IMG/VR virus record: IMGVR_UViG_3300007734_000692
Coordinates: 1 to 43,681 of that record
DNA length: 43,681 nt
Source: a virus
Direction: 5' to 3' (one strand)
The notes under the pieces were generated by a model, which worked only from the letters and a program-made list of their open reading frames with translations, had not been told where the DNA came from and did no database searches. Shown here piece after piece: positions 1-43,681 of this stretch (the stretch's first letter is position 1; each line of letters starts with the position of its first letter). The position numbers and the translations under genes are program-made.

Positions 1-1
1 T

Positions 2-211
2 AATGGCGCATTTGTAAGTGACCTTGATGATTTAATTTTGTCTCATCCTCAAATTAAATACTGGTCACACGGTCACACACATGAAAGCTTTGATTACAAG
101 ATTGGCGATTGTCAGGTGGTTTGCAATCCTCGCGGATACTACAACGGAGTAAATTCAAACAACCTAAATCTAAACTTTAATGCCAATCTTGAAATAATTT
201 TAGACACTTAA
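2..211 (+). CDS. Metallophosphoesterase, C-terminal fragment (cut by window edge)
   Basis: An open frame enters from the left edge and stops with TAA; 69 residues are visible. It contains a W-S-H-G-H-T-H-E stretch followed about 20 residues later by C-N-P-R-G-Y. A GHTH motif followed by NP-R-G is the C-terminal metal-binding signature of calcineurin-like metallophosphoesterases, in which the two histidines help hold the dinuclear metal centre. The substrate cannot be told from the tail alone. A hairpin terminator follows about 50 bp downstream, so this is the last gene of its transcript. Confidence 0.75.
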   Translation, partial: NGAFVSDLDDLILSHPQIKYWSHGHTHESFDYKIGDCQVVCNPRGYYNGVNSNNLNLNFNANLEIILDT

Positions 212-261
212 AGTATCAAGATAATCAACGTTAGTTGCTTCGATTAAAAATTTTATTTGGT

Positions 262-303
262 AAGTGAAGTAGGATTTGTGTTTTACCTACTTCGTTTTAT
301 TGT
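262..303 (+). terminator. Rho-independent terminator after metallophosphoesterase gene
   Basis: GAAGTAGG (266-273) pairs perfectly with CCTACTTC (286-293) around a 12-nt loop. The stem can extend outward with wobble pairs and is followed by the T-rich run GTTTTATTGTTTTT. Confidence 0.65.
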
Positions 304-372
304 TTTTAAGTCCATTACAGATTAGTTTGTTAGACATTAATTGTTACTTTGTTTTTCCTTGTTAAAAAACTT

Positions 373-849
373 ATGACTGAACACTCTACAAAACTACAGG
401 ATCAACACCCAATTGAGCTGTTGATTCTCGCTTTCTTTCTTGTTTCCAAAGCAATCACTGATCTTTGGCAAGCTTTACACCTGGTTTACTCCAGGGAATT
501 AGCTTTACAAAGAAGAAAAGCTAGAACAAATGTACTAGTCCCGTTGGTAGAACAGGTTGATTCAGTAGAAGCACTCTTTCTAAAAACTAAAAACCCAACA
601 GAAAACAAACCTTGGGCAAAAAGACTAACTGACACAACCGAAGAAAGTGATAGTTTACTAAAACTGATCGACAATCCTCCTTCTATTTCTTTAGAACTTT
701 TAGAAAATCAAATAGAAGATGAATGCTCTGTTATTTCTAAGCCAGTAAAAGAAACTACTACTACTGCTGCTACTGCTGCACCACCATCTGCTAAAGTAAG
801 GCGGACTTCAAGAGCCGTCAAAAGCTCTGACACCCTTAAAAAACCTTAA
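373..849 (+). CDS. Hypothetical protein with one hydrophobic segment
   Basis: 158 residues from the ATG at 373; an in-frame TTG at 349 is less likely as start. Residues about 12-32 are hydrophobic (IELLILAFFLVSKAITDL) and could be a membrane helix or amphipathic anchor. The C-terminal third is low complexity: a T/A/P run followed by a lysine- and arginine-rich tail ending DTLKKP. No family is recognised. The gene lies between two terminators and is probably a single-gene transcript. Confidence 0.7.
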   Translation: MTEHSTKLQDQHPIELLILAFFLVSKAITDLWQALHLVYSRELALQRRKARTNVLVPLVEQVDSVEALFLKTKNPTENKPWAKRLTDTTEESDSLLKLIDNPPSISLELLENQIEDECSVISKPVKETTTTAATAAPPSAKVRRTSRAVKSSDTLKKP

Positions 850-879
850 GATAATGTAAAGATTAACTGGTTTTGATTT

Positions 880-916
880 GTGGTTAAGCCTGCTACGTTT
901 AACCACTTTTTTTTTT
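880..916 (+). terminator. Strong Rho-independent terminator
   Basis: GTGGTTAA (880-887) pairs perfectly with TTAACCAC (899-906) over an 11-nt loop, followed at once by ten T residues (907-916). It ends transcription of the gene at 373-849 and insulates the next gene. Confidence 0.8.
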
Positions 917-941
917 GCCCCTTTTGTGCACAAATTACACC

Positions 942-2639
942 ATGCAATTCTCTTTGCCTTCCAATCTCAAAGAACAACTTGCTACTTACGATCCAGCTAT
1001 TAAAAAACTTTTTAACTCTAGTAAACCAAAAGAACCCAAGAAAGTTCAATATCTTCTTGGAATACCTGAAGACTTAATACCTGAACACATAGTTGAAAAA
1101 GATCATTGTATAGAAGCTGTTAAGCATATAAACCAGCAAGAAGCAAGTCAAAGGTGCTATATCTTTACAGAGCGTTCTTACGACCAAGACATGCAGTCTG
1201 TAACTACATTAAAAGCAATCATATACCATTTTCAGTCAATGTGGATTGCCGCCTGGCTTCCTAATAAAGATGAAAATTATATCTTTGGCTATACTTATGC
1301 ATTTAAATCAGCAGAGTCTACTTTAAATAAAATACCTTCAGCTCAATTAATTGACATAACTTTAACTGAAGACAAAATACAAAAATATGGACGCACTAAA
1401 TTTTATGTAAATACAGAACTAGTAACTAAAGATAGCATATTAGGTAAAAAAAGACCTCTTGTTTGGAAACACTTTAATTTTATTTTTTATTCAAAAAAAT
1501 GTCAAGATATATACCGCAACGTTATTAAACCATTCGAAGAAACGTTAACCAGTTCTATACCGCATTGGAAAGATAAAAATTCATATATTTTTGATCGAAT
1601 TGACCCAAAAACAAATAATTATAACAACATTTTGTATTTAAATCATTTCGGAAATAAATATAAAAATGCAATACCAAACTTTAATATTTACTTAGATTAT
1701 GGAGCACTGTATTCATCTGACAAAACATATTGCAAAATAGAAAAAATACTAAATACTCCTTGGTTTAAAAAGTATATTACATCTTTGTGTCAATTAATTA
1801 TTGAAAAATTTAATGATCCAAAAACTAAATACAAAATTGAATTTACAAAAATTCATGAAAGTTTGCTTCACAATATTAGATGGATTGTATATATTTTGGA
1901 AATATATCCTGACTGCCCAGTAGACTTTTTTCGTACTGCAGTAGACAATGAAACGTTTAATTGGATAAATATTCCTTGCGTAGACACTCGTGATTATAGT
2001 AAATGGCTCAGTACAAATATGCCAATTGACTCTTGGTTTAAAATTTTAACTAAATTTGCAGAAGAAAGCGAGATCAATCACAATTCTGTACAATCTGATT
2101 TTGATCCTTTACGCCCAAAAATAAAATATAGATTCTTTGCCTTAGAAGATACTTTTAGAATGCTGAGTAAAATATTTGATGCAGGTAAAACAATTGAACC
2201 ACCGAAGCGGTGGCGTATAAAAGAATTGCACGACTACGTGCAGTCAGAAGCTTGGAAAATTTCTAATCCTAAAGAAAAATTACCTCAAGATTTATTTCCT
2301 GAACCAATTAAAATTCAGGACAATGGAACAACGTGGACATTTTTTCAACCTATTGATACCCATCAGCTATCAATCTGGGGCCAAGCAGTACATAATTGTG
2401 TAGGTAGTTCATCTATTTACGCTGACAAAGTTAAAGCTAAGGAAGAGTTCTTAGTTCTTTGTCTTCTTAATGGTACGCCTCGATTTACTATTCAACTTAA
2501 AATTGATAATAGCGTAATGCACGTAATTCAAATTTCTGGTGTATCTAATGCCAGATTATCATCAGAAGAAAGGGAACAATACCAATGTAAGTTTGCAGAA
2601 GCTTTGGAAATTCGTGAGTCTTCTTTGTGTTCTGTGTGA
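942..2639 (+). CDS. PcfJ-like protein
   Basis: 565 residues from the ATG at 942; an upstream in-frame TTG at 915 lies in the terminator T-run and is unlikely. The C-terminal ~110 residues carry the best signal: W-G-Q-A-V-H-N-C-V-G-S-S with H484, C486 and G488, then Y-A-D-K-V and a beta-rich stretch ending near S-G-V-S-N. An H-x-C-V-G-S-Y-like core followed by such strands is typical of the PcfJ family of plasmids and phages, whose biochemical role is not settled. The preceding ~450 residues are unrecognised, with many aromatic residues and lysines. A 12-bp palindrome, TTTGTGCACAAA (923-934), sits just before the start and could be an operator. The gene is more AT-rich than its neighbours, which may mean separate acquisition. 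Confidence 0.65.
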   Translation: MQFSLPSNLKEQLATYDPAIKKLFNSSKPKEPKKVQYLLGIPEDLIPEHIVEKDHCIEAVKHINQQEASQRCYIFTERSYDQDMQSVTTLKAIIYHFQSMWIAAWLPNKDENYIFGYTYAFKSAESTLNKIPSAQLIDITLTEDKIQKYGRTKFYVNTELVTKDSILGKKRPLVWKHFNFIFYSKKCQDIYRNVIKPFEETLTSSIPHWKDKNSYIFDRIDPKTNNYNNILYLNHFGNKYKNAIPNFNIYLDYGALYSSDKTYCKIEKILNTPWFKKYITSLCQLIIEKFNDPKTKYKIEFTKIHESLLHNIRWIVYILEIYPDCPVDFFRTAVDNETFNWINIPCVDTRDYSKWLSTNMPIDSWFKILTKFAEESEINHNSVQSDFDPLRPKIKYRFFALEDTFRMLSKIFDAGKTIEPPKRWRIKELHDYVQSEAWKISNPKEKLPQDLFPEPIKIQDNGTTWTFFQPIDTHQLSIWGQAVHNCVGSSSIYADKVKAKEEFLVLCLLNGTPRFTIQLKIDNSVMHVIQISGVSNARLSSEEREQYQCKFAEALEIRESSLCSV

Positions 2640-2719
2640 CTACGTTTTAAACAACTAACGTAAAACTGGTCCTAGGTCAAGACCTTAAACTGACCTTTCC
2701 TTTACACCTGTTACAAACT

Positions 2720-2917
2720 ATGGATGCCACAGAAATTCACAACACAACAGAAGCAATGATCCGCTTCGGTGGAAGCTTCGCCAAAACATTTGCTACTACT
2801 GTAAGAGTAGCTGATACCGAAAACAGAACTCGGCTTTTTCGAGCTTTTCCAGACTTGCTAGAAAAGTATGGTCCCAATAGTAACTTTTATTCTTCCATCA
2901 CCTACACAAACAAATGA
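2720..2917 (+). CDS. Small hypothetical protein
   Basis: 65 residues, ATG start. It has a mixed helical composition with no motif recognised. Its stop codon overlaps the next start (ATGA at 2914-2917), which indicates translational coupling. First gene of the tight group 2720-4211. Confidence 0.7.
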   Translation: MDATEIHNTTEAMIRFGGSFAKTFATTVRVADTENRTRLFRAFPDLLEKYGPNSNFYSSITYTNK

Positions 2918-3237
2918 GCCAAACTGAAATTCACTTTGAAGAATCTAGGTGGAAATTACATGACGGCAGCATTCACGTTCATAAAATGCCTTCAAGCAGA
3001 CGGCTTGAGCTAATCATTAAAGCCTTAAAAGATATCCTCACCACAGAGAACAAAGTTGACTACATGAACAGAGAGCTGCCTTTCTGGGCAGACGAAAAAA
3101 TTGAAGAGGCTATTGGAACCCTAGAGTTCATCACTGAGTACGACCCCACAGACGAAATCTGTGATGGGGAACCACCAACCACTGCGGCTGAAATAGCCTC
3201 CGCTTCCTGGAAACAACACCTCGAATTACATTCCTGA
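2914..3237 (+). CDS. Small acidic hypothetical protein
   Basis: 107 residues, coupled by a 4-nt overlap to the preceding gene. It is acidic, with a predicted helix around R-L-E-L-I-I-K-A-L-K-D-I-L and an acidic loop (Y-D-P-T-D-E-I-C-D-G-E). No family recognised. Confidence 0.7.
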   Translation: MSQTEIHFEESRWKLHDGSIHVHKMPSSRRLELIIKALKDILTTENKVDYMNRELPFWADEKIEEAIGTLEFITEYDPTDEICDGEPPTTAAEIASASWKQHLELHS

Positions 3238-3244
3238 TCCATTT

Positions 3245-3496
3245 ATGGCAACTAACACCATGCAAAATTTTGTTGCACTTGTTAATGACGCAAGGGGTGT
3301 ATACGCTTGGGTGTATGTTCAAGCTTCATCTTGGGATGAGGCATGCGATCTACTGGAAAACGCGGGTGCCGAAGTAGGTGAAAACCAAACAGAAGAATAT
3401 AAAGACTGTGATTTCAATAACCCAAAAGATTTAGAGGAAAGTGATCTGTTAACTTTAGAGGAATTCAAAAATCATCCAGATTTTACTCATTTCTGA
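3245..3496 (+). CDS. Small acidic hypothetical protein
   Basis: 83 residues; start at 3245, 7 nt after the preceding stop. The N-terminal half (F-V-A-L-V-N-D-A-R-G-V-Y-A-W-V-Y-V-Q-A) reads as two beta strands followed by a helix (W-D-E-A-C-D-L-L-E-N-A). The pattern resembles small ferredoxin-like phage accessory proteins, but no family is claimed. The C-terminal half is rich in Asp and Glu. Confidence 0.7.
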   Translation: MATNTMQNFVALVNDARGVYAWVYVQASSWDEACDLLENAGAEVGENQTEEYKDCDFNNPKDLEESDLLTLEEFKNHPDFTHF

Positions 3497-3497
3497 A

Positions 3498-4211
3498 ATG
3501 AACAGTGCTTTAACCGTTCCTTCAAGTAACAAAAAAACAGGTCCCATTGCAGTCTCAACAACCTCAAGATTATCCTGTCCCGCAGGATGTCCATTCAACG
3601 GTAAAGATGGAGGTTGCTACGCAGACGCCGGTTACTATACCAGAACTCACTGGGATGCAGTAACCGCAGGTAAACGCGGCGTACCTCCACTTGACTTCAT
3701 CAAACAAGTTTATGATCTACCTTCTTGCGAACTTTTCCGCCACAATGTTGCCGGTGATCTATGGCCTGAACCCAATGCCATTGACATTATTCACGAAGAA
3801 TATCTTTACAAACTTTCAAAGGCCTCATCACACTTATTTGCAGCCTGGACCTACACACACCACAACCTTGACGGCGTTAATGGAGCTATCAATAAAAAAC
3901 AAATTTTTAAAGCGATAGAGTTAGGTTTTGTTGTTAACGTATCTACAGAATCACTAGACATTGCAGCGCAACGCTACAAAGAAGGACTACCAACTGTTGT
4001 TGTTCAACCAACGGGTAAACCAACTGCTTTTGTTCATGCAGGAGTATCATTTGTTCAATGTCCTGCAACTCTTAACAATTCAAAAATTACCTGCCGTACC
4101 TGCGGTGGTAGACGAGGTAAGCCCCTGTGTTCTAGAAGCGACCGCACTGTTGTCGTTGTATTTCCAACGCACGGTGGACGAGCAAAGAAAGCTGCGGTAC
4201 AGTGCTCATGA
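3498..4211 (+). CDS. Cysteine-rich phage protein (Gp88/DUF7227-like)
   Basis: 237 residues, starting 1 nt after the preceding stop. The N-terminus N-K-K-T-G-P-I-A-V-S-T-T-S-R leads into a cysteine cluster at C27, C31 and C40 (CPAGCPFNGKDGGCYAD), and the C-terminus has a second cluster (CRTCGGRRGKPLC). Phage proteins with N-x-K-T-G followed by a C-P-x-x-C-P...G-C-Y-A cluster are grouped, as I recall, in the Gp88/DUF7227 families, of unknown biochemical role. The 'GCYA' element is reminiscent of iron-sulfur binding clusters in Gp37/Gp68-type phage proteins, but I cannot show Fe-S or radical-SAM chemistry here. Family membership is moderately likely and function unknown. Confidence 0.6.
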   Translation: MNSALTVPSSNKKTGPIAVSTTSRLSCPAGCPFNGKDGGCYADAGYYTRTHWDAVTAGKRGVPPLDFIKQVYDLPSCELFRHNVAGDLWPEPNAIDIIHEEYLYKLSKASSHLFAAWTYTHHNLDGVNGAINKKQIFKAIELGFVVNVSTESLDIAAQRYKEGLPTVVVQPTGKPTAFVHAGVSFVQCPATLNNSKITCRTCGGRRGKPLCSRSDRTVVVVFPTHGGRAKKAAVQCS

Positions 4212-4295
4212 CCTGAGCACCCGCACCTACTCCTTTCATCCTTATGAAATAGTAAGATAAATTAAAGGTAATTGAGAACCATTTGCAATAAGCTA

Positions 4296-4451
4296 ATGCA
4301 ATTTGATAGCAAGCAAAGGTTTCTTACGATTGCCGTCTGCCTAGATGGTGAATGGAAAGAAACCGTTTACCGTACAGATGACCCCAGCTGGAGGGAAGCC
4401 TTTCAAATCTTAAAAGAATCTAAGAACAAACTTAAACTTGTTTACCACTGA
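4296..4451 (+). CDS. Very small hypothetical protein
   Basis: 51 residues from the ATG at 4296 to the TGA at 4449-4451. It begins M-Q-F-D-S-K-Q-R-F-L-T-I and has a plausible alpha/beta pattern (LTIAVCLDGEWKETVYRT, then a helix S-W-R-E-A-F-Q-I-L-K). The balanced composition and placement 10 nt before the next gene support it as real. No family recognised. Confidence 0.55.
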   Translation: MQFDSKQRFLTIAVCLDGEWKETVYRTDDPSWREAFQILKESKNKLKLVYH

Positions 4452-4461
4452 ACCAACTCAA

Positions 4462-4677
4462 ATGAACCTTCCCATCCCACCAATCAATCCAGTTCCTCCA
4501 GTCAATCCTATAAACAACTTCACAAACCTAGACATCAACACACCCCAGGGACATTGGGGCGGACATGTACTCAAGGTCGGCATCATGACTTTGACCCACT
4601 TAATTGGACCACAAAACAAACAAATCAATGTCCGCTCTATGGACATCGGGATTACAAAGCAGATAGATCTTTATTGA
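4462..4677 (+). CDS. Small proline-rich hypothetical protein
   Basis: 71 residues from the ATG at 4462. The N-terminus is an I-P-P-I-N-P-V-P-P-V-N-P repeat. The stop is directly followed by the next ATG. The Pro/Asn repeat suggests disorder and no family is recognised. Codon use is unremarkable, so it could be a chance frame, but its exact abutment with the next gene argues that it is translated. Confidence 0.45.
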   Translation: MNLPIPPINPVPPVNPINNFTNLDINTPQGHWGGHVLKVGIMTLTHLIGPQNKQINVRSMDIGITKQIDLY

Positions 4678-4995
4678 ATGAAAAATACGCCACAGTTCTT
4701 TCTGTACCGTAACAACTGCAAGAAATTTATTCAAAACATCATGAACAACATCGAGTTTCCCTCCAATAACGACGCAAAAGATCTAAGCCAGCGGGACAGC
4801 TACAGCACACAACAACTACAAGCCATGCAAGTAGTAGCCCGCATGAAAGAAGCTGCAGACAAGGTTGGTGCTGGATTTGTTGGAGGTTTTGTCACACCAA
4901 CTGGTGAACGCTTCCTTATGTCCAACATGGATAGCGACAGCAATCAGCTCAAAGCAATCAATGCCAAACTAAACGAGCTGCAGAACAAAGATTAA
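4678..4995 (+). CDS. Small hypothetical protein
   Basis: 105 residues from the ATG at 4678, which directly follows the preceding stop. An in-frame ATG at 4741 would give 84 residues beginning M-N-N-I-E-F-P and is a serious alternative, because everything downstream looks more conserved. The helical region Q-L-Q-A-M-Q-V-V-A-R-M-K-E-A-A-D-K-V-G-A leads into F-V-T-P-T-G-E-R-F-L-M-S-N-M. I recall similar short proteins in marine cyanophages but no function. Confidence 0.65.
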   Translation: MKNTPQFFLYRNNCKKFIQNIMNNIEFPSNNDAKDLSQRDSYSTQQLQAMQVVARMKEAADKVGAGFVGGFVTPTGERFLMSNMDSDSNQLKAINAKLNELQNKD

Positions 4996-4998
4996 AGC

Positions 4999-5007
4999 TG
5001 ATACAAT
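4999..5007 (+). promoter_or_regulatory. Extended -10 promoter candidate (TGATACAAT)
   Basis: TG-A-TACAAT fits the extended -10 consensus TGnTATAAT with one change. It lies 21 bp before the ATG at 5029, so a leader of about 15 nt is predicted. No clear -35 is seen. Confidence 0.4.
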
Positions 5008-5028
5008 TTTAGTAATTGCTATCGCTTC

Positions 5029-5262
5029 ATGGATTACCTCGGTAAGATCGACACGATCATCAGTACCATTGAGGAACTACAAGAAAACCCTGAGTTCTTG
5101 AGTAAACTCACAAGTGAATCGGAGATCTCCCTTGACGAGGCCCTGGAGCTGTTCTGTTCAATCGAAGACATGGTAACGCCAGCACCAGAAAAAGAAATAG
5201 ATGATCCAATCAGGTGGCGTTTTGAACAGGATAAAGAGAACGAAATTGATTCTGCAAATTAA
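5029..5262 (+). CDS. Small acidic hypothetical protein
   Basis: 77 residues, strongly acidic (many Glu and Asp). It is predicted to be nearly all helix: I-D-T-I-I-S-T-I-E-E-L-Q, then I-S-L-D-E-A-L-E-L-F-C-S-I-E-D-M. No family recognised. It is preceded by an extended -10 element and followed by a weak hairpin (TAATCGG/CCGATTA, 5271-5291). Confidence 0.65.
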   Translation: MDYLGKIDTIISTIEELQENPEFLSKLTSESEISLDEALELFCSIEDMVTPAPEKEIDDPIRWRFEQDKENEIDSAN

Positions 5263-5398
5263 AACACCTTTAATCGGAAATTAACCGATTATTCCATTTA
5301 CGCGAGACAAAGTAATGATCTTTATTTCTCAATTATCAGTTGATTAACAACTAACCTAAAGGCTTGCTTCTTCTTTAACTCCAGTTGGTTTATTTTTG

Positions 5399-5686
5399 AT
5401 GTACAGAACCAAAGCTCAGCACTTTTACAAGTCTCAAGATCCTGACTACATTCACAGCAATCACGAAGGAGTGCGTAAGTTCTGGAAGATCTATCGAAAG
5501 ATCAAGATGATCATCAAGACACTGTATGACATCAGTTCAGTTCTTGTAATCATTATGAGCTTTGATAAGATTTATAAATATAAAAGTTGGAAGGTAATTA
5601 AGGTCTGGCAAGTTGCTCAACTTATAGAAAGATTCCCTCGAATGATCAATAATTTTAAACATAACTTTATGCCAGCCTTCCACTAA
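5399..5686 (+). CDS. Small basic hypothetical protein
   Basis: 95 residues from the ATG at 5399. It is very basic and aromatic (R-K-F-W-K-I-Y-R-K-I-K-M-I-I-K), with a short hydrophobic stretch S-S-V-L-V-I-I-M-S-F near residues 48-57. The basic, amphipathic character suits a membrane- or nucleic acid-binding peptide, but no family is recognised. The 175 bp after it hold no supported gene. Confidence 0.55.
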   Translation: MYRTKAQHFYKSQDPDYIHSNHEGVRKFWKIYRKIKMIIKTLYDISSVLVIIMSFDKIYKYKSWKVIKVWQVAQLIERFPRMINNFKHNFMPAFH

Positions 5687-5861
5687 ACCTTTTAATGTAA
5701 CGGTGGCTACAATTTAACCTTCTCTTAAAGCCGGAGGAGGTGCAGGCAGGTATTCTGGATAAGCTAACTTTTCAATGGTACCAATGGTTTCTACTCACGC
5801 AACCGCATGCAAAAGCATAGATTTATGCCTCGCATAATGAGATACCGGAGAATAATAAATC

Positions 5862-6059
5862 ATGGAATCCACCAGCGCACCAGACCCTGCCAGCAAAACA
5901 AATCTATTCGCTTCTCCTCTTGTCTGGGCTATCATGACAAAGACAGCCACAGGTAAGAGCGAAGTGATCAGAGTAGTACGTAACCACGAGGAAGCCGACC
6001 AAGCCGTCCAGGACAACCCATCCATGTTTTACAAGTCAGGACCTGTTCTGCTAGCCTGA
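5862..6059 (+). CDS. Small hypothetical protein
   Basis: 65 residues. GGAG lies 10 nt before the ATG, one of the few visible Shine-Dalgarno-like sites here. The pattern P-L-V-W-A-I-M-T-K-T-A-T-G-K-S-E-V-I-R-V-V then H-E-E-A-D-Q-A-V reads as strand-loop-strand-helix. No family recognised. Confidence 0.6.
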   Translation: MESTSAPDPASKTNLFASPLVWAIMTKTATGKSEVIRVVRNHEEADQAVQDNPSMFYKSGPVLLA

Positions 6060-6083
6060 TTCAGCATCAAAGTTCTTTGTTTT

Positions 6084-6293
6084 ATGAAGATGCCAGTTCT
6101 TGGTTACACCGTGTTAATGCATCACCAGGGGGTGGGGACATACGCTCCTCACTTCCCTTCCATAGATGAAGCAGAAGAGTTTAGTAACGCCATGAGGATC
6201 CTCACTGATGGGACTGCAATAAGTGAACCTATACCGGTAGTGGCCACTAAAAATTGTATCGTCAACTTTGACGAAGCATCAGCAATAACTTAA
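6084..6293 (+). CDS. Small hypothetical protein with duplicated 3' end
   Basis: 69 residues. The strand-helix pattern (Y-T-V-L-M-H-H-Q-G-V-G-T-Y then S-I-D-E-A-E-E-F-S-N-A-M) resembles the two neighbouring small genes. The last 12 codons including the stop (I-V-N-F-D-E-A-S-A-I-T) are repeated directly after the gene as noncoding sequence. No family recognised. Confidence 0.6.
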   Translation: MKMPVLGYTVLMHHQGVGTYAPHFPSIDEAEEFSNAMRILTDGTAISEPIPVVATKNCIVNFDEASAIT

Positions 6294-6333
6294 GGGAATC
6301 GTCAACTTTGACGAAGTATCAGCTATAACTTAA
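6258..6333 (+). repeat. 36-bp tandem duplication of a gene's 3' end
   Basis: Copy 1 (6258-6293) and copy 2 (6298-6333) differ at two positions and are 40 bp apart in phase. Both encode the same peptide end (IVNFDE-A/V-SAIT) and each ends in TAA, so the second copy is a stranded duplicate outside the reading frame's stop. Confidence 0.9.
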
Positions 6334-6360
6334 AGACTTGCTTAAATATGCTTACCAGGT

Positions 6361-6394
6361 TTGTGCTATCGTTTAGGTAGCACAACTTTTTTTT
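6361..6394 (+). terminator. Intrinsic terminator overlapping a promoter -10
   Basis: TTGTGCTA (6361-6368) pairs perfectly with TAGCACAA (6378-6385) over a 9-nt loop, followed by C and eight T. The left arm also contains TGCTATCGT (6364-6372), which fits an extended -10. A transcript starting near 6379 would contain only the right arm and escape the terminator. Confidence 0.65.
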
Positions 6395-6396
6395 AT

Positions 6397-6648
6397 ATGG
6401 CAATAGTAGTCAGTGTTTCCGTTCCCGACGCTCTACACCAACGGTGGAAAGAATCAGAGTTAGATCTAAGTCCTTCCTCCCTATTTCAAACAGCGTTAGA
6501 AACTGAACTCAACAAAACAAATCAACACCTTGTCTACTGGAGCAACCGTGCTCTACAAGCAGAGAAAAAACTTAAGACAATCTTAAATCTGATCAATGCA
6601 TCAGACAAGGAAGTTAAGAAGTTCTTAATTTTTGATGATATGAAGTGA
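6397..6648 (+). CDS. Ribbon-helix-helix-like small protein
   Basis: 83 residues from the ATG at 6397; an in-frame TTG at 6361 falls inside the terminator hairpin. The N-terminus V-V-S-V-S-V-P-D-A-L-H-Q-R-W-K followed by L-S-P-S-S-L-F-Q-T-A-L is the pattern of a CopG/MetJ-type ribbon-helix-helix DNA-binding domain (one beta strand, two helices). The C-terminal half reads as a coiled helix (A-L-Q-A-E-K-K-L-K-T-I-L-N-L-I). Known members bind operators as dimers, so a role as a small phage repressor is inferred. Confidence 0.6.
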   Translation: MAIVVSVSVPDALHQRWKESELDLSPSSLFQTALETELNKTNQHLVYWSNRALQAEKKLKTILNLINASDKEVKKFLIFDDMK

Positions 6649-6666
6649 CCTTTACAAATCAATCTC

Positions 6667-6694
6667 TTGACCTGGCTTGAATAAAGTATAAAAT
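6667..6694 (+). promoter_or_regulatory. Sigma-70-like promoter
   Basis: TTGACC (6667-6672), 16 bp spacer, TAAAAT (6689-6694). The predicted start near 6701 gives an 18-nt leader to the ATG at 6719. Confidence 0.55.
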
Positions 6695-6718
6695 TAAACT
6701 GCATCAACAACGCTTCCC

Positions 6719-7042
6719 ATGCCAGAACAAATTGACCTTGACTTCGACACAGTAGATCTTGAGTCTGGTCCTTCCGATACAAAAGAAAGTACAGAACCAC
6801 CGGCAGAGGTAATCATCACACCAGAAGCGAGACATTCGTACTTACTTACGTTTAGTGAAAATGAACTAAATGGAATAAATAATGCTTTACCTCTATTAAA
6901 AGACTTAGGTATAATTTCTGAAGATACGAATCTTGATAAATTTATAGAAAAATGTTTTGCACGTGGCCTTAAAGAAGTTAGTGTCGATGGTATATTTGAA
7001 CTGTGCAAATCTTGTGAAAATATTAAAATCAACAAAAAGTAA
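6719..7042 (+). CDS. Small hypothetical protein
   Basis: 107 residues. An acidic, disordered N-terminus (Q-I-D-L-D-F-D-T-V-D-L-E-S) precedes a helical C-terminal region (S-Y-L-L-T-F-S-E-N-E-L-N-G-I-N-N-A-L-P-L-L). It has its own sigma-70-like promoter and is followed by the control region 7043-7339. No family recognised. Confidence 0.65.
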   Translation: MPEQIDLDFDTVDLESGPSDTKESTEPPAEVIITPEARHSYLLTFSENELNGINNALPLLKDLGIISEDTNLDKFIEKCFARGLKEVSVDGIFELCKSCENIKINKK

Positions 7043-7093
7043 AGATTCTACTTGCGCTCCCCTCTTTTATGTACCGACCGCCGCCAGGGGGAA

Positions 7094-7118
7094 TATATAG
7101 TATATAGATAACTATATA
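7094..7118. repeat. AT-rich perfect inverted repeat
   Basis: TATATAGT (7094-7101) and ACTATATA (7111-7118) form an 8-bp perfect stem with a 9-nt loop, in a run of alternating A/T. It has no T-run and so is not a terminator. It may be a protein-binding site or an easily melted element. Confidence 0.6.
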
Positions 7119-7147
7119 AAACCATAGACAAAACATAAATAAAAAGG

Positions 7148-7174
7148 GCCGGGCGCTGTACCGGCATTTTTATT
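7148..7174 (+). terminator. Rho-independent terminator (forward)
   Basis: GCCGG (7148-7152) pairs with CCGGC (7161-7165), followed by ATTTTTATT. It probably ends the transcript of 6719-7042. Confidence 0.6.
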
Positions 7175-7177
7175 GGC

Positions 7178-7213
7178 AAAAAAAAAAGAGCCAGTCCCCC
7201 TCGGAACCGGCTC
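7178..7213 (-). terminator. Rho-independent terminator (reverse strand)
   Basis: On the minus strand, GAGCCGGT (7213-7206) pairs with ACTGGCTC (7195-7188), 7 of 8 pairs, and is followed by ten T (complement of the A-run 7178-7187). No minus-strand protein gene lies upstream of it, so it would stop antisense transcription. Confidence 0.55.
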
Positions 7214-7222
7214 CTGAGTCCT

Positions 7223-7265
7223 TTGCACACTTGTAATTCTACCCCAAGACCGCTACAGTGTGCAA
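7223..7265. promoter_or_regulatory. 9-bp inverted repeat upstream of promoter (possible operator)
   Basis: TTGCACACT (7223-7231) and AGTGTGCAA (7257-7265) are a perfect inverted repeat with a 25-nt spacer. The right arm ends 6 bp before the -35 at 7272. Position and symmetry suit a regulator-binding site. Confidence 0.45.
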
Positions 7266-7271
7266 GTCCAT

Positions 7272-7300
7272 TTGACAGCCCTTTGCAGCCATCCTATAAA
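7272..7300 (+). promoter_or_regulatory. Near-consensus sigma-70 promoter
   Basis: TTGACA (7272-7277), 17 bp, TATAAA (7295-7300): one mismatch to the full consensus at optimal spacing. The predicted start near 7307 gives a leader of about 33 nt before the ATG at 7340. Confidence 0.75.
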
Positions 7301-7339
7301 CTTTTTTCAAGCCCTAGCTCAAAAACACACGACAATCTG

Positions 7340-7528
7340 ATGGTTAAATTTTATAACGTTACTGTTTCTTTTGGTAACGGGTGCCCTATTCGCACTGTAG
7401 TAATGGCTAAAACTGCTTTTGAAGCACATGAGAAAGCTATCAAGCGTTACCCTGGATCTATTAGAGCCTTAGTTAAAGGGGTTACAACAGAACCAGATCC
7501 TAAAAATTTATTTTGTTTCTCATCATGA
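7340..7528 (+). CDS. Small hypothetical protein
   Basis: 62 residues. The ATG at 7340 is chosen because upstream in-frame starts lie in the operator/promoter. The pattern F-Y-N-V-T-V-S-F-G...I-R-T-V-V-M-A then T-A-F-E-A-H-E-K-A-I-K-R-Y-P-G is a beta-beta-alpha unit seen in many tiny phage proteins. It overlaps the next gene (ATGATG at 7525) and is first in the group driven by the 7272 promoter. Confidence 0.65.
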   Translation: MVKFYNVTVSFGNGCPIRTVVMAKTAFEAHEKAIKRYPGSIRALVKGVTTEPDPKNLFCFSS

Positions 7529-7710
7529 TGCAAACATTTACTCACGAAGGCTTGACTATCCTCTGTAATGATTCAAATGAAATACTTTTTGAGTGGGACG
7601 AAAAATCCCACCCACAATATAATTGCCTTAATAAGATGACAACTGAACAGTTACTTAAAATAATGATAAAACGAGCAGAAATTATACTAAATGAATCTAA
7701 AAATGATTAA
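7525..7710 (+). CDS. Small hypothetical protein
   Basis: 61 residues from the ATG at 7525, overlapping the preceding stop; the ATG at 7528 is an alternative. Contains F-T-H-E-G-L-T-I-L-C-N and the C-terminal helix T-T-E-Q-L-L-K-I-M-I-K-R-A-E-I-I-L. No family recognised. Confidence 0.6.
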   Translation: MMQTFTHEGLTILCNDSNEILFEWDEKSHPQYNCLNKMTTEQLLKIMIKRAEIILNESKND

Positions 7711-7846
7711 AAGTATTTTTAGTGACTGGAAACATCTTATGTTTTCACCTAATTTAATTAAAAAACACTTTGCTTCAAAAGAGTTTTGGTTTCTACTTAA
7801 CTATGGATGGTACGAAATGTATTGGGAACATTCATTTAAAAAGTAA
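7691..7846 (+). CDS. Very small hypothetical protein
   Basis: 51 residues from the ATG at 7691, or 47 from the ATG at 7703, overlapping the previous gene. It is aromatic and basic (K-E-F-W-F-L-L-N-Y-G-W-Y-E-M-Y-W-E-H). The high Trp/Tyr content and close packing suggest a real small protein, but no family is recognised. Confidence 0.5.
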   Translation: MNLKMIKSIFSDWKHLMFSPNLIKKHFASKEFWFLLNYGWYEMYWEHSFKK

Positions 7847-7875
7847 TTCAACTTCTTAAAAGAATAAAATTTTAA

Positions 7876-8229
7876 ATGAACTGTCCTGAATGCAAATCTC
7901 GTGCCACAGTTAGAGACACAAAGTGCAATCTAGAGGGAGCTAAAACACGAAGGTATCATTGCAACACTTGTAGCAATCGATTTACCACGGCAGAAATTCC
8001 AATTGATTGGTTAAATGAGTTAAGAGAGCTTCGATACATACGTACTCGAATGCAAGATCTTTTAGGAAGTTCTGTAGTTGTTACAACACTTAAAGAGCCT
8101 GTTGATGAAAAAATAAAAACCTGTCAAGAATGTAAGCACTGGTGGAAAGGTGTATGCAATCTTGAAATACCAGAAGGAGGTACTTACTTTGCTAATGAAT
8201 GTGCTACTTACGAAGATGCTGATGATTAA
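7876..8229 (+). CDS. NrdR-like zinc-ribbon protein
   Basis: 117 residues. The N-terminus M-N-C-P-E-C-K-S-R-A-T-V-R-D-T then R-R-Y-H-C-N-T-C-S-N-R-F-T-T-A-E matches the zinc ribbon that begins NrdR-type proteins (CPxC...CxxC-xxRFTTxE). The ATP-cone domain of true NrdR is absent. A second cysteine set lies at the C-terminus (C-Q-E-C-K-H-W-W-K-G-V-C-N ... N-E-C-A-T-Y-E). A DNA-binding role is likely by analogy with the ribbon; control of ribonucleotide reductase is not implied. The next gene has the same two-cluster design. Confidence 0.65.
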   Translation: MNCPECKSRATVRDTKCNLEGAKTRRYHCNTCSNRFTTAEIPIDWLNELRELRYIRTRMQDLLGSSVVVTTLKEPVDEKIKTCQECKHWWKGVCNLEIPEGGTYFANECATYEDADD

Positions 8230-8234
8230 AAAAA

Positions 8235-8726
8235 ATGCCACTAACAGTTAACTGTCCTCATTGTGATCATGATCGCTGCACTACATTAAGAACAGGACAC
8301 CACACCAGTGGCGTAATCATGCGTTCACGTAAGTGCTCACACTGTAAACAAAATTTTCCTACCTATCAACTACCAGGAGAATCACACCAGACAGTCGGAT
8401 ACCTTCCAAGTCAATATAAAGTTTCACGTAAAAATTTTCTTATTACGTACGAAATTGCTACTGTAATTAGAGCTCGTGTTGCTAGCGGTGAAAACAAAAC
8501 AGAACTAGCTAATGAGTTAGGTATACATCGATCAACTGTTGGAAAAATAGTACGTAATGCTGTATGGACTAAAGAAAAAGTTAAACGAAAAGAAGAAACA
8601 AAATCATATAAATTACCTCGTTGCTGTATAGCAAAATGCGTTCACTGGGAACGTAAATGCACCATGGGGTTTACTGAACTTGATGGAGACGACTGCGCAT
8701 GTTATGCAAAAAAAGAAGAACAATAA
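8235..8726 (+). CDS. Zinc-ribbon plus helix-turn-helix protein
   Basis: 163 residues. The N-terminal zinc ribbon (C-P-H-C-D ... R-K-C-S-H-C-K-Q-N-F-P-T-Y) is followed by a helix-turn-helix (residues ~77-105: V-I-R-A-R-V-A-S-G-E-N-K-T-E-L-A-N-E-L-G-I then H-R-S-T-V-G-K-I-V). The cysteine-rich tail (CCIAKCVHWERKC ... CACY) resembles that of the preceding gene. It is probably a sequence-specific DNA-binding regulator, and the pair look like diverged duplicates, one having gained or kept the HTH. Confidence 0.65.
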   Translation: MPLTVNCPHCDHDRCTTLRTGHHTSGVIMRSRKCSHCKQNFPTYQLPGESHQTVGYLPSQYKVSRKNFLITYEIATVIRARVASGENKTELANELGIHRSTVGKIVRNAVWTKEKVKRKEETKSYKLPRCCIAKCVHWERKCTMGFTELDGDDCACYAKKEEQ

Positions 8727-8832
8727 ATATTCAGACTTTATTCAACTCATTGCAGAAGCTGCTTTTTGTAGGGAGGGACCGCACCTTGATCAGAGGCACG
8801 GCCCGTCTGTTACCAGCCAGGGGAAACCGTAA
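8704..8832 (+). CDS. Very small hypothetical protein
   Basis: 42 residues from the ATG at 8704, overlapping the end of the zinc-ribbon/HTH gene. It starts with a basic run M-Q-K-K-K-N-N-K-Y, then a helix D-F-I-Q-L-I-A-E-A-A-F and a polar tail. Small size makes this tentative. Confidence 0.4.
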   Translation: MQKKKNNKYSDFIQLIAEAAFCREGPHLDQRHGPSVTSQGKP

Positions 8833-8886
8833 AAATCCTGACTCCCTTTTTATGATAGGGCTGACACGGTTCTGCTTCGCCCCAAC

Positions 8887-8895
8887 TGCTATAAT
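8887..8895 (+). promoter_or_regulatory. Extended -10 promoter (TGCTATAAT)
   Basis: A perfect extended -10, TG-C-TATAAT, without an evident -35. The predicted start near 8902 lies downstream of the ATG at 8898, which supports the next in-frame ATG at 8967 as the start of the following gene. Confidence 0.6.
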
Positions 8896-8966
8896 ACATG
8901 AACAACACACACACGCTGAGGCGTCTCCGCGCAGGATCTTGGCCCCTTTTATTATGGCCGCTCACT

Positions 8967-9194
8967 ATGTCAACACTCTGCAAACCCCAAAAAATTAATT
9001 CTGTTAGCTGTGATTCTGGTAGTATCTACATTGTGGATCCGTGTCATCTTGAAAATCCTTCAAGTATTCCCGGCAATGGTCCTTTCTATTTCGGTGCTAG
9101 TTTTAATACCGAAATAGGAGACGGTGAATTTAACATTTATGAACAACGCGACATCAAGGGTCACCTTCGTCGCATAGTAATTGAAATTGATTAA
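8967..9194 (+). CDS. Small hypothetical protein
   Basis: 75 residues from the ATG at 8967. An in-frame ATG at 8898 overlaps the promoter and the codons between do not look conserved. Beta-rich (S-G-S-I-Y-I-V-D, G-P-F-Y-F-G-A-S-F-N, R-R-I-V-I-E-I-D). No family recognised. Confidence 0.6.
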   Translation: MSTLCKPQKINSVSCDSGSIYIVDPCHLENPSSIPGNGPFYFGASFNTEIGDGEFNIYEQRDIKGHLRRIVIEID

Positions 9195-9350
9195 ATGAAT
9201 TCCAAGTTGTACGGTTCAATTATTTTTTGTATTTGGTTGATCTGTAGTTTGATATTTATTTTTAATCCTGTATTGAGTGGTATTTACTTGGCAATTATCA
9301 ACATTGCCTTTATGATAGCTGCGATCCTTTCCTTCCCAGATCAGCCATGA
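9195..9350 (+). CDS. Small two-helix membrane protein
   Basis: 51 residues; the ATG at 9195 directly follows the preceding TAA, and the stop overlaps the next ATG (ATGA 9347-9350). It is almost entirely hydrophobic with two probable membrane helices (S-I-I-F-C-I-W-L-I-C-S-L-I-F-I-F and Y-L-A-I-I-N-I-A-F-M-I-A-A-I-L). The exact coupling on both sides makes it convincing despite its size. A role in the host membrane (for example superinfection exclusion or a pinholin-like function) is speculation. Confidence 0.65.
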   Translation: MNSKLYGSIIFCIWLICSLIFIFNPVLSGIYLAIINIAFMIAAILSFPDQP

Positions 9351-9604
9351 GCTACTTAGATCCAAGGACCAAGCCCAACCAATGGCTTGGTGAGATGCTA
9401 AAGAACCTTCTAAAAAATGCTGTTGAATCTAAGAATGCAGAAGCCATTGAACTTCTTGAGTTTGCTCACAAACAACTTGCTCTATGGGTTGATCCAGGGA
9501 TTTTGAATTCGGTTTTTAGCGATTGGATTGGAGAGTACGTTGACGAAATGGAAACACGACAAAAATCATCAAGTACCGGTAACCTAACCGAGACTTGCAC
9601 TTAA
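9347..9604 (+). CDS. Small hypothetical protein
   Basis: 85 residues, coupled to the membrane protein by a 4-nt overlap. Mostly helical (W-L-G-E-M-L-K-N-L-L-K-N-A-V-E-S then A-I-E-L-L-E-F-A-H-K-Q-L-A-L), with a polar tail. No family recognised. Confidence 0.65.
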   Translation: MSYLDPRTKPNQWLGEMLKNLLKNAVESKNAEAIELLEFAHKQLALWVDPGILNSVFSDWIGEYVDEMETRQKSSSTGNLTETCT

Positions 9605-9646
9605 GTGTAAGGGTGGTAAGGTGGCGGCAGATACAATAGCTCATCA

Positions 9647-9931
9647 ATGGAAGAACTAATTGCCATGATTCAAGGCGACCCTGTTTTATGGGAAGTCATT
9701 GAACAACTAAAACACCAAGACGAAGACCTGGACGACTTCATTCTTAACATTTCTCAAATGTTTAGTGTTGAGTTTGAAGAAATGCACCGCACTGATCTCA
9801 GTGACAAGCTGTCCGCTTTGTTTGGTGGCCTGCCGCCACAAGCCTTCAAGATGGCTCCTTTGTTTCTGCACATCGCCTTAGATCTATTTCTAATGCGTGC
9901 AATTCCTAACCACGCCAGTATCAAGGATTAG
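9647..9931 (+). CDS. Small acidic hypothetical protein
   Basis: 94 residues, acidic and helical. TACAAT at 9632-9637, only 10 nt before the ATG, may be a -10 element, which would give a nearly leaderless message. The C-terminal part is hydrophobic (F-K-M-A-P-L-F-L-H-I-A-L-D-L-F-L-M). No family recognised. Confidence 0.65.
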   Translation: MEELIAMIQGDPVLWEVIEQLKHQDEDLDDFILNISQMFSVEFEEMHRTDLSDKLSALFGGLPPQAFKMAPLFLHIALDLFLMRAIPNHASIKD

Positions 9932-9935
9932 TGTC

Positions 9936-10169
9936 ATGCAAAGAGGTTTTGTTTTCTGTAATAAAGACTTTACTAAAGTTCTTTGCATTGACTCTAAGAT
10001 TAATAATTTTGTAATGATTTCTGTTGATGATACAAAAGCTTTGAATAAAGCAATGTGTCTTCATGATTTGACAGAAGCTAAGAACATTCAAAGCCGTCTT
10101 GATGTCAATGGAATGAATAATGATTTAGAAATTACTAACATCGCCCGCTTGTACAAAAAGTTCTACTAA
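9936..10169 (+). CDS. Small hypothetical protein upstream of polymerase
   Basis: 77 residues from the ATG at 9936. Its TAA overlaps the polymerase ATG (TAATG at 10167-10171), so the two are probably translationally coupled. Beta-rich start (G-F-V-F-C-N-K-D-F-T-K-V-L-C-I-D), helical end. No family recognised. Confidence 0.65.
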   Translation: MQRGFVFCNKDFTKVLCIDSKINNFVMISVDDTKALNKAMCLHDLTEAKNIQSRLDVNGMNNDLEITNIARLYKKFY

Positions 10170-12019
10170 TGACAAGATTTGTACTTGACCTTGAGTCCAA
10201 CGGTCTGCTTCCGACCATGGACAAAATTCACTGTATTGTCCTCTATGATCTGGACAAACAAGAGTACATTAGCTGCGCCGAGCAACCTAGGTATAAACCG
10301 TTAAGTCACGCTATTGAGTGTATCCAACAGGCTACACTCTTGGTCGGTCATAACATAATTAAGTTTGATATTCCTGCTCTCAAAAAGATTTACCCTGATC
10401 TCATACTGAGTCCGGATTGCACTTATTTTGATACACTCATCACCAGTAGGTTGTTCTGGCCAGAACTTGAGCCAGTGGATCATGCTAAGTACAGTCACAT
10501 AGAACGTAAGTACTTTGGTAGGCATTCATTGGCTGCTTGGGGCGAACGTCTCGGTGTAAGTAAGATTGACTTTAAAGCTGAGTTAAAAGAACAAGAGGAA
10601 GAAGTTAAGAACGTATGGGAATCTTGGTCCGCCACCATGCAAACTTACTGCGAAGGTGACGTTAAAGTTTCTATACGGCTGTATGACTACATGCTAAGCC
10701 AACAAGCTGACCCACGATCAGTGGAACTGGAGCATCAATTTGCTTTAGTAATGGCAAAACAAGAACAATTTGGATTTCCTTTTAATGAAAAAGCGGCCTT
10801 CGCATTGGTTAACACACTCAAAGCCAAGAGGACTGAGATCAACGACCGCCTCCAGGAGGTCTTCCCATCTATCGTCGAGGAACGGTGGTCAACTAAGACG
10901 GGTAAACGGCTTAAGAACAAGGTGCAGATCTTTAATCCAGGGTCTAGGCAGCAGACTTCTGAGCGGCTTAAGGCTCTTTACCCTGAAATTACTTTTGACA
11001 CCACGGAGAAAGGGAACCCTCAGGTAGACGACGATGTGCTGGAGAAGCTTGGCACAAAGTATCCTGAAGCTAAACTACTAGCTGAGTACCAAACGCTGAA
11101 CAAAAGACTTGGACAAATCGCAGAAGGAAAAGAAGCCTGGCTTAAACACGTTCAGGTTTATGGCGATGGTCGGATTCATGGCGAGGTCATCACCAATGCT
11201 TGCATCAGTGGTAGATGTAGTCACAAACGTCCAAACATGGCGCAGGTACCCAGTGTTGGCCACGCTTATGGCTCTGAATGTCGTGCTCTTTTTTATGCTC
11301 CTGATGGGTGGAAATTAGTTGGCGCCGACGCATCAGGACTTGAGTTACGTGCACTCGGAGCATGGCTTGCCTACTTCGACGAAGGAGATTATGCAAGGCT
11401 TGTTAGTGACCCTGCTGTCGATATTCATAGTTACAACGCTCGTATGTTCGGTATTTATAGTGGTGATAACCCTATAACAAAAGCCGAAAGAGATCTATCA
11501 AAGAAACTAATCTTTGCTCTTGCTTATGGTGCTGGTGCAAAAAAAGTTGGTAGTATCGTACTGCCTTTCGGAAGTGAAGATGAACAATATAAGCAAGGTA
11601 AAAAAACAATGGAAACGTTCTACGATAATCTTCCTGCTATTAAGCAATTAAAAGACCTTATTGAGAAACGTGTTAACGAGAAAGGATACTTGACTGGAAT
11701 CGATGGTAGGAGATTGCAGATTAGATCAAAGCACGCTGCTCTGAACCAATTACTCCAGAGTACCGGGGCAATAGCAGTTAAAAAAGCTACGTGTATTTTG
11801 TATGAAGATTTAAAAACTATTGGATTAGAGTTTGGCAAACACTGGGGTTATGTTGCACACGTTCATGATGAATTTCAAGCACTTGTTCTTCCAGCTTATG
11901 TAGAAACTTACATGAAGGCTGCAATTGATTCCTTTAAGAAAGCTGGTGAGTACTTTAACTTAAAGTGTCCACTGACTGGTGAGGCCAGGGTAGGGCAGAA
12001 CTGGATGGAGAGCCACTAA
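10169..12019 (+). CDS. Family A DNA polymerase with 3'-5' exonuclease
   Basis: 616 residues, about the size of T7-type phage polymerases. It copies the phage genome. The N-terminal proofreading domain shows Exo I (D7 and E9 in L-D-L-E-S-N-G-L), Exo II (N62 and D67 in H-N-I-I-K-F-D) and Exo III (Y160 and D164). The polymerase domain shows motif A (D387 in V-G-A-D-A-S-G-L-E), motif B (R441, K445, F449, Y453 in R-D-L-S-K-K-L-I-F-A-L-A-Y-G) and motif C (H566-D567-E568). All catalytic residues are present. F449 occupies the position of E. coli Pol I F762, so the enzyme should discriminate against dideoxynucleotides as Pol I does, unlike T7 polymerase with Tyr. No T7 gp4-type helicase is nearby; the helicase is the SF3 type at 24014. 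Confidence 0.95.
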   Translation: MTRFVLDLESNGLLPTMDKIHCIVLYDLDKQEYISCAEQPRYKPLSHAIECIQQATLLVGHNIIKFDIPALKKIYPDLILSPDCTYFDTLITSRLFWPELEPVDHAKYSHIERKYFGRHSLAAWGERLGVSKIDFKAELKEQEEEVKNVWESWSATMQTYCEGDVKVSIRLYDYMLSQQADPRSVELEHQFALVMAKQEQFGFPFNEKAAFALVNTLKAKRTEINDRLQEVFPSIVEERWSTKTGKRLKNKVQIFNPGSRQQTSERLKALYPEITFDTTEKGNPQVDDDVLEKLGTKYPEAKLLAEYQTLNKRLGQIAEGKEAWLKHVQVYGDGRIHGEVITNACISGRCSHKRPNMAQVPSVGHAYGSECRALFYAPDGWKLVGADASGLELRALGAWLAYFDEGDYARLVSDPAVDIHSYNARMFGIYSGDNPITKAERDLSKKLIFALAYGAGAKKVGSIVLPFGSEDEQYKQGKKTMETFYDNLPAIKQLKDLIEKRVNEKGYLTGIDGRRLQIRSKHAALNQLLQSTGAIAVKKATCILYEDLKTIGLEFGKHWGYVAHVHDEFQALVLPAYVETYMKAAIDSFKKAGEYFNLKCPLTGEARVGQNWMESH

Positions 12020-12043
12020 TAATAAATTAAATTTTGTTTAGTA

Positions 12044-14158
12044 TTAACGATAATGTAAACCTCCAGTTTCTGTTATGCCTAAATCAGGGATTGTCATTTG
12101 ACCAAATGGAGTTGGAAATTTCCATTTGCCCCCACGTTTTCTAGCAGCTTCTGCTTGTTGTATTTTAGTATTTCGTAATTGTTGTTCATAAATTTCTTGT
12201 TGTGGCGTCATCTTAGATGATCCTCCAAGTTGAGAAACAACTGCAACTGGGTTTGCAACTCTTGATGCATTTAAAGCACCTGCTACAGCCAACGCTGCTC
12301 TCGGTGCGGTTCGATTTAGAACCCCAAGACCCATTCCAACCACTGGAGCTGTTACTGCCCCAGTAGCGTATTCAGTGGCTACACGTTTTGCTGCTTCTCT
12401 TACATTACCTTGATGAACAGCTTGTCTAAATTCAGGATCAAATAAAGGAACAGAACCTGTAATATCAGTTGCAGTATTAAAACCAGTTTTTATAGCACGT
12501 TTAACTGCAGGCAAAGCTTTATTATACCCTTCAATTTGTTTTGCTTTAGCAGCAGTTTCAAGTAAAAGATTTCCTAAGTCAGCGGAACCCTGCGAAAAAT
12601 AATTATCTTTTCTTCTAAAAGCATTTGCTCCTAAATTTGCAGGGTTTAAATAAAAACGATCATTATTAATATTATCACTAACGGCAGCAGTGCGTCCTGT
12701 ACCTCCTAATTCCGGAATATTACGTTTCGAATCTACAGCTGTATTTATAGCTTTTTTTATTTGTTTAGGTGTATTAATCTTATCAAAAAGCTCTGAAGTA
12801 GGTAATTGATCTTTTCTGATAGAATGAAAATCATCTGTGAATGATCTTATTAAGCTTGTAACGGGCCCAGGTGATTGAAAGGCCGGATTCTCTGGTCTAG
12901 GTCCTATCAACCTTTCCAATCGTGAAGATAAAAGGTTCACAGCTGGTGTAGAAGGATTATTTCGTAAAGCATTTGCTTTATTTTCCCAATTGTCAAATTC
13001 AGTTTGTGCAGCAATTCGTAATGCATTTTGTTCTGGAGAGGTAAAAATTTGTTTTTCTTTTTCTATTTTATTTTGTATGTCTGGAACAAGACTTTCAATA
13101 TTTTTGTTTAATTCTGATGACCACAACTCTTTATTTACTGTAGGTACCAGTGGCGCATTCATTAATGAAAGATAATTACCGTAAGGAATTCCGCCTTTAT
13201 TGTATCCTCCTTCAATTCTTTGTGCTAAGGCAGGAGGATTATAATCATTTTCCATTATGCTTTTCCTTAAGTCATTACCTAAAAACTTACTTGAAGCAGC
13301 ATCTCTTATCTTTTTTCCTTCATAGGTAAGCTCATCAGAAAATTCAACATCGCCTTCTCGCTTAAATTGATTCCAGTTTTGATGAACTTGATCATAAAAT
13401 TCTTGTCCCCTTTGGGCCATTGTGTTAAACTCTTCTTGGCTAATTGGTGGACTAAGGAACGAGGCTACGTTATTTGCATCTCTAAACAAAGAAGAACCTC
13501 TAGCTGCACCGCGTTGTTGAACAAGAGTTCGGCCGCCCATCCTAGCTTGTAACAAAGCATCATTGTAGGCCTTATCATATATACCAAATGCATTAGTATC
13601 ATATGGAATCTGCTGTGTTAACTGATTAAGTCCAATATTTTTAGCAGAAAGTGGACTTGCTCCAATATTCTCTGCAATTGTAATTAATTCCTCACCTCTT
13701 AATGTATTACCTACATTTGCAAAATCGTGCATTGCATCATGAATTTTTAATTCGTTACCATAAGCGCTTCCTGTTGCCGGATTTATAACTTGCCCTGGGT
13801 CTTCTCCATGGAAGTATTGATTTAAAAAACGTTTGGAACGTTCGTTAACTGTTTCTGCGTCATATATATTTTTAGAAGGCTGTGTAAAATCAAATTCCCT
13901 TCCGAAAGGAGTAAGCCTAGGTTCTTCATGAGACGATTCAACGGGAACTTTGTCAGGATAAAGTTCATCAAAATCTGTAACAGGTAAACTACTTGCAGGG
14001 CCTTTTGGATATATAACTTCAATCTTACCTTCCGGGGTGGTAAAAAGATCAGGAGTTTTTCGAATAGGAAAAGTAGAGCCTGTCAACTCGTTAGGCGTAA
14101 CATTTTTAGCAAATTCCTGAGCAAACTGACGAGGATCAAAAAAACTAGAGGCAGGCAT
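12044..14158 (-). CDS. Large hypothetical protein, probable virion component
   Basis: 704 residues, minus strand, convergent with the polymerase gene (25 bp between stops). The N-terminus R-Q-F-A-Q-E-F-A-K-N is followed by long polar, helical and Asn/Pro-rich segments with no known domain. Near the C-terminus (about 610-660) is an Ala/Val/Gly-rich hydrophobic stretch that could cross or disturb a membrane. Its size, orientation and composition suit a virion or internal head protein. No catalytic motif is seen. Confidence 0.65.
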   Translation of the reverse strand: MPASSFFDPRQFAQEFAKNVTPNELTGSTFPIRKTPDLFTTPEGKIEVIYPKGPASSLPVTDFDELYPDKVPVESSHEEPRLTPFGREFDFTQPSKNIYDAETVNERSKRFLNQYFHGEDPGQVINPATGSAYGNELKIHDAMHDFANVGNTLRGEELITIAENIGASPLSAKNIGLNQLTQQIPYDTNAFGIYDKAYNDALLQARMGGRTLVQQRGAARGSSLFRDANNVASFLSPPISQEEFNTMAQRGQEFYDQVHQNWNQFKREGDVEFSDELTYEGKKIRDAASSKFLGNDLRKSIMENDYNPPALAQRIEGGYNKGGIPYGNYLSLMNAPLVPTVNKELWSSELNKNIESLVPDIQNKIEKEKQIFTSPEQNALRIAAQTEFDNWENKANALRNNPSTPAVNLLSSRLERLIGPRPENPAFQSPGPVTSLIRSFTDDFHSIRKDQLPTSELFDKINTPKQIKKAINTAVDSKRNIPELGGTGRTAAVSDNINNDRFYLNPANLGANAFRRKDNYFSQGSADLGNLLLETAAKAKQIEGYNKALPAVKRAIKTGFNTATDITGSVPLFDPEFRQAVHQGNVREAAKRVATEYATGAVTAPVVGMGLGVLNRTAPRAALAVAGALNASRVANPVAVVSQLGGSSKMTPQQEIYEQQLRNTKIQQAEAARKRGGKWKFPTPFGQMTIPDLGITETGGLHYR

Positions 14159-14179
14159 TCTATTTAATACGTTTTTCTT

Positions 14180-14207
14180 TTGTAATCATACTAAAACTTA
14201 ATATACT
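14180..14207 (+). promoter_or_regulatory. Sigma-70-like promoter for dCMP deaminase
   Basis: TTGTAA (14180-14185), 16 bp, TATACT (14202-14207). The predicted start near 14214 gives a leader of about 12 nt before the ATG at 14226. It lies in the divergent gap with the 704-residue gene. Confidence 0.5.
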
Positions 14208-14225
14208 CCTGTCGAACCAATTGAG

Positions 14226-14684
14226 ATGCAAATGATGGAAGCACGTGATTATGTTTGGCACCAGCGGTTCATGAAGCTGGCTGACCAAGTGGCAAAATGG
14301 AGCAAGGATCCATCAACAAAAGTTGGTTGTGTTCTTATAAAGGATCGTCGAATTATTTCAACTGGTTTCAATGGGTTCCCAAGGGGCATCAATGATGATA
14401 TAAATAGGTTGATGGACCGTGAGAAAAAGTATGAGCTTACGATCCATGCAGAAACAAATGCGATCATTACAGCTGCAATTCATGGTGTTAGTACCGATGG
14501 TTGTAGTGCTTATGTCACTATGCATCCATGCAGCCGGTGTTCTGCGGCACTTATTAATGCTGGAATCAAAGATGTTTATGTGAAGAGTTGTAAGGACATC
14601 CCTGAACGTTGGTTAGAGAATTTTATTTTAGCTTCTAAGCTGCTTGAAGAGGCTGGTATACCCCTGGTTGCGGTCGATCTTTAA
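14226..14684 (+). CDS. dCMP deaminase
   Basis: 152 residues; ATGs at 14232 and 14235 are alternative starts. The enzyme converts dCMP to dUMP, feeding dTMP synthesis. The zinc and catalytic motifs are complete: H74-A75-E76 (H-A-E-T-N-A-I) and P101-C102-x-x-C105 (H-P-C-S-R-C). The N-terminal W-S-K-D-P-S-T-K-V-G-C-V and N-G-F-P-R-G are typical of the phage/T4 Cd-type deaminase family. It is a single plus-strand gene with its own promoter between two minus-strand genes. No thymidylate synthase is in this window. Confidence 0.93.
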   Translation: MQMMEARDYVWHQRFMKLADQVAKWSKDPSTKVGCVLIKDRRIISTGFNGFPRGINDDINRLMDREKKYELTIHAETNAIITAAIHGVSTDGCSAYVTMHPCSRCSAALINAGIKDVYVKSCKDIPERWLENFILASKLLEEAGIPLVAVDL

Positions 14685-14693
14685 AGAGGTTTT

Positions 14694-15653
14694 TTATTGC
14701 TGCTGCCAGGGTTCTGACCAGGATTTTCCGTATGGATCAGTAGACCAGCTTGCTGGCCTAATCTGTCCTGGTCCATATAAACTACTATCCTCTGCTGGTT
14801 GATAAGCATTCAACTGGGAATCAATAAAATCTTTAGATCGTTTTAAAATGCTTGCTTCTTCTTTTTGCATGGCAGGATTTAATGCATCCGAAAGAATTGT
14901 ATTTAGTTGAAGCCTAGTATCTGAACCAAACTCATTATTAAACCAGCTACTCGGATTGTAAGGATCGTGAGATTTAGCTGGAGCAACTAAAGGTTTATAA
15001 AAATTGCTAAAGGTGTCGTCTACGTAAGACATCGGGTACCCCTTATACCAAGGTGCATTTGTATAGTCTGTTGGACTTAGTTCTGGTTTATCCAACGTAA
15101 ACTCATTTAAAAATTGTCCAGCTGCACGTTGTCCTTCTACTTCTTCCTTAAAACGTTTTCTACCTTTTTGATAAGCGTACTCCAAAGCTCCGGGTCTATT
15201 TTTAAAAAATGCTTTACGAAGTGTGTTAAAGTCTGCAGGCACCTCTTTTGATGCGTCTATTGAGTTGTCTAAACTATGTCCTGCTTCATGGAACAATGTG
15301 CCCAAACTTGTTTCACTATTTTTGTTAAACTCAAGAACCCTATTGTCTTTATTGTTAAATGGGTTTTGTGGATTAAACCCACCAGCCACGTCCAATGGCG
15401 TGTCTTTTGGTAACGGTACTATGTTGAATTTAAGTCCGCTTTTTTCTTTTAAAAAATTAAGTGCTTTCTGACTTAAATCTGATTGTTCAAATGAACCATT
15501 ATCTATAGTTACTGGACCTGCAACACCTTTAGAACCAAGTAAAGCACCAGCTTGCCCTAAATCGTTGTCTGTTTGTGTGTTCTCAGGTTCATTGTATTTT
15601 AAATGTAAAGGCATTGAAAAAAGATTATTCATTCCTGTTTCTGTTCTAAGCAT
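14694..15653 (-). CDS. HExxH zinc metalloprotease-like protein
   Basis: 319 residues; starts with M-L-R-T-E-T-G-M, and the second Met (residue 8) is an alternative. L-G-T-L-F-H-E-A-G-H-S-L-D has H122, E123 and H126 as the canonical zinc/catalytic HExxH set. E170, E171 and E173 (K-E-E-V-E-G-Q-R-A-A) lie about 45 residues on, where gluzincin-type peptidases place their third zinc ligand. The C-terminal half is Pro/Tyr/Ser-rich. It is probably a phage-encoded peptidase, perhaps in the virion or for host-protein cleavage. It sits on the minus strand with the putative virion genes. Confidence 0.7.
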   Translation of the reverse strand: MLRTETGMNNLFSMPLHLKYNEPENTQTDNDLGQAGALLGSKGVAGPVTIDNGSFEQSDLSQKALNFLKEKSGLKFNIVPLPKDTPLDVAGGFNPQNPFNNKDNRVLEFNKNSETSLGTLFHEAGHSLDNSIDASKEVPADFNTLRKAFFKNRPGALEYAYQKGRKRFKEEVEGQRAAGQFLNEFTLDKPELSPTDYTNAPWYKGYPMSYVDDTFSNFYKPLVAPAKSHDPYNPSSWFNNEFGSDTRLQLNTILSDALNPAMQKEEASILKRSKDFIDSQLNAYQPAEDSSLYGPGQIRPASWSTDPYGKSWSEPWQQQ

Positions 15654-15672
15654 GCCAATATTTAAAACAATA

Positions 15673-15700
15673 TTGACATTCTACTAAACCCTAGTACAAT
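15673..15700 (+). promoter_or_regulatory. Near-consensus sigma-70 promoter for SSB
   Basis: TTGACA (15673-15678), 16 bp, TACAAT (15695-15700). The predicted start near 15707 gives a 15-nt leader to the ATG at 15722. Confidence 0.75.
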
Positions 15701-15721
15701 CCAATCATCACAGCACACACC

Positions 15722-16450
15722 ATGAATTCTTTTATTGGAATCGGTACCTACACCGGAGAGAGCTATCACGATAGCGGCCTCCGGTTCATGGGAATCAGTT
15801 TGCCAAAAGTAGGTAAGAGTGGTTCAGATGTACCACTGCTTATGGTGCCGAATAAAGCAGCAGGCGAAACTTTTGACGTATTCCAGCCAGGGGTTCGGCT
15901 CCTGCTGGGAGGAAGGCTGTATCCAAACCGTCAAGATTACAAAATGTATCTGGTTCCAAATCAGCCACTTCAATTAGTTAATGACAAATCATTACAACTG
16001 AACCGCGTAAACCTTGCTGGTGGTGTCGGGTTCATCCCAGAGCAAACAAAAGAGGATCTATTTACATTTACAACAATGGCGTCAGCCCCAGCGCAGATGA
16101 TCCTTGGTCACAACTGGGAAGACAGCCTCAGCTTCCGCATGGAGTCCTGGGGTGACGACGCTAAGAGACTGACCTCCTTGCTCCATGTGGGCCGCCAGCT
16201 GAGTGTGGAGGGAGTGTTGCGCTATAACCTATGGCAGGCCCAGGACGGCTCGCAGCGTGGCACCTACCAGGTAAGAGTTCGGGCTGGAATGTACTCCGTC
16301 TTTGGTAAGAATAAGAACAGGGAGGGGCAGGCGAAGGTTAAGAATGAGTTAAGTGAGGGAAATTTGTGTTCACCTGCTTCCGTTTCAACACCGCCTGTTC
16401 AACCAACTAGAAAAGCCTGTGCCGTTGACGAGGAGTCTATTCCGTTCTAA
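15722..16450 (+). CDS. ssb: Single-stranded DNA-binding protein, probably two OB folds
   Basis: 242 residues. The last seven residues, D-E-E-S-I-P-F, match the acidic tip of bacterial SSB proteins, which docks replication and repair enzymes. Before it is a disordered Pro/Ser linker (about 205-235). The body holds two beta-rich blocks of OB-fold style: residues ~60-120 (G-R-L-Y-P-N-R-Q-D-Y-K-M-Y-L-V) and ~130-200 (S-F-R-M-E-S-W, V-E-G-V-L-R-Y-N-L-W, Y-Q-V-R-V-R-A). It would coat ssDNA at the phage replication fork. It is driven by a strong promoter and followed by a terminator. OB-fold assignment is by pattern and not proven. Confidence 0.75.
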   Translation: MNSFIGIGTYTGESYHDSGLRFMGISLPKVGKSGSDVPLLMVPNKAAGETFDVFQPGVRLLLGGRLYPNRQDYKMYLVPNQPLQLVNDKSLQLNRVNLAGGVGFIPEQTKEDLFTFTTMASAPAQMILGHNWEDSLSFRMESWGDDAKRLTSLLHVGRQLSVEGVLRYNLWQAQDGSQRGTYQVRVRAGMYSVFGKNKNREGQAKVKNELSEGNLCSPASVSTPPVQPTRKACAVDEESIPF

Positions 16451-16475
16451 GGTCTAGTCCAGTGGTGTGAGTCTT

Positions 16476-16498
16476 GCCTGTTTTGTGCAGGCTTTCTT
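16476..16498 (+). terminator. Rho-independent terminator after ssb
   Basis: GCCTG (16476-16480), 7-nt loop, CAGGC (16488-16492), then TTTCTT. Short stem and imperfect T-run. Confidence 0.5.
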
Positions 16499-16591
16499 CC
16501 CCAGGCCAGTGCCAGGTAGGCGTAAGTCTTTTCCTGTGCGGGTGTAACTCCTGCTCTGGGTGCAATCCCTCTTGCCATTTTTCTGAACGTA

Positions 16592-17521
16592 ATGTCTGTT
16601 CTTGATCGCTACAGTAACACTGCGAAGTACCAAGGAGTGCTTCGTGATTTCTGCAACTGTCAAATCCTTAATGACAAGTCCAAGCCAGGGCTTTTCTTGA
16701 AGGACACAGTGCTTGCACGTATCGGCTGGTCTGGTACTGTTGACATGTTCCCCGATGCCGAGGAATACGATCACACCTACAACAATGGTGATTCCAATAA
16801 AGGTGTTTTCTTTAAGACCCCGCGCATGCTTATTCTGCATTGCGGGTTCCGTAAAGACGTAACTTTTATTGAGAATTCAGACAAAGGAGGCATTGAGGGC
16901 CTCTACCCACGAGATTCTATTTTGTATGACGATTGGCAAGAGCAGAATCCAGATAAACCAAGCCCTTACAAGCGCCGTCGTCTGATCTTAACCTTTCTTG
17001 TAGATGAAAAAGGTAGCCCGGTTCACAAGAAGCCGATACTTCTTTCAATTCACGGAGGTGCATCTAACCTGTTTACTGATGCCTATGGCACCTTTATTGA
17101 ACAGCTTGAATCAGCTTTTGCTGAGTATGCAGAATCTAAAGGTGGCGCAGGGTTTGACCCAAAACAAGCCGCTGCTGCAATCTTTACTCCTACCTTCGGA
17201 GCACAGCAATACGGCGAAAAACAAAAAAGTTGGATTGCTTTCCCTAAGTCTTGGGTAGTACCTACAGCCAAGACCATTGAGCAGTTTTTCCCTACTACTG
17301 ACGATGATATTGACTTCATTGAAGATGTATGGGAAACCTGTCCTCCTGAAGTGTACGCAAAATCTTTCTTTCAGCAATGCGAGAAAGAAATTGGGCACCA
17401 CGCAATCAAGCCAGGACTTGATTTTACTTTACCAGCCATCGACGAATCTACCAGTAGGGGTGGTATGAAGTCTCTGTTTGGCGCCAGGGATGCTGATACC
17501 GGTGAAATTGAGTTGACCTAA
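16592..17521 (+). CDS. DUF5895-like protein, possible recombination function
   Basis: 309 residues. The sequence resembles, as I recall, the DUF5895 family found in cyanobacteria and their phages. Features include F-L-K-D-T-V-L-A-R-I-G-W near residue 35, R-R-R-L-I-L-T-F-L-V-D-E around 128, L-L-S-I-H-G-G-A-S around 150, and a C-terminal acidic tail. No catalytic motif is visible. Its place between the SSB gene and the Gp157-like and exonuclease genes suggests a role in ssDNA handling, perhaps a strand-annealing protein; this is inference. Followed by a strong terminator. Confidence 0.6.
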   Translation: MSVLDRYSNTAKYQGVLRDFCNCQILNDKSKPGLFLKDTVLARIGWSGTVDMFPDAEEYDHTYNNGDSNKGVFFKTPRMLILHCGFRKDVTFIENSDKGGIEGLYPRDSILYDDWQEQNPDKPSPYKRRRLILTFLVDEKGSPVHKKPILLSIHGGASNLFTDAYGTFIEQLESAFAEYAESKGGAGFDPKQAAAAIFTPTFGAQQYGEKQKSWIAFPKSWVVPTAKTIEQFFPTTDDDIDFIEDVWETCPPEVYAKSFFQQCEKEIGHHAIKPGLDFTLPAIDESTSRGGMKSLFGARDADTGEIELT

Positions 17522-17541
17522 TCAATCTTTAGTAAGTAATA

Positions 17542-17566
17542 GCCGTCCGAAAGGGCGGCTTTTTTA
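17542..17566 (+). terminator. Rho-independent terminator
   Basis: GCCGTCC (17542-17548), GAAA tetraloop, GGGCGGC (17553-17559), then seven T. The stem has one G-T pair. Confidence 0.85.
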
Positions 17567-17570
17567 TTAA

Positions 17571-17816
17571 CTACTCAGCGTATTTTTTAAATAGTGCTTC
17601 TGTTTCCAGTTTTGCTAACTTCATGCATAACCCACGGATTACTCCTTGGCGTTGAGTAGCTAGCTCAACAAGCTTACTTGCAATCTCACGTAGGTCCTGC
17701 TTGTTATCTGTTTTTTCTATGGTTTGTTTTAATTTAACAGCAAAAAAATTATCTTCTATTGTTCCACGGAAGTCTGGAAAATCAGACTGACTCTCGACCA
17801 GTTCAAACTTTGACAT
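17571..17816 (-). CDS. Small coiled-coil hypothetical protein
   Basis: 81 residues from the ATG at 17816, which follows a good minus-strand promoter; an upstream in-frame start at 17864 would overlap the -35. Mostly helix (L-R-E-I-A-S-K-L-V-E-L-A-T-Q-R-Q-G-V-I-R-G-L). I recall similar short helical proteins in cyanobacteria and cyanophages, without assigned function. Confidence 0.65.
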   Translation of the reverse strand: MSKFELVESQSDFPDFRGTIEDNFFAVKLKQTIEKTDNKQDLREIASKLVELATQRQGVIRGLCMKLAKLETEALFKKYAE

Positions 17817-17836
17817 AGGTGTCAAGCATTTTTTGT

Positions 17837-17864
17837 ACTGTAAGGCAGTACGCGCAAAAGTCAA
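17837..17864 (-). promoter_or_regulatory. Sigma-70-like promoter, minus strand
   Basis: On the minus strand: TTGACT (17864-17859), 16 bp, TACAGT (17842-17837). The predicted start near 17830 gives a leader of about 14 nt before the ATG at 17816. Confidence 0.6.
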
Positions 17865-17882
17865 GTTTAAACAAAATTTAAC

Positions 17883-17910
17883 TTGACCTGTGTTCCTGAG
17901 ACCCTAGACT
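17883..17910 (+). promoter_or_regulatory. Sigma-70-like promoter, plus strand
   Basis: TTGACC (17883-17888), 16 bp, TAGACT (17905-17910). It drives the 47-codon gene at 17933 and is back-to-back with the minus-strand promoter 17837-17864. Confidence 0.55.
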
Positions 17911-17932
17911 ACCACTGTCTTTTTTCATCGCC

Positions 17933-18076
17933 ATGGCATCACCAAAGAAAGCAAGCGCCGGTTCTAATTGCATTGTGAACAATGCAAAACGCACCTCCAT
18001 CGGCCACGGTCTACGCAAGCGTGGCTCTTGGAACGTCCAACGCAAAAAGCCAAGCCGAGGGCAAGGTAAAGGTTAA
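17933..18076 (+). CDS. Very small, highly basic protein
   Basis: 47 residues, ATG at 17933. About a quarter is Lys/Arg (M-A-S-P-K-K-A-S-A-G ... R-K-K-P-S-R-G-Q-G-K-G) with almost no acidic residue. Good codon use, a matching promoter 22 bp upstream and a clean TAA support it. Charge suggests DNA or RNA binding. No family recognised. Confidence 0.65.
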   Translation: MASPKKASAGSNCIVNNAKRTSIGHGLRKRGSWNVQRKKPSRGQGKG

Positions 18077-18118
18077 TTAACAAACTAGTTTAGATACTTT
18101 GCACACCACCTGAACGTA

Positions 18119-19003
18119 ATGCTTGTACTTGAAAATCAACTAACAAAAGCACAGAGTTTAATCTATGGACGCAAAAGAATTGTTGATTCTTTTTATCAAC
18201 TAAATCCGACCAAGTTTCATGATCTCACGCCTATTGATATCAACTCAATTTCACTTCAAGGGGACGAGGTTAAATGCGAAGTCGATGGTTCCCATATCTC
18301 GTTGGAGCGCCGACATGTGCTTAAAAATTTTTTAGAGCACAGAACACGCACTCCTTCTTTCTTTGATTACAAAGTTTGGAACCAGTACAAGATTAAAAAT
18401 TCTGATGATGGTATTCCTATTGCTGCTCTTGATTACTCTGGTGATCAGACACATACTGCTCTTGCTCCTCATATCGGTAGGCCGCCTAAAATCTTGACAG
18501 ATAAAAATGGTGAGCAAAAAATTTATTTTATAAAGACAAAAGAACAGCAATGTAGTTGTCCTTCTTGGATACAATTAAATGAATACAAAGAAGAGTTATC
18601 TGCAGAATTTAATCAGTTCACAGGTACTGAATTTGTACCGGTTTGCAAGCACATGCAATGGCATAATTCTAGTCTGCAGTTAAATTATTTACGTTTTACT
18701 GTACAAGAACAGTCTAGAAAGCGTGGATACAATTTACATATGTGTGTTTATCACTTTGATTATCGACTCGGACGCTTATTGTATCGAGTTACTAATGATG
18801 GATTGAAAGATAAAATGGAATGGCTTCCCAAAGATCGTTGGAAGGAACAAGCTGTTTATAACGCAGCGCACACTCCAACTGGTAACTGTTGGAAAGTTTT
18901 TACCAAGGCGCTATCTCATGATCCTGCTTATCAGTTAATTCAATACAGCCAATCTGTTGCCCACATTATGGGTAAAATCAACTCCCGCAATTCTACTCAC
19001 TAA
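18119..19003 (+). CDS. SWIM-like zinc-finger protein
   Basis: 294 residues. C145-x-C147-P-x-W and later V-C176-K-H178-M give a CxC...CxH arrangement like the SWIM zinc finger, which binds nucleic acid or protein partners. The N-terminal half has no known domain; the C-terminal part is aromatic and basic (H-F-D-Y-R-L-G-R-L-L-Y-R). It sits 4 nt upstream of the Gp157-like gene, so a recombination or repair accessory role is plausible. The spacing between the cysteine pairs (28 residues) is longer than in typical SWIM domains. Confidence 0.6.
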   Translation: MLVLENQLTKAQSLIYGRKRIVDSFYQLNPTKFHDLTPIDINSISLQGDEVKCEVDGSHISLERRHVLKNFLEHRTRTPSFFDYKVWNQYKIKNSDDGIPIAALDYSGDQTHTALAPHIGRPPKILTDKNGEQKIYFIKTKEQQCSCPSWIQLNEYKEELSAEFNQFTGTEFVPVCKHMQWHNSSLQLNYLRFTVQEQSRKRGYNLHMCVYHFDYRLGRLLYRVTNDGLKDKMEWLPKDRWKEQAVYNAAHTPTGNCWKVFTKALSHDPAYQLIQYSQSVAHIMGKINSRNSTH

Positions 19004-19007
19004 TACA

Positions 19008-19607
19008 ATGGCCGACAAACAAAGCTACTTGCAACTTTCTGAATCTATTCAACACGTCAATTTTTTGAAGGAGCTTCCTGATGTAAGTGAAGATGAAAAG
19101 TCTGAACTACAAACACACATTAAAGATCTTGCTTCTAGGCAGGAAAACAAGTTTGATAACATTATTGGAATGATAAAAAAATGTGATGCCTACATAGAAG
19201 TATTGGAAAATGAAATGCAAGAAATAAAAAGTAATCGTGATGCGTGGAAACGCAATAAAGAAAACCTTATTAAAATTATTAAGTTTGCTTATCAACAAAA
19301 TTTAATAAGTAGCACGCCAACTGGCGCTAAGTATCAAGCAACTATTAGAACTGTTAAACCTAGGTTGGTTGATAACTTTGACCAATGGACAGCTCCAGAT
19401 AAAGCTGAGTATGGATTAAGAAAGGTAACAACCTTGGTACGGATCAAGGATGAAACAGTTCTGGAGTCTAAACAAGAAGAGCTTCCTGATAAGGAGAGGC
19501 TCAGGCAAGACATCATTGCCAACCAAGAGAAAGCTCCTGCCGTTGCTCAACTTGTCCCTGGGTACAGCCTGGTCTATGAGCGGAGGAAGAGGTTAACCTA
19601 CTCATAA
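19008..19607 (+). CDS. Siphovirus Gp157-like protein
   Basis: 199 residues from the ATG at 19008; upstream in-frame codons overlap the preceding gene. A long helical/coiled region (about 30-105) containing I-K-K-C-D-A-Y-I-E-V-L-E-N-E-M-Q-E-I-K is followed by the short strand pair A-T-I-R-T-V-K-P-R-L-V and an L-V-R-I-K-D stretch. This helix-pair-then-strand layout is that of Gp157, a phage protein commonly next to recombination genes. Its exact role is not settled. Confidence 0.75.
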   Translation: MADKQSYLQLSESIQHVNFLKELPDVSEDEKSELQTHIKDLASRQENKFDNIIGMIKKCDAYIEVLENEMQEIKSNRDAWKRNKENLIKIIKFAYQQNLISSTPTGAKYQATIRTVKPRLVDNFDQWTAPDKAEYGLRKVTTLVRIKDETVLESKQEELPDKERLRQDIIANQEKAPAVAQLVPGYSLVYERRKRLTYS

Positions 19608-19627
19608 CAATATGTTGAAATGTTAAA

Positions 19628-19661
19628 GCCCTTAGCATTACCGCCTAAGGGCCTTTATTAT
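19628..19661 (+). terminator. Rho-independent terminator
   Basis: GCCCTTAG (19628-19635) pairs perfectly with CTAAGGGC (19645-19652), 9-nt loop, followed by CTTTATTAT. Confidence 0.7.
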
Positions 19662-19689
19662 GTCTTCAGTTCAACCCTTCCTTTGAGCC

Positions 19690-20118
19690 ATGAACAATCT
19701 AATGGACCCCACGCCAGACGAATTTACTGCTAGGTTCCGAGCCACAAGTAAAGTTAGCTTTGAGTTGATGGCAGTGGTAATACAAGAAATTGCTCCTGTT
19801 AAAGAACAGATATACAAACTTGATTCCTACATGCCTGAATGGTCCGTCAGAGACTTATATGAAATGACGAAGGACTTGATGTACTATACTCAACTTTCGT
19901 TTAAAAATGAAGACGAAAAAGAATCTATTATTGAACATGATCGTGAGTACGAAGGGTGCATTTCTTTTTCTAAGGAAATATTAGATGAACTAGATTGGCA
20001 TGATGTTAATAAAGTAGATTGTATTCAGCAAGAAGACGGCTCAGTTCTTATTACACCTATAAGTAACACCAATGGAAAAAAAGTACAGGGATCGTCTAAA
20101 AAAACGGTTGACGCTTAA
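19690..20118 (+). CDS. Hypothetical protein
   Basis: 142 residues, acidic. The N-terminal half is helical (V-S-F-E-L-M-A-V-V-I-Q-E-I-A). The C-terminal segment V-D-C-I-Q-Q-E-D-G-S-V-L-I-T-P-I is strand-like. No family recognised. Confidence 0.65.
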   Translation: MNNLMDPTPDEFTARFRATSKVSFELMAVVIQEIAPVKEQIYKLDSYMPEWSVRDLYEMTKDLMYYTQLSFKNEDEKESIIEHDREYEGCISFSKEILDELDWHDVNKVDCIQQEDGSVLITPISNTNGKKVQGSSKKTVDA

Positions 20119-20119
20119 T

Positions 20120-20242
20120 ATGGTTTCCTTTGTTGGACAAAATAAAAGTAATGACTACATTAGTGGGTATGAAGAATGCCTTCGTAATGTGGAAAGTTAT
20201 TTAGAAGAAGTTGAACTTTACATAAACAATTCTGTTGAGTAA
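20120..20242 (+). CDS. Very small acidic hypothetical protein
   Basis: 40 residues; the ATG at 20120 follows the preceding stop by 1 nt. Helical and acidic (Y-E-E-C-L-R-N-V-E-S-Y-L-E-E-V-E-L-Y). Followed directly by a terminator, which fits the end of a transcript. Confidence 0.45.
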   Translation: MVSFVGQNKSNDYISGYEECLRNVESYLEEVELYINNSVE

Positions 20243-20261
20243 CGTTTAACTTGTATAGATA

Positions 20262-20304
20262 AATCCGCCTCTTTTGTTATTTAAAAAAGGCGGATTTTTA
20301 TTTT
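20262..20304. terminator. Bidirectional terminator between convergent genes
   Basis: AATCCGCCT (20262-20270) pairs perfectly with AGGCGGATT (20288-20296); inner A/T pairing extends it. On the plus strand it is followed by TTTATTTTTT. It separates plus-strand genes ending at 20242 from the minus-strand gene ending at 20323. Confidence 0.75.
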
Positions 20305-20322
20305 TTCTTGTCGCCCAGAAGC

Positions 20323-21633
20323 TCATCTTGATATTTCTTCCCAATCTACAGAAGCAAAAACACTTCCACCACCATCACTTGCAGTGACTAGTGTTAATTC
20401 AAAAGCAGTTGAAGTAAATGTATTTCTTTCTAATTGGAACTTAAACAAAGCTTCTTTTAATATGTCTACAGAATTGGTGCTCTGATTTGATGAAGAAAAA
20501 TAGCCACTTGCCAGCGTTCTACCGCCGGTAAAACTTGTTCCTGTAATGTTGTATTCAACAGCTGATTCCGATCCTGCACTAACCCAAGTGCCTCCAGTTG
20601 TTGCACCTGTTGCTATAACTTTCCAGTTATAGTTAACCCCATTGCCTGTCCCAAGTAAAGACAGAGTAGTCAAAATTATAATTGCATCTAAAAAATTTGG
20701 GGATGTTTTAAGACGAATTGAAATGAGCGGATAATATGTACCGGCTGTTGTCGTGGTTCTAGCTGCTGTAATAGGTATTGATATTGCTTGCTGTAATCCG
20801 CGTAGCTCGTAACCACCTTCTGATATTACAGTAGAACAAATCTGTTTTAGTGCGCTGCTGCTTGCTGTTGTTCCAGTGTTCTCAATCTCATATCGCAACG
20901 GCAACGATGCAGTTGTAATATAGGTTGACGTTATTAAATTTGCGTGATGGAATTGATGGCAAAGTATGAATTTACCGTCAATAACAAAGCCCATTCGCAC
21001 CGTACCTAAACCAAGCCACTCAATATCCATCCATAAAATCTGTGCCTTAGTAATATCTAAGGTCATTTTTGACGGGCCTGTGCCATCCATCTTGTCGTAA
21101 TTCCAAGATGATTGATTTACTTTTGTATCTACAGTGGCTCCAGACACATGGCTGCGCTCAACAAATGACAAAACTGTCCCACCTGTTCCGTCTAGCTCCA
21201 GAAACATTCCATTCTCATCTCCGTAGTAACCTAATCGTTGCCTAAGGTTTGCTTTTGCTGGAGACATTACAAATGTGGTCATCACCAGTAAAGACTTCCC
21301 AGGTAAATATGCGAATACTTTTGTTGTTTCTCGGTAAACCTTAGAACCAGAAGTAGTGGTGACACTTAGCTCTATTAGACCTTGATCTGCACTAAATGCT
21401 GCTGCACCGCCAGTTGCCGTTAACGTGTTCCAAAGACCGTTGTCCTTGTATCGATGGCTAGAATCGAACAGGGTTAATGGATTACACACCCTAAGTCGAC
21501 CAAAAGCATCCAAAGAGGTAGGTTTTTCTCCTGTACCTGTGTCAATATTAACCTTGAGCGGCTCCGAATCTAAAGAAGATATTTTTACTACTTCGTATCT
21601 GTTGAAATCTTTTGAATCAATAATGGTTGCCAC
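20323..21633 (-). CDS. Virion structural protein
   Basis: 436 residues, GTG start at 21633. Beta-rich, with D-A-F-G-R-L-R-V near the N-terminus and a central block (G-T-G-P-S-K-M-T-L-D, W-M-D-I-E-W-L-G-L-G-T-V-R-M-G-F, H-Q-F-H-H-A-N, L-P-L-R-Y-E-I). I recall this block as recurring in structural proteins of large tailed phages of marine bacteria. The C-terminus is Ser/Thr/Gly-rich. Probably a capsid-decoration, tail or baseplate component; which one cannot be told. Flanked by plus-strand replication genes. Confidence 0.7.
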   Translation of the reverse strand: MATIIDSKDFNRYEVVKISSLDSEPLKVNIDTGTGEKPTSLDAFGRLRVCNPLTLFDSSHRYKDNGLWNTLTATGGAAAFSADQGLIELSVTTTSGSKVYRETTKVFAYLPGKSLLVMTTFVMSPAKANLRQRLGYYGDENGMFLELDGTGGTVLSFVERSHVSGATVDTKVNQSSWNYDKMDGTGPSKMTLDITKAQILWMDIEWLGLGTVRMGFVIDGKFILCHQFHHANLITSTYITTASLPLRYEIENTGTTASSSALKQICSTVISEGGYELRGLQQAISIPITAARTTTTAGTYYPLISIRLKTSPNFLDAIIILTTLSLLGTGNGVNYNWKVIATGATTGGTWVSAGSESAVEYNITGTSFTGGRTLASGYFSSSNQSTNSVDILKEALFKFQLERNTFTSTAFELTLVTASDGGGSVFASVDWEEISR

Positions 21634-21698
21634 GTCTTTGCTGCTTGGGTTGTTCTAAGTGTAGAGCATTATGCTGGTGTGGTAGCTGCTGCCTCACC

Positions 21699-21941
21699 AT
21701 GAGGAACACAAAAAAGCCCATGTTTAAGTACCGTGGTCAAGCCTCGGAGATCCTTGAACCAATTGTGTTCGAGGGTTATAAGATCAAATCTCTGCGCCAC
21801 GGGAACACAAACCACGTCTTGTACTGCTATCCGAGGGCCGAGGATGGTGAGCCATGCTGGGGTATGGACCTTGAAACTGCCAAGAAATGCGTTCTTAAAA
21901 ATAAAAAACGCAAGGTTGTTGTTACAAACAAATGTGAATAA
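21699..21941 (+). CDS. Small basic hypothetical protein
   Basis: 80 residues from the ATG at 21699; upstream in-frame codons give a run of cysteines that does not look coding. Alternating strands (I-V-F-E-G-Y-K-I-K-S-L, H-V-L-Y-C-Y-P-R) end in a basic tail (K-N-K-K-R-K-V-V-V). No family recognised. Confidence 0.6.
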   Translation: MRNTKKPMFKYRGQASEILEPIVFEGYKIKSLRHGNTNHVLYCYPRAEDGEPCWGMDLETAKKCVLKNKKRKVVVTNKCE

Positions 21942-21986
21942 ACTCCTATAGAATCAAAATGTAACATTAACTTCGGAATAGGACCA

Positions 21987-22250
21987 GTGGCAAGACCTAG
22001 TATGAACCATGAAGCACTTATGGATGATCTGGCTTACCAGATCCATGAGTTCTTAATGGAAGAAGCAACTGAGTATAAAGGTGATCACCTGGTCCTTATT
22101 CCTGTAACAGCAATCGTGAAGAAATTTGGGCGTAACCACAGAACAATTGCTCGCCGGTTATCTGCACTCAAAGATCATGGGTTGCTACTTCCTATCATTA
22201 AAAAGGACTACACTACTCTTTACTACGTAAAAGAGGAAGAGGAAAACTAA
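21987..22250 (+). CDS. Winged helix-turn-helix DNA-binding protein
   Basis: 87 residues with a GTG start after AGGA; an ATG at 22002 is an alternative. The segment I-V-K-K-F-G-R-N-H-R-T-I-A-R-R-L-S-A-L-K-D is a clear helix-turn-helix and is followed by the wing L-L-P-I-I-K-K-D-Y-T-T-L-Y-Y-V. Likely a phage transcription regulator; target unknown. Its stop overlaps the next ATG (TAATG). Confidence 0.7.
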   Translation: MARPSMNHEALMDDLAYQIHEFLMEEATEYKGDHLVLIPVTAIVKKFGRNHRTIARRLSALKDHGLLLPIIKKDYTTLYYVKEEEEN

Positions 22251-22561
22251 TGGTTGAAGAACCGGGTAAAAGTAACGACAGTAATCCTGCAGCAGATATT
22301 GCATATTTGCTTGCATCCTTTTCAGATAACGGTAGGTCTCTGCGTTCTTTTGTAAATCATCCTCAAGAACTTGGTGTCTGCATTCTAACTGCAGGGCTGT
22401 TGGCTAACTCAAAACTTATGATTAGTCCTGAGGATGCAGTAAAAAGTAGCTTTGACATTTATACCAAGATTCAAGGGCACGTTGCAAGGTATCAAAATAT
22501 GCAGTTTGCGAATAATATTGAGGGTTGTTTTGAACGTCATCCAGAGGTGGACGGCGACTAA
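22250..22561 (+). CDS. Small hypothetical protein
   Basis: 103 residues, coupled to the winged-helix gene by a 1-nt overlap. Helical (D-I-A-Y-L-L-A-S-F, L-G-V-C-I-L-T-A-G-L-L-A). No family recognised. Possibly a partner of the upstream regulator. Confidence 0.65.
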   Translation: MVEEPGKSNDSNPAADIAYLLASFSDNGRSLRSFVNHPQELGVCILTAGLLANSKLMISPEDAVKSSFDIYTKIQGHVARYQNMQFANNIEGCFERHPEVDGD

Positions 22562-22564
22562 CCC

Positions 22565-22951
22565 TTAAGCCTCATTAGGTACTGGGATCGCTCTGTTAAA
22601 AATTTTAACGATACTTCTACCTGCTTTTAATTCTTGTTTTAGTACTTCACAAGCCGCATCCGGATTTGTGTGTTGACCGCATGTAAAGACATCAATTGCT
22701 GCGTAGTTTAGTTCAGGCCAGGTATGGATGGATATGTGGGACTCTGATAGCAGTGCTAGCGCCGTAACCCCCTGCGGTTCAAATTTGTGGCTTATCAATT
22801 GCAGAAGCGTTGCACCGGAACGGGTTACAGCTTTTTTGATGGCTTCTTTGATGAAGTCCTCATTGTCTAGGTGGTCGGAGTTGCTGTCGTACACCTCAAG
22901 AATACAGTGACGACCAAGCGTTGCTACCTCATGCACTTCTACAGAACACAC
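22565..22951 (-). CDS. speD: S-adenosylmethionine decarboxylase (SpeD)
   Basis: 128 residues, minus strand, GTG start at 22951 (a second GTG lies 5 codons in). The enzyme decarboxylates S-adenosylmethionine to supply aminopropyl groups for spermidine. All key residues of the short bacterial type are present: the self-cleavage site E70-S71 in L-S-E-S-H-I-S-I-H-T-W-P-E (S71 becomes the pyruvoyl group), H76, and C91 in D-V-F-T-C-G. Spacing (S71/H76/C91) matches the Thermotoga enzyme (S63/H68/C83). speD is a known auxiliary metabolic gene of cyanophages. It is a single gene, convergent with the plus-strand genes. Confidence 0.95.
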   Translation of the reverse strand: MCSVEVHEVATLGRHCILEVYDSNSDHLDNEDFIKEAIKKAVTRSGATLLQLISHKFEPQGVTALALLSESHISIHTWPELNYAAIDVFTCGQHTNPDAACEVLKQELKAGRSIVKIFNRAIPVPNEA

Positions 22952-23011
22952 ATTTTTTTGTCATTCTAAGGTCCAGAATCCTCGCCAACGTACAAAAATC
23001 GGTTACTGTAC

Positions 23012-23040
23012 CGGTAGGTGAATTCTTTTCATGCCTACCG
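23012..23040 (+). promoter_or_regulatory. Hairpin enclosing the nuclease start codon
   Basis: CGGTAGG (23012-23018) pairs perfectly with CCTACCG (23034-23040). The 15-nt loop ends with the ATG at 23031-23033, so the start lies in the loop next to the stem. This could limit ribosome access until the hairpin opens. Confidence 0.45.
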
Positions 23041-23954
23041 CGTGCCTGGATATTGACGTGGAGGTGCTTGAAAGCATCTACCTAGAGCGCAAAATTCACC
23101 CCTTGTACTCTCGAACTGCGCCTCATACTCAGTTCTTGCAGTACCGCAGCGAAGGAGATACCCGACTCACCATCAAAGGGAGTAGGCACTACAAGACCCC
23201 GTATGGTGCACTTCCGTCTGTAACTACCATTCTCTCTGCGACAAGTGGTAATAAAGCTGCCTTAGAAAGATGGGCAAAGAAAAATCCTGGTGGTCGTGAA
23301 GCTGCCGCCGCCAGGGGTACTCGGGTTCACAGCTTGATGGAGGAGTACCTCCTTGGTGTAGAGAAGAATCCGGTCATTGATGATCCCGAAATTGAGGCGT
23401 TCTGGAATGGGTTGCCGGAGAAATTGGACAAGCTTGGACGTGTGTTATGGGCTGAGAACCCAGTCGGTGACAACTTTTCTTGGACCATTGGTGGTGATGG
23501 GGTTAGTCGGGTTTGGCATCCAGGGATCAATGAAAGTGAGAACTGGGGATGGGCAGGCGCACCGGATATTGTGGCTGAGTACAAAGGCAAAATTATTCTT
23601 GGTGACCTAAAGACTTCAAATGGTCCTTACTACAGTCGTTGGCCGGGGGCTGATACGTTGAAGAGTGAGTACGCAATGAAGCGATCTGGATTTATGAAGT
23701 ATCAGAAGTGCCAGATGCAGCTAGGGGCTTATGCGCTTGGCCTGGAGCACACCATTGGAGTGGTGCCTGAGGTCTTCATGACGTTTGTTGCTACTAAGGA
23801 TCGGACGCAGGTTTTTGCTGTACAGGGAAGCACGATTGAGAAGTACAAAAACAAGTGGCTGGAGGCTGTGACAAAATATTACAGTGAGATTCTTCCGGCT
23901 CAAAACGAGATCGACATGGAAGTTGTAGACGGCGACAAGGCTGAAGGAGCTTAA
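23031..23954 (+). CDS. PD-(D/E)XK exonuclease (RecB/Cas4-like)
   Basis: 307 residues. Motifs in order: A-R-G-T-R-V-H100-S-L-M-E-E (the helix-motif His), G-A-P-D179-I-V-A-E-Y-K, G-D192-L-K194-T, then a K/Q helix (K-C-Q-M-Q-L-G-A-Y-A-L-G). This is the RecB/lambda-exonuclease/Cas4 nuclease core, with D179, D192 and K194 as the metal-binding and catalytic triad. It likely resects DNA ends for recombination or processes replication intermediates, working with the SSB, Gp157-like and DUF5895-like proteins. The start codon sits in a hairpin. Confidence 0.85.
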   Translation: MPTACLDIDVEVLESIYLERKIHPLYSRTAPHTQFLQYRSEGDTRLTIKGSRHYKTPYGALPSVTTILSATSGNKAALERWAKKNPGGREAAAARGTRVHSLMEEYLLGVEKNPVIDDPEIEAFWNGLPEKLDKLGRVLWAENPVGDNFSWTIGGDGVSRVWHPGINESENWGWAGAPDIVAEYKGKIILGDLKTSNGPYYSRWPGADTLKSEYAMKRSGFMKYQKCQMQLGAYALGLEHTIGVVPEVFMTFVATKDRTQVFAVQGSTIEKYKNKWLEAVTKYYSEILPAQNEIDMEVVDGDKAEGA

Positions 23955-23976
23955 AGCCAGATTCATGCGCTGTAAT

Positions 23977-24005
23977 TTGAAATTTATAGGAAACGCCGTT
24001 AAACT
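23977..24005 (+). promoter_or_regulatory. Sigma-70-like promoter for primase-helicase
   Basis: TTGAAA (23977-23982), 17 bp, TAAACT (24000-24005). The predicted start near 24012 is 2 nt before the ATG at 24014 and 17 nt before the next in-frame ATG at 24029. Confidence 0.55.
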
Positions 24006-24013
24006 GAGTCAAT

Positions 24014-26602
24014 ATGTCCCTTGCCACTATGGATTCCAGGCCCCCTAGGAAGGCGCTCCAACCTGGGGAGATTAACTTGGATCTTGTCCCAGAGGACTGG
24101 GCTTTAACTCCTCTTAATGGGAAGCGGGCTTACGTTAGTGGTTGGACTTCTAACCCGTACACTATTAATCAGATTAAGGAAGAGTTAAGTGCTGGTCGTG
24201 CTACCGGCATTGGTCTGCTAAGCGGGCAACACTGCAATGAGTACGGTCTTATTTGGGTAGATATAGACGGAGAAGAAGCAATACCAGCTATTGAAGCCTT
24301 AGGTGGAGGTCCTCTTGCTTCAATTTTTCCGCCAACACTGACCATCACCAGTGGGAAGCCTGGTAAGTCACGGATGTTATTCCGTGTACCAAACCATAAA
24401 GTAGAGATGTTGCCGGATAAGGCAACCTTGAAGCTGGATAAAGGGCCGTGGGAGATCCTTTGGAGGAGCAGGCAAGGCGCCTTGATGGGTGCCCACCCCG
24501 ATACAAACGGCTACCATACCTCCCCTCATGGTGGGTTTGAGTATGCCAAAAATTTACCGGAGATGCCCGACTGGCTCTATAAGGTAATTAGTAATGCGTA
24601 CCCCTCCAGTAAGTACCGACGCAGAACAACTGGAGCAGGGCACTATTTGACAAAAAATATTAACCTTAAATATGAGGAGGATAGTACATATCAACTAGAG
24701 TTAATTATTGGTGAAGCTCAGCAGTATCTTGAGGCCATGTCTCCCGAACGGGCCGACGACTACGAAGAATGGGTTGCCGTTGGTATGTCCCTTCATCAAA
24801 TTGATGATAGTTTATTGATTGATTGGATTGAGTGGTCAATGCAATCTGAAGCTTTTGAAGAAGGCTGTTGTGAAAATAAGTGGGAATCATTTGAACGTCT
24901 GCCAGGGGGACCAAACCCTGAGGGAGCCCGTGGTCTTAAGACGTTACGAGCTAAGGCAAAGGAAGATGGGTTCATTGATATGCACGGCTTTACCGCCCCA
25001 AGCATTGAAGAGGTTGCAAAAAGGATTGCTGCTGAAAGTAATGAGGCCTTTGCTGATTATGTGGCTTCTGGTGGTGAAGCTTTTGATGGTGAGGAAGATG
25101 AGTACGTATCCGACGTTGGTGATTTCTTAAATTCTCTTGGGGCCAAGGGGAAGAACGGTAAGAAGTCCACCCGAAACCCTCCCCCGTCTGAGATTGCGGA
25201 TTTTGTTATGCCGCTTTGCAGGAAGAACGGTTGGCTGTATGATCCACGGTTCGACGTTTTTATGCGCTATGACGAGAAACGCGGGATCTGGTCACGCCAA
25301 GGGTATAGCAAGGATTTTAAGCACGAAGTTCAGTTCACGCTCTGTAACTTACCACTGCCTAATGGTTATAGCAATAACCTCATTAATGATGTTTGCGGAC
25401 TCCTCGAAGGCCACCTCGCGCATACCGACTGGAACGATGACGCGTCTATGCTGGCCTTCCGTAACGGTGTTCTTGAACTCGATTCGGGTAACTTCCTAGA
25501 GCACAGCCGAAACAACTACATCACGTGGGGCCTTGATTTTGATTACAACCCACAGGTTCTTCCTGGTCCCATTGTTGACTGGCTTTCACGCACACAATAT
25601 AGTGATAATGACCGAGTTCAGGTGCTGAGAGCCTGGTTGAGGGCCTGTTTGGTTGGTCGGGGTAATGAGTTGCAGCGGTTTCTTGAGGTCATTGGACCCG
25701 GTGGTCGCGGTAAATCTACCTATGCCAACCTATGTTGTGCCATGGTTGGGGCCGGGAACTACGCCAGTACCTCTCTCAACCAGCTGGAGCAGAGCCGGTT
25801 TGAGCTGTCCTCCATTAAGGACAAGCGTCTTACCTTGATCAATGATTCAGAACGGTACGGTGGCTCAGCACAGACCTTCAAAGCATTGACTGGTGGGGAT
25901 TCCCTGCGTTATGAAGAAAAGCTGAAGGCAATCGGTGAACCTTTTGTGTACACAGGGATGGTCATGGTTGCTGCCAATGAACCAATTCAGACAACGGATA
26001 ACACCAGTGGCTTAGCCAGGCGCCGACTCACCATTGAGTTCAATCGCAAGCTCTACGATAAGAGTAGTGAAGCTAAAGACATGATTAAGATTGATAAGGG
26101 CAGTATTAGTGGCGTATGGAAAGATTATCTTCCCGGTCTTGTTAATTGGGTGCTTGAAATGAGTGAAAAAGACATGCGCCGTTATCTACTTGATACTGTT
26201 GAAATGGTTCCTGCGCTGCGTCGTGTCCGTAACAACATCCTTCTCAGCAGTAACAACTTAATTGAGTGGTTGCAATCGGAAGTTGTTCTTGATAAGGACA
26301 GTGTTACTGCTGTAGGTAAGAAAGTTCCTGCTGCAAAAGATAGTAATACTCGTTACTACAATACGCACTCACATCTGTATCCAAGTTACTGTGAACATTG
26401 TGACTCCACGGGGTCTAAGCCCGTTGGTCAGAAGCGTTTTGTTAACTTGTTGCAAGACTGCTGCAAGAATCAGCTTAACTTAGACGATGTTTATTCTTTC
26501 AACAAAGCAGGACGTACGTTCTTTAAAGGTATTGCAATCCGTGCTTCTGAACAATCTTTTAGGGATCTACCAACTATTCTTCCCGAAGGTAAAGATCAAT
26601 AA
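24014..26602 (+). CDS. Primase-polymerase / SF3 helicase fusion
   Basis: 862 residues (857 if the ATG at 24029 is used, which the promoter position favours). The N-terminal PrimPol-type domain (about 20-190) has V-D83-I-D85-G, the paired acidic residues of archaeo-eukaryotic-type primases, and I-T-S-G-K-P-G-K-S-R. A PriCT-like helical segment follows (about 230-310: E-E-W-V-A-V-G-M-S-L). A D5-type N-terminal region (400-545) leads to an SF3 helicase: Walker A G561-P-G-G-R-G-K567-S-T, Walker B around R-L-T-L-I-N-D-S-E (605-613), sensor M-V-A-A-N-E-P, and arginines R669-R671. It would prime and unwind at the fork, replacing a T7 gp4-type enzyme. Confidence 0.9.
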   Translation: MSLATMDSRPPRKALQPGEINLDLVPEDWALTPLNGKRAYVSGWTSNPYTINQIKEELSAGRATGIGLLSGQHCNEYGLIWVDIDGEEAIPAIEALGGGPLASIFPPTLTITSGKPGKSRMLFRVPNHKVEMLPDKATLKLDKGPWEILWRSRQGALMGAHPDTNGYHTSPHGGFEYAKNLPEMPDWLYKVISNAYPSSKYRRRTTGAGHYLTKNINLKYEEDSTYQLELIIGEAQQYLEAMSPERADDYEEWVAVGMSLHQIDDSLLIDWIEWSMQSEAFEEGCCENKWESFERLPGGPNPEGARGLKTLRAKAKEDGFIDMHGFTAPSIEEVAKRIAAESNEAFADYVASGGEAFDGEEDEYVSDVGDFLNSLGAKGKNGKKSTRNPPPSEIADFVMPLCRKNGWLYDPRFDVFMRYDEKRGIWSRQGYSKDFKHEVQFTLCNLPLPNGYSNNLINDVCGLLEGHLAHTDWNDDASMLAFRNGVLELDSGNFLEHSRNNYITWGLDFDYNPQVLPGPIVDWLSRTQYSDNDRVQVLRAWLRACLVGRGNELQRFLEVIGPGGRGKSTYANLCCAMVGAGNYASTSLNQLEQSRFELSSIKDKRLTLINDSERYGGSAQTFKALTGGDSLRYEEKLKAIGEPFVYTGMVMVAANEPIQTTDNTSGLARRRLTIEFNRKLYDKSSEAKDMIKIDKGSISGVWKDYLPGLVNWVLEMSEKDMRRYLLDTVEMVPALRRVRNNILLSSNNLIEWLQSEVVLDKDSVTAVGKKVPAAKDSNTRYYNTHSHLYPSYCEHCDSTGSKPVGQKRFVNLLQDCCKNQLNLDDVYSFNKAGRTFFKGIAIRASEQSFRDLPTILPEGKDQ

Positions 26603-26609
26603 TTCAGCA

Positions 26610-26741
26610 TTACTTAGGGCCTGGATCCTTTCCTTTCATTACTACTTCACAAGCCCTGCGATAGTAGTCACAGTCAGTTTTTCCTGCTGTCTCCAGAGCA
26701 GCTTTTATTTTTTTCCAGTTATCAATTGTCTGCTGATTCAT
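26610..26741 (-). CDS. Very small hypothetical protein
   Basis: 43 residues from the ATG at 26741, overlapping the end of the preceding minus-strand gene by 20 nt. Helical (T-I-D-N-W-K-K-I-K-A-A-L-E-T-A) with a basic C-terminus. It is the last gene of the minus-strand operon 28146-26610. No family recognised. Confidence 0.55.
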   Translation of the reverse strand: MNQQTIDNWKKIKAALETAGKTDCDYYRRACEVVMKGKDPGPK

Positions 26742-26904
26742 TAGGTTTTATTGGGTCAATGGGCATTTCATGTTTAGACTGACACCAGGTTCTGTCGTTT
26801 GGTATTGTTTCCGTACCATACTCCCAGTCATCGTAGGTGTCAAGATTCCTGAGGAGTGTGGCTAAACTTTCGATTAGTTGACGTTCGTCAGGTGTTAAGT
26901 TCAT
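26722..26904 (-). CDS. Small hypothetical protein
   Basis: 60 residues, acidic. A helical N-terminus (D-E-R-Q-L-I-E-S-L-A-T-L-L-R-N-L) precedes a polar tail. It is coupled by a 4-nt overlap to the upstream gene. No family recognised. Confidence 0.65.
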   Translation of the reverse strand: MNLTPDERQLIESLATLLRNLDTYDDWEYGTETIPNDRTWCQSKHEMPIDPIKPNESADN

Positions 26905-27224
26905 ACGCTTTTTAGGAATCCTGGTAGATCTTCTTGGCCTCCAGGATTTTTTAACTTACGTTCTAGCAACTTCCTTAGCATCTCAGGTGTTGCATTAGGT
27001 ATACCACGGACATCTTGATTTCCTGGCAACCTTGGCATATTTAAATCAAAGTTTGGTGTGCTTGAAATTAGTTGCTGACCTATAAGTGGGCCACCGTTTT
27101 CTTGTGCATACTGATCTTGAAGGCGTAATGAAGGAATATCAGTACCTTCTTGGCTGAAGTCGTTCATTCCTCTTACGTACTGCTGAAGAAAACCAACTGC
27201 AGGAAAATCGTTATTTCTCATCAC
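26901..27224 (-). CDS. Hypothetical protein, probable virion component
   Basis: 107 residues, Asn/Gln/Pro/Gly-rich and probably disordered, with a short C-terminal helix (P-E-M-L-R-K-L-L-E-R-K-L). 4-nt overlaps on both sides place it in a five-gene operon. The composition resembles disordered structural or scaffold proteins of phages; nothing specific is recognised. Confidence 0.6.
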   Translation of the reverse strand: MMRNNDFPAVGFLQQYVRGMNDFSQEGTDIPSLRLQDQYAQENGGPLIGQQLISSTPNFDLNMPRLPGNQDVRGIPNATPEMLRKLLERKLKNPGGQEDLPGFLKSV

Positions 27225-27457
27225 CGCCCCATGCTATGTAGGAATTGGGTTACTCGATCTCCCACCGGCATTTGTGAAGACGCATTCTGTGGGTTGGTCT
27301 TCATGGCAGCCTTTTGGTTTGCCATTTGATACGGTGCACTCACCGCTTGACCTTGGTTAGACCACCCACCAGGAAGCATGCCTTGACGTTGAACACCATC
27401 TACATGCCCCATCTGGCTGTAATCAAATCCCGAAGGGTTGTACTGTTGGTGCATCAT
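27221..27457 (-). CDS. Hypothetical protein with C-terminal RVxxFL motif
   Basis: 78 residues, rich in Gln, Gly, Met and Asn. It ends G-D-R-V-T-Q-F-L-H-S-M-G-R, like the end of its upstream neighbour (N-E-R-V-Q-A-F-L-N-M-L...G-R). The shared tail suggests a duplicated binding peptide, for example for a common virion partner. Confidence 0.6.
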   Translation of the reverse strand: MMHQQYNPSGFDYSQMGHVDGVQRQGMLPGGWSNQGQAVSAPYQMANQKAAMKTNPQNASSQMPVGDRVTQFLHSMGR

Positions 27458-28146
27458 CGTCCTTGTCCAACTCCAGTGAGCATGTTTAGGAAGGCTTGAA
27501 CCCTTTCGTTGGTGCTGCCGGTACGATCTTCTCCCATCTCAGGCTGAGCCACTTGAGCTGGTTGTTGCTGTTCTAGGTTCCACGCATTGGTGGCACCTAG
27601 TACCGGCTTCTGCATTGACCAAGGCATTGAGACAACACCTTCTGGTTGTCCAGGTTGACGGATGCCTTGCTTCTGTATTACATCATAACCGGCTTGGCCT
27701 GGTTGCACTTTAGCGGCTAGATCAGGATGTGCCTGTGCCCAGATCTGCATCCCCAGGGCCTCCTTTGAAGGGCCTGCAACTGTATTTGCGTACTGAGCCA
27801 GCTCAGCCTTGTATTGATCGCTCTGTGACCAGTCAGGCGTTACTCCGTCCCTTGTTCCAAGGACAATAGGTGTGGGTCCAGGGGAGCGACCTGGTGGTTG
27901 CTTAGATGCAGGAGCAACACTGAATGGGCGGCGGTCGCCGGTCATGCCCGGTAAACGGGCAGGTAAGTTTTGAGTGCTGCCATTCCAAGTGTTAAGGTTT
28001 TGCAGTGCACGCCCAAACCCGGCGTTTTCAGAACCTATTGAAAAATAATTTTGAAGTGCTTCAGTAAAACCGAAATCTGGTGTCCCTGGAATGCGTCCTT
28101 TTACTGCGCCTCCGGAAGGTACCGACTTACGAATAAATCCAGGCAT
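27454..28146 (-). CDS. Disordered hypothetical protein, probable virion component
   Basis: 230 residues, first gene of the minus-strand operon. Rich in Pro, Gly, Gln and Ala with few hydrophobic clusters. The only folded-looking part is about 105-150 (Y-K-A-E-L-A-Q-Y-A-N-T-V, M-Q-I-W-A-Q-A-H-P-D-L-A). It ends in the R-V-Q-A-F-L-N-M-L motif shared with the next gene. No enzyme motif. Confidence 0.6.
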   Translation of the reverse strand: MPGFIRKSVPSGGAVKGRIPGTPDFGFTEALQNYFSIGSENAGFGRALQNLNTWNGSTQNLPARLPGMTGDRRPFSVAPASKQPPGRSPGPTPIVLGTRDGVTPDWSQSDQYKAELAQYANTVAGPSKEALGMQIWAQAHPDLAAKVQPGQAGYDVIQKQGIRQPGQPEGVVSMPWSMQKPVLGATNAWNLEQQQPAQVAQPEMGEDRTGSTNERVQAFLNMLTGVGQGR

Positions 28147-28193
28147 CTCTACACTTAGCTTTCTTACAATAATTCTACTTTAAAACTTCTTTG

Positions 28194-28385
28194 ATGGAAG
28201 AAATTGTTGCCCAGCAATACGATAGCGGTGTAAAAATAATTCAGACCCAGGATTCTAGAGGGCTAGATGTTTACTTAGTGTGTAGCTGGGAAGGTGATAC
28301 TCGTCGTTATTGCGATTCTTTTCACATAGCCCTTGCATATGGTAAAGAATTTGATGATGAAGCTCGGAAAGTTTTGGAGGGGTAG
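28194..28385 (+). CDS. Small hypothetical protein
   Basis: 63 residues from the ATG at 28194, divergent from the operon starting at 28146. Strand-strand-helix pattern (V-K-I-I-Q-T-Q, V-Y-L-V-C-S-W-E-G-D, S-F-H-I-A-L-A-Y-G). No family recognised. Confidence 0.6.
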   Translation: MEEIVAQQYDSGVKIIQTQDSRGLDVYLVCSWEGDTRRYCDSFHIALAYGKEFDDEARKVLEG

Positions 28386-28423
28386 CCCTGAAATCGGTAG
28401 TACAACAGTTCTATAGGTGAGAT

Positions 28424-28601
28424 GATAGGGGTCTAACACTGCTAGACAGTCCCTTGCGCTGCAGTCGGTTTCGGGGGAGGGTTTTTACCCTTTTGAAAAG
28501 GTGATGCCGCTGAAAACTCCTAATGAAGAAAAAAGGGTTACTGCTTAGCAGACAGTGGTAGGGGTGTGAGGGTGTCTGCTAGTCAGTAACCCTTTTTTTT
28601 T
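28424..28601 (+). ncRNA. Candidate structured noncoding RNA
   Basis: The 320-bp gap 28386-28706 holds no convincing gene. Within it, GTCTA/TAGAC (28431-28435/28443-28447), CAGTCGG/CCGCTG (28462-28468/28507-28512, one bulge) enclosing AGGG/CCCT (28478-28481/28488-28491), and the long terminator hairpin (28529-28601) make a chain of stems. A weak promoter CTGAAA-18 bp-TATAGG (28388-28417) would start RNA near 28424. No known RNA family is recognised and the evidence is only structural. Confidence 0.3.
28529..28601. terminator. Very long terminator hairpin (17+ bp, bidirectional)
   Basis: Six A plus GGGTTACTG (28529-28543) pairs with CAGTAACCC plus T-run (28584-28601). After a 3x3 internal loop, AGCAGACA (28547-28554) pairs with TGTCTGCT (28573-28580), with an 18-nt apical loop. 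The A-run and T-run make it an intrinsic terminator in both directions. Confidence 0.85.
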
Positions 28602-28652
28602 CTATAAGAATTAATAGAGGCCGCAGTTTTTTGCGTTCTTCCAAGACGATCC

Positions 28653-28681
28653 TTGACATCCCTTGCAGCGCAGGCTACTGT
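28653..28681 (+). promoter_or_regulatory. Sigma-70 promoter
   Basis: TTGACA (28653-28658), 17 bp, TACTGT (28676-28681). The predicted start near 28688 lies 19 nt before the TTG at 28707, which supports that start for the next gene. Confidence 0.65.
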
Positions 28682-28706
28682 CTAACAGTATTCGTCCCCT
28701 ATCAAC

Positions 28707-29849
28707 TTGCTCAACGCTAAAAAAACGGGTCAGTTCTTCGCGGACAGGGGTCTTGGCACCGAAGATTTGATCTGGCTGCTGAAATGCACAAAACTCTTAC
28801 GTGAGCGCCTCCCTGGTGACCGTTGCTGGTGCCTGGACAAGATCAACCATCCGTTCTTCCATGGGTTCACGCTCCAGGGGAGAGGGGCACTCAAGGGGGC
28901 CCAGGGGGATCCTGAGAAAGCCTCAGGCAAAAGACCTATGTACAGGGGCAGGGACGCCCGCTCCTTGATCCTGGCGATCACAGGACGCTATGGGGAGCCC
29001 GGGAAGGTGGTTGTACGTACTGCTGCCTGTAAATCCTTTTACTGCATCAATCCCACTCACTACTACTGGGGTACTAAAGGGGACGTGCAGTTGGAACGAC
29101 TAAGGCGTGGAGGCACTGACCTACCTAACGAGGTGATCAAGCAGGTAAGGGAAGCAAGGCAATCAAATGCTCAGATCTATACCTACCAGAAACTGGCGGA
29201 AGAATTTGACCTTTCTTACAGCGTTATACGTGGGATCTGCACCAAGGGTAATTACCAGACGACAGAAGCGGCTGCACAGGAAACTGCTATAGTGCCAGAG
29301 AAGCTAGGTTTAAGTATGGAAACTCTTACAATTACAGAAGAAGACACTATGGATTACTCAAGTATTGAGTGTATTTGGGGCCACAAGGGACGGTTCGGGT
29401 TGATGGGTGAATGCCTTGACTGCATGGAGGAGATAGCCAAGGGGAAATGTGAAATAAATCTTAAATCTTTTTCCTTTGATAAGTACTGGACCGTACGCAG
29501 CTTCTGGGACAAAGTCAATATTCCTAAGGATCATGACACAAAGCAGTGTTGGTCATGGGGTGGAGGCAGAAAACCAAGCAATGAAACGGTTGCTTACATG
29601 CCAAGCCCATTTCACTCAGCCAAAGCTCAGACTGCTCCACGGGTGGCGTTCTGGGTAGCCCGAGGTTACACTGGTAAATACCGGATTCAACACGCCAACA
29701 AAAACTGCGAATCTGGTTGCTGCAACCCAACACATTTAACCATTAAAGGGTTAAAGTTAGTAGAACAACCAGAGCAATTAACTGTCTACGATCTGTCCTA
29801 TGGAAACATCTTTGAGCAAGTCAGGAAAGCCAGCGCAGAAGCGAAGTGA
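28707..29849 (+). CDS. Double HNH-like (His-Me finger) protein with central HTH
   Basis: 380 residues with a TTG start at 28707, chosen from the promoter; the first in-frame ATG lies about 80 codons later. Two C-x-N-P-x-H cores occur: F-Y-C-I-N-P-T-H-Y-Y-W-G-T (about 111-123) and G-C-C-N-P-T-H-L-T-I-K-G (about 341-352). Such cores mark HNH-like His-Me finger nucleases of phages. Each is preceded by C-W and G/R-rich sequence, so the protein looks like two diverged copies. Between them is an HTH-like stretch (Y-Q-K-L-A-E-E-F-D-L-S-Y-S-V-I-R-G-I) and a second cysteine group (C-L-D-C). Possibly a homing-type or regulatory nuclease. Confidence 0.65.
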   Translation: MLNAKKTGQFFADRGLGTEDLIWLLKCTKLLRERLPGDRCWCLDKINHPFFHGFTLQGRGALKGAQGDPEKASGKRPMYRGRDARSLILAITGRYGEPGKVVVRTAACKSFYCINPTHYYWGTKGDVQLERLRRGGTDLPNEVIKQVREARQSNAQIYTYQKLAEEFDLSYSVIRGICTKGNYQTTEAAAQETAIVPEKLGLSMETLTITEEDTMDYSSIECIWGHKGRFGLMGECLDCMEEIAKGKCEINLKSFSFDKYWTVRSFWDKVNIPKDHDTKQCWSWGGGRKPSNETVAYMPSPFHSAKAQTAPRVAFWVARGYTGKYRIQHANKNCESGCCNPTHLTIKGLKLVEQPEQLTVYDLSYGNIFEQVRKASAEAK

Positions 29850-30144
29850 AATATTGCAAACTTGCTACCATAAAAAAGATTTTAAGTGGATAGGTCTGGT
29901 AACAATTGGGCCGGATAATTTCTGGACAACACCTAGTCCAGACAAAGAAGAAGTTGAAAGTGACTTGCGTTCACTTGAAAAACAACTTAATTATGAATTG
30001 ATTGAAACCGTTGAAATGGAAGGAGTGTATCCTGAACGCGCTACAATAATAGAAGAAAAGTATCAAGCCAGCGGCAGAACCAATGGCTTGTACATAGGAT
30101 TAAATTTGAACAATGGCAAGGTACTTAACGACATTACCAAGTAA
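29800..30144 (+). CDS. Hypothetical protein
   Basis: 114 residues from the ATG at 29800, overlapping the preceding gene by 50 nt and the next by 32 nt. Contains F-K-W-I-G-L-V-T-I-G-P-D-N-F-W and a Glu-rich helix. A later start is possible, but the whole frame has reasonable composition. No family recognised. Confidence 0.5.
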   Translation: METSLSKSGKPAQKRSEILQTCYHKKDFKWIGLVTIGPDNFWTTPSPDKEEVESDLRSLEKQLNYELIETVEMEGVYPERATIIEEKYQASGRTNGLYIGLNLNNGKVLNDITK

Positions 30145-30808
30145 TCTTGGTTACGTAAATCTTGGCACTGTCCAAGCTTACCCAACTGGCGGTACTGGAC
30201 CTACGGGGTACGGGCCTACAAGCTATTTCGGTAGTGATCCACTTCCTCCACGCCCTGGGGACAATATTAATAACCCAATTGACCTTGGGGACGTAAGTAC
30301 ATTTGATTCACTTTTTAAAACACTTACGTTAACCAACACGCACGGCGGTTTAACAAGAATACAGACAACGTTCTATAAAGTACGACTCCTAAAGCCGCGT
30401 TCTATCCAGTTCACACAGAACTACAGTCAAACTTCTTACGAATCAAAAACAAACAGAAACACCATAGTTTCAATTTACTCTGTTGAGGATGGCAACCATA
30501 GAAGAGAATTACCAATTAACGACAACGGATACGTTTATACAACCTCAGCAATTCCTTATACTGATTCGGACACCGACATAGTTGAAAGCCGTACAGCAGA
30601 TTACCCCAACACAATTCTTCCTGATGGGGAGTACTTATTTTTAATCACAAACGACATTCGTTTTATTGAAACCACTTATTCAATCTCAATAATAATCTCA
30701 TTGACTGACTGGCGTTACACAGATGAGCCAGTAGAAAAAGCTATTGACTTTGGTTCCATAACAACCCTAGTGGATACCTCTTTTGATTTCGGTGGTATAG
30801 CCGCATAA
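30113..30808 (+). CDS. Hypothetical protein, possible virion component
   Basis: 231 residues. Gly/Pro/Thr-rich N-terminus (Y-P-T-G-G-T-G-P-T-G-Y-G), then a beta-rich body (T-R-I-Q-T-T-F-Y-K-V-R-L-L, T-I-V-S-I-Y-S-V, Y-L-F-L-I-T-N). The C-terminus holds two F-G/D-F-G-type repeats (A-I-D-F-G-S-I, S-F-D-F-G-G-I-A). The pattern resembles pre-peptidase C-terminal or adhesin-like beta domains, but this is not firm. Unusual in being a probable structural protein on the plus strand. Confidence 0.5.
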   Translation: MARYLTTLPSNLGYVNLGTVQAYPTGGTGPTGYGPTSYFGSDPLPPRPGDNINNPIDLGDVSTFDSLFKTLTLTNTHGGLTRIQTTFYKVRLLKPRSIQFTQNYSQTSYESKTNRNTIVSIYSVEDGNHRRELPINDNGYVYTTSAIPYTDSDTDIVESRTADYPNTILPDGEYLFLITNDIRFIETTYSISIIISLTDWRYTDEPVEKAIDFGSITTLVDTSFDFGGIAA

Positions 30809-30809
30809 G

Positions 30810-30818
30810 TGCTACACT
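30810..30818 (+). promoter_or_regulatory. Extended -10 promoter (TGCTACACT)
   Basis: TG-C-TACACT overlaps the end of the preceding gene. The predicted start near 30825 gives a 17-nt leader to the GTG at 30842. No -35 is evident. Confidence 0.45.
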
Positions 30819-30841
30819 ATTAGCAGCAAACCGTCTGCACT

Positions 30842-31045
30842 GTGAAAGTCATTACTGTTGAGCAGTTTGAGCACGATTTTGACGCCATCATGGATGACGT
30901 TTGCACCAACCTAGAACACTATAAAATAATTACCAAAGACTTTGCGGTCATGTTAATCCCAGTGGAAGCTTATGACTTCTTAAAAAACACATACAAAGAG
31001 TGGGTAAACGAAACAAAACCTCCATTCATTGAAGATTTTGATTAA
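30842..31045 (+). CDS. Phd/YefM-type antitoxin-like protein
   Basis: 67 residues, GTG start. The N-terminus (K-V-I-T-V-E-Q-F-E-H-D-F-D-A-I-M-D-D-V) followed by Y-K-I-I-T-K-D-F-A-V-M-L-I-P-V-E-A-Y-D-F-L is the fold pattern of Phd/YefM antitoxins: strand, helix, two strands, then a helix. Known members bind a RelE- or Doc-type toxin with the C-terminus and their own operator with the N-terminus. No toxin gene lies next to it: downstream is a minus-strand gene 3 bp away. It may neutralise a host toxin or act as a small regulator. Confidence 0.6.
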   Translation: MKVITVEQFEHDFDAIMDDVCTNLEHYKIITKDFAVMLIPVEAYDFLKNTYKEWVNETKPPFIEDFD

Positions 31046-31048
31046 CAG

Positions 31049-32032
31049 TTACGCAGGTGGATTAAAGGGGGTAGGTTTTGCGTATGGAGTTGGTTTATTG
31101 AAGGGTGTAGGTTTTGCGTAAGGCTTAGGAGTATAGGTATTACCACGAGTAGAAACAGGATCAGCTATTCTTTTTGTAGTATCAGAAACTTCTTGGGTTG
31201 TAGAAGGACGAGTGATCTGTGCTTTATAGGGCTCTTGTTTAAATATTTCAGCCATTTTTACTGCTTGAGATGGAGAAGAAGTATTTGAAGTAGCTACTGG
31301 AGTAGCTGCAGGAGTTGTTGCTGCAGGCGTAGGCGTAGGTGCAGGTGCAGGAGTTGCTGCAGGAGTCGTAGCTGCTGCTGCTGCTGCTGCTGGAGCAGGG
31401 GTTGTCGTGGATGCCACCGGAGTTGTTACTGGAGCTGCTGCTGCTGCTGCTGGAGTAGGGGTTGTCGTGGATGCCGCCGGAGTTGTTACTGGAGCTCCTG
31501 CAGCAGCTTTATCCAAAAGACGTTTCTTGGTACGATCTAACATATCAGGATCGTTCCATGCTTGTTTTTCTAACCCATAATTTTTAGCAATCTCTTCTCC
31601 AAGGGAAATTGAACCGCCATATTGATCCTTAGTGTTTCTAATGTATTCACCAATTTCATCGTCACTGAAGCCTTGTTTTTTTGCTTCTGCTAAATCTTGA
31701 TCACCAAATATGTCAGGGTCATTGCCGTATGACGTAGATAGTTTTTTGTCAGGTGTACCATACCTAGACCATACTTGATTAGGAAGATTTAAATTTTTTG
31801 CAATATCATCTCCTAGTTGTACATTATTTTTTCTAGCCCATTCCCCCATTTCAGCGTCAGAGTAACCAGATTTTTTTGCGTCTTCATAATCAACTGTACC
31901 AAAAATTCCAGCATCATTACCTCCAGCTGTTGACATCGGTTTTCTGTAATCAGAAGTAGATGTCTGTACTTTACTAGAACGTAAGCCTTGTACTGCAGCA
32001 AGGTAAGAAGGAACAGGAGAAGGGTTTGCCAT
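31049..32032 (-). CDS. Repeat-containing protein, probable virion component
   Basis: 327 residues. Two homologous ~50-residue units come first: one near 38-84 (G-N-D-A-G-I-F-G, D-A-K-K-S-G-Y-S-D-A-E-M-G-E-W) and one near 102-155 (G-N-D-P-D-I-F-G, E-A-K-K-Q-G-F-S-D-D-E-I-G-E-Y). A long Ala/Thr/Pro low-complexity linker (about 178-255) follows. The C-terminus repeats K-P-T-P-F-N / Y-A-K-P-T-P. This looks like a modular virion protein or tail accessory; no enzymatic motif. The linker DNA has a 60-bp tandem repeat. Confidence 0.6.
   Translation of the reverse strand: MANPSPVPSYLAAVQGLRSSKVQTSTSDYRKPMSTAGGNDAGIFGTVDYEDAKKSGYSDAEMGEWARKNNVQLGDDIAKNLNLPNQVWSRYGTPDKKLSTSYGNDPDIFGDQDLAEAKKQGFSDDEIGEYIRNTKDQYGGSISLGEEIAKNYGLEKQAWNDPDMLDRTKKRLLDKAAAGAPVTTPAASTTTPTPAAAAAAPVTTPVASTTTPAPAAAAAAATTPAATPAPAPTPTPAATTPAATPVATSNTSSPSQAVKMAEIFKQEPYKAQITRPSTTQEVSDTTKRIADPVSTRGNTYTPKPYAKPTPFNKPTPYAKPTPFNPPA
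31381..31500. repeat. 60-bp tandem repeat coding an Ala/Thr/Pro linker
   Basis: The unit 31381-31440 and the unit 31441-31500 differ at three positions. Each begins with a GCT/CTG trinucleotide run. On the minus strand they encode 20-residue blocks of the type A-P-V-T-T-P-x-A-S-T-T-T-P. The repeat keeps the frame, so copy-number changes would lengthen or shorten the linker. Confidence 0.9.
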
Positions 32033-32047
32033 GATACAAAAAATTAA

Positions 32048-33004
32048 TTAAACAGTAGTTGATTGAGGTGTGTTTTGTTTTTTGGCCAAGGCATCAAGAT
32101 ACTTCTGTTGATCTTCCGAAGCAGTCGAAGATAGTTTAAAGGGGGTTTGAGTAGAAGAACTTGAAGCTGTGGTAGATGAGCTACTATCAGGAACCCAAAA
32201 ATCTCCGCCAGCTTCTCGTGCATAGTATTTTGAAAAATCTGGATTCTCTGTTTCAGGTGAAGTTGTATAAAAATGTTCGCCAGTATTAATATTACGGTAC
32301 CGTTGTACTTGTTTAGTTCCTTGACCTGCAGATTTAAATGCTTTACCTAGTACGCCTTCAGCAGTATACCCTTGACTTTGTGCTGATTTAATTTCTTCCG
32401 GATCAGAACTTAGTAAATAATCGCCACTTTGACCACGCAACCTAGTCACATCAGCTGCACCTGCTGTTGTATCACCTGCTCCAAGCATATTAAATGCTGT
32501 TCCTTCAACATTCCAATCTGGGTTCTTTGTATCTTCAGCGGAAAGATTAGAAGAATATAAATGTTGACCAGTTTTTTTATTGAATAAGCGTGTAATAGGA
32601 GAAGTCGACTGAGTAGTAGAACTAGGAGTTGATGTACTGGCAGGTTGTCGAGCTGCGTTAACAGCCTTAACATAATCTTCTTGAGCATTTTGAGCAACCC
32701 CAGTCCAAGTTGCTCGTGAGGTTGCCCACGGATCAACACCACCGCTATTTGCTAGTTGTTCTTTGTCAGCAATAGGTAATGACGACAAGTAATTAGCCGC
32801 TTCTGTGGCGCGACCTTGTAGTTGATATTTATTTAGCTGGTCAGGGGTGCCTACTTCTTTATAACGTTGACCAATAATCTCGTTTGTTTTGTCTTCAATT
32901 TTTTTCCTTATGTCTTCACCGCGCTGAAGATCCTCGTTAGAAATTGTAGATATGTAAAGCTGAGAAGGGGATTGGGGTGGCGCAAAGCCGTATGTCGTGG
33001 CCAT
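32048..33004 (-). CDS. DUF5648-like repeat protein, possible host-recognition protein
   Basis: 318 residues. Two related blocks: R-L-F-N-K-K-T-G-Q-H-L-Y-S (about 138-150) with W-N-V-E-G-T-A-F, and Y-R-N-I-N-T-G-E-H-F-Y-T (about 236-247) with a similar follow-on ending G-G-D-F-W-V. The 'R-x-Y/F-N-x-x-T-G-x-H-x-Y-T' signature is that of DUF5648-type repeats, found in secreted and surface proteins and thought to form beta structures. Ser/Thr-rich linkers surround them. A role in surface binding is inferred. Located just upstream of the repeat protein at 31049, probably co-transcribed. Confidence 0.6.
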   Translation of the reverse strand: MATTYGFAPPQSPSQLYISTISNEDLQRGEDIRKKIEDKTNEIIGQRYKEVGTPDQLNKYQLQGRATEAANYLSSLPIADKEQLANSGGVDPWATSRATWTGVAQNAQEDYVKAVNAARQPASTSTPSSTTQSTSPITRLFNKKTGQHLYSSNLSAEDTKNPDWNVEGTAFNMLGAGDTTAGAADVTRLRGQSGDYLLSSDPEEIKSAQSQGYTAEGVLGKAFKSAGQGTKQVQRYRNINTGEHFYTTSPETENPDFSKYYAREAGGDFWVPDSSSSTTASSSSTQTPFKLSSTASEDQQKYLDALAKKQNTPQSTTV

Positions 33005-33055
33005 AGCTTTTTATTTTTTTACGTGGAACTCTATACTGATCTTACTACCAATAAA

Positions 33056-33409
33056 TTGAGCCAGGTGTTGAACCCCTATAACCCCCAAGGGGCCAAGAAC
33101 GATGATCAAAAAAAGCTCGGCGTAGGTGATGGGTCTTTTCATGAGGAGGAAGTTCCGCAGTACATGGTCCAGTTTAACGAACTATTGTCTAATATGTCTA
33201 CAAAGGTTATGTACTCATTAATGACCTGGCAACAAAAACAGGTAGCAAAGTCCTGGTGGGAGGCCTGTAACTACGGCGGCAGGCCTAAACCAGGTGATTT
33301 AAAGCATATGGAAGACAAACGCAAGTATTATGAGTGGGTTTTACGGCTAGACCACATAAGACAGTGGGAATCTGCGTCAAAAAACGTTAAGATAATGGCA
33401 GAATTATAA
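33056..33409 (+). CDS. Hypothetical protein
   Basis: 117 residues if the TTG at 33056 is used; the GTG at 33065 would give 114. Further upstream the frame runs into the divergent minus-strand gene. TATACT at 33032-33037 may be the -10, 18 bp before the TTG. The protein has V-L-N-P-Y-N-P-Q-G at the start, then helical, Trp-rich sequence (S-L-M-T-W-Q-Q-K-Q-V-A-K-S-W-W-E-A). Unrecognised. Confidence 0.55.
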   Translation: MSQVLNPYNPQGAKNDDQKKLGVGDGSFHEEEVPQYMVQFNELLSNMSTKVMYSLMTWQQKQVAKSWWEACNYGGRPKPGDLKHMEDKRKYYEWVLRLDHIRQWESASKNVKIMAEL

Positions 33410-33418
33410 AATTTTGTC

Positions 33419-34006
33419 ATGTTGGCAGACATCTGGCTTGAAGAAGAGTTTCCTATAGAGGTAAATAAAGTTGTTGCTCCTGTTGATCCAAATAAATATG
33501 TCAGCTATAGGTTTAATGGGCTTGATATACCTGCGGTAACTATAGAAAATCACGAGGAGAAGCTGGTACCTTCCCTGGCAAGGCAGGTAGAAATGTTTTT
33601 ACCACCTTCAGGAAGCTTTGAAGGGGCTGATCTAAGGCGTTACTTAGAATTAGTGCGTAGTTATGAGACCTCTACAAACGACCTGGTCCTTGGACTCTCA
33701 TTGGCAGATCAAATACGAATATGTTTTAGTGACATGGTACCAGCAAAAATTTGTTCTAAATTTCCTGACATTGATTTAGCCACAAAACGCAGGTATCGGT
33801 GCGTTGCCGAGTACCTTATACGGCAAGAAGAACTGATTAAGATGAGAGATACATCAGGAAAACTAATAAAAGAAGTAGGAAATCTTGGAAAAATGGTAGT
33901 AATCTATCGTCCACTACCAAAAATAAGGGAAACCTTAAGGCGTTCGGGGCTGGCTAATTTCATTAAGCCTTCGCCAAGGGAGCAGGCAGAGCAAGCCGTA
34001 CAATAA
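33419..34006 (+). CDS. Hypothetical protein
   Basis: 195 residues, 9 nt after the previous gene. Mixed alpha/beta start (K-Y-V-S-Y-R-F-N-G-L-D-I-P-A-V-T) and a helical C-terminal half (K-R-R-Y-R-C-V-A-E-Y-L-I-R-Q-E-E-L). No family recognised. Confidence 0.65.
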   Translation: MLADIWLEEEFPIEVNKVVAPVDPNKYVSYRFNGLDIPAVTIENHEEKLVPSLARQVEMFLPPSGSFEGADLRRYLELVRSYETSTNDLVLGLSLADQIRICFSDMVPAKICSKFPDIDLATKRRYRCVAEYLIRQEELIKMRDTSGKLIKEVGNLGKMVVIYRPLPKIRETLRRSGLANFIKPSPREQAEQAVQ

Positions 34007-34042
34007 TTTTCAAGGTATCCGAATCAGTTTTTTCTTTTTCTT

Positions 34043-34051
34043 TGCTATCAT
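34043..34051 (+). promoter_or_regulatory. Extended -10 promoter (TGCTATCAT)
   Basis: TG-C-TATCAT lies 25 bp before the ATG at 34077, with a T-rich stretch upstream and no -35. It matches the recurrent TGCTANNNT motif in this window. Confidence 0.45.
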
Positions 34052-34076
34052 CTTAAACAGCCGCTTTAAACAGCAT

Positions 34077-34484
34077 ATGACTAACTACAAAACAAAAAAA
34101 CTATCAAAGCTACTAGGGACGGCCCCTACCCAGACCGAACGTTTGATGGCAGAGCTTGCTGTTGAAAGGGTTTGCGATGATATGTGTGATTTTTATGATA
34201 GGTTTTATTTCTTTGAAGGCCCAGGTGCAATGGTATATGTACCAATGGCTAAAGAAGAAAAAGATACCATGTTCTATATGACTGTTGCTGCGCTCATTGC
34301 AGCCAAAGCGGACTTTGAAAGCAAAGACATGGACGGACTTGCAGAAGTAATGCGTAAGGCAATTGTTAAAGCGGAAGCCCTTGACCAAGAAAAGGAGGCT
34401 TTGTTCATCATTCAAGATCCAGAGCACATGTCCTTACTCCATTACAACCGACAAAAAGGTGCATCTGGGTTCGCTATGGCATGA
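34077..34484 (+). CDS. Small helical hypothetical protein
   Basis: 135 residues, mostly helical and rich in Met, Lys and Glu (A-E-L-A-V-E-R-V-C-D-D-M-C-D-F-Y-D-R-F-Y). Coupled by 4 nt to the methylase-like gene. No family recognised. Confidence 0.65.
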   Translation: MTNYKTKKLSKLLGTAPTQTERLMAELAVERVCDDMCDFYDRFYFFEGPGAMVYVPMAKEEKDTMFYMTVAALIAAKADFESKDMDGLAEVMRKAIVKAEALDQEKEALFIIQDPEHMSLLHYNRQKGASGFAMA

Positions 34485-35101
34485 GTTGTTACAAAAACCT
34501 ACCTAAATATTTATTTCTCACCAAGATCTTAAGGATAGAGGAGGACTGGCTAACTCCTGTTGAGTATTTACCTTACATTTATGCATTGCTTGGTGACATT
34601 GACCTTGATCCATGCACAACAGAACATGCAAACAAAGAGTATTTACGCGCAAAAAAAATATACACGTTTAAAGAAGATGGTATAAATACGCATGAGCCGT
34701 GGCTTGGTAAGACTTATTTATTTCCCCCAACATATGGACGTTGTTCTTTTAGTAAAGAACGCGGAACTTGGAGGTGGGGATTAAAAGGCGGGCACCATAG
34801 TAAATCTCCTTCTGTCGTGTGGTTTAACCGGTTAGAAAAAGAGTGGAAGCTTCGAAACGTATCTGAGGCTTTATTTTTTTCTACAAGTCACGAAATATTA
34901 AGAAGCTGCCCTAAAATCTGGGATTACCCGGTGTGCATACCAAAAGACCGTGCTAGGTTGATACACGGAAAATTTATGTGTGTATTAGGTGCACCGTTTA
35001 CATGGGGATTTTTTGTTTACTTACCTGGAACAGATCTTGGATTTAATCAAGTAGATAGGTTTAAAGAAATTTTTTCTCACGTAGGGAAAGTTATCTGTTA
35101 A
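34481..35101 (+). CDS. Dam-type N6-adenine methyltransferase-like protein, motif IV altered
   Basis: 206 residues. The layout D-W-L-T-P, then G-D-I-D-L-D-P-C-T, A-N, Y-T-F-K-E-D-G-I, W-L-G, a proline pair, V-V-W-F-N-R-L-E-K-E-W and A-L-F-F-S follows the phage Dam-like family (DNA N-6-adenine-methyltransferase). In active members the proline pair is the catalytic N-P-P-Y; here residues 81-86 read F-P-P-T-Y-G, so the catalytic Asn is replaced by Phe and a Thr is inserted. A Cys-rich loop follows (R-C-S-F-S-K-E-R-G-T-W-R-W). Either it is a pseudo-enzyme that binds DNA or SAM, or its chemistry differs. Confidence 0.65.
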   Translation: MSCYKNLPKYLFLTKILRIEEDWLTPVEYLPYIYALLGDIDLDPCTTEHANKEYLRAKKIYTFKEDGINTHEPWLGKTYLFPPTYGRCSFSKERGTWRWGLKGGHHSKSPSVVWFNRLEKEWKLRNVSEALFFSTSHEILRSCPKIWDYPVCIPKDRARLIHGKFMCVLGAPFTWGFFVYLPGTDLGFNQVDRFKEIFSHVGKVIC

Positions 35102-35345
35102 ATAAAGGCGAACGAAAGGAGTTTTTGAAACCGTATGTGCTGTCTCCGGGGCCAGATATAATAAAACGATCATCTTCTCTGCGCTCAGAGTCTATATTTT
35201 GTTTGTTTGCGTCTTTATTTTTTTCTATATACTCTTTTAAAAAACGTTTACCAGAAGTATTATCTGACATATTTGAACCATTAGGCCCACTTGCTTCCTG
35301 GTACCTGTTATCAACGTCGTAGTCCTGACTTGTATCTAGTTTCAT
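35091..35345 (-). CDS. Small polar hypothetical protein
   Basis: 84 residues, minus strand, overlapping the 3' end of the methylase-like gene by 11 nt. Very polar and probably disordered (D-Y-D-V-D-N-R-Y-Q-E-A-S-G-P-N-G), with a basic helix K-R-F-L-K-E-Y-I-E-K-N-K-D. No family recognised. Divergent from 35376. Confidence 0.55.
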   Translation of the reverse strand: MKLDTSQDYDVDNRYQEASGPNGSNMSDNTSGKRFLKEYIEKNKDANKQNIDSERREDDRFIISGPGDSTYGFKNSFRSPLFNR

Positions 35346-35375
35346 GCTAATATTTGGGCAGCTACCTGCACTGAC

Positions 35376-35732
35376 ATGATTACTTTCAAGTCTACCCCAG
35401 CTGAAGACACCATTTGCTTTGGCGCAAGCAAGTCAAGCAATTATTTTTCTGATAACAATTTTTGGTTTGATCAGGACAGCTCATTTGGCTGTACTCCTGT
35501 CGGTGTGTCTGGTAGTCGAATCAATTCACCTGCACACTACAATAAAAATGAGGACATTGAGTGCATAGAAGCAATTAAGGCTTCACTTGGCACAGAAAAG
35601 TTCCGAGGTTTTTGTCAAGGTAATGCAATTAAGTATTTGTGGCGTGCTGACCACAAAAACGATACTGTTGAAGACTTAAAAAAGTGCCGTTGGTATCTTG
35701 ATCGTTTGATTGCATCACACGGAAGTATTTAA
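35376..35732 (+). CDS. DUF3310 protein
   Basis: 118 residues. The C-terminal ~68 residues match the DUF3310 signature: P-A-H-Y-N-K, E-C-I-E-A-I-K, F-R-G-F-C-Q-G-N-A-I-K-Y-L-W-R-A, then K-N-D-T-V-E-D-L-K-K-C-R-W-Y-L-D-R-L. This domain is common in phages and has been called a nucleotide-kinase-like protein, without clear biochemical proof. The first ~50 residues are a poorly conserved extension. Last plus-strand protein gene before the late cluster; its end overlaps the 3' end of the minus-strand gene by 4 nt. Confidence 0.8.
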   Translation: MITFKSTPAEDTICFGASKSSNYFSDNNFWFDQDSSFGCTPVGVSGSRINSPAHYNKNEDIECIEAIKASLGTEKFRGFCQGNAIKYLWRADHKNDTVEDLKKCRWYLDRLIASHGSI

Positions 35733-36475
35733 ATGGTTTTACTGGAACCGAGACCACCCTGCTCTTGGTTCCAGTACCGCCAGAATCTACGTAAAGTTTC
35801 TTGAGAAGGATCAAATTCAAGCAATTTACGTTCCAAATATTCAATTGCTTTAACTTGATTAGGTGTTCCAAGATAACTTTCTCCAATATTTAGCAAACAT
35901 TGATTAAGCTGGCACTTGTGCTCAAAAAATAAAGGTACTTTTTTGTCCGGCGCCAAGTAAAAATTAAGTTCTACACGCCTACGTTCTTTTAATTTCGGGT
36001 CTACGTTTAAATAACGTGAGTTAATTAGAGGGCTCCATTCTTTAATAATGGATTTCTTACTAGCAAATGTATTTATTAACTCTAATAAATAAGATTCTTT
36101 AAACGCAGCAAGCCCGATACTATGAGCATAACTTAGTACGGCTGCTTTCTTTTTATCGTTTAAGTTAGCAAATACGTATTCTTGAATTTGTTTTGCAAAA
36201 ATTTTAAGATCCTCTACTAATTGTTTATTTATTTCTTCTATTGTTGACTTTGTAAAAAAATTAACTGCACGTTTATTTATATGTGTACTATCGTATCCAA
36301 TTTTATAAAATTCTTCTCCTTCGTTTTTATATGAACCAAAACGCCCAAAACCTAAGTAGATCCTGGGCGTTGCGTAACGTTGAATTATATTGATCCCGTC
36401 TTGATTTAAGAACGGCGGAAAAGATTCTTTAGGGGACGACAACGCTGCCGTTGTAGCTGACTTCCGAGTACCCAT
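35729..36475 (-). CDS. Lysozyme-like (GH24-fold) protein lacking the catalytic Glu
   Basis: 248 residues. Residues 58-175 follow the phage lysozyme pattern: Y-K-I-G-Y-D-S (for T-I-G-Y-G-H), D-L-K-I-F-A-K-Q-I, A-A-V-L-S-Y-A-H-S-I-G-L-A-A-F-K (for the A-L-x-S-F-x-x-N-x-G block), L-L-E-L-I-N and E-R-R-R-V-E-L. The F-E-G element that supplies the catalytic Glu is missing; that region reads Y-A-T-P-R-I-Y-L-G-F-G. A genuine GH24 endolysin is at 40239. This copy is probably a non-catalytic virion protein. It overlaps the upstream gene by 47 nt. Confidence 0.55.
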   Translation of the reverse strand: MGTRKSATTAALSSPKESFPPFLNQDGINIIQRYATPRIYLGFGRFGSYKNEGEEFYKIGYDSTHINKRAVNFFTKSTIEEINKQLVEDLKIFAKQIQEYVFANLNDKKKAAVLSYAHSIGLAAFKESYLLELINTFASKKSIIKEWSPLINSRYLNVDPKLKERRRVELNFYLAPDKKVPLFFEHKCQLNQCLLNIGESYLGTPNQVKAIEYLERKLLEFDPSQETLRRFWRYWNQEQGGLGSSKTI

Positions 36476-36818
36476 CTAGCTCCAGAAGAACAATGTAGTC
36501 CTTGCTTGCATTGGTTACGTTAACAGCAACGACACCTTTGCCGCGACCATCTTTCACAATGTTAGCAAAGACCTTGTAGCCAGATGGAGCACTGGACCCA
36601 GTGTAGGCATCTTCCTGGAAAATTTCCATCGTGTTGACACCGACGCTACGATCAATGGTTACGATCAGGTTTCCGGTACTGGCTGGGTTTACACGGAAGC
36701 CGCGAATATTTACGCCGGTGGTTGAAGAGGCTGAGGTTGTACCCTGATAAGTGATTTCACTGCCAGCGTTAACAAAAAATGTGTCAAGCGTTCCTTTGAT
36801 AGTACGAGTAACGGCCAT
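36429..36818 (-). CDS. Small beta-rich virion protein
   Basis: 129 residues, strongly beta (L-I-V-T-I-D-R-S-V-G-V, K-V-F-A-N-I-V-K-D, G-V-V-A-V-N-V, D-Y-I-V-L-L-E-L-D). The size and fold pattern resemble head-decoration or fibritin-like small virion proteins and the two paralogues at 37388-38085. Located in the late cluster. Confidence 0.6.
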   Translation of the reverse strand: MAVTRTIKGTLDTFFVNAGSEITYQGTTSASSTTGVNIRGFRVNPASTGNLIVTIDRSVGVNTMEIFQEDAYTGSSAPSGYKVFANIVKDGRGKGVVAVNVTNASKDYIVLLELDGYSEVSYNGSVVVP

Positions 36819-36823
36819 GGTAA

Positions 36824-37045
36824 CTAAGAGAGTTGACTTTCCGTGGAGTAGTTAAATTTAATTTCGGCATCAATGCCGTGTTCTTTCATAATACTAAAGA
36901 ACATTTGTTTATCCATCATTTTTTGATGAAGAGTGTCCATAAACGCTTCTTCCAGTTCATCCCGGTTGAGTTGTTTCAAGCTCAACGCTGTAGCGTGTAG
37001 AGCAAACTCTTCATTCATGGACAGCTCTAAAGCGTTGGCATCCAT
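36824..37045 (-). CDS. NblA-like small protein (tentative)
   Basis: 73 residues. L-E-L-S-M-N-E-E-F-A-L-H ... L-K-Q-L-N-R-D-E-L-E-E ... L-H-Q-K-M-M-D-K-Q-M-F-F can be laid against the NblA pattern (L-T-L-E-Q-Q-F-x-L-R ... V-x-x-M-S-R-E-Q-A-Q-E ... Q-M-M-x-R-E-x-x-Y) in the same order with one gap. Length and two-helix layout also fit NblA (55-65 residues). NblA is the adaptor that delivers phycobilisomes to the Clp protease; some freshwater cyanophages carry it. The match is by eye and could be chance for a short helical protein. It lies among virion genes. Confidence 0.4.
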   Translation of the reverse strand: MDANALELSMNEEFALHATALSLKQLNRDELEEAFMDTLHQKMMDKQMFFSIMKEHGIDAEIKFNYSTESQLS

Positions 37046-37104
37046 TTGTTATCCAATCCATACTACTATCTTAGCAGCTATAAGTTATGCTGTCACCCCC
37101 ACGG

Positions 37105-37254
37105 CTACATGGGAGCAGAGAAAGGTATGTGTCGTTGGTCGATAGCAAAATCAGGCAGGTCTGGAACACCCTCAATGTAACCTGGAACTAGAGCCGGTAA
37201 CCGTTCGGTAATGTACTGTTTCAGATAGTTTTCCGTTGCAGGGGTAGCAGCCAT
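37105..37254 (-). CDS. Very small hypothetical protein
   Basis: 49 residues, ATG at 37254, TAG at 37105-37107. It reads well (E-N-Y-L-K-Q-Y-I-T-E-R-L-P-A-L-V-P-G-Y-I-E-G-V-P-D-L-P) and fills the gap between the NblA-like gene and the paralogous pair. Pro-rich with one amphipathic helix. No family recognised. Confidence 0.6.
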   Translation of the reverse strand: MAATPATENYLKQYITERLPALVPGYIEGVPDLPDFAIDQRHIPFSAPM

Positions 37255-37387
37255 CTTTATTCCATTTTTTATTTAAAAGAAGAGTGCTAAAAGCATAGGT
37301 GCTTCCAAAAACCAATCCAAATAACAAAATAATCGGTTCCACTTGCGCTTTTGCTTTTTAACTACTATATTTTAAACTACTCAAAGC

Positions 37388-37732
37388 TTAATTTGCTGCA
37401 ATATTAAAAGCAACTTCCGCACTAGTTCCGCCAACCTCACGAAAGAAATTAGCACGTAGTTTTTTCATTGGAAAACCATACGTGTTAAATGCATAAGTTC
37501 CGTTCTGTGTAATTGTATTGGAGATCATTGCTCCAAAATTCTCACCATCCAAGCTTCCGTCCAGCCTAACAACTACATTAGCATTGATATTGGTTACAGT
37601 AACGTTCAAAGTATAGTTTCGTGTAGACAAGTAGTTGGTAGCGTATACATCAACAGTATCGGTAACTCCAGGGGCAGTCAGCGTAGGGAAGTTAAAGAAT
37701 ACTGTTTGTTGATAGCTTTCAAAAAAACTCAT
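37388..37732 (-). CDS. Small virion protein, paralogue A
   Basis: 114 residues. It shares with the next upstream gene the blocks V-V-V-R-L-D-G-S-L-D-G-E-N-F, F-P-M-K-K-L-R-A-N and a C-terminal A-E-V-A-F-N-I-A-A-N. All-beta, like head-fibre, decoration or tail-tube-associated proteins. 2 nt separate it from its paralogue, so the pair arose by tandem duplication. Confidence 0.65.
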   Translation of the reverse strand: MSFFESYQQTVFFNFPTLTAPGVTDTVDVYATNYLSTRNYTLNVTVTNINANVVVRLDGSLDGENFGAMISNTITQNGTYAFNTYGFPMKKLRANFFREVGGTSAEVAFNIAAN

Positions 37733-37734
37733 GA

Positions 37735-38085
37735 TTACCTAGCAGCAAAAACAAAAGAAACCGTAGGAGTGCCTGCTGTAATTGTAACCAGGTTGCCTCT
37801 AATGTATTTCAGTGGAATATTAGTGTAGCTAAGGAACGTGGTTCCATTAGCACTAATAGTAGTATTACCAGACGAGTTTAAGTTGAAGTAGTTTGTACCA
37901 TCTAAGCTGCCTTCAATCTTGACCACAACACTGGTGGTGATACTGGCAACAGTAATCTGAGCAACGTAATTAATTGGCGCAGACAAGTTTTGCTCAGAAA
38001 CCTTAAATGATTCTGTAGCACCTGTTGCGGTAAGCGGTGTAGCAGTAAAAAATATGCTATCAATAAAGGAAGGATCGTAGCTCAT
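37735..38085 (-). CDS. Small virion protein, paralogue B
   Basis: 116 residues. Corresponding blocks are V-V-V-K-I-E-G-S-L-D-G-T-N-Y, I-P-L-K-Y-I-R-G-N and T-V-S-F-V-F-A-A-R. Identity with paralogue A is limited to these blocks, so the duplication is old. Function unknown; a beta-sandwich virion protein is likely. Confidence 0.65.
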   Translation of the reverse strand: MSYDPSFIDSIFFTATPLTATGATESFKVSEQNLSAPINYVAQITVASITTSVVVKIEGSLDGTNYFNLNSSGNTTISANGTTFLSYTNIPLKYIRGNLVTITAGTPTVSFVFAAR

Positions 38086-38088
38086 GAC

Positions 38089-38559
38089 TTACTTCTTGTA
38101 ATCTAAGTTGGATTTTAACAGCCACTGATTCTTTTTGTGAACGCGACCACGCTCAACACCTAGATCCAGGGTCAACTGATCGCTAATTGCGTTGGACATA
38201 GTAATCAGTTCATTAAAACATTCAGCAAGTTCATTATGGTTTGTCGCCAGCTGTAGGATGATGCCTTCCTGATTGAAGCAATTTTCAAAAGGAAGCTCAG
38301 GAATATTTGAATATGTAAGGTCCATCACCGTCTTAGGTGTGGCAATATCAAGAGACCTTATGTGTTCAGCAATGGTATCGATACCTTCTTCCATTTCTTT
38401 ATAGATTCTTTCTGTCAGAAGGTGCAGCTCATAGAACTTGCCACCCATCAAACCCCAGTGTACAAGCTGTGTTTGGTGGTAAATGTTGACAGAATCCCTC
38501 AGACACTGCAACAAGAGGCAGTAACAAGGCGTCGTTTTATCAGTAGTTGCTTTTGCCAT
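38089..38559 (-). CDS. Dps-like ferritin-family protein
   Basis: 156 residues from the ATG at 38559; a GTG three codons upstream is possible. H34-W-G-L-M-G-G-K-F-Y-E-L-H46-L-L-T-E50 ... G-I-D61-T-I-A-E65 matches the Dps ferroxidase signature exactly in spacing (E. coli Dps H51, H63, D67, D78, E82). Dps proteins form 12-mers that oxidise and store iron and protect DNA from peroxide. All five metal residues are present, with Glu at the fourth-turn position. The C-terminal half is helical, as expected. In the late cluster, it could be packaged in the virion or act in the lysing host. Confidence 0.8.
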   Translation of the reverse strand: MAKATTDKTTPCYCLLLQCLRDSVNIYHQTQLVHWGLMGGKFYELHLLTERIYKEMEEGIDTIAEHIRSLDIATPKTVMDLTYSNIPELPFENCFNQEGIILQLATNHNELAECFNELITMSNAISDQLTLDLGVERGRVHKKNQWLLKSNLDYKK

Positions 38560-38561
38560 AA

Positions 38562-38834
38562 TCACCACAAATCGTTGCAGGCCCAGTATTTAGGCGTATT
38601 TTTGTCCATGGGCTTGTCGCATCCCATTCTAGCCCTGAAATTCTTTCTACGATCTTTGTCGTGGTGCTGCGTGTAGTCCTCATAACCGCGCCTACCATAA
38701 CGTACAATCTTTTCTTCTCCGTCATGGCAGGACTTGACTACCCACTTATGGGTGTCACCAGAGGGGGCACGCTGCGGCTTGTTGCACTTCATGTGCTCTT
38801 TTGCCAACCGTTTAGCTTTAGCGTGGTCAGCCAT
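38562..38834 (-). CDS. Small basic protein, DUF5754-like
   Basis: 90 residues. H-K-W-V-V-K-S, E-K-I-V-R-Y-G, Y-T-Q-H-H-D-K-D-R-R-K-N-F-R-A-R-M-G-C-D and T-P-K-Y-W-A-C-N-D-L-W form a pattern I recall from small phage and algal-virus proteins (DUF5754), often found with virion genes. Cys and His content suggests metal binding. Function unknown. It lies 2 bp upstream of the Dps-like gene on the same strand. Confidence 0.6.
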   Translation of the reverse strand: MADHAKAKRLAKEHMKCNKPQRAPSGDTHKWVVKSCHDGEEKIVRYGRRGYEDYTQHHDKDRRKNFRARMGCDKPMDKNTPKYWACNDLW

Positions 38835-38836
38835 GT

Positions 38837-39004
38837 CTAATTCCCTAAAGAAGGTGCATAAACTTCTTCTCCCTTAGTTGCCACGTCAAATCCAGATGGA
38901 AGCCGTTCTTTCTGTAGGCTACGGATACCAGAAACATATCGAGCCAGAAAATCTGCAGTTTTATTCTGATCTTGCTCTTGATCAGGTTGCAATCCATCCA
39001 ACAT
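38837..39004 (-). CDS. Very small hypothetical protein
   Basis: 55 residues, ATG at 39004, overlapping the HNH gene's end by 23 nt. The stop is 2 nt from the next start. Acidic N-terminus (D-Q-E-Q-D-Q-N-K), then a helix (A-D-F-L-A-R-Y-V-S-G-I-R-S-L). No family recognised. Confidence 0.55.
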   Translation of the reverse strand: MLDGLQPDQEQDQNKTADFLARYVSGIRSLQKERLPSGFDVATKGEEVYAPSLGN

Positions 39005-39392
39005 AAGCGTCCTCGCAAATATAAGGAATAGCTTGGTGCACAGCAGCCAGGTTTAAAGACCTCAGCTTTTGCTCAGTCCATTCCTTAATCTTATCAGCCC
39101 TTTCTTTAGTATATTTAGGATGTTCATCTGTGTACCAAAGATCAAGTTTTTGCGAAGCCTTGGAAGAGTTACAAGCGTTGCAACAGCAAGCAAGGTTGTT
39201 TCTTGAACTATGCCCACCCTTGTGCTTGGGAATAATGTGATCAATCGTGGCCGTATCTGAACACAATTGTCTATCACAATAAGCACATTTCCATTCCCAC
39301 GCCTCAAAAATACTTTGCCTAAACTTCTTTCGAGCAAGTTTAGGCGTAAGAACAATCAGCTCAGCTAAAAGTTCGTTTTCAGTGTGAAACAC
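38982..39392 (-). CDS. HNH endonuclease
   Basis: 136 residues. C36-A-Y-C39, I-D51-H52-I-I-P-K-H-K-G-G-H61, N65/N66, C71-N-A-C74 make a complete HNH with structural zinc. The C-terminal ~55 residues are helical. It is small enough to be a free-standing homing endonuclease; its place between virion genes fits that, though HNH proteins can also assist DNA packaging. Confidence 0.85.
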   Translation of the reverse strand: MFHTENELLAELIVLTPKLARKKFRQSIFEAWEWKCAYCDRQLCSDTATIDHIIPKHKGGHSSRNNLACCCNACNSSKASQKLDLWYTDEHPKYTKERADKIKEWTEQKLRSLNLAAVHQAIPYICEDAYVGWIAT

Positions 39393-39442
39393 GGTAGGTG
39401 CATGCTTCTAAGTAAAAGATATGGCGCATACATCTACCTGAC

Positions 39443-39451
39443 TGCTATGAT
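39443..39451 (+). promoter_or_regulatory. Extended -10 promoter for tRNA (TGCTATGAT)
   Basis: TG-C-TATGAT is 31 bp upstream of the tRNA's first base, so a 5' leader of about 25 nt is predicted. No -35 seen. Confidence 0.45.
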
Positions 39452-39482
39452 TACATCATGCTTGTTTAGCCAACGAGTATTA

Positions 39483-39558
39483 CGGAGTATCGCCTAACTT
39501 GGTCATGGCACCTGCTTTGGGAGCAGGAATAATCTCAGTTCAAATCTGAGTACTCCGA
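39483..39558 (+). tRNA. tRNA-Pro (anticodon UGG)
   Basis: A full cloverleaf: acceptor CGGAGTA (39483-39489) with TACTCCG (39551-39557), 7 perfect pairs; D stem GCC/GGC; anticodon stem CCTGC/GCAGG with loop TTTGGGA, anticodon TGG; T stem CTCAG/CTGAG with loop TTCAAAT; discriminator A39558. The C1-G72 pair and A73 are right for bacterial proline tRNA. CCA is not encoded (ATT follows). The anticodon arm is like cyanobacterial tRNA-Pro. The variable loop is six bases. It is on the plus strand, inside a minus-strand cluster, and overlaps the 3' end of the facing gene by 24 bp. Confidence 0.93.
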
Positions 39559-39768
39559 TTGCCAACTCATATCTTCTGCGGGATCGTACTCAGCTTGCTC
39601 CAGGAGACGCAGTATGTAGTAATGCAGCCGATCCGTTACCCAGCGGAGGTCTTCATCCGACACGTCGCATAAAATGGCGTCTAAGCGTATCTCACGGGTT
39701 GGTTGGCACACGTGGTCCGCCACAAGTTCTAATGCTTTATAGCGGCCACGAGTAAAGTCTCCTAACAT
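39535..39768 (-). CDS. Small hypothetical protein overlapping a tRNA
   Basis: 77 residues. Acidic and helical (L-R-W-V-T-D-R-L-H-Y-Y-I-L-R-L-L-E-Q-A). Its last seven codons and stop are antisense to the 3' part of the tRNA-Pro gene. No family recognised. Confidence 0.6.
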   Translation of the reverse strand: MLGDFTRGRYKALELVADHVCQPTREIRLDAILCDVSDEDLRWVTDRLHYYILRLLEQAEYDPAEDMSWQSEYSDLN

Positions 39769-39769
39769 A

Positions 39770-39985
39770 TTAATCCGGACTGAGAGCGCGGTAGGCTTCG
39801 ATCATTTCTTCCTCATTTTCAGTAAACTTTTGCTTAAGAACATTAAGAATTTCTAAAGCTCCCTGAACCTTTAAGTACCCTTCTTTGGTAGCCATGAGGT
39901 TGGCTTCCATTGTTCGAATATCTATGGTCAAGGTTGCAAGCTGTTCCTGCAGGCCTTTTTCCAGTTCAGTTACGTGGCTTTCCAT
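39770..39985 (-). CDS. Small coiled-coil protein
   Basis: 71 residues, nearly all helix with heptad-like spacing (V-T-E-L-E-K-G-L-Q-E-Q-L-A-T-L). 1 nt from the next gene. Possibly a lysis accessory or virion chaperone, given its place by the endolysin; no family recognised. Confidence 0.6.
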   Translation of the reverse strand: MESHVTELEKGLQEQLATLTIDIRTMEANLMATKEGYLKVQGALEILNVLKQKFTENEEEMIEAYRALSPD

Positions 39986-40015
39986 TTGTGGATAAGATCT
40001 TTAACGATCTTAACA

Positions 40016-40225
40016 CTACCTTTTAGCCAGTGGGGTAAAAAGACCAGCAAAAATTTCTATAAGTTTGTAAAACTTAGATAGAAAAATTTCAATAAAGGTT
40101 GAATTTTCTTTAATCTTAGGACTAAAAGTTAAGTTAATAATGGCAATAGCTAACCCATGCAAAGCCAGAATTACGTCTGTAATACTTTGTATATGGCTGG
40201 TAAGTTGTTTTAAAAAATCATCCAT
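40016..40225 (-). CDS. Small membrane protein, candidate holin
   Basis: 69 residues from the ATG at 40225; an upstream in-frame start overlaps the endolysin gene. One clear membrane helix (I-T-D-V-I-L-A-L-H-G-L-A-I-A-I-I-N-L) and a second amphipathic one (F-I-E-I-F-L-S-K-F-Y), ending in a basic tail. Located 13 bp downstream of the endolysin gene on the same strand, where holins often sit. The role is inferred from position. Confidence 0.5.
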   Translation of the reverse strand: MDDFLKQLTSHIQSITDVILALHGLAIAIINLTFSPKIKENSTFIEIFLSKFYKLIEIFAGLFTPLAKR

Positions 40226-40238
40226 TACTATTAAACCT

Positions 40239-41477
40239 TTATTTAAAAATCCAGCCCCAACCGCTTGCGCCACCGCCGTAAAACAGGCGTGGATTTAAGT
40301 TTTTAAAACTGTAATGCTTATTCTTTCCTGCTCCTAGCGATTGATTCTCCCATACGCCATTAATTAAATCAAGATCACCATAAGGATCTTGCACTAACCA
40401 GTAACTATCACTGTACCCAGTAATAACAATAAAGTGCCCGCCGCCCCTAGGTGCATCAACTGTACCATGATGAAGTATGCCTACAGCGACAGGTTTCCCT
40501 TTGTCTATCTGTTGTTTAATGTCTCGTACATCTAAATTTGTATAGAATTTAGCGTCAACTTTAAGAGCATTTAATGCACCATAGTGAGCTTCTCTGGTAG
40601 TAGTATCGCCGTATTGATTTACAATTTCTAAATAATCTGTATCATCTTTTATTCCTTTTACGTTGAGATATTTTAAACACATTGCAATTGAACTTGTTTG
40701 ACATTGGCGCCATCCTTCCGGACCATTATCTTTTTGATCAAAAAAGGGGAAGTCACGTAGATAACGCAAGTCGCCGTCTTGAGAGTAAGTAGAAATTTTA
40801 GGTGTAAGACCACTCCAGTGGTCGTCATAAATCCACCATTTACCTAACTTAAAACTCATTTCAAGTAAAGTATGTCCGTCACGCTTTTCTAGCACTTGAT
40901 TTGCTGGATACGTCCTGCCTTGATATACCTTTGCTTTTAAATCATTAGGTAGTTCTGAAACTGGCTTAGGTTCTTTCTTGAACCAAGTCTGCTGCAAGGA
41001 AGTAACATCAATAAGTTTTATAATCGGTGTAGTTGATACGGGTTTACAAAATAAGTCAACCTCAGCTCCACGACGACGAGCTAGCCCTTCAATAATTTCT
41101 CCGTTACCTCCCTTTGCCCAACGCGGTAGCTCTTGACTTACTGCAATATTAGGATTCTCTCCACTATTAAGCCGCTTACGTAATGTTGATTCTCCAAGCG
41201 CACCCTCACCAACATTGTAAGTAAAACTTACAAGCGCATCAAACTGATTTTGATTTAACGGTACGGCAATTAATTTACTGACTGCTTGTTCAAATCGAGC
41301 CAGATCTTTTTGCAATAACTGCTCTGCTTGAAGTTCTGTTATTGTCAGGACTTCATGAACGTCGTCACCAGTGTGTCCGTAGCCTATGGTTAAGACACCA
41401 ACCACATCATAGTAAGAAGTAAGACGTAGGCCTTCAAACTTTTTTATTAAGTTTAAACCTGGTTTAGATGTCTTCAC
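40239..41477 (-). CDS. Endolysin: GH24 lysozyme plus C39-like cysteine peptidase
   Basis: 412 residues. Domain 1 (1-145): phage-type lysozyme with catalytic E15 (K-K-F-E-G-L-R), D24 (Y-Y-D-V) and T30 (L-T-I-G-Y-G-H-T), and the S-F-T-Y-N-V-G-E-G-A block; it cuts the glycan chain. Residues 155-235 are a linker that may hold an SH3-like wall-binding unit (G-R-T-Y-P-A-N, L-L-E-M-S-F-K-L-G-K-W-W-I-Y). Domain 2 (240-412): a C39-type papain-like peptidase with C259 (W-R-Q-C-Q-T-S-S), H348 (G-G-G-H-F-I-V-I-T-G-Y) and D364 (V-Q-D-P-Y-G), expected to cleave peptide bonds. Two activities in one protein would open peptidoglycan in two ways. Confidence 0.88.
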   Translation of the reverse strand: MKTSKPGLNLIKKFEGLRLTSYYDVVGVLTIGYGHTGDDVHEVLTITELQAEQLLQKDLARFEQAVSKLIAVPLNQNQFDALVSFTYNVGEGALGESTLRKRLNSGENPNIAVSQELPRWAKGGNGEIIEGLARRRGAEVDLFCKPVSTTPIIKLIDVTSLQQTWFKKEPKPVSELPNDLKAKVYQGRTYPANQVLEKRDGHTLLEMSFKLGKWWIYDDHWSGLTPKISTYSQDGDLRYLRDFPFFDQKDNGPEGWRQCQTSSIAMCLKYLNVKGIKDDTDYLEIVNQYGDTTTREAHYGALNALKVDAKFYTNLDVRDIKQQIDKGKPVAVGILHHGTVDAPRGGGHFIVITGYSDSYWLVQDPYGDLDLINGVWENQSLGAGKNKHYSFKNLNPRLFYGGGASGWGWIFK

Positions 41478-41508
41478 TGCAAGAGGTTGGTACTGATCTC
41501 ACTCAATA

Positions 41509-42057
41509 CTAACCGATACCTGCACTTGTAGTTCCGGAATTAAATGCAATTGTATCTATGCCAGCAGATTTTGTTCCGGTAGAAGGCGGCTCTGTAGGCG
41601 TAGGATCTTCCCCAAGGGCAGGCCAAGCAGAATATTCAGGAGAAGTTACAAAGGCAGCAAGCTCCTCTGTCGTCTTAGTTGCTTTGATCGCTGAAATCTT
41701 AAGACCAGATGAGCTACGAATATTTTCCCGCCAGGTTTTAACGGCTGGATCAGCTGCCTTACCGTTATCAACTGAACGAACAATCATCCAATCAGTAGGA
41801 CTTAAAAGGGTATTTGCGGTGTAACGAGTCTGATCAACCCACTGAGTTACAAGTTGACCGTGATCCTTGGGCAAACCTGGACCCCAATAGAAGCGCTGAT
41901 CGTACCAGGGGGACGGAGGATCAGGTACTTCTGTGATACCAATAGCCTTACGATCTTCTGGTGAAGCTAAGCGAAGCCAGTTGGCAGGGTACTGAGTTCC
42001 ATTTGGTGTTTCAAAAGGAACATCAAGTGCTAATGGCTTGCCGTTTAGAAGAAACAT
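41509..42057 (-). CDS. Tail-fibre-assembly-like protein
   Basis: 182 residues. The N-terminus (F-L-L-N-G-K-P-L, Y-P-A-N-W-L-R-L-A-S), Y-D-Q-R-F-Y-W-G and the later L-L-S-P-T-D-W-M-I-V-R ... W-R-E-N-I-R follow the layout of phage proteins annotated as tail fibre assembly or tail chaperones (DUF4376-like). The tail is Thr/Ser/Pro/Gly-rich. Close to the tail-fibre fragment at 43266, which fits. Confidence 0.55.
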   Translation of the reverse strand: MFLLNGKPLALDVPFETPNGTQYPANWLRLASPEDRKAIGITEVPDPPSPWYDQRFYWGPGLPKDHGQLVTQWVDQTRYTANTLLSPTDWMIVRSVDNGKAADPAVKTWRENIRSSSGLKISAIKATKTTEELAAFVTSPEYSAWPALGEDPTPTEPPSTGTKSAGIDTIAFNSGTTSAGIG

Positions 42058-42071
42058 TATGATACAGCTTT

Positions 42072-42182
42072 TTAGTTATTGTAAGCCTTATCAGCCTTGG
42101 CGCCAGGGGCTTGACAACACAGAACACGTGTCCACGGGTTTAGAAAGTGTGCGGGACTAAGGGCATCAGCAGCATAGATCAT
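42072..42182 (-). CDS. Very small hypothetical protein (doubtful)
   Basis: 36 residues from the ATG at 42182; an in-frame GTG at 42215 would add 11. Reads Y-A-A-D-A-L-S-P-A-H-F-L-N-P-W-T-R-V-L-C-C. The hydrophobic, Cys-containing peptide has plausible composition, but the size makes it uncertain. Confidence 0.35.
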   Translation of the reverse strand: MIYAADALSPAHFLNPWTRVLCCQAPGAKADKAYNN

Positions 42183-42390
42183 CCAGGAAGGGCAACAACG
42201 TTGTGATCTTAACACTTTTTCACGATTTTGCAAATTTGTGAATTTATGAAAAAGTACTTGACTATTCGCTATTTGCAAACAGCAAACCCTCGATTTCCAC
42301 GGGGTTAAAAGTGGGGCGTTCTCAAACTTTCGGGCGAGAAACGTTTAATGCAGTTAACCTAGCTGCACCCCAGCATCGTAGGCGTGTTCA

Positions 42391-42570
42391 CTAATGGGGC
42401 GGCGTTAAACACAAGTTTAGTTGGCCAGGACGTAAAATTACATAACCGCCTTGCGCTTGACACCTCTGCATCAGCTTTTTGTTTGATGCGTGAAGCAATC
42501 CAGCCCAAACCATTGTGGAAGTAGTGATAACAAGAGAAGCGATTAGCAGCCGCTGAAATGTATGTGTCAT
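42391..42570 (-). CDS. Small protein with N-terminal signal or membrane segment
   Basis: 59 residues, ATG at 42570, TAG at 42391-42393. Basic start (M-T-H-T-F-Q-R), then a hydrophobic segment (L-L-I-A-S-L-V-I-T-T-S-T-M-V-W-A-G-L) with a possible signal-peptidase site near A23, then a short soluble part with two Cys. Probably exported or membrane-anchored; possibly a spanin-like or lysis accessory, but this is speculation. Confidence 0.55.
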   Translation of the reverse strand: MTHTFQRLLIASLVITTSTMVWAGLLHASNKKLMQRCQAQGGYVILRPGQLNLCLTPPH

Positions 42571-42592
42571 CGTGCGCGGGCGTATTGGAAGG

Positions 42593-43240
42593 TCATCTAA
42601 TTCCCAAATGCGTTTTTGCTGGAGGAGTCGTCAGGTACGCATGGGCATTCAACAGCAAATCCTTTTTGTCGTAGAACAATCCTAAAGCTTTATTGCAAGC
42701 ATAGCACAGAACGCCGCGAGTAAGCCCAGTCTCGTGGTCATGGTCAATAGAGAGCCTTCGGCCATCTGGCTCTTTACTTCTGCTGCAAATAGCGCATCCT
42801 CCACCTTGTTTTTCGATTAGCTCTGCGTATTGCTCCAGTGAAATTCCATATTTTCTGCGAACGATGGCATCCTCTCTGTCCAGTCCCGACCAGTTGTGGG
42901 CTTTAAATTTTTCACAGTTTCTTGGCCGAGATTCTTTTCTGATTTCTCTAGCGTGTTGCTCGTGTATATTGCCGCAGTGTTTGCACTGAATGCTCCAGTA
43001 ACCAGTCCGTGTTTGGCTTAAAACTTTGCAATGTTTTGTTTCGTAGTTTGCAAGATCTACTTTCTTGCGACATCCGCAACTGCCGGTGTTGCCAGATCGC
43101 AAAGAATTTCCTTGCACCGTTTTAGTATTACCACACTTGCATTTGCATCTGTATGCCAAATGCTGTCCTATATACCCGTCTTCTTCTAGGACGGTAAGCA
43201 GGCCGAACTTTTGTCCAACCATTTCAGCACGCTGAGACAA
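42593..43240 (-). CDS. Recombination endonuclease VII-type nuclease with N-terminal zinc fingers
   Basis: 215 residues; M7 is an alternative start. The N-terminal part (1-60) is an AP2/zinc-binding-like module (G-Q-K-F-G-L-L-T-V, C-K-C-K-C-G-N, S-C-G-C); a second Cys pair is C-K-H-C. The C-terminal part is an endonuclease VII/HNH core: C-A-I-C, L-S-I-D-H-D-H-E-T-G, R-G-V-L-C-Y-A-C-N-K-A-L-G. T4 endonuclease VII resolves branched DNA, whereas copies with extra DNA-binding modules next to tail fibres behave as homing endonucleases. The latter is more likely here. Confidence 0.85.
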   Translation of the reverse strand: MSQRAEMVGQKFGLLTVLEEDGYIGQHLAYRCKCKCGNTKTVQGNSLRSGNTGSCGCRKKVDLANYETKHCKVLSQTRTGYWSIQCKHCGNIHEQHAREIRKESRPRNCEKFKAHNWSGLDREDAIVRRKYGISLEQYAELIEKQGGGCAICSRSKEPDGRRLSIDHDHETGLTRGVLCYACNKALGLFYDKKDLLLNAHAYLTTPPAKTHLGIR

Positions 43241-43265
43241 CGGAAACTAAGCAACTTATATGATT

Positions 43266-43681
43266 TTAGCGTGCTCTAGAGAACTGGAAGGGGTTTTCGG
43301 CGAAGGCGGCGTAGATGTAGGTAGCTCCATTACTGTTGTACGCGGACAGTGATGTACGCAGCTTGAACCCGTTACTGAGAATGTCGTGATAATAGTTTGT
43401 GCTTGTAGTTTCTTGAGTTGATTGATTAGGCATCAACAAGGCATCGACGACGTTAAATGTATTGCGAGCAGTATCGTGCATCACCCAGCTATCACCGGAC
43501 GCCGAAGAGTTTTTAATCATCAACCACCTCGGCCTAAACCCGGTATAAACAAACGGCCCATCTGTGCTGCCATTGCCGGTGTAGCTGCCGAAAGAAGAGT
43601 ACCCGGCTACTGGGGCGAAGCAGTAGGCGATATTGGTGCTGCCATTTGTGTTGATCTCTGCGGCATTTCCAATCGAGAACC
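43266..43681 (-). CDS. Tail fibre protein, C-terminal part (cut by window edge)
   Basis: The frame runs from the right edge (first full codon at 43679-43677) to the stop at 43266-43268, so about 137 residues are visible; the ATG at 43523 is internal. G-S-Y-T-G-N-G-S-T-D-G-P-F-V-Y-T-G-F-R-P followed by L-M-I-K-N-S and a beta-rich body is, as I recall, the DUF7483-type domain of cyanophage tail fibres. It ends Y-I-Y-A-A-F-A-E-N-P-F-Q. It would bind the host surface. Confidence 0.75.
   Translation of the reverse strand, partial: FSIGNAAEINTNGSTNIAYCFAPVAGYSSFGSYTGNGSTDGPFVYTGFRPRWLMIKNSSASGDSWVMHDTARNTFNVVDALLMPNQSTQETTSTNYYHDILSNGFKLRTSLSAYNSNGATYIYAAFAENPFQFSRAR

Follow-up and report, generated by a model that had tools for sequence, protein, structure and literature searches.

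The locus considered here lies in a viral contig of 43,681 bases, the whole of which was analysed and is referred to below as the window. A gene in it resembles those of the Dps mini-ferritins, by which iron and peroxide are rendered harmless, and the question is whether the resemblance is genuine and what such a protein would do for a phage during infection.

Family assignment and predicted fold

The open reading frame runs on the minus strand from an ATG at 38559 to a stop codon at 38089–38091, so that the position given for it in an earlier note on this DNA is correct. In several close relatives (e.g. loci L012 and L013) an in-frame stop codon lies immediately 5' of the ATG; the start giving 156 residues is therefore correct and an upstream GTG at 38568 is wrong.

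38089..38559, minus strand: Dps-family mini-ferritin gene, 156 amino acids (Pfam, PHROG, PDB, AlphaFold2, Foldseek and alignments)

A Pfam search matched the protein to the Ferritin family (4.7e-8, exceeding the cut-off), with a weak match to DUF5856 under the cut-off. PHROG 3636 (phage DNA binding protein, Dps) was matched with an E-value of 1.9e-16 over residues 19–152, aligned to positions 15–147 of the 149 in the profile and hence spanning most of the family length. The best PDB match by phmmer was the Dps structure 8ff9 (1.1e-15). The score against the NCBIfam Dps equivalog PRK09448 (NF006975), 44.1 bits, does not reach the curated cut-off of 114, placing the protein in the Dps family and outside the E. 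coli-type equivalog.

A monomer model was calculated with AlphaFold2 from the window protein and 29 homologues from metagenomic viral contigs (mean pLDDT 90.1, pTM 0.86). It comprises four long helices (A, residues 9–36; B, 40–69; C, 97–124; D, 128–153), with a further, short helix (79–82) in the loop between B and C, which is the arrangement of a Dps bundle. Foldseek found 140 matches in the PDB with E<=0.001, and the 50 of these 140 that were listed are all Dps or Dpr mini-ferritins, Thermosynechococcus Dps among them; the top match is P. aeruginosa Dps PA0962 (8ff9; TM 0.82, rmsd 2.0 Å). The structure prediction proposed in the earlier note as a check thus gives a four-helix Dps subunit, and with the agreement of the Pfam, PHROG and PDB searches the gene is identified as that of a genuine Dps mini-ferritin, as had been claimed.

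Phage-encoded Dps is already established. It is known in Lactobacillus phages (PMC6669764), in gut 'Gratiaviridae' and other phages (PMC8008677) and in Kuravirus SU10 (PMC4281155); Dps genes are annotated in database records of, among others, S-SRM01 and Aeromonas phages, and the isolated relative Synechococcus phage S-EIV1 also encodes one. The last, the DNA-binding ferritin-like protein AHV82153.1, shares with the window protein its lineage, PHROG 3636 and the ligand positions described below, but is only 22% identical to it, has 63 residues before the first ligand histidine and a leucine rather than a tryptophan after it, and is encoded beside sulfate adenylyltransferase, unlike the window gene. 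The DNA starvation/stationary phase protection protein of S-SRM01 is likewise a cyanophage Dps of PHROG 3636, but shows 26–28% identity and belongs to a Kyanoviridae genome of 241 kb, in which the neighbours are annotated as porin and histone H1. SU10 CDS67 has the same ligand set and PHROG, with a longer N-terminus and a gene placed among the middle genes; the Dps of SU10 and that of Privateer were both detected by mass spectrometry, and both phages are enterobacterial podoviruses, unlike the window phage.

Among cellular proteins, PA0962 is the best match in both sequence and fold, with the same ligands, a glutamate at the +4 position and no basic tail, although identity in the fold alignment is 30%. 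Its assembly, H2O2 oxidation and DNA cleavage have been shown by experiment, whereas the window protein is known from its sequence and a model. Cyanobacterial Dps (e.g. Thermosynechococcus 2c41) have the same fold and ligand positions, but identity to the window protein is at most 34% among 386 Cyanobacteriota genomes. A recent origin of the gene from the sampled cyanobacteria was rejected on this best identity of 34%.

As a separate observation, the Kuravirus Dps gene is labelled 'integrase' in several public records (e.g. KF981730.1 and MZ398243.1), apparently an annotation error.

The metal site

The earlier note had described a five-residue ferroxidase signature. His34, His46, Glu50, Asp61 and Glu65 (numbered from the ATG at 38559) are indeed present in Dps spacing, at successive intervals of +12, +4, +11 and +4, and the pattern H-x11-H-x3-[DE]-x10-D-x3-E occurs once in the window (all six frames, 87,358 residues). 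The same spacing is found in E. coli Dps, at H51, H63, D67, D78 and E82.

Four of these residues, the ferroxidase ligands H, H, D and E, carry the signature. His34, His46, Asp61 and Glu65 are unchanged across 32 aligned phage homologues, and the same positions are unchanged in a joint alignment of 43 cellular and 13 phage Dps. They correspond to His37, His49, Asp64 and Glu68, the residues that bind iron in P. aeruginosa Dps (PMC10002758), in which the +4 acidic position is not among the four. Position 50 is glutamate in 32 and aspartate in eight of the 43 cellular Dps; it is glutamate in the window protein and Gly, Asn, Asp or Gln in some phage homologues. Since it varies among phages and has no ligand role in P. 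aeruginosa Dps, position 50 is dispensable to the signature, and the claim stands for the other four residues, which are conserved in phage and cellular sets and match the iron ligands of 8ff9. It was considered whether relatives with Gly, Asn or Gln at position 50 have lost the ferroxidase site; this was rejected, because the only protein ligands in P. aeruginosa Dps are the other four residues, which never vary.

By homology to 8ff9, the ferroxidase site would lie between two subunits. The invariance of the four ligand positions across the phage homologues suggests that selection acts on the ferroxidase function. The window-type dps genes are under strong purifying selection, with dN/dS of 0.018–0.082 among pairs with unsaturated dS.

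Gene neighbourhood, host and likely function

The genes around dps that bear on its context are as follows.

35729..36475, minus strand: phage lysozyme, dps cassette (Pfam)
37388..37732, minus strand: small protein related to that at 37735–38085 (homology)
37735..38085, minus strand: small protein directly downstream of dps, homologous to 37388–37732, with a weak PHROG match to major tail protein
38562..38834, minus strand: DUF5754 gene, directly upstream of dps (Pfam)
38982..39392, minus strand: HNH endonuclease, on the far side of the dps/DUF5754 pair (Pfam)
40239..41477, minus strand: lysozyme and peptidase C39-like endolysin, dps cassette (Pfam, PHROG)
43266..43681, minus strand: tail fibre or virion structural protein, C-terminal part, at the window edge

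Two bases separate the DUF5754 stop codon from the dps ATG. DUF5754 adjoins dps in most relatives, with the order swapped in the oceanic clade; it was not found beside dps in loci L030, L036 and L070–L073. In the relatives dps is accompanied by HNH, DUF5754, two lysozymes and small tail-like proteins, all on one strand. By gene order, then, dps sits in a conserved lysis/tail cassette, and this order makes late expression, as presumed in the earlier note, likely.

DUF5754 itself is a small basic protein of no assigned function that is present also in a relative lacking dps and in S-EIV1. The tandem related proteins at 37388–38085 (minus strand, 114–116 amino acids) lie kilobases apart in several relatives, which suggests a variable insert region between the copies.

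The window derives from an S-EIV1-like phage. In an ORF comparison 20 of its ORFs match S-EIV1, including those for DNA polymerase, primase, exonuclease, HNH and DUF5754. A close relative of 82 kb, G007 (IMGVR_UViG_3300027747_002377), has a Dps 99% identical to that of the window, a terminase 50% and a head protein 70–72% identical to those of S-EIV1. Four out of 15 related contigs carry psbA; in G001 it lies some 6 kb away from dps. Kinship with S-EIV1 and psbA in the relatives make the cyanobacterial host supposed in the earlier note well supported and, for this contig, probable.

Taken with the family, the predicted subunit fold, ligand conservation, purifying selection and gene order, this lineage and the psbA of the relatives favour a ferroxidase role: the Dps of this S-EIV1-like cyanophage probably oxidizes Fe2+, with H2O2 as the likely oxidant, and stores Fe3+ during infection. 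The subunits would assemble into a 12-mer, in which His34 and His46 of one subunit and Asp61 and Glu65 of the other would hold iron at each twofold interface. Fe2+ bound there would be oxidized, probably by H2O2, and the Fe3+ kept in the cavity, so that both Fenton reagents would be removed during replication and assembly of the phage in an illuminated cell, to its presumed benefit. P. aeruginosa Dps, which has no basic tail, carries out H2O2-driven iron oxidation and protects against H2O2 (PMC10002758).

Protection of DNA, which the earlier note had also suggested, fits the protein poorly if it is to be direct and through classical tail binding. Most studied Dps bind DNA via tails with basic residues (PMC9103930). 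The window protein lacks the long lysine-rich N- or C-terminal tail of E. coli-type DNA-binding Dps, having eight residues (MAKATTDK) before helix A and three after position 153, and is acidic (pI 5.5, net charge about −6); in the oceanic homologues the C-terminal tail is 16 residues long and mixed in charge. Such a short tail on an acidic protein renders classical tail-mediated binding unlikely, and any DNA protection would then be indirect. Other activity on DNA is possible, as P. aeruginosa Dps, the closest solved structure, cleaves DNA in vitro despite having no basic tail (PMC10002758). That the window protein acts chiefly on host or phage DNA, by binding or cutting, nevertheless appears quite unlikely given its charge, the few residues before helix A and the unvarying metal ligands, which indicate selection on the ferroxidase site. 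A place in or on the virion, where Dps might shield packaged DNA or bring iron or a peroxide sink to the next host, would agree with the position of dps among lysis and tail genes in the relatives. A Dps-family protein was detected by mass spectrometry in CsCl-purified Privateer virions (PMC7881722), which allows a role in the particle for the window protein too, and SU10 Dps was detected in PEG-concentrated phage, although the authors caution that this sample may contain non-virion proteins (PMC4281155). However, the SU10 gene is assigned to the middle genes, S-EIV1 dps adjoins sulfate adenylyltransferase rather than structural genes, and the gene is missing at the syntenic locus in the relative G417; a virion role is thus considered unlikely.

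Instead of removing peroxide, Dps might store iron that has been salvaged from the host and supply it to enzymes of the phage or host. Dps cages do store iron and cyanobacterial cells are rich in it, but ferritins hold far more iron than these cages, which are generally linked to peroxide, and the surroundings of dps include no recognized iron-dependent partner gene; storage as the main purpose seems very improbable.

Two Dps types and other features of the lineage

The locus reveals no new kind of system; a well-conserved Dps joins the auxiliary genes of a widespread, little-studied cyanophage lineage, and the natural variation around it is its most useful feature. What is newer is that an S-EIV1-like phage has one or the other of two deeply diverged Dps types, which lie at different loci, and that one relative is without dps at the syntenic site. 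The S-EIV1 type is represented by a separate set of 50 viral loci. Cross-searches covered 30 contigs fetched via either type, 20 of which are marked as S-EIV1-like by their terminase. The presence of both types in one genome was rejected, as each search in these contigs and in those selected by head protein matched only the type already present or nothing, with at most one Dps detected on any contig.

All six contigs of at least 77 kb selected by head protein have exactly one Dps (two of the window type, four of the S-EIV1 type), in a small sample of which three were also reached through their Dps; G424 and G425, with terminal repeats, are among the six. Dps was found in one of nine contigs of 51–68 kb selected in the same way and was undetected in eight of 52–67 kb, which are possibly incomplete. 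In G417 (67 kb) the interval between HNH and DUF5754 is about 240 bp and contains no dps, and no Dps was detected elsewhere on that contig. Because of G417 and the eight contigs with no detected Dps, dps is regarded as accessory and not essential to the S-EIV1-like lineage. With relatives that naturally have dps, lack it or differ in its type, the role of iron and peroxide control in cyanophage infection becomes testable.

An AU test does not reject a single clade for the two S-EIV1-lineage types (p 0.50) in trees dominated by long branches, and the trees favour neither two acquisitions nor one old gene that moved. Repeated swapping or re-acquisition of the same peroxide and iron function at two loci, selected by host or habitat, may be suggested tentatively, as somewhat less than probable. 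The mixed Dps alignment was too diverse for pattern analysis, and a first scan of the genome contigs with the phage Dps alignment found no relatives.

Several other genes of the window deserve mention. A gene at 20326–21633 (minus strand) encodes a 436-residue virion protein common to many large Synechococcus cyanophages, with 62–66% identity to HMO-2011 and cyanophage proteins (Puniceispirillum phage HMO-2011 best) and no S-EIV1 match in the ORF comparison; it has probably passed between marine phages of unrelated lineages. A dCMP deaminase gene is flanked on the opposite strand by two genes, of 704 and 319 amino acids, at 12044–14158 and 14694–15653 (minus strand); these two have no PHROG match, no Pfam match above the cut-off and no counterpart in G007. 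At 31049–33004 (minus strand) adjacent genes of 327 and 318 amino acids run counter to the local strand; the second contains DUF5648 (2.5e-19), whereas for the first no family scored above the cut-off and G007 has no match. The DNA polymerase of G007 (39008–41650) has 880 residues compared with 616 in the window, with 263 extra residues, holding AGYLAGIFDGEGN and ending ...AHHN before Cys, within sequence that is 97–99% identical; the extra segment resembles an intein that carries a LAGLIDADG homing endonuclease.
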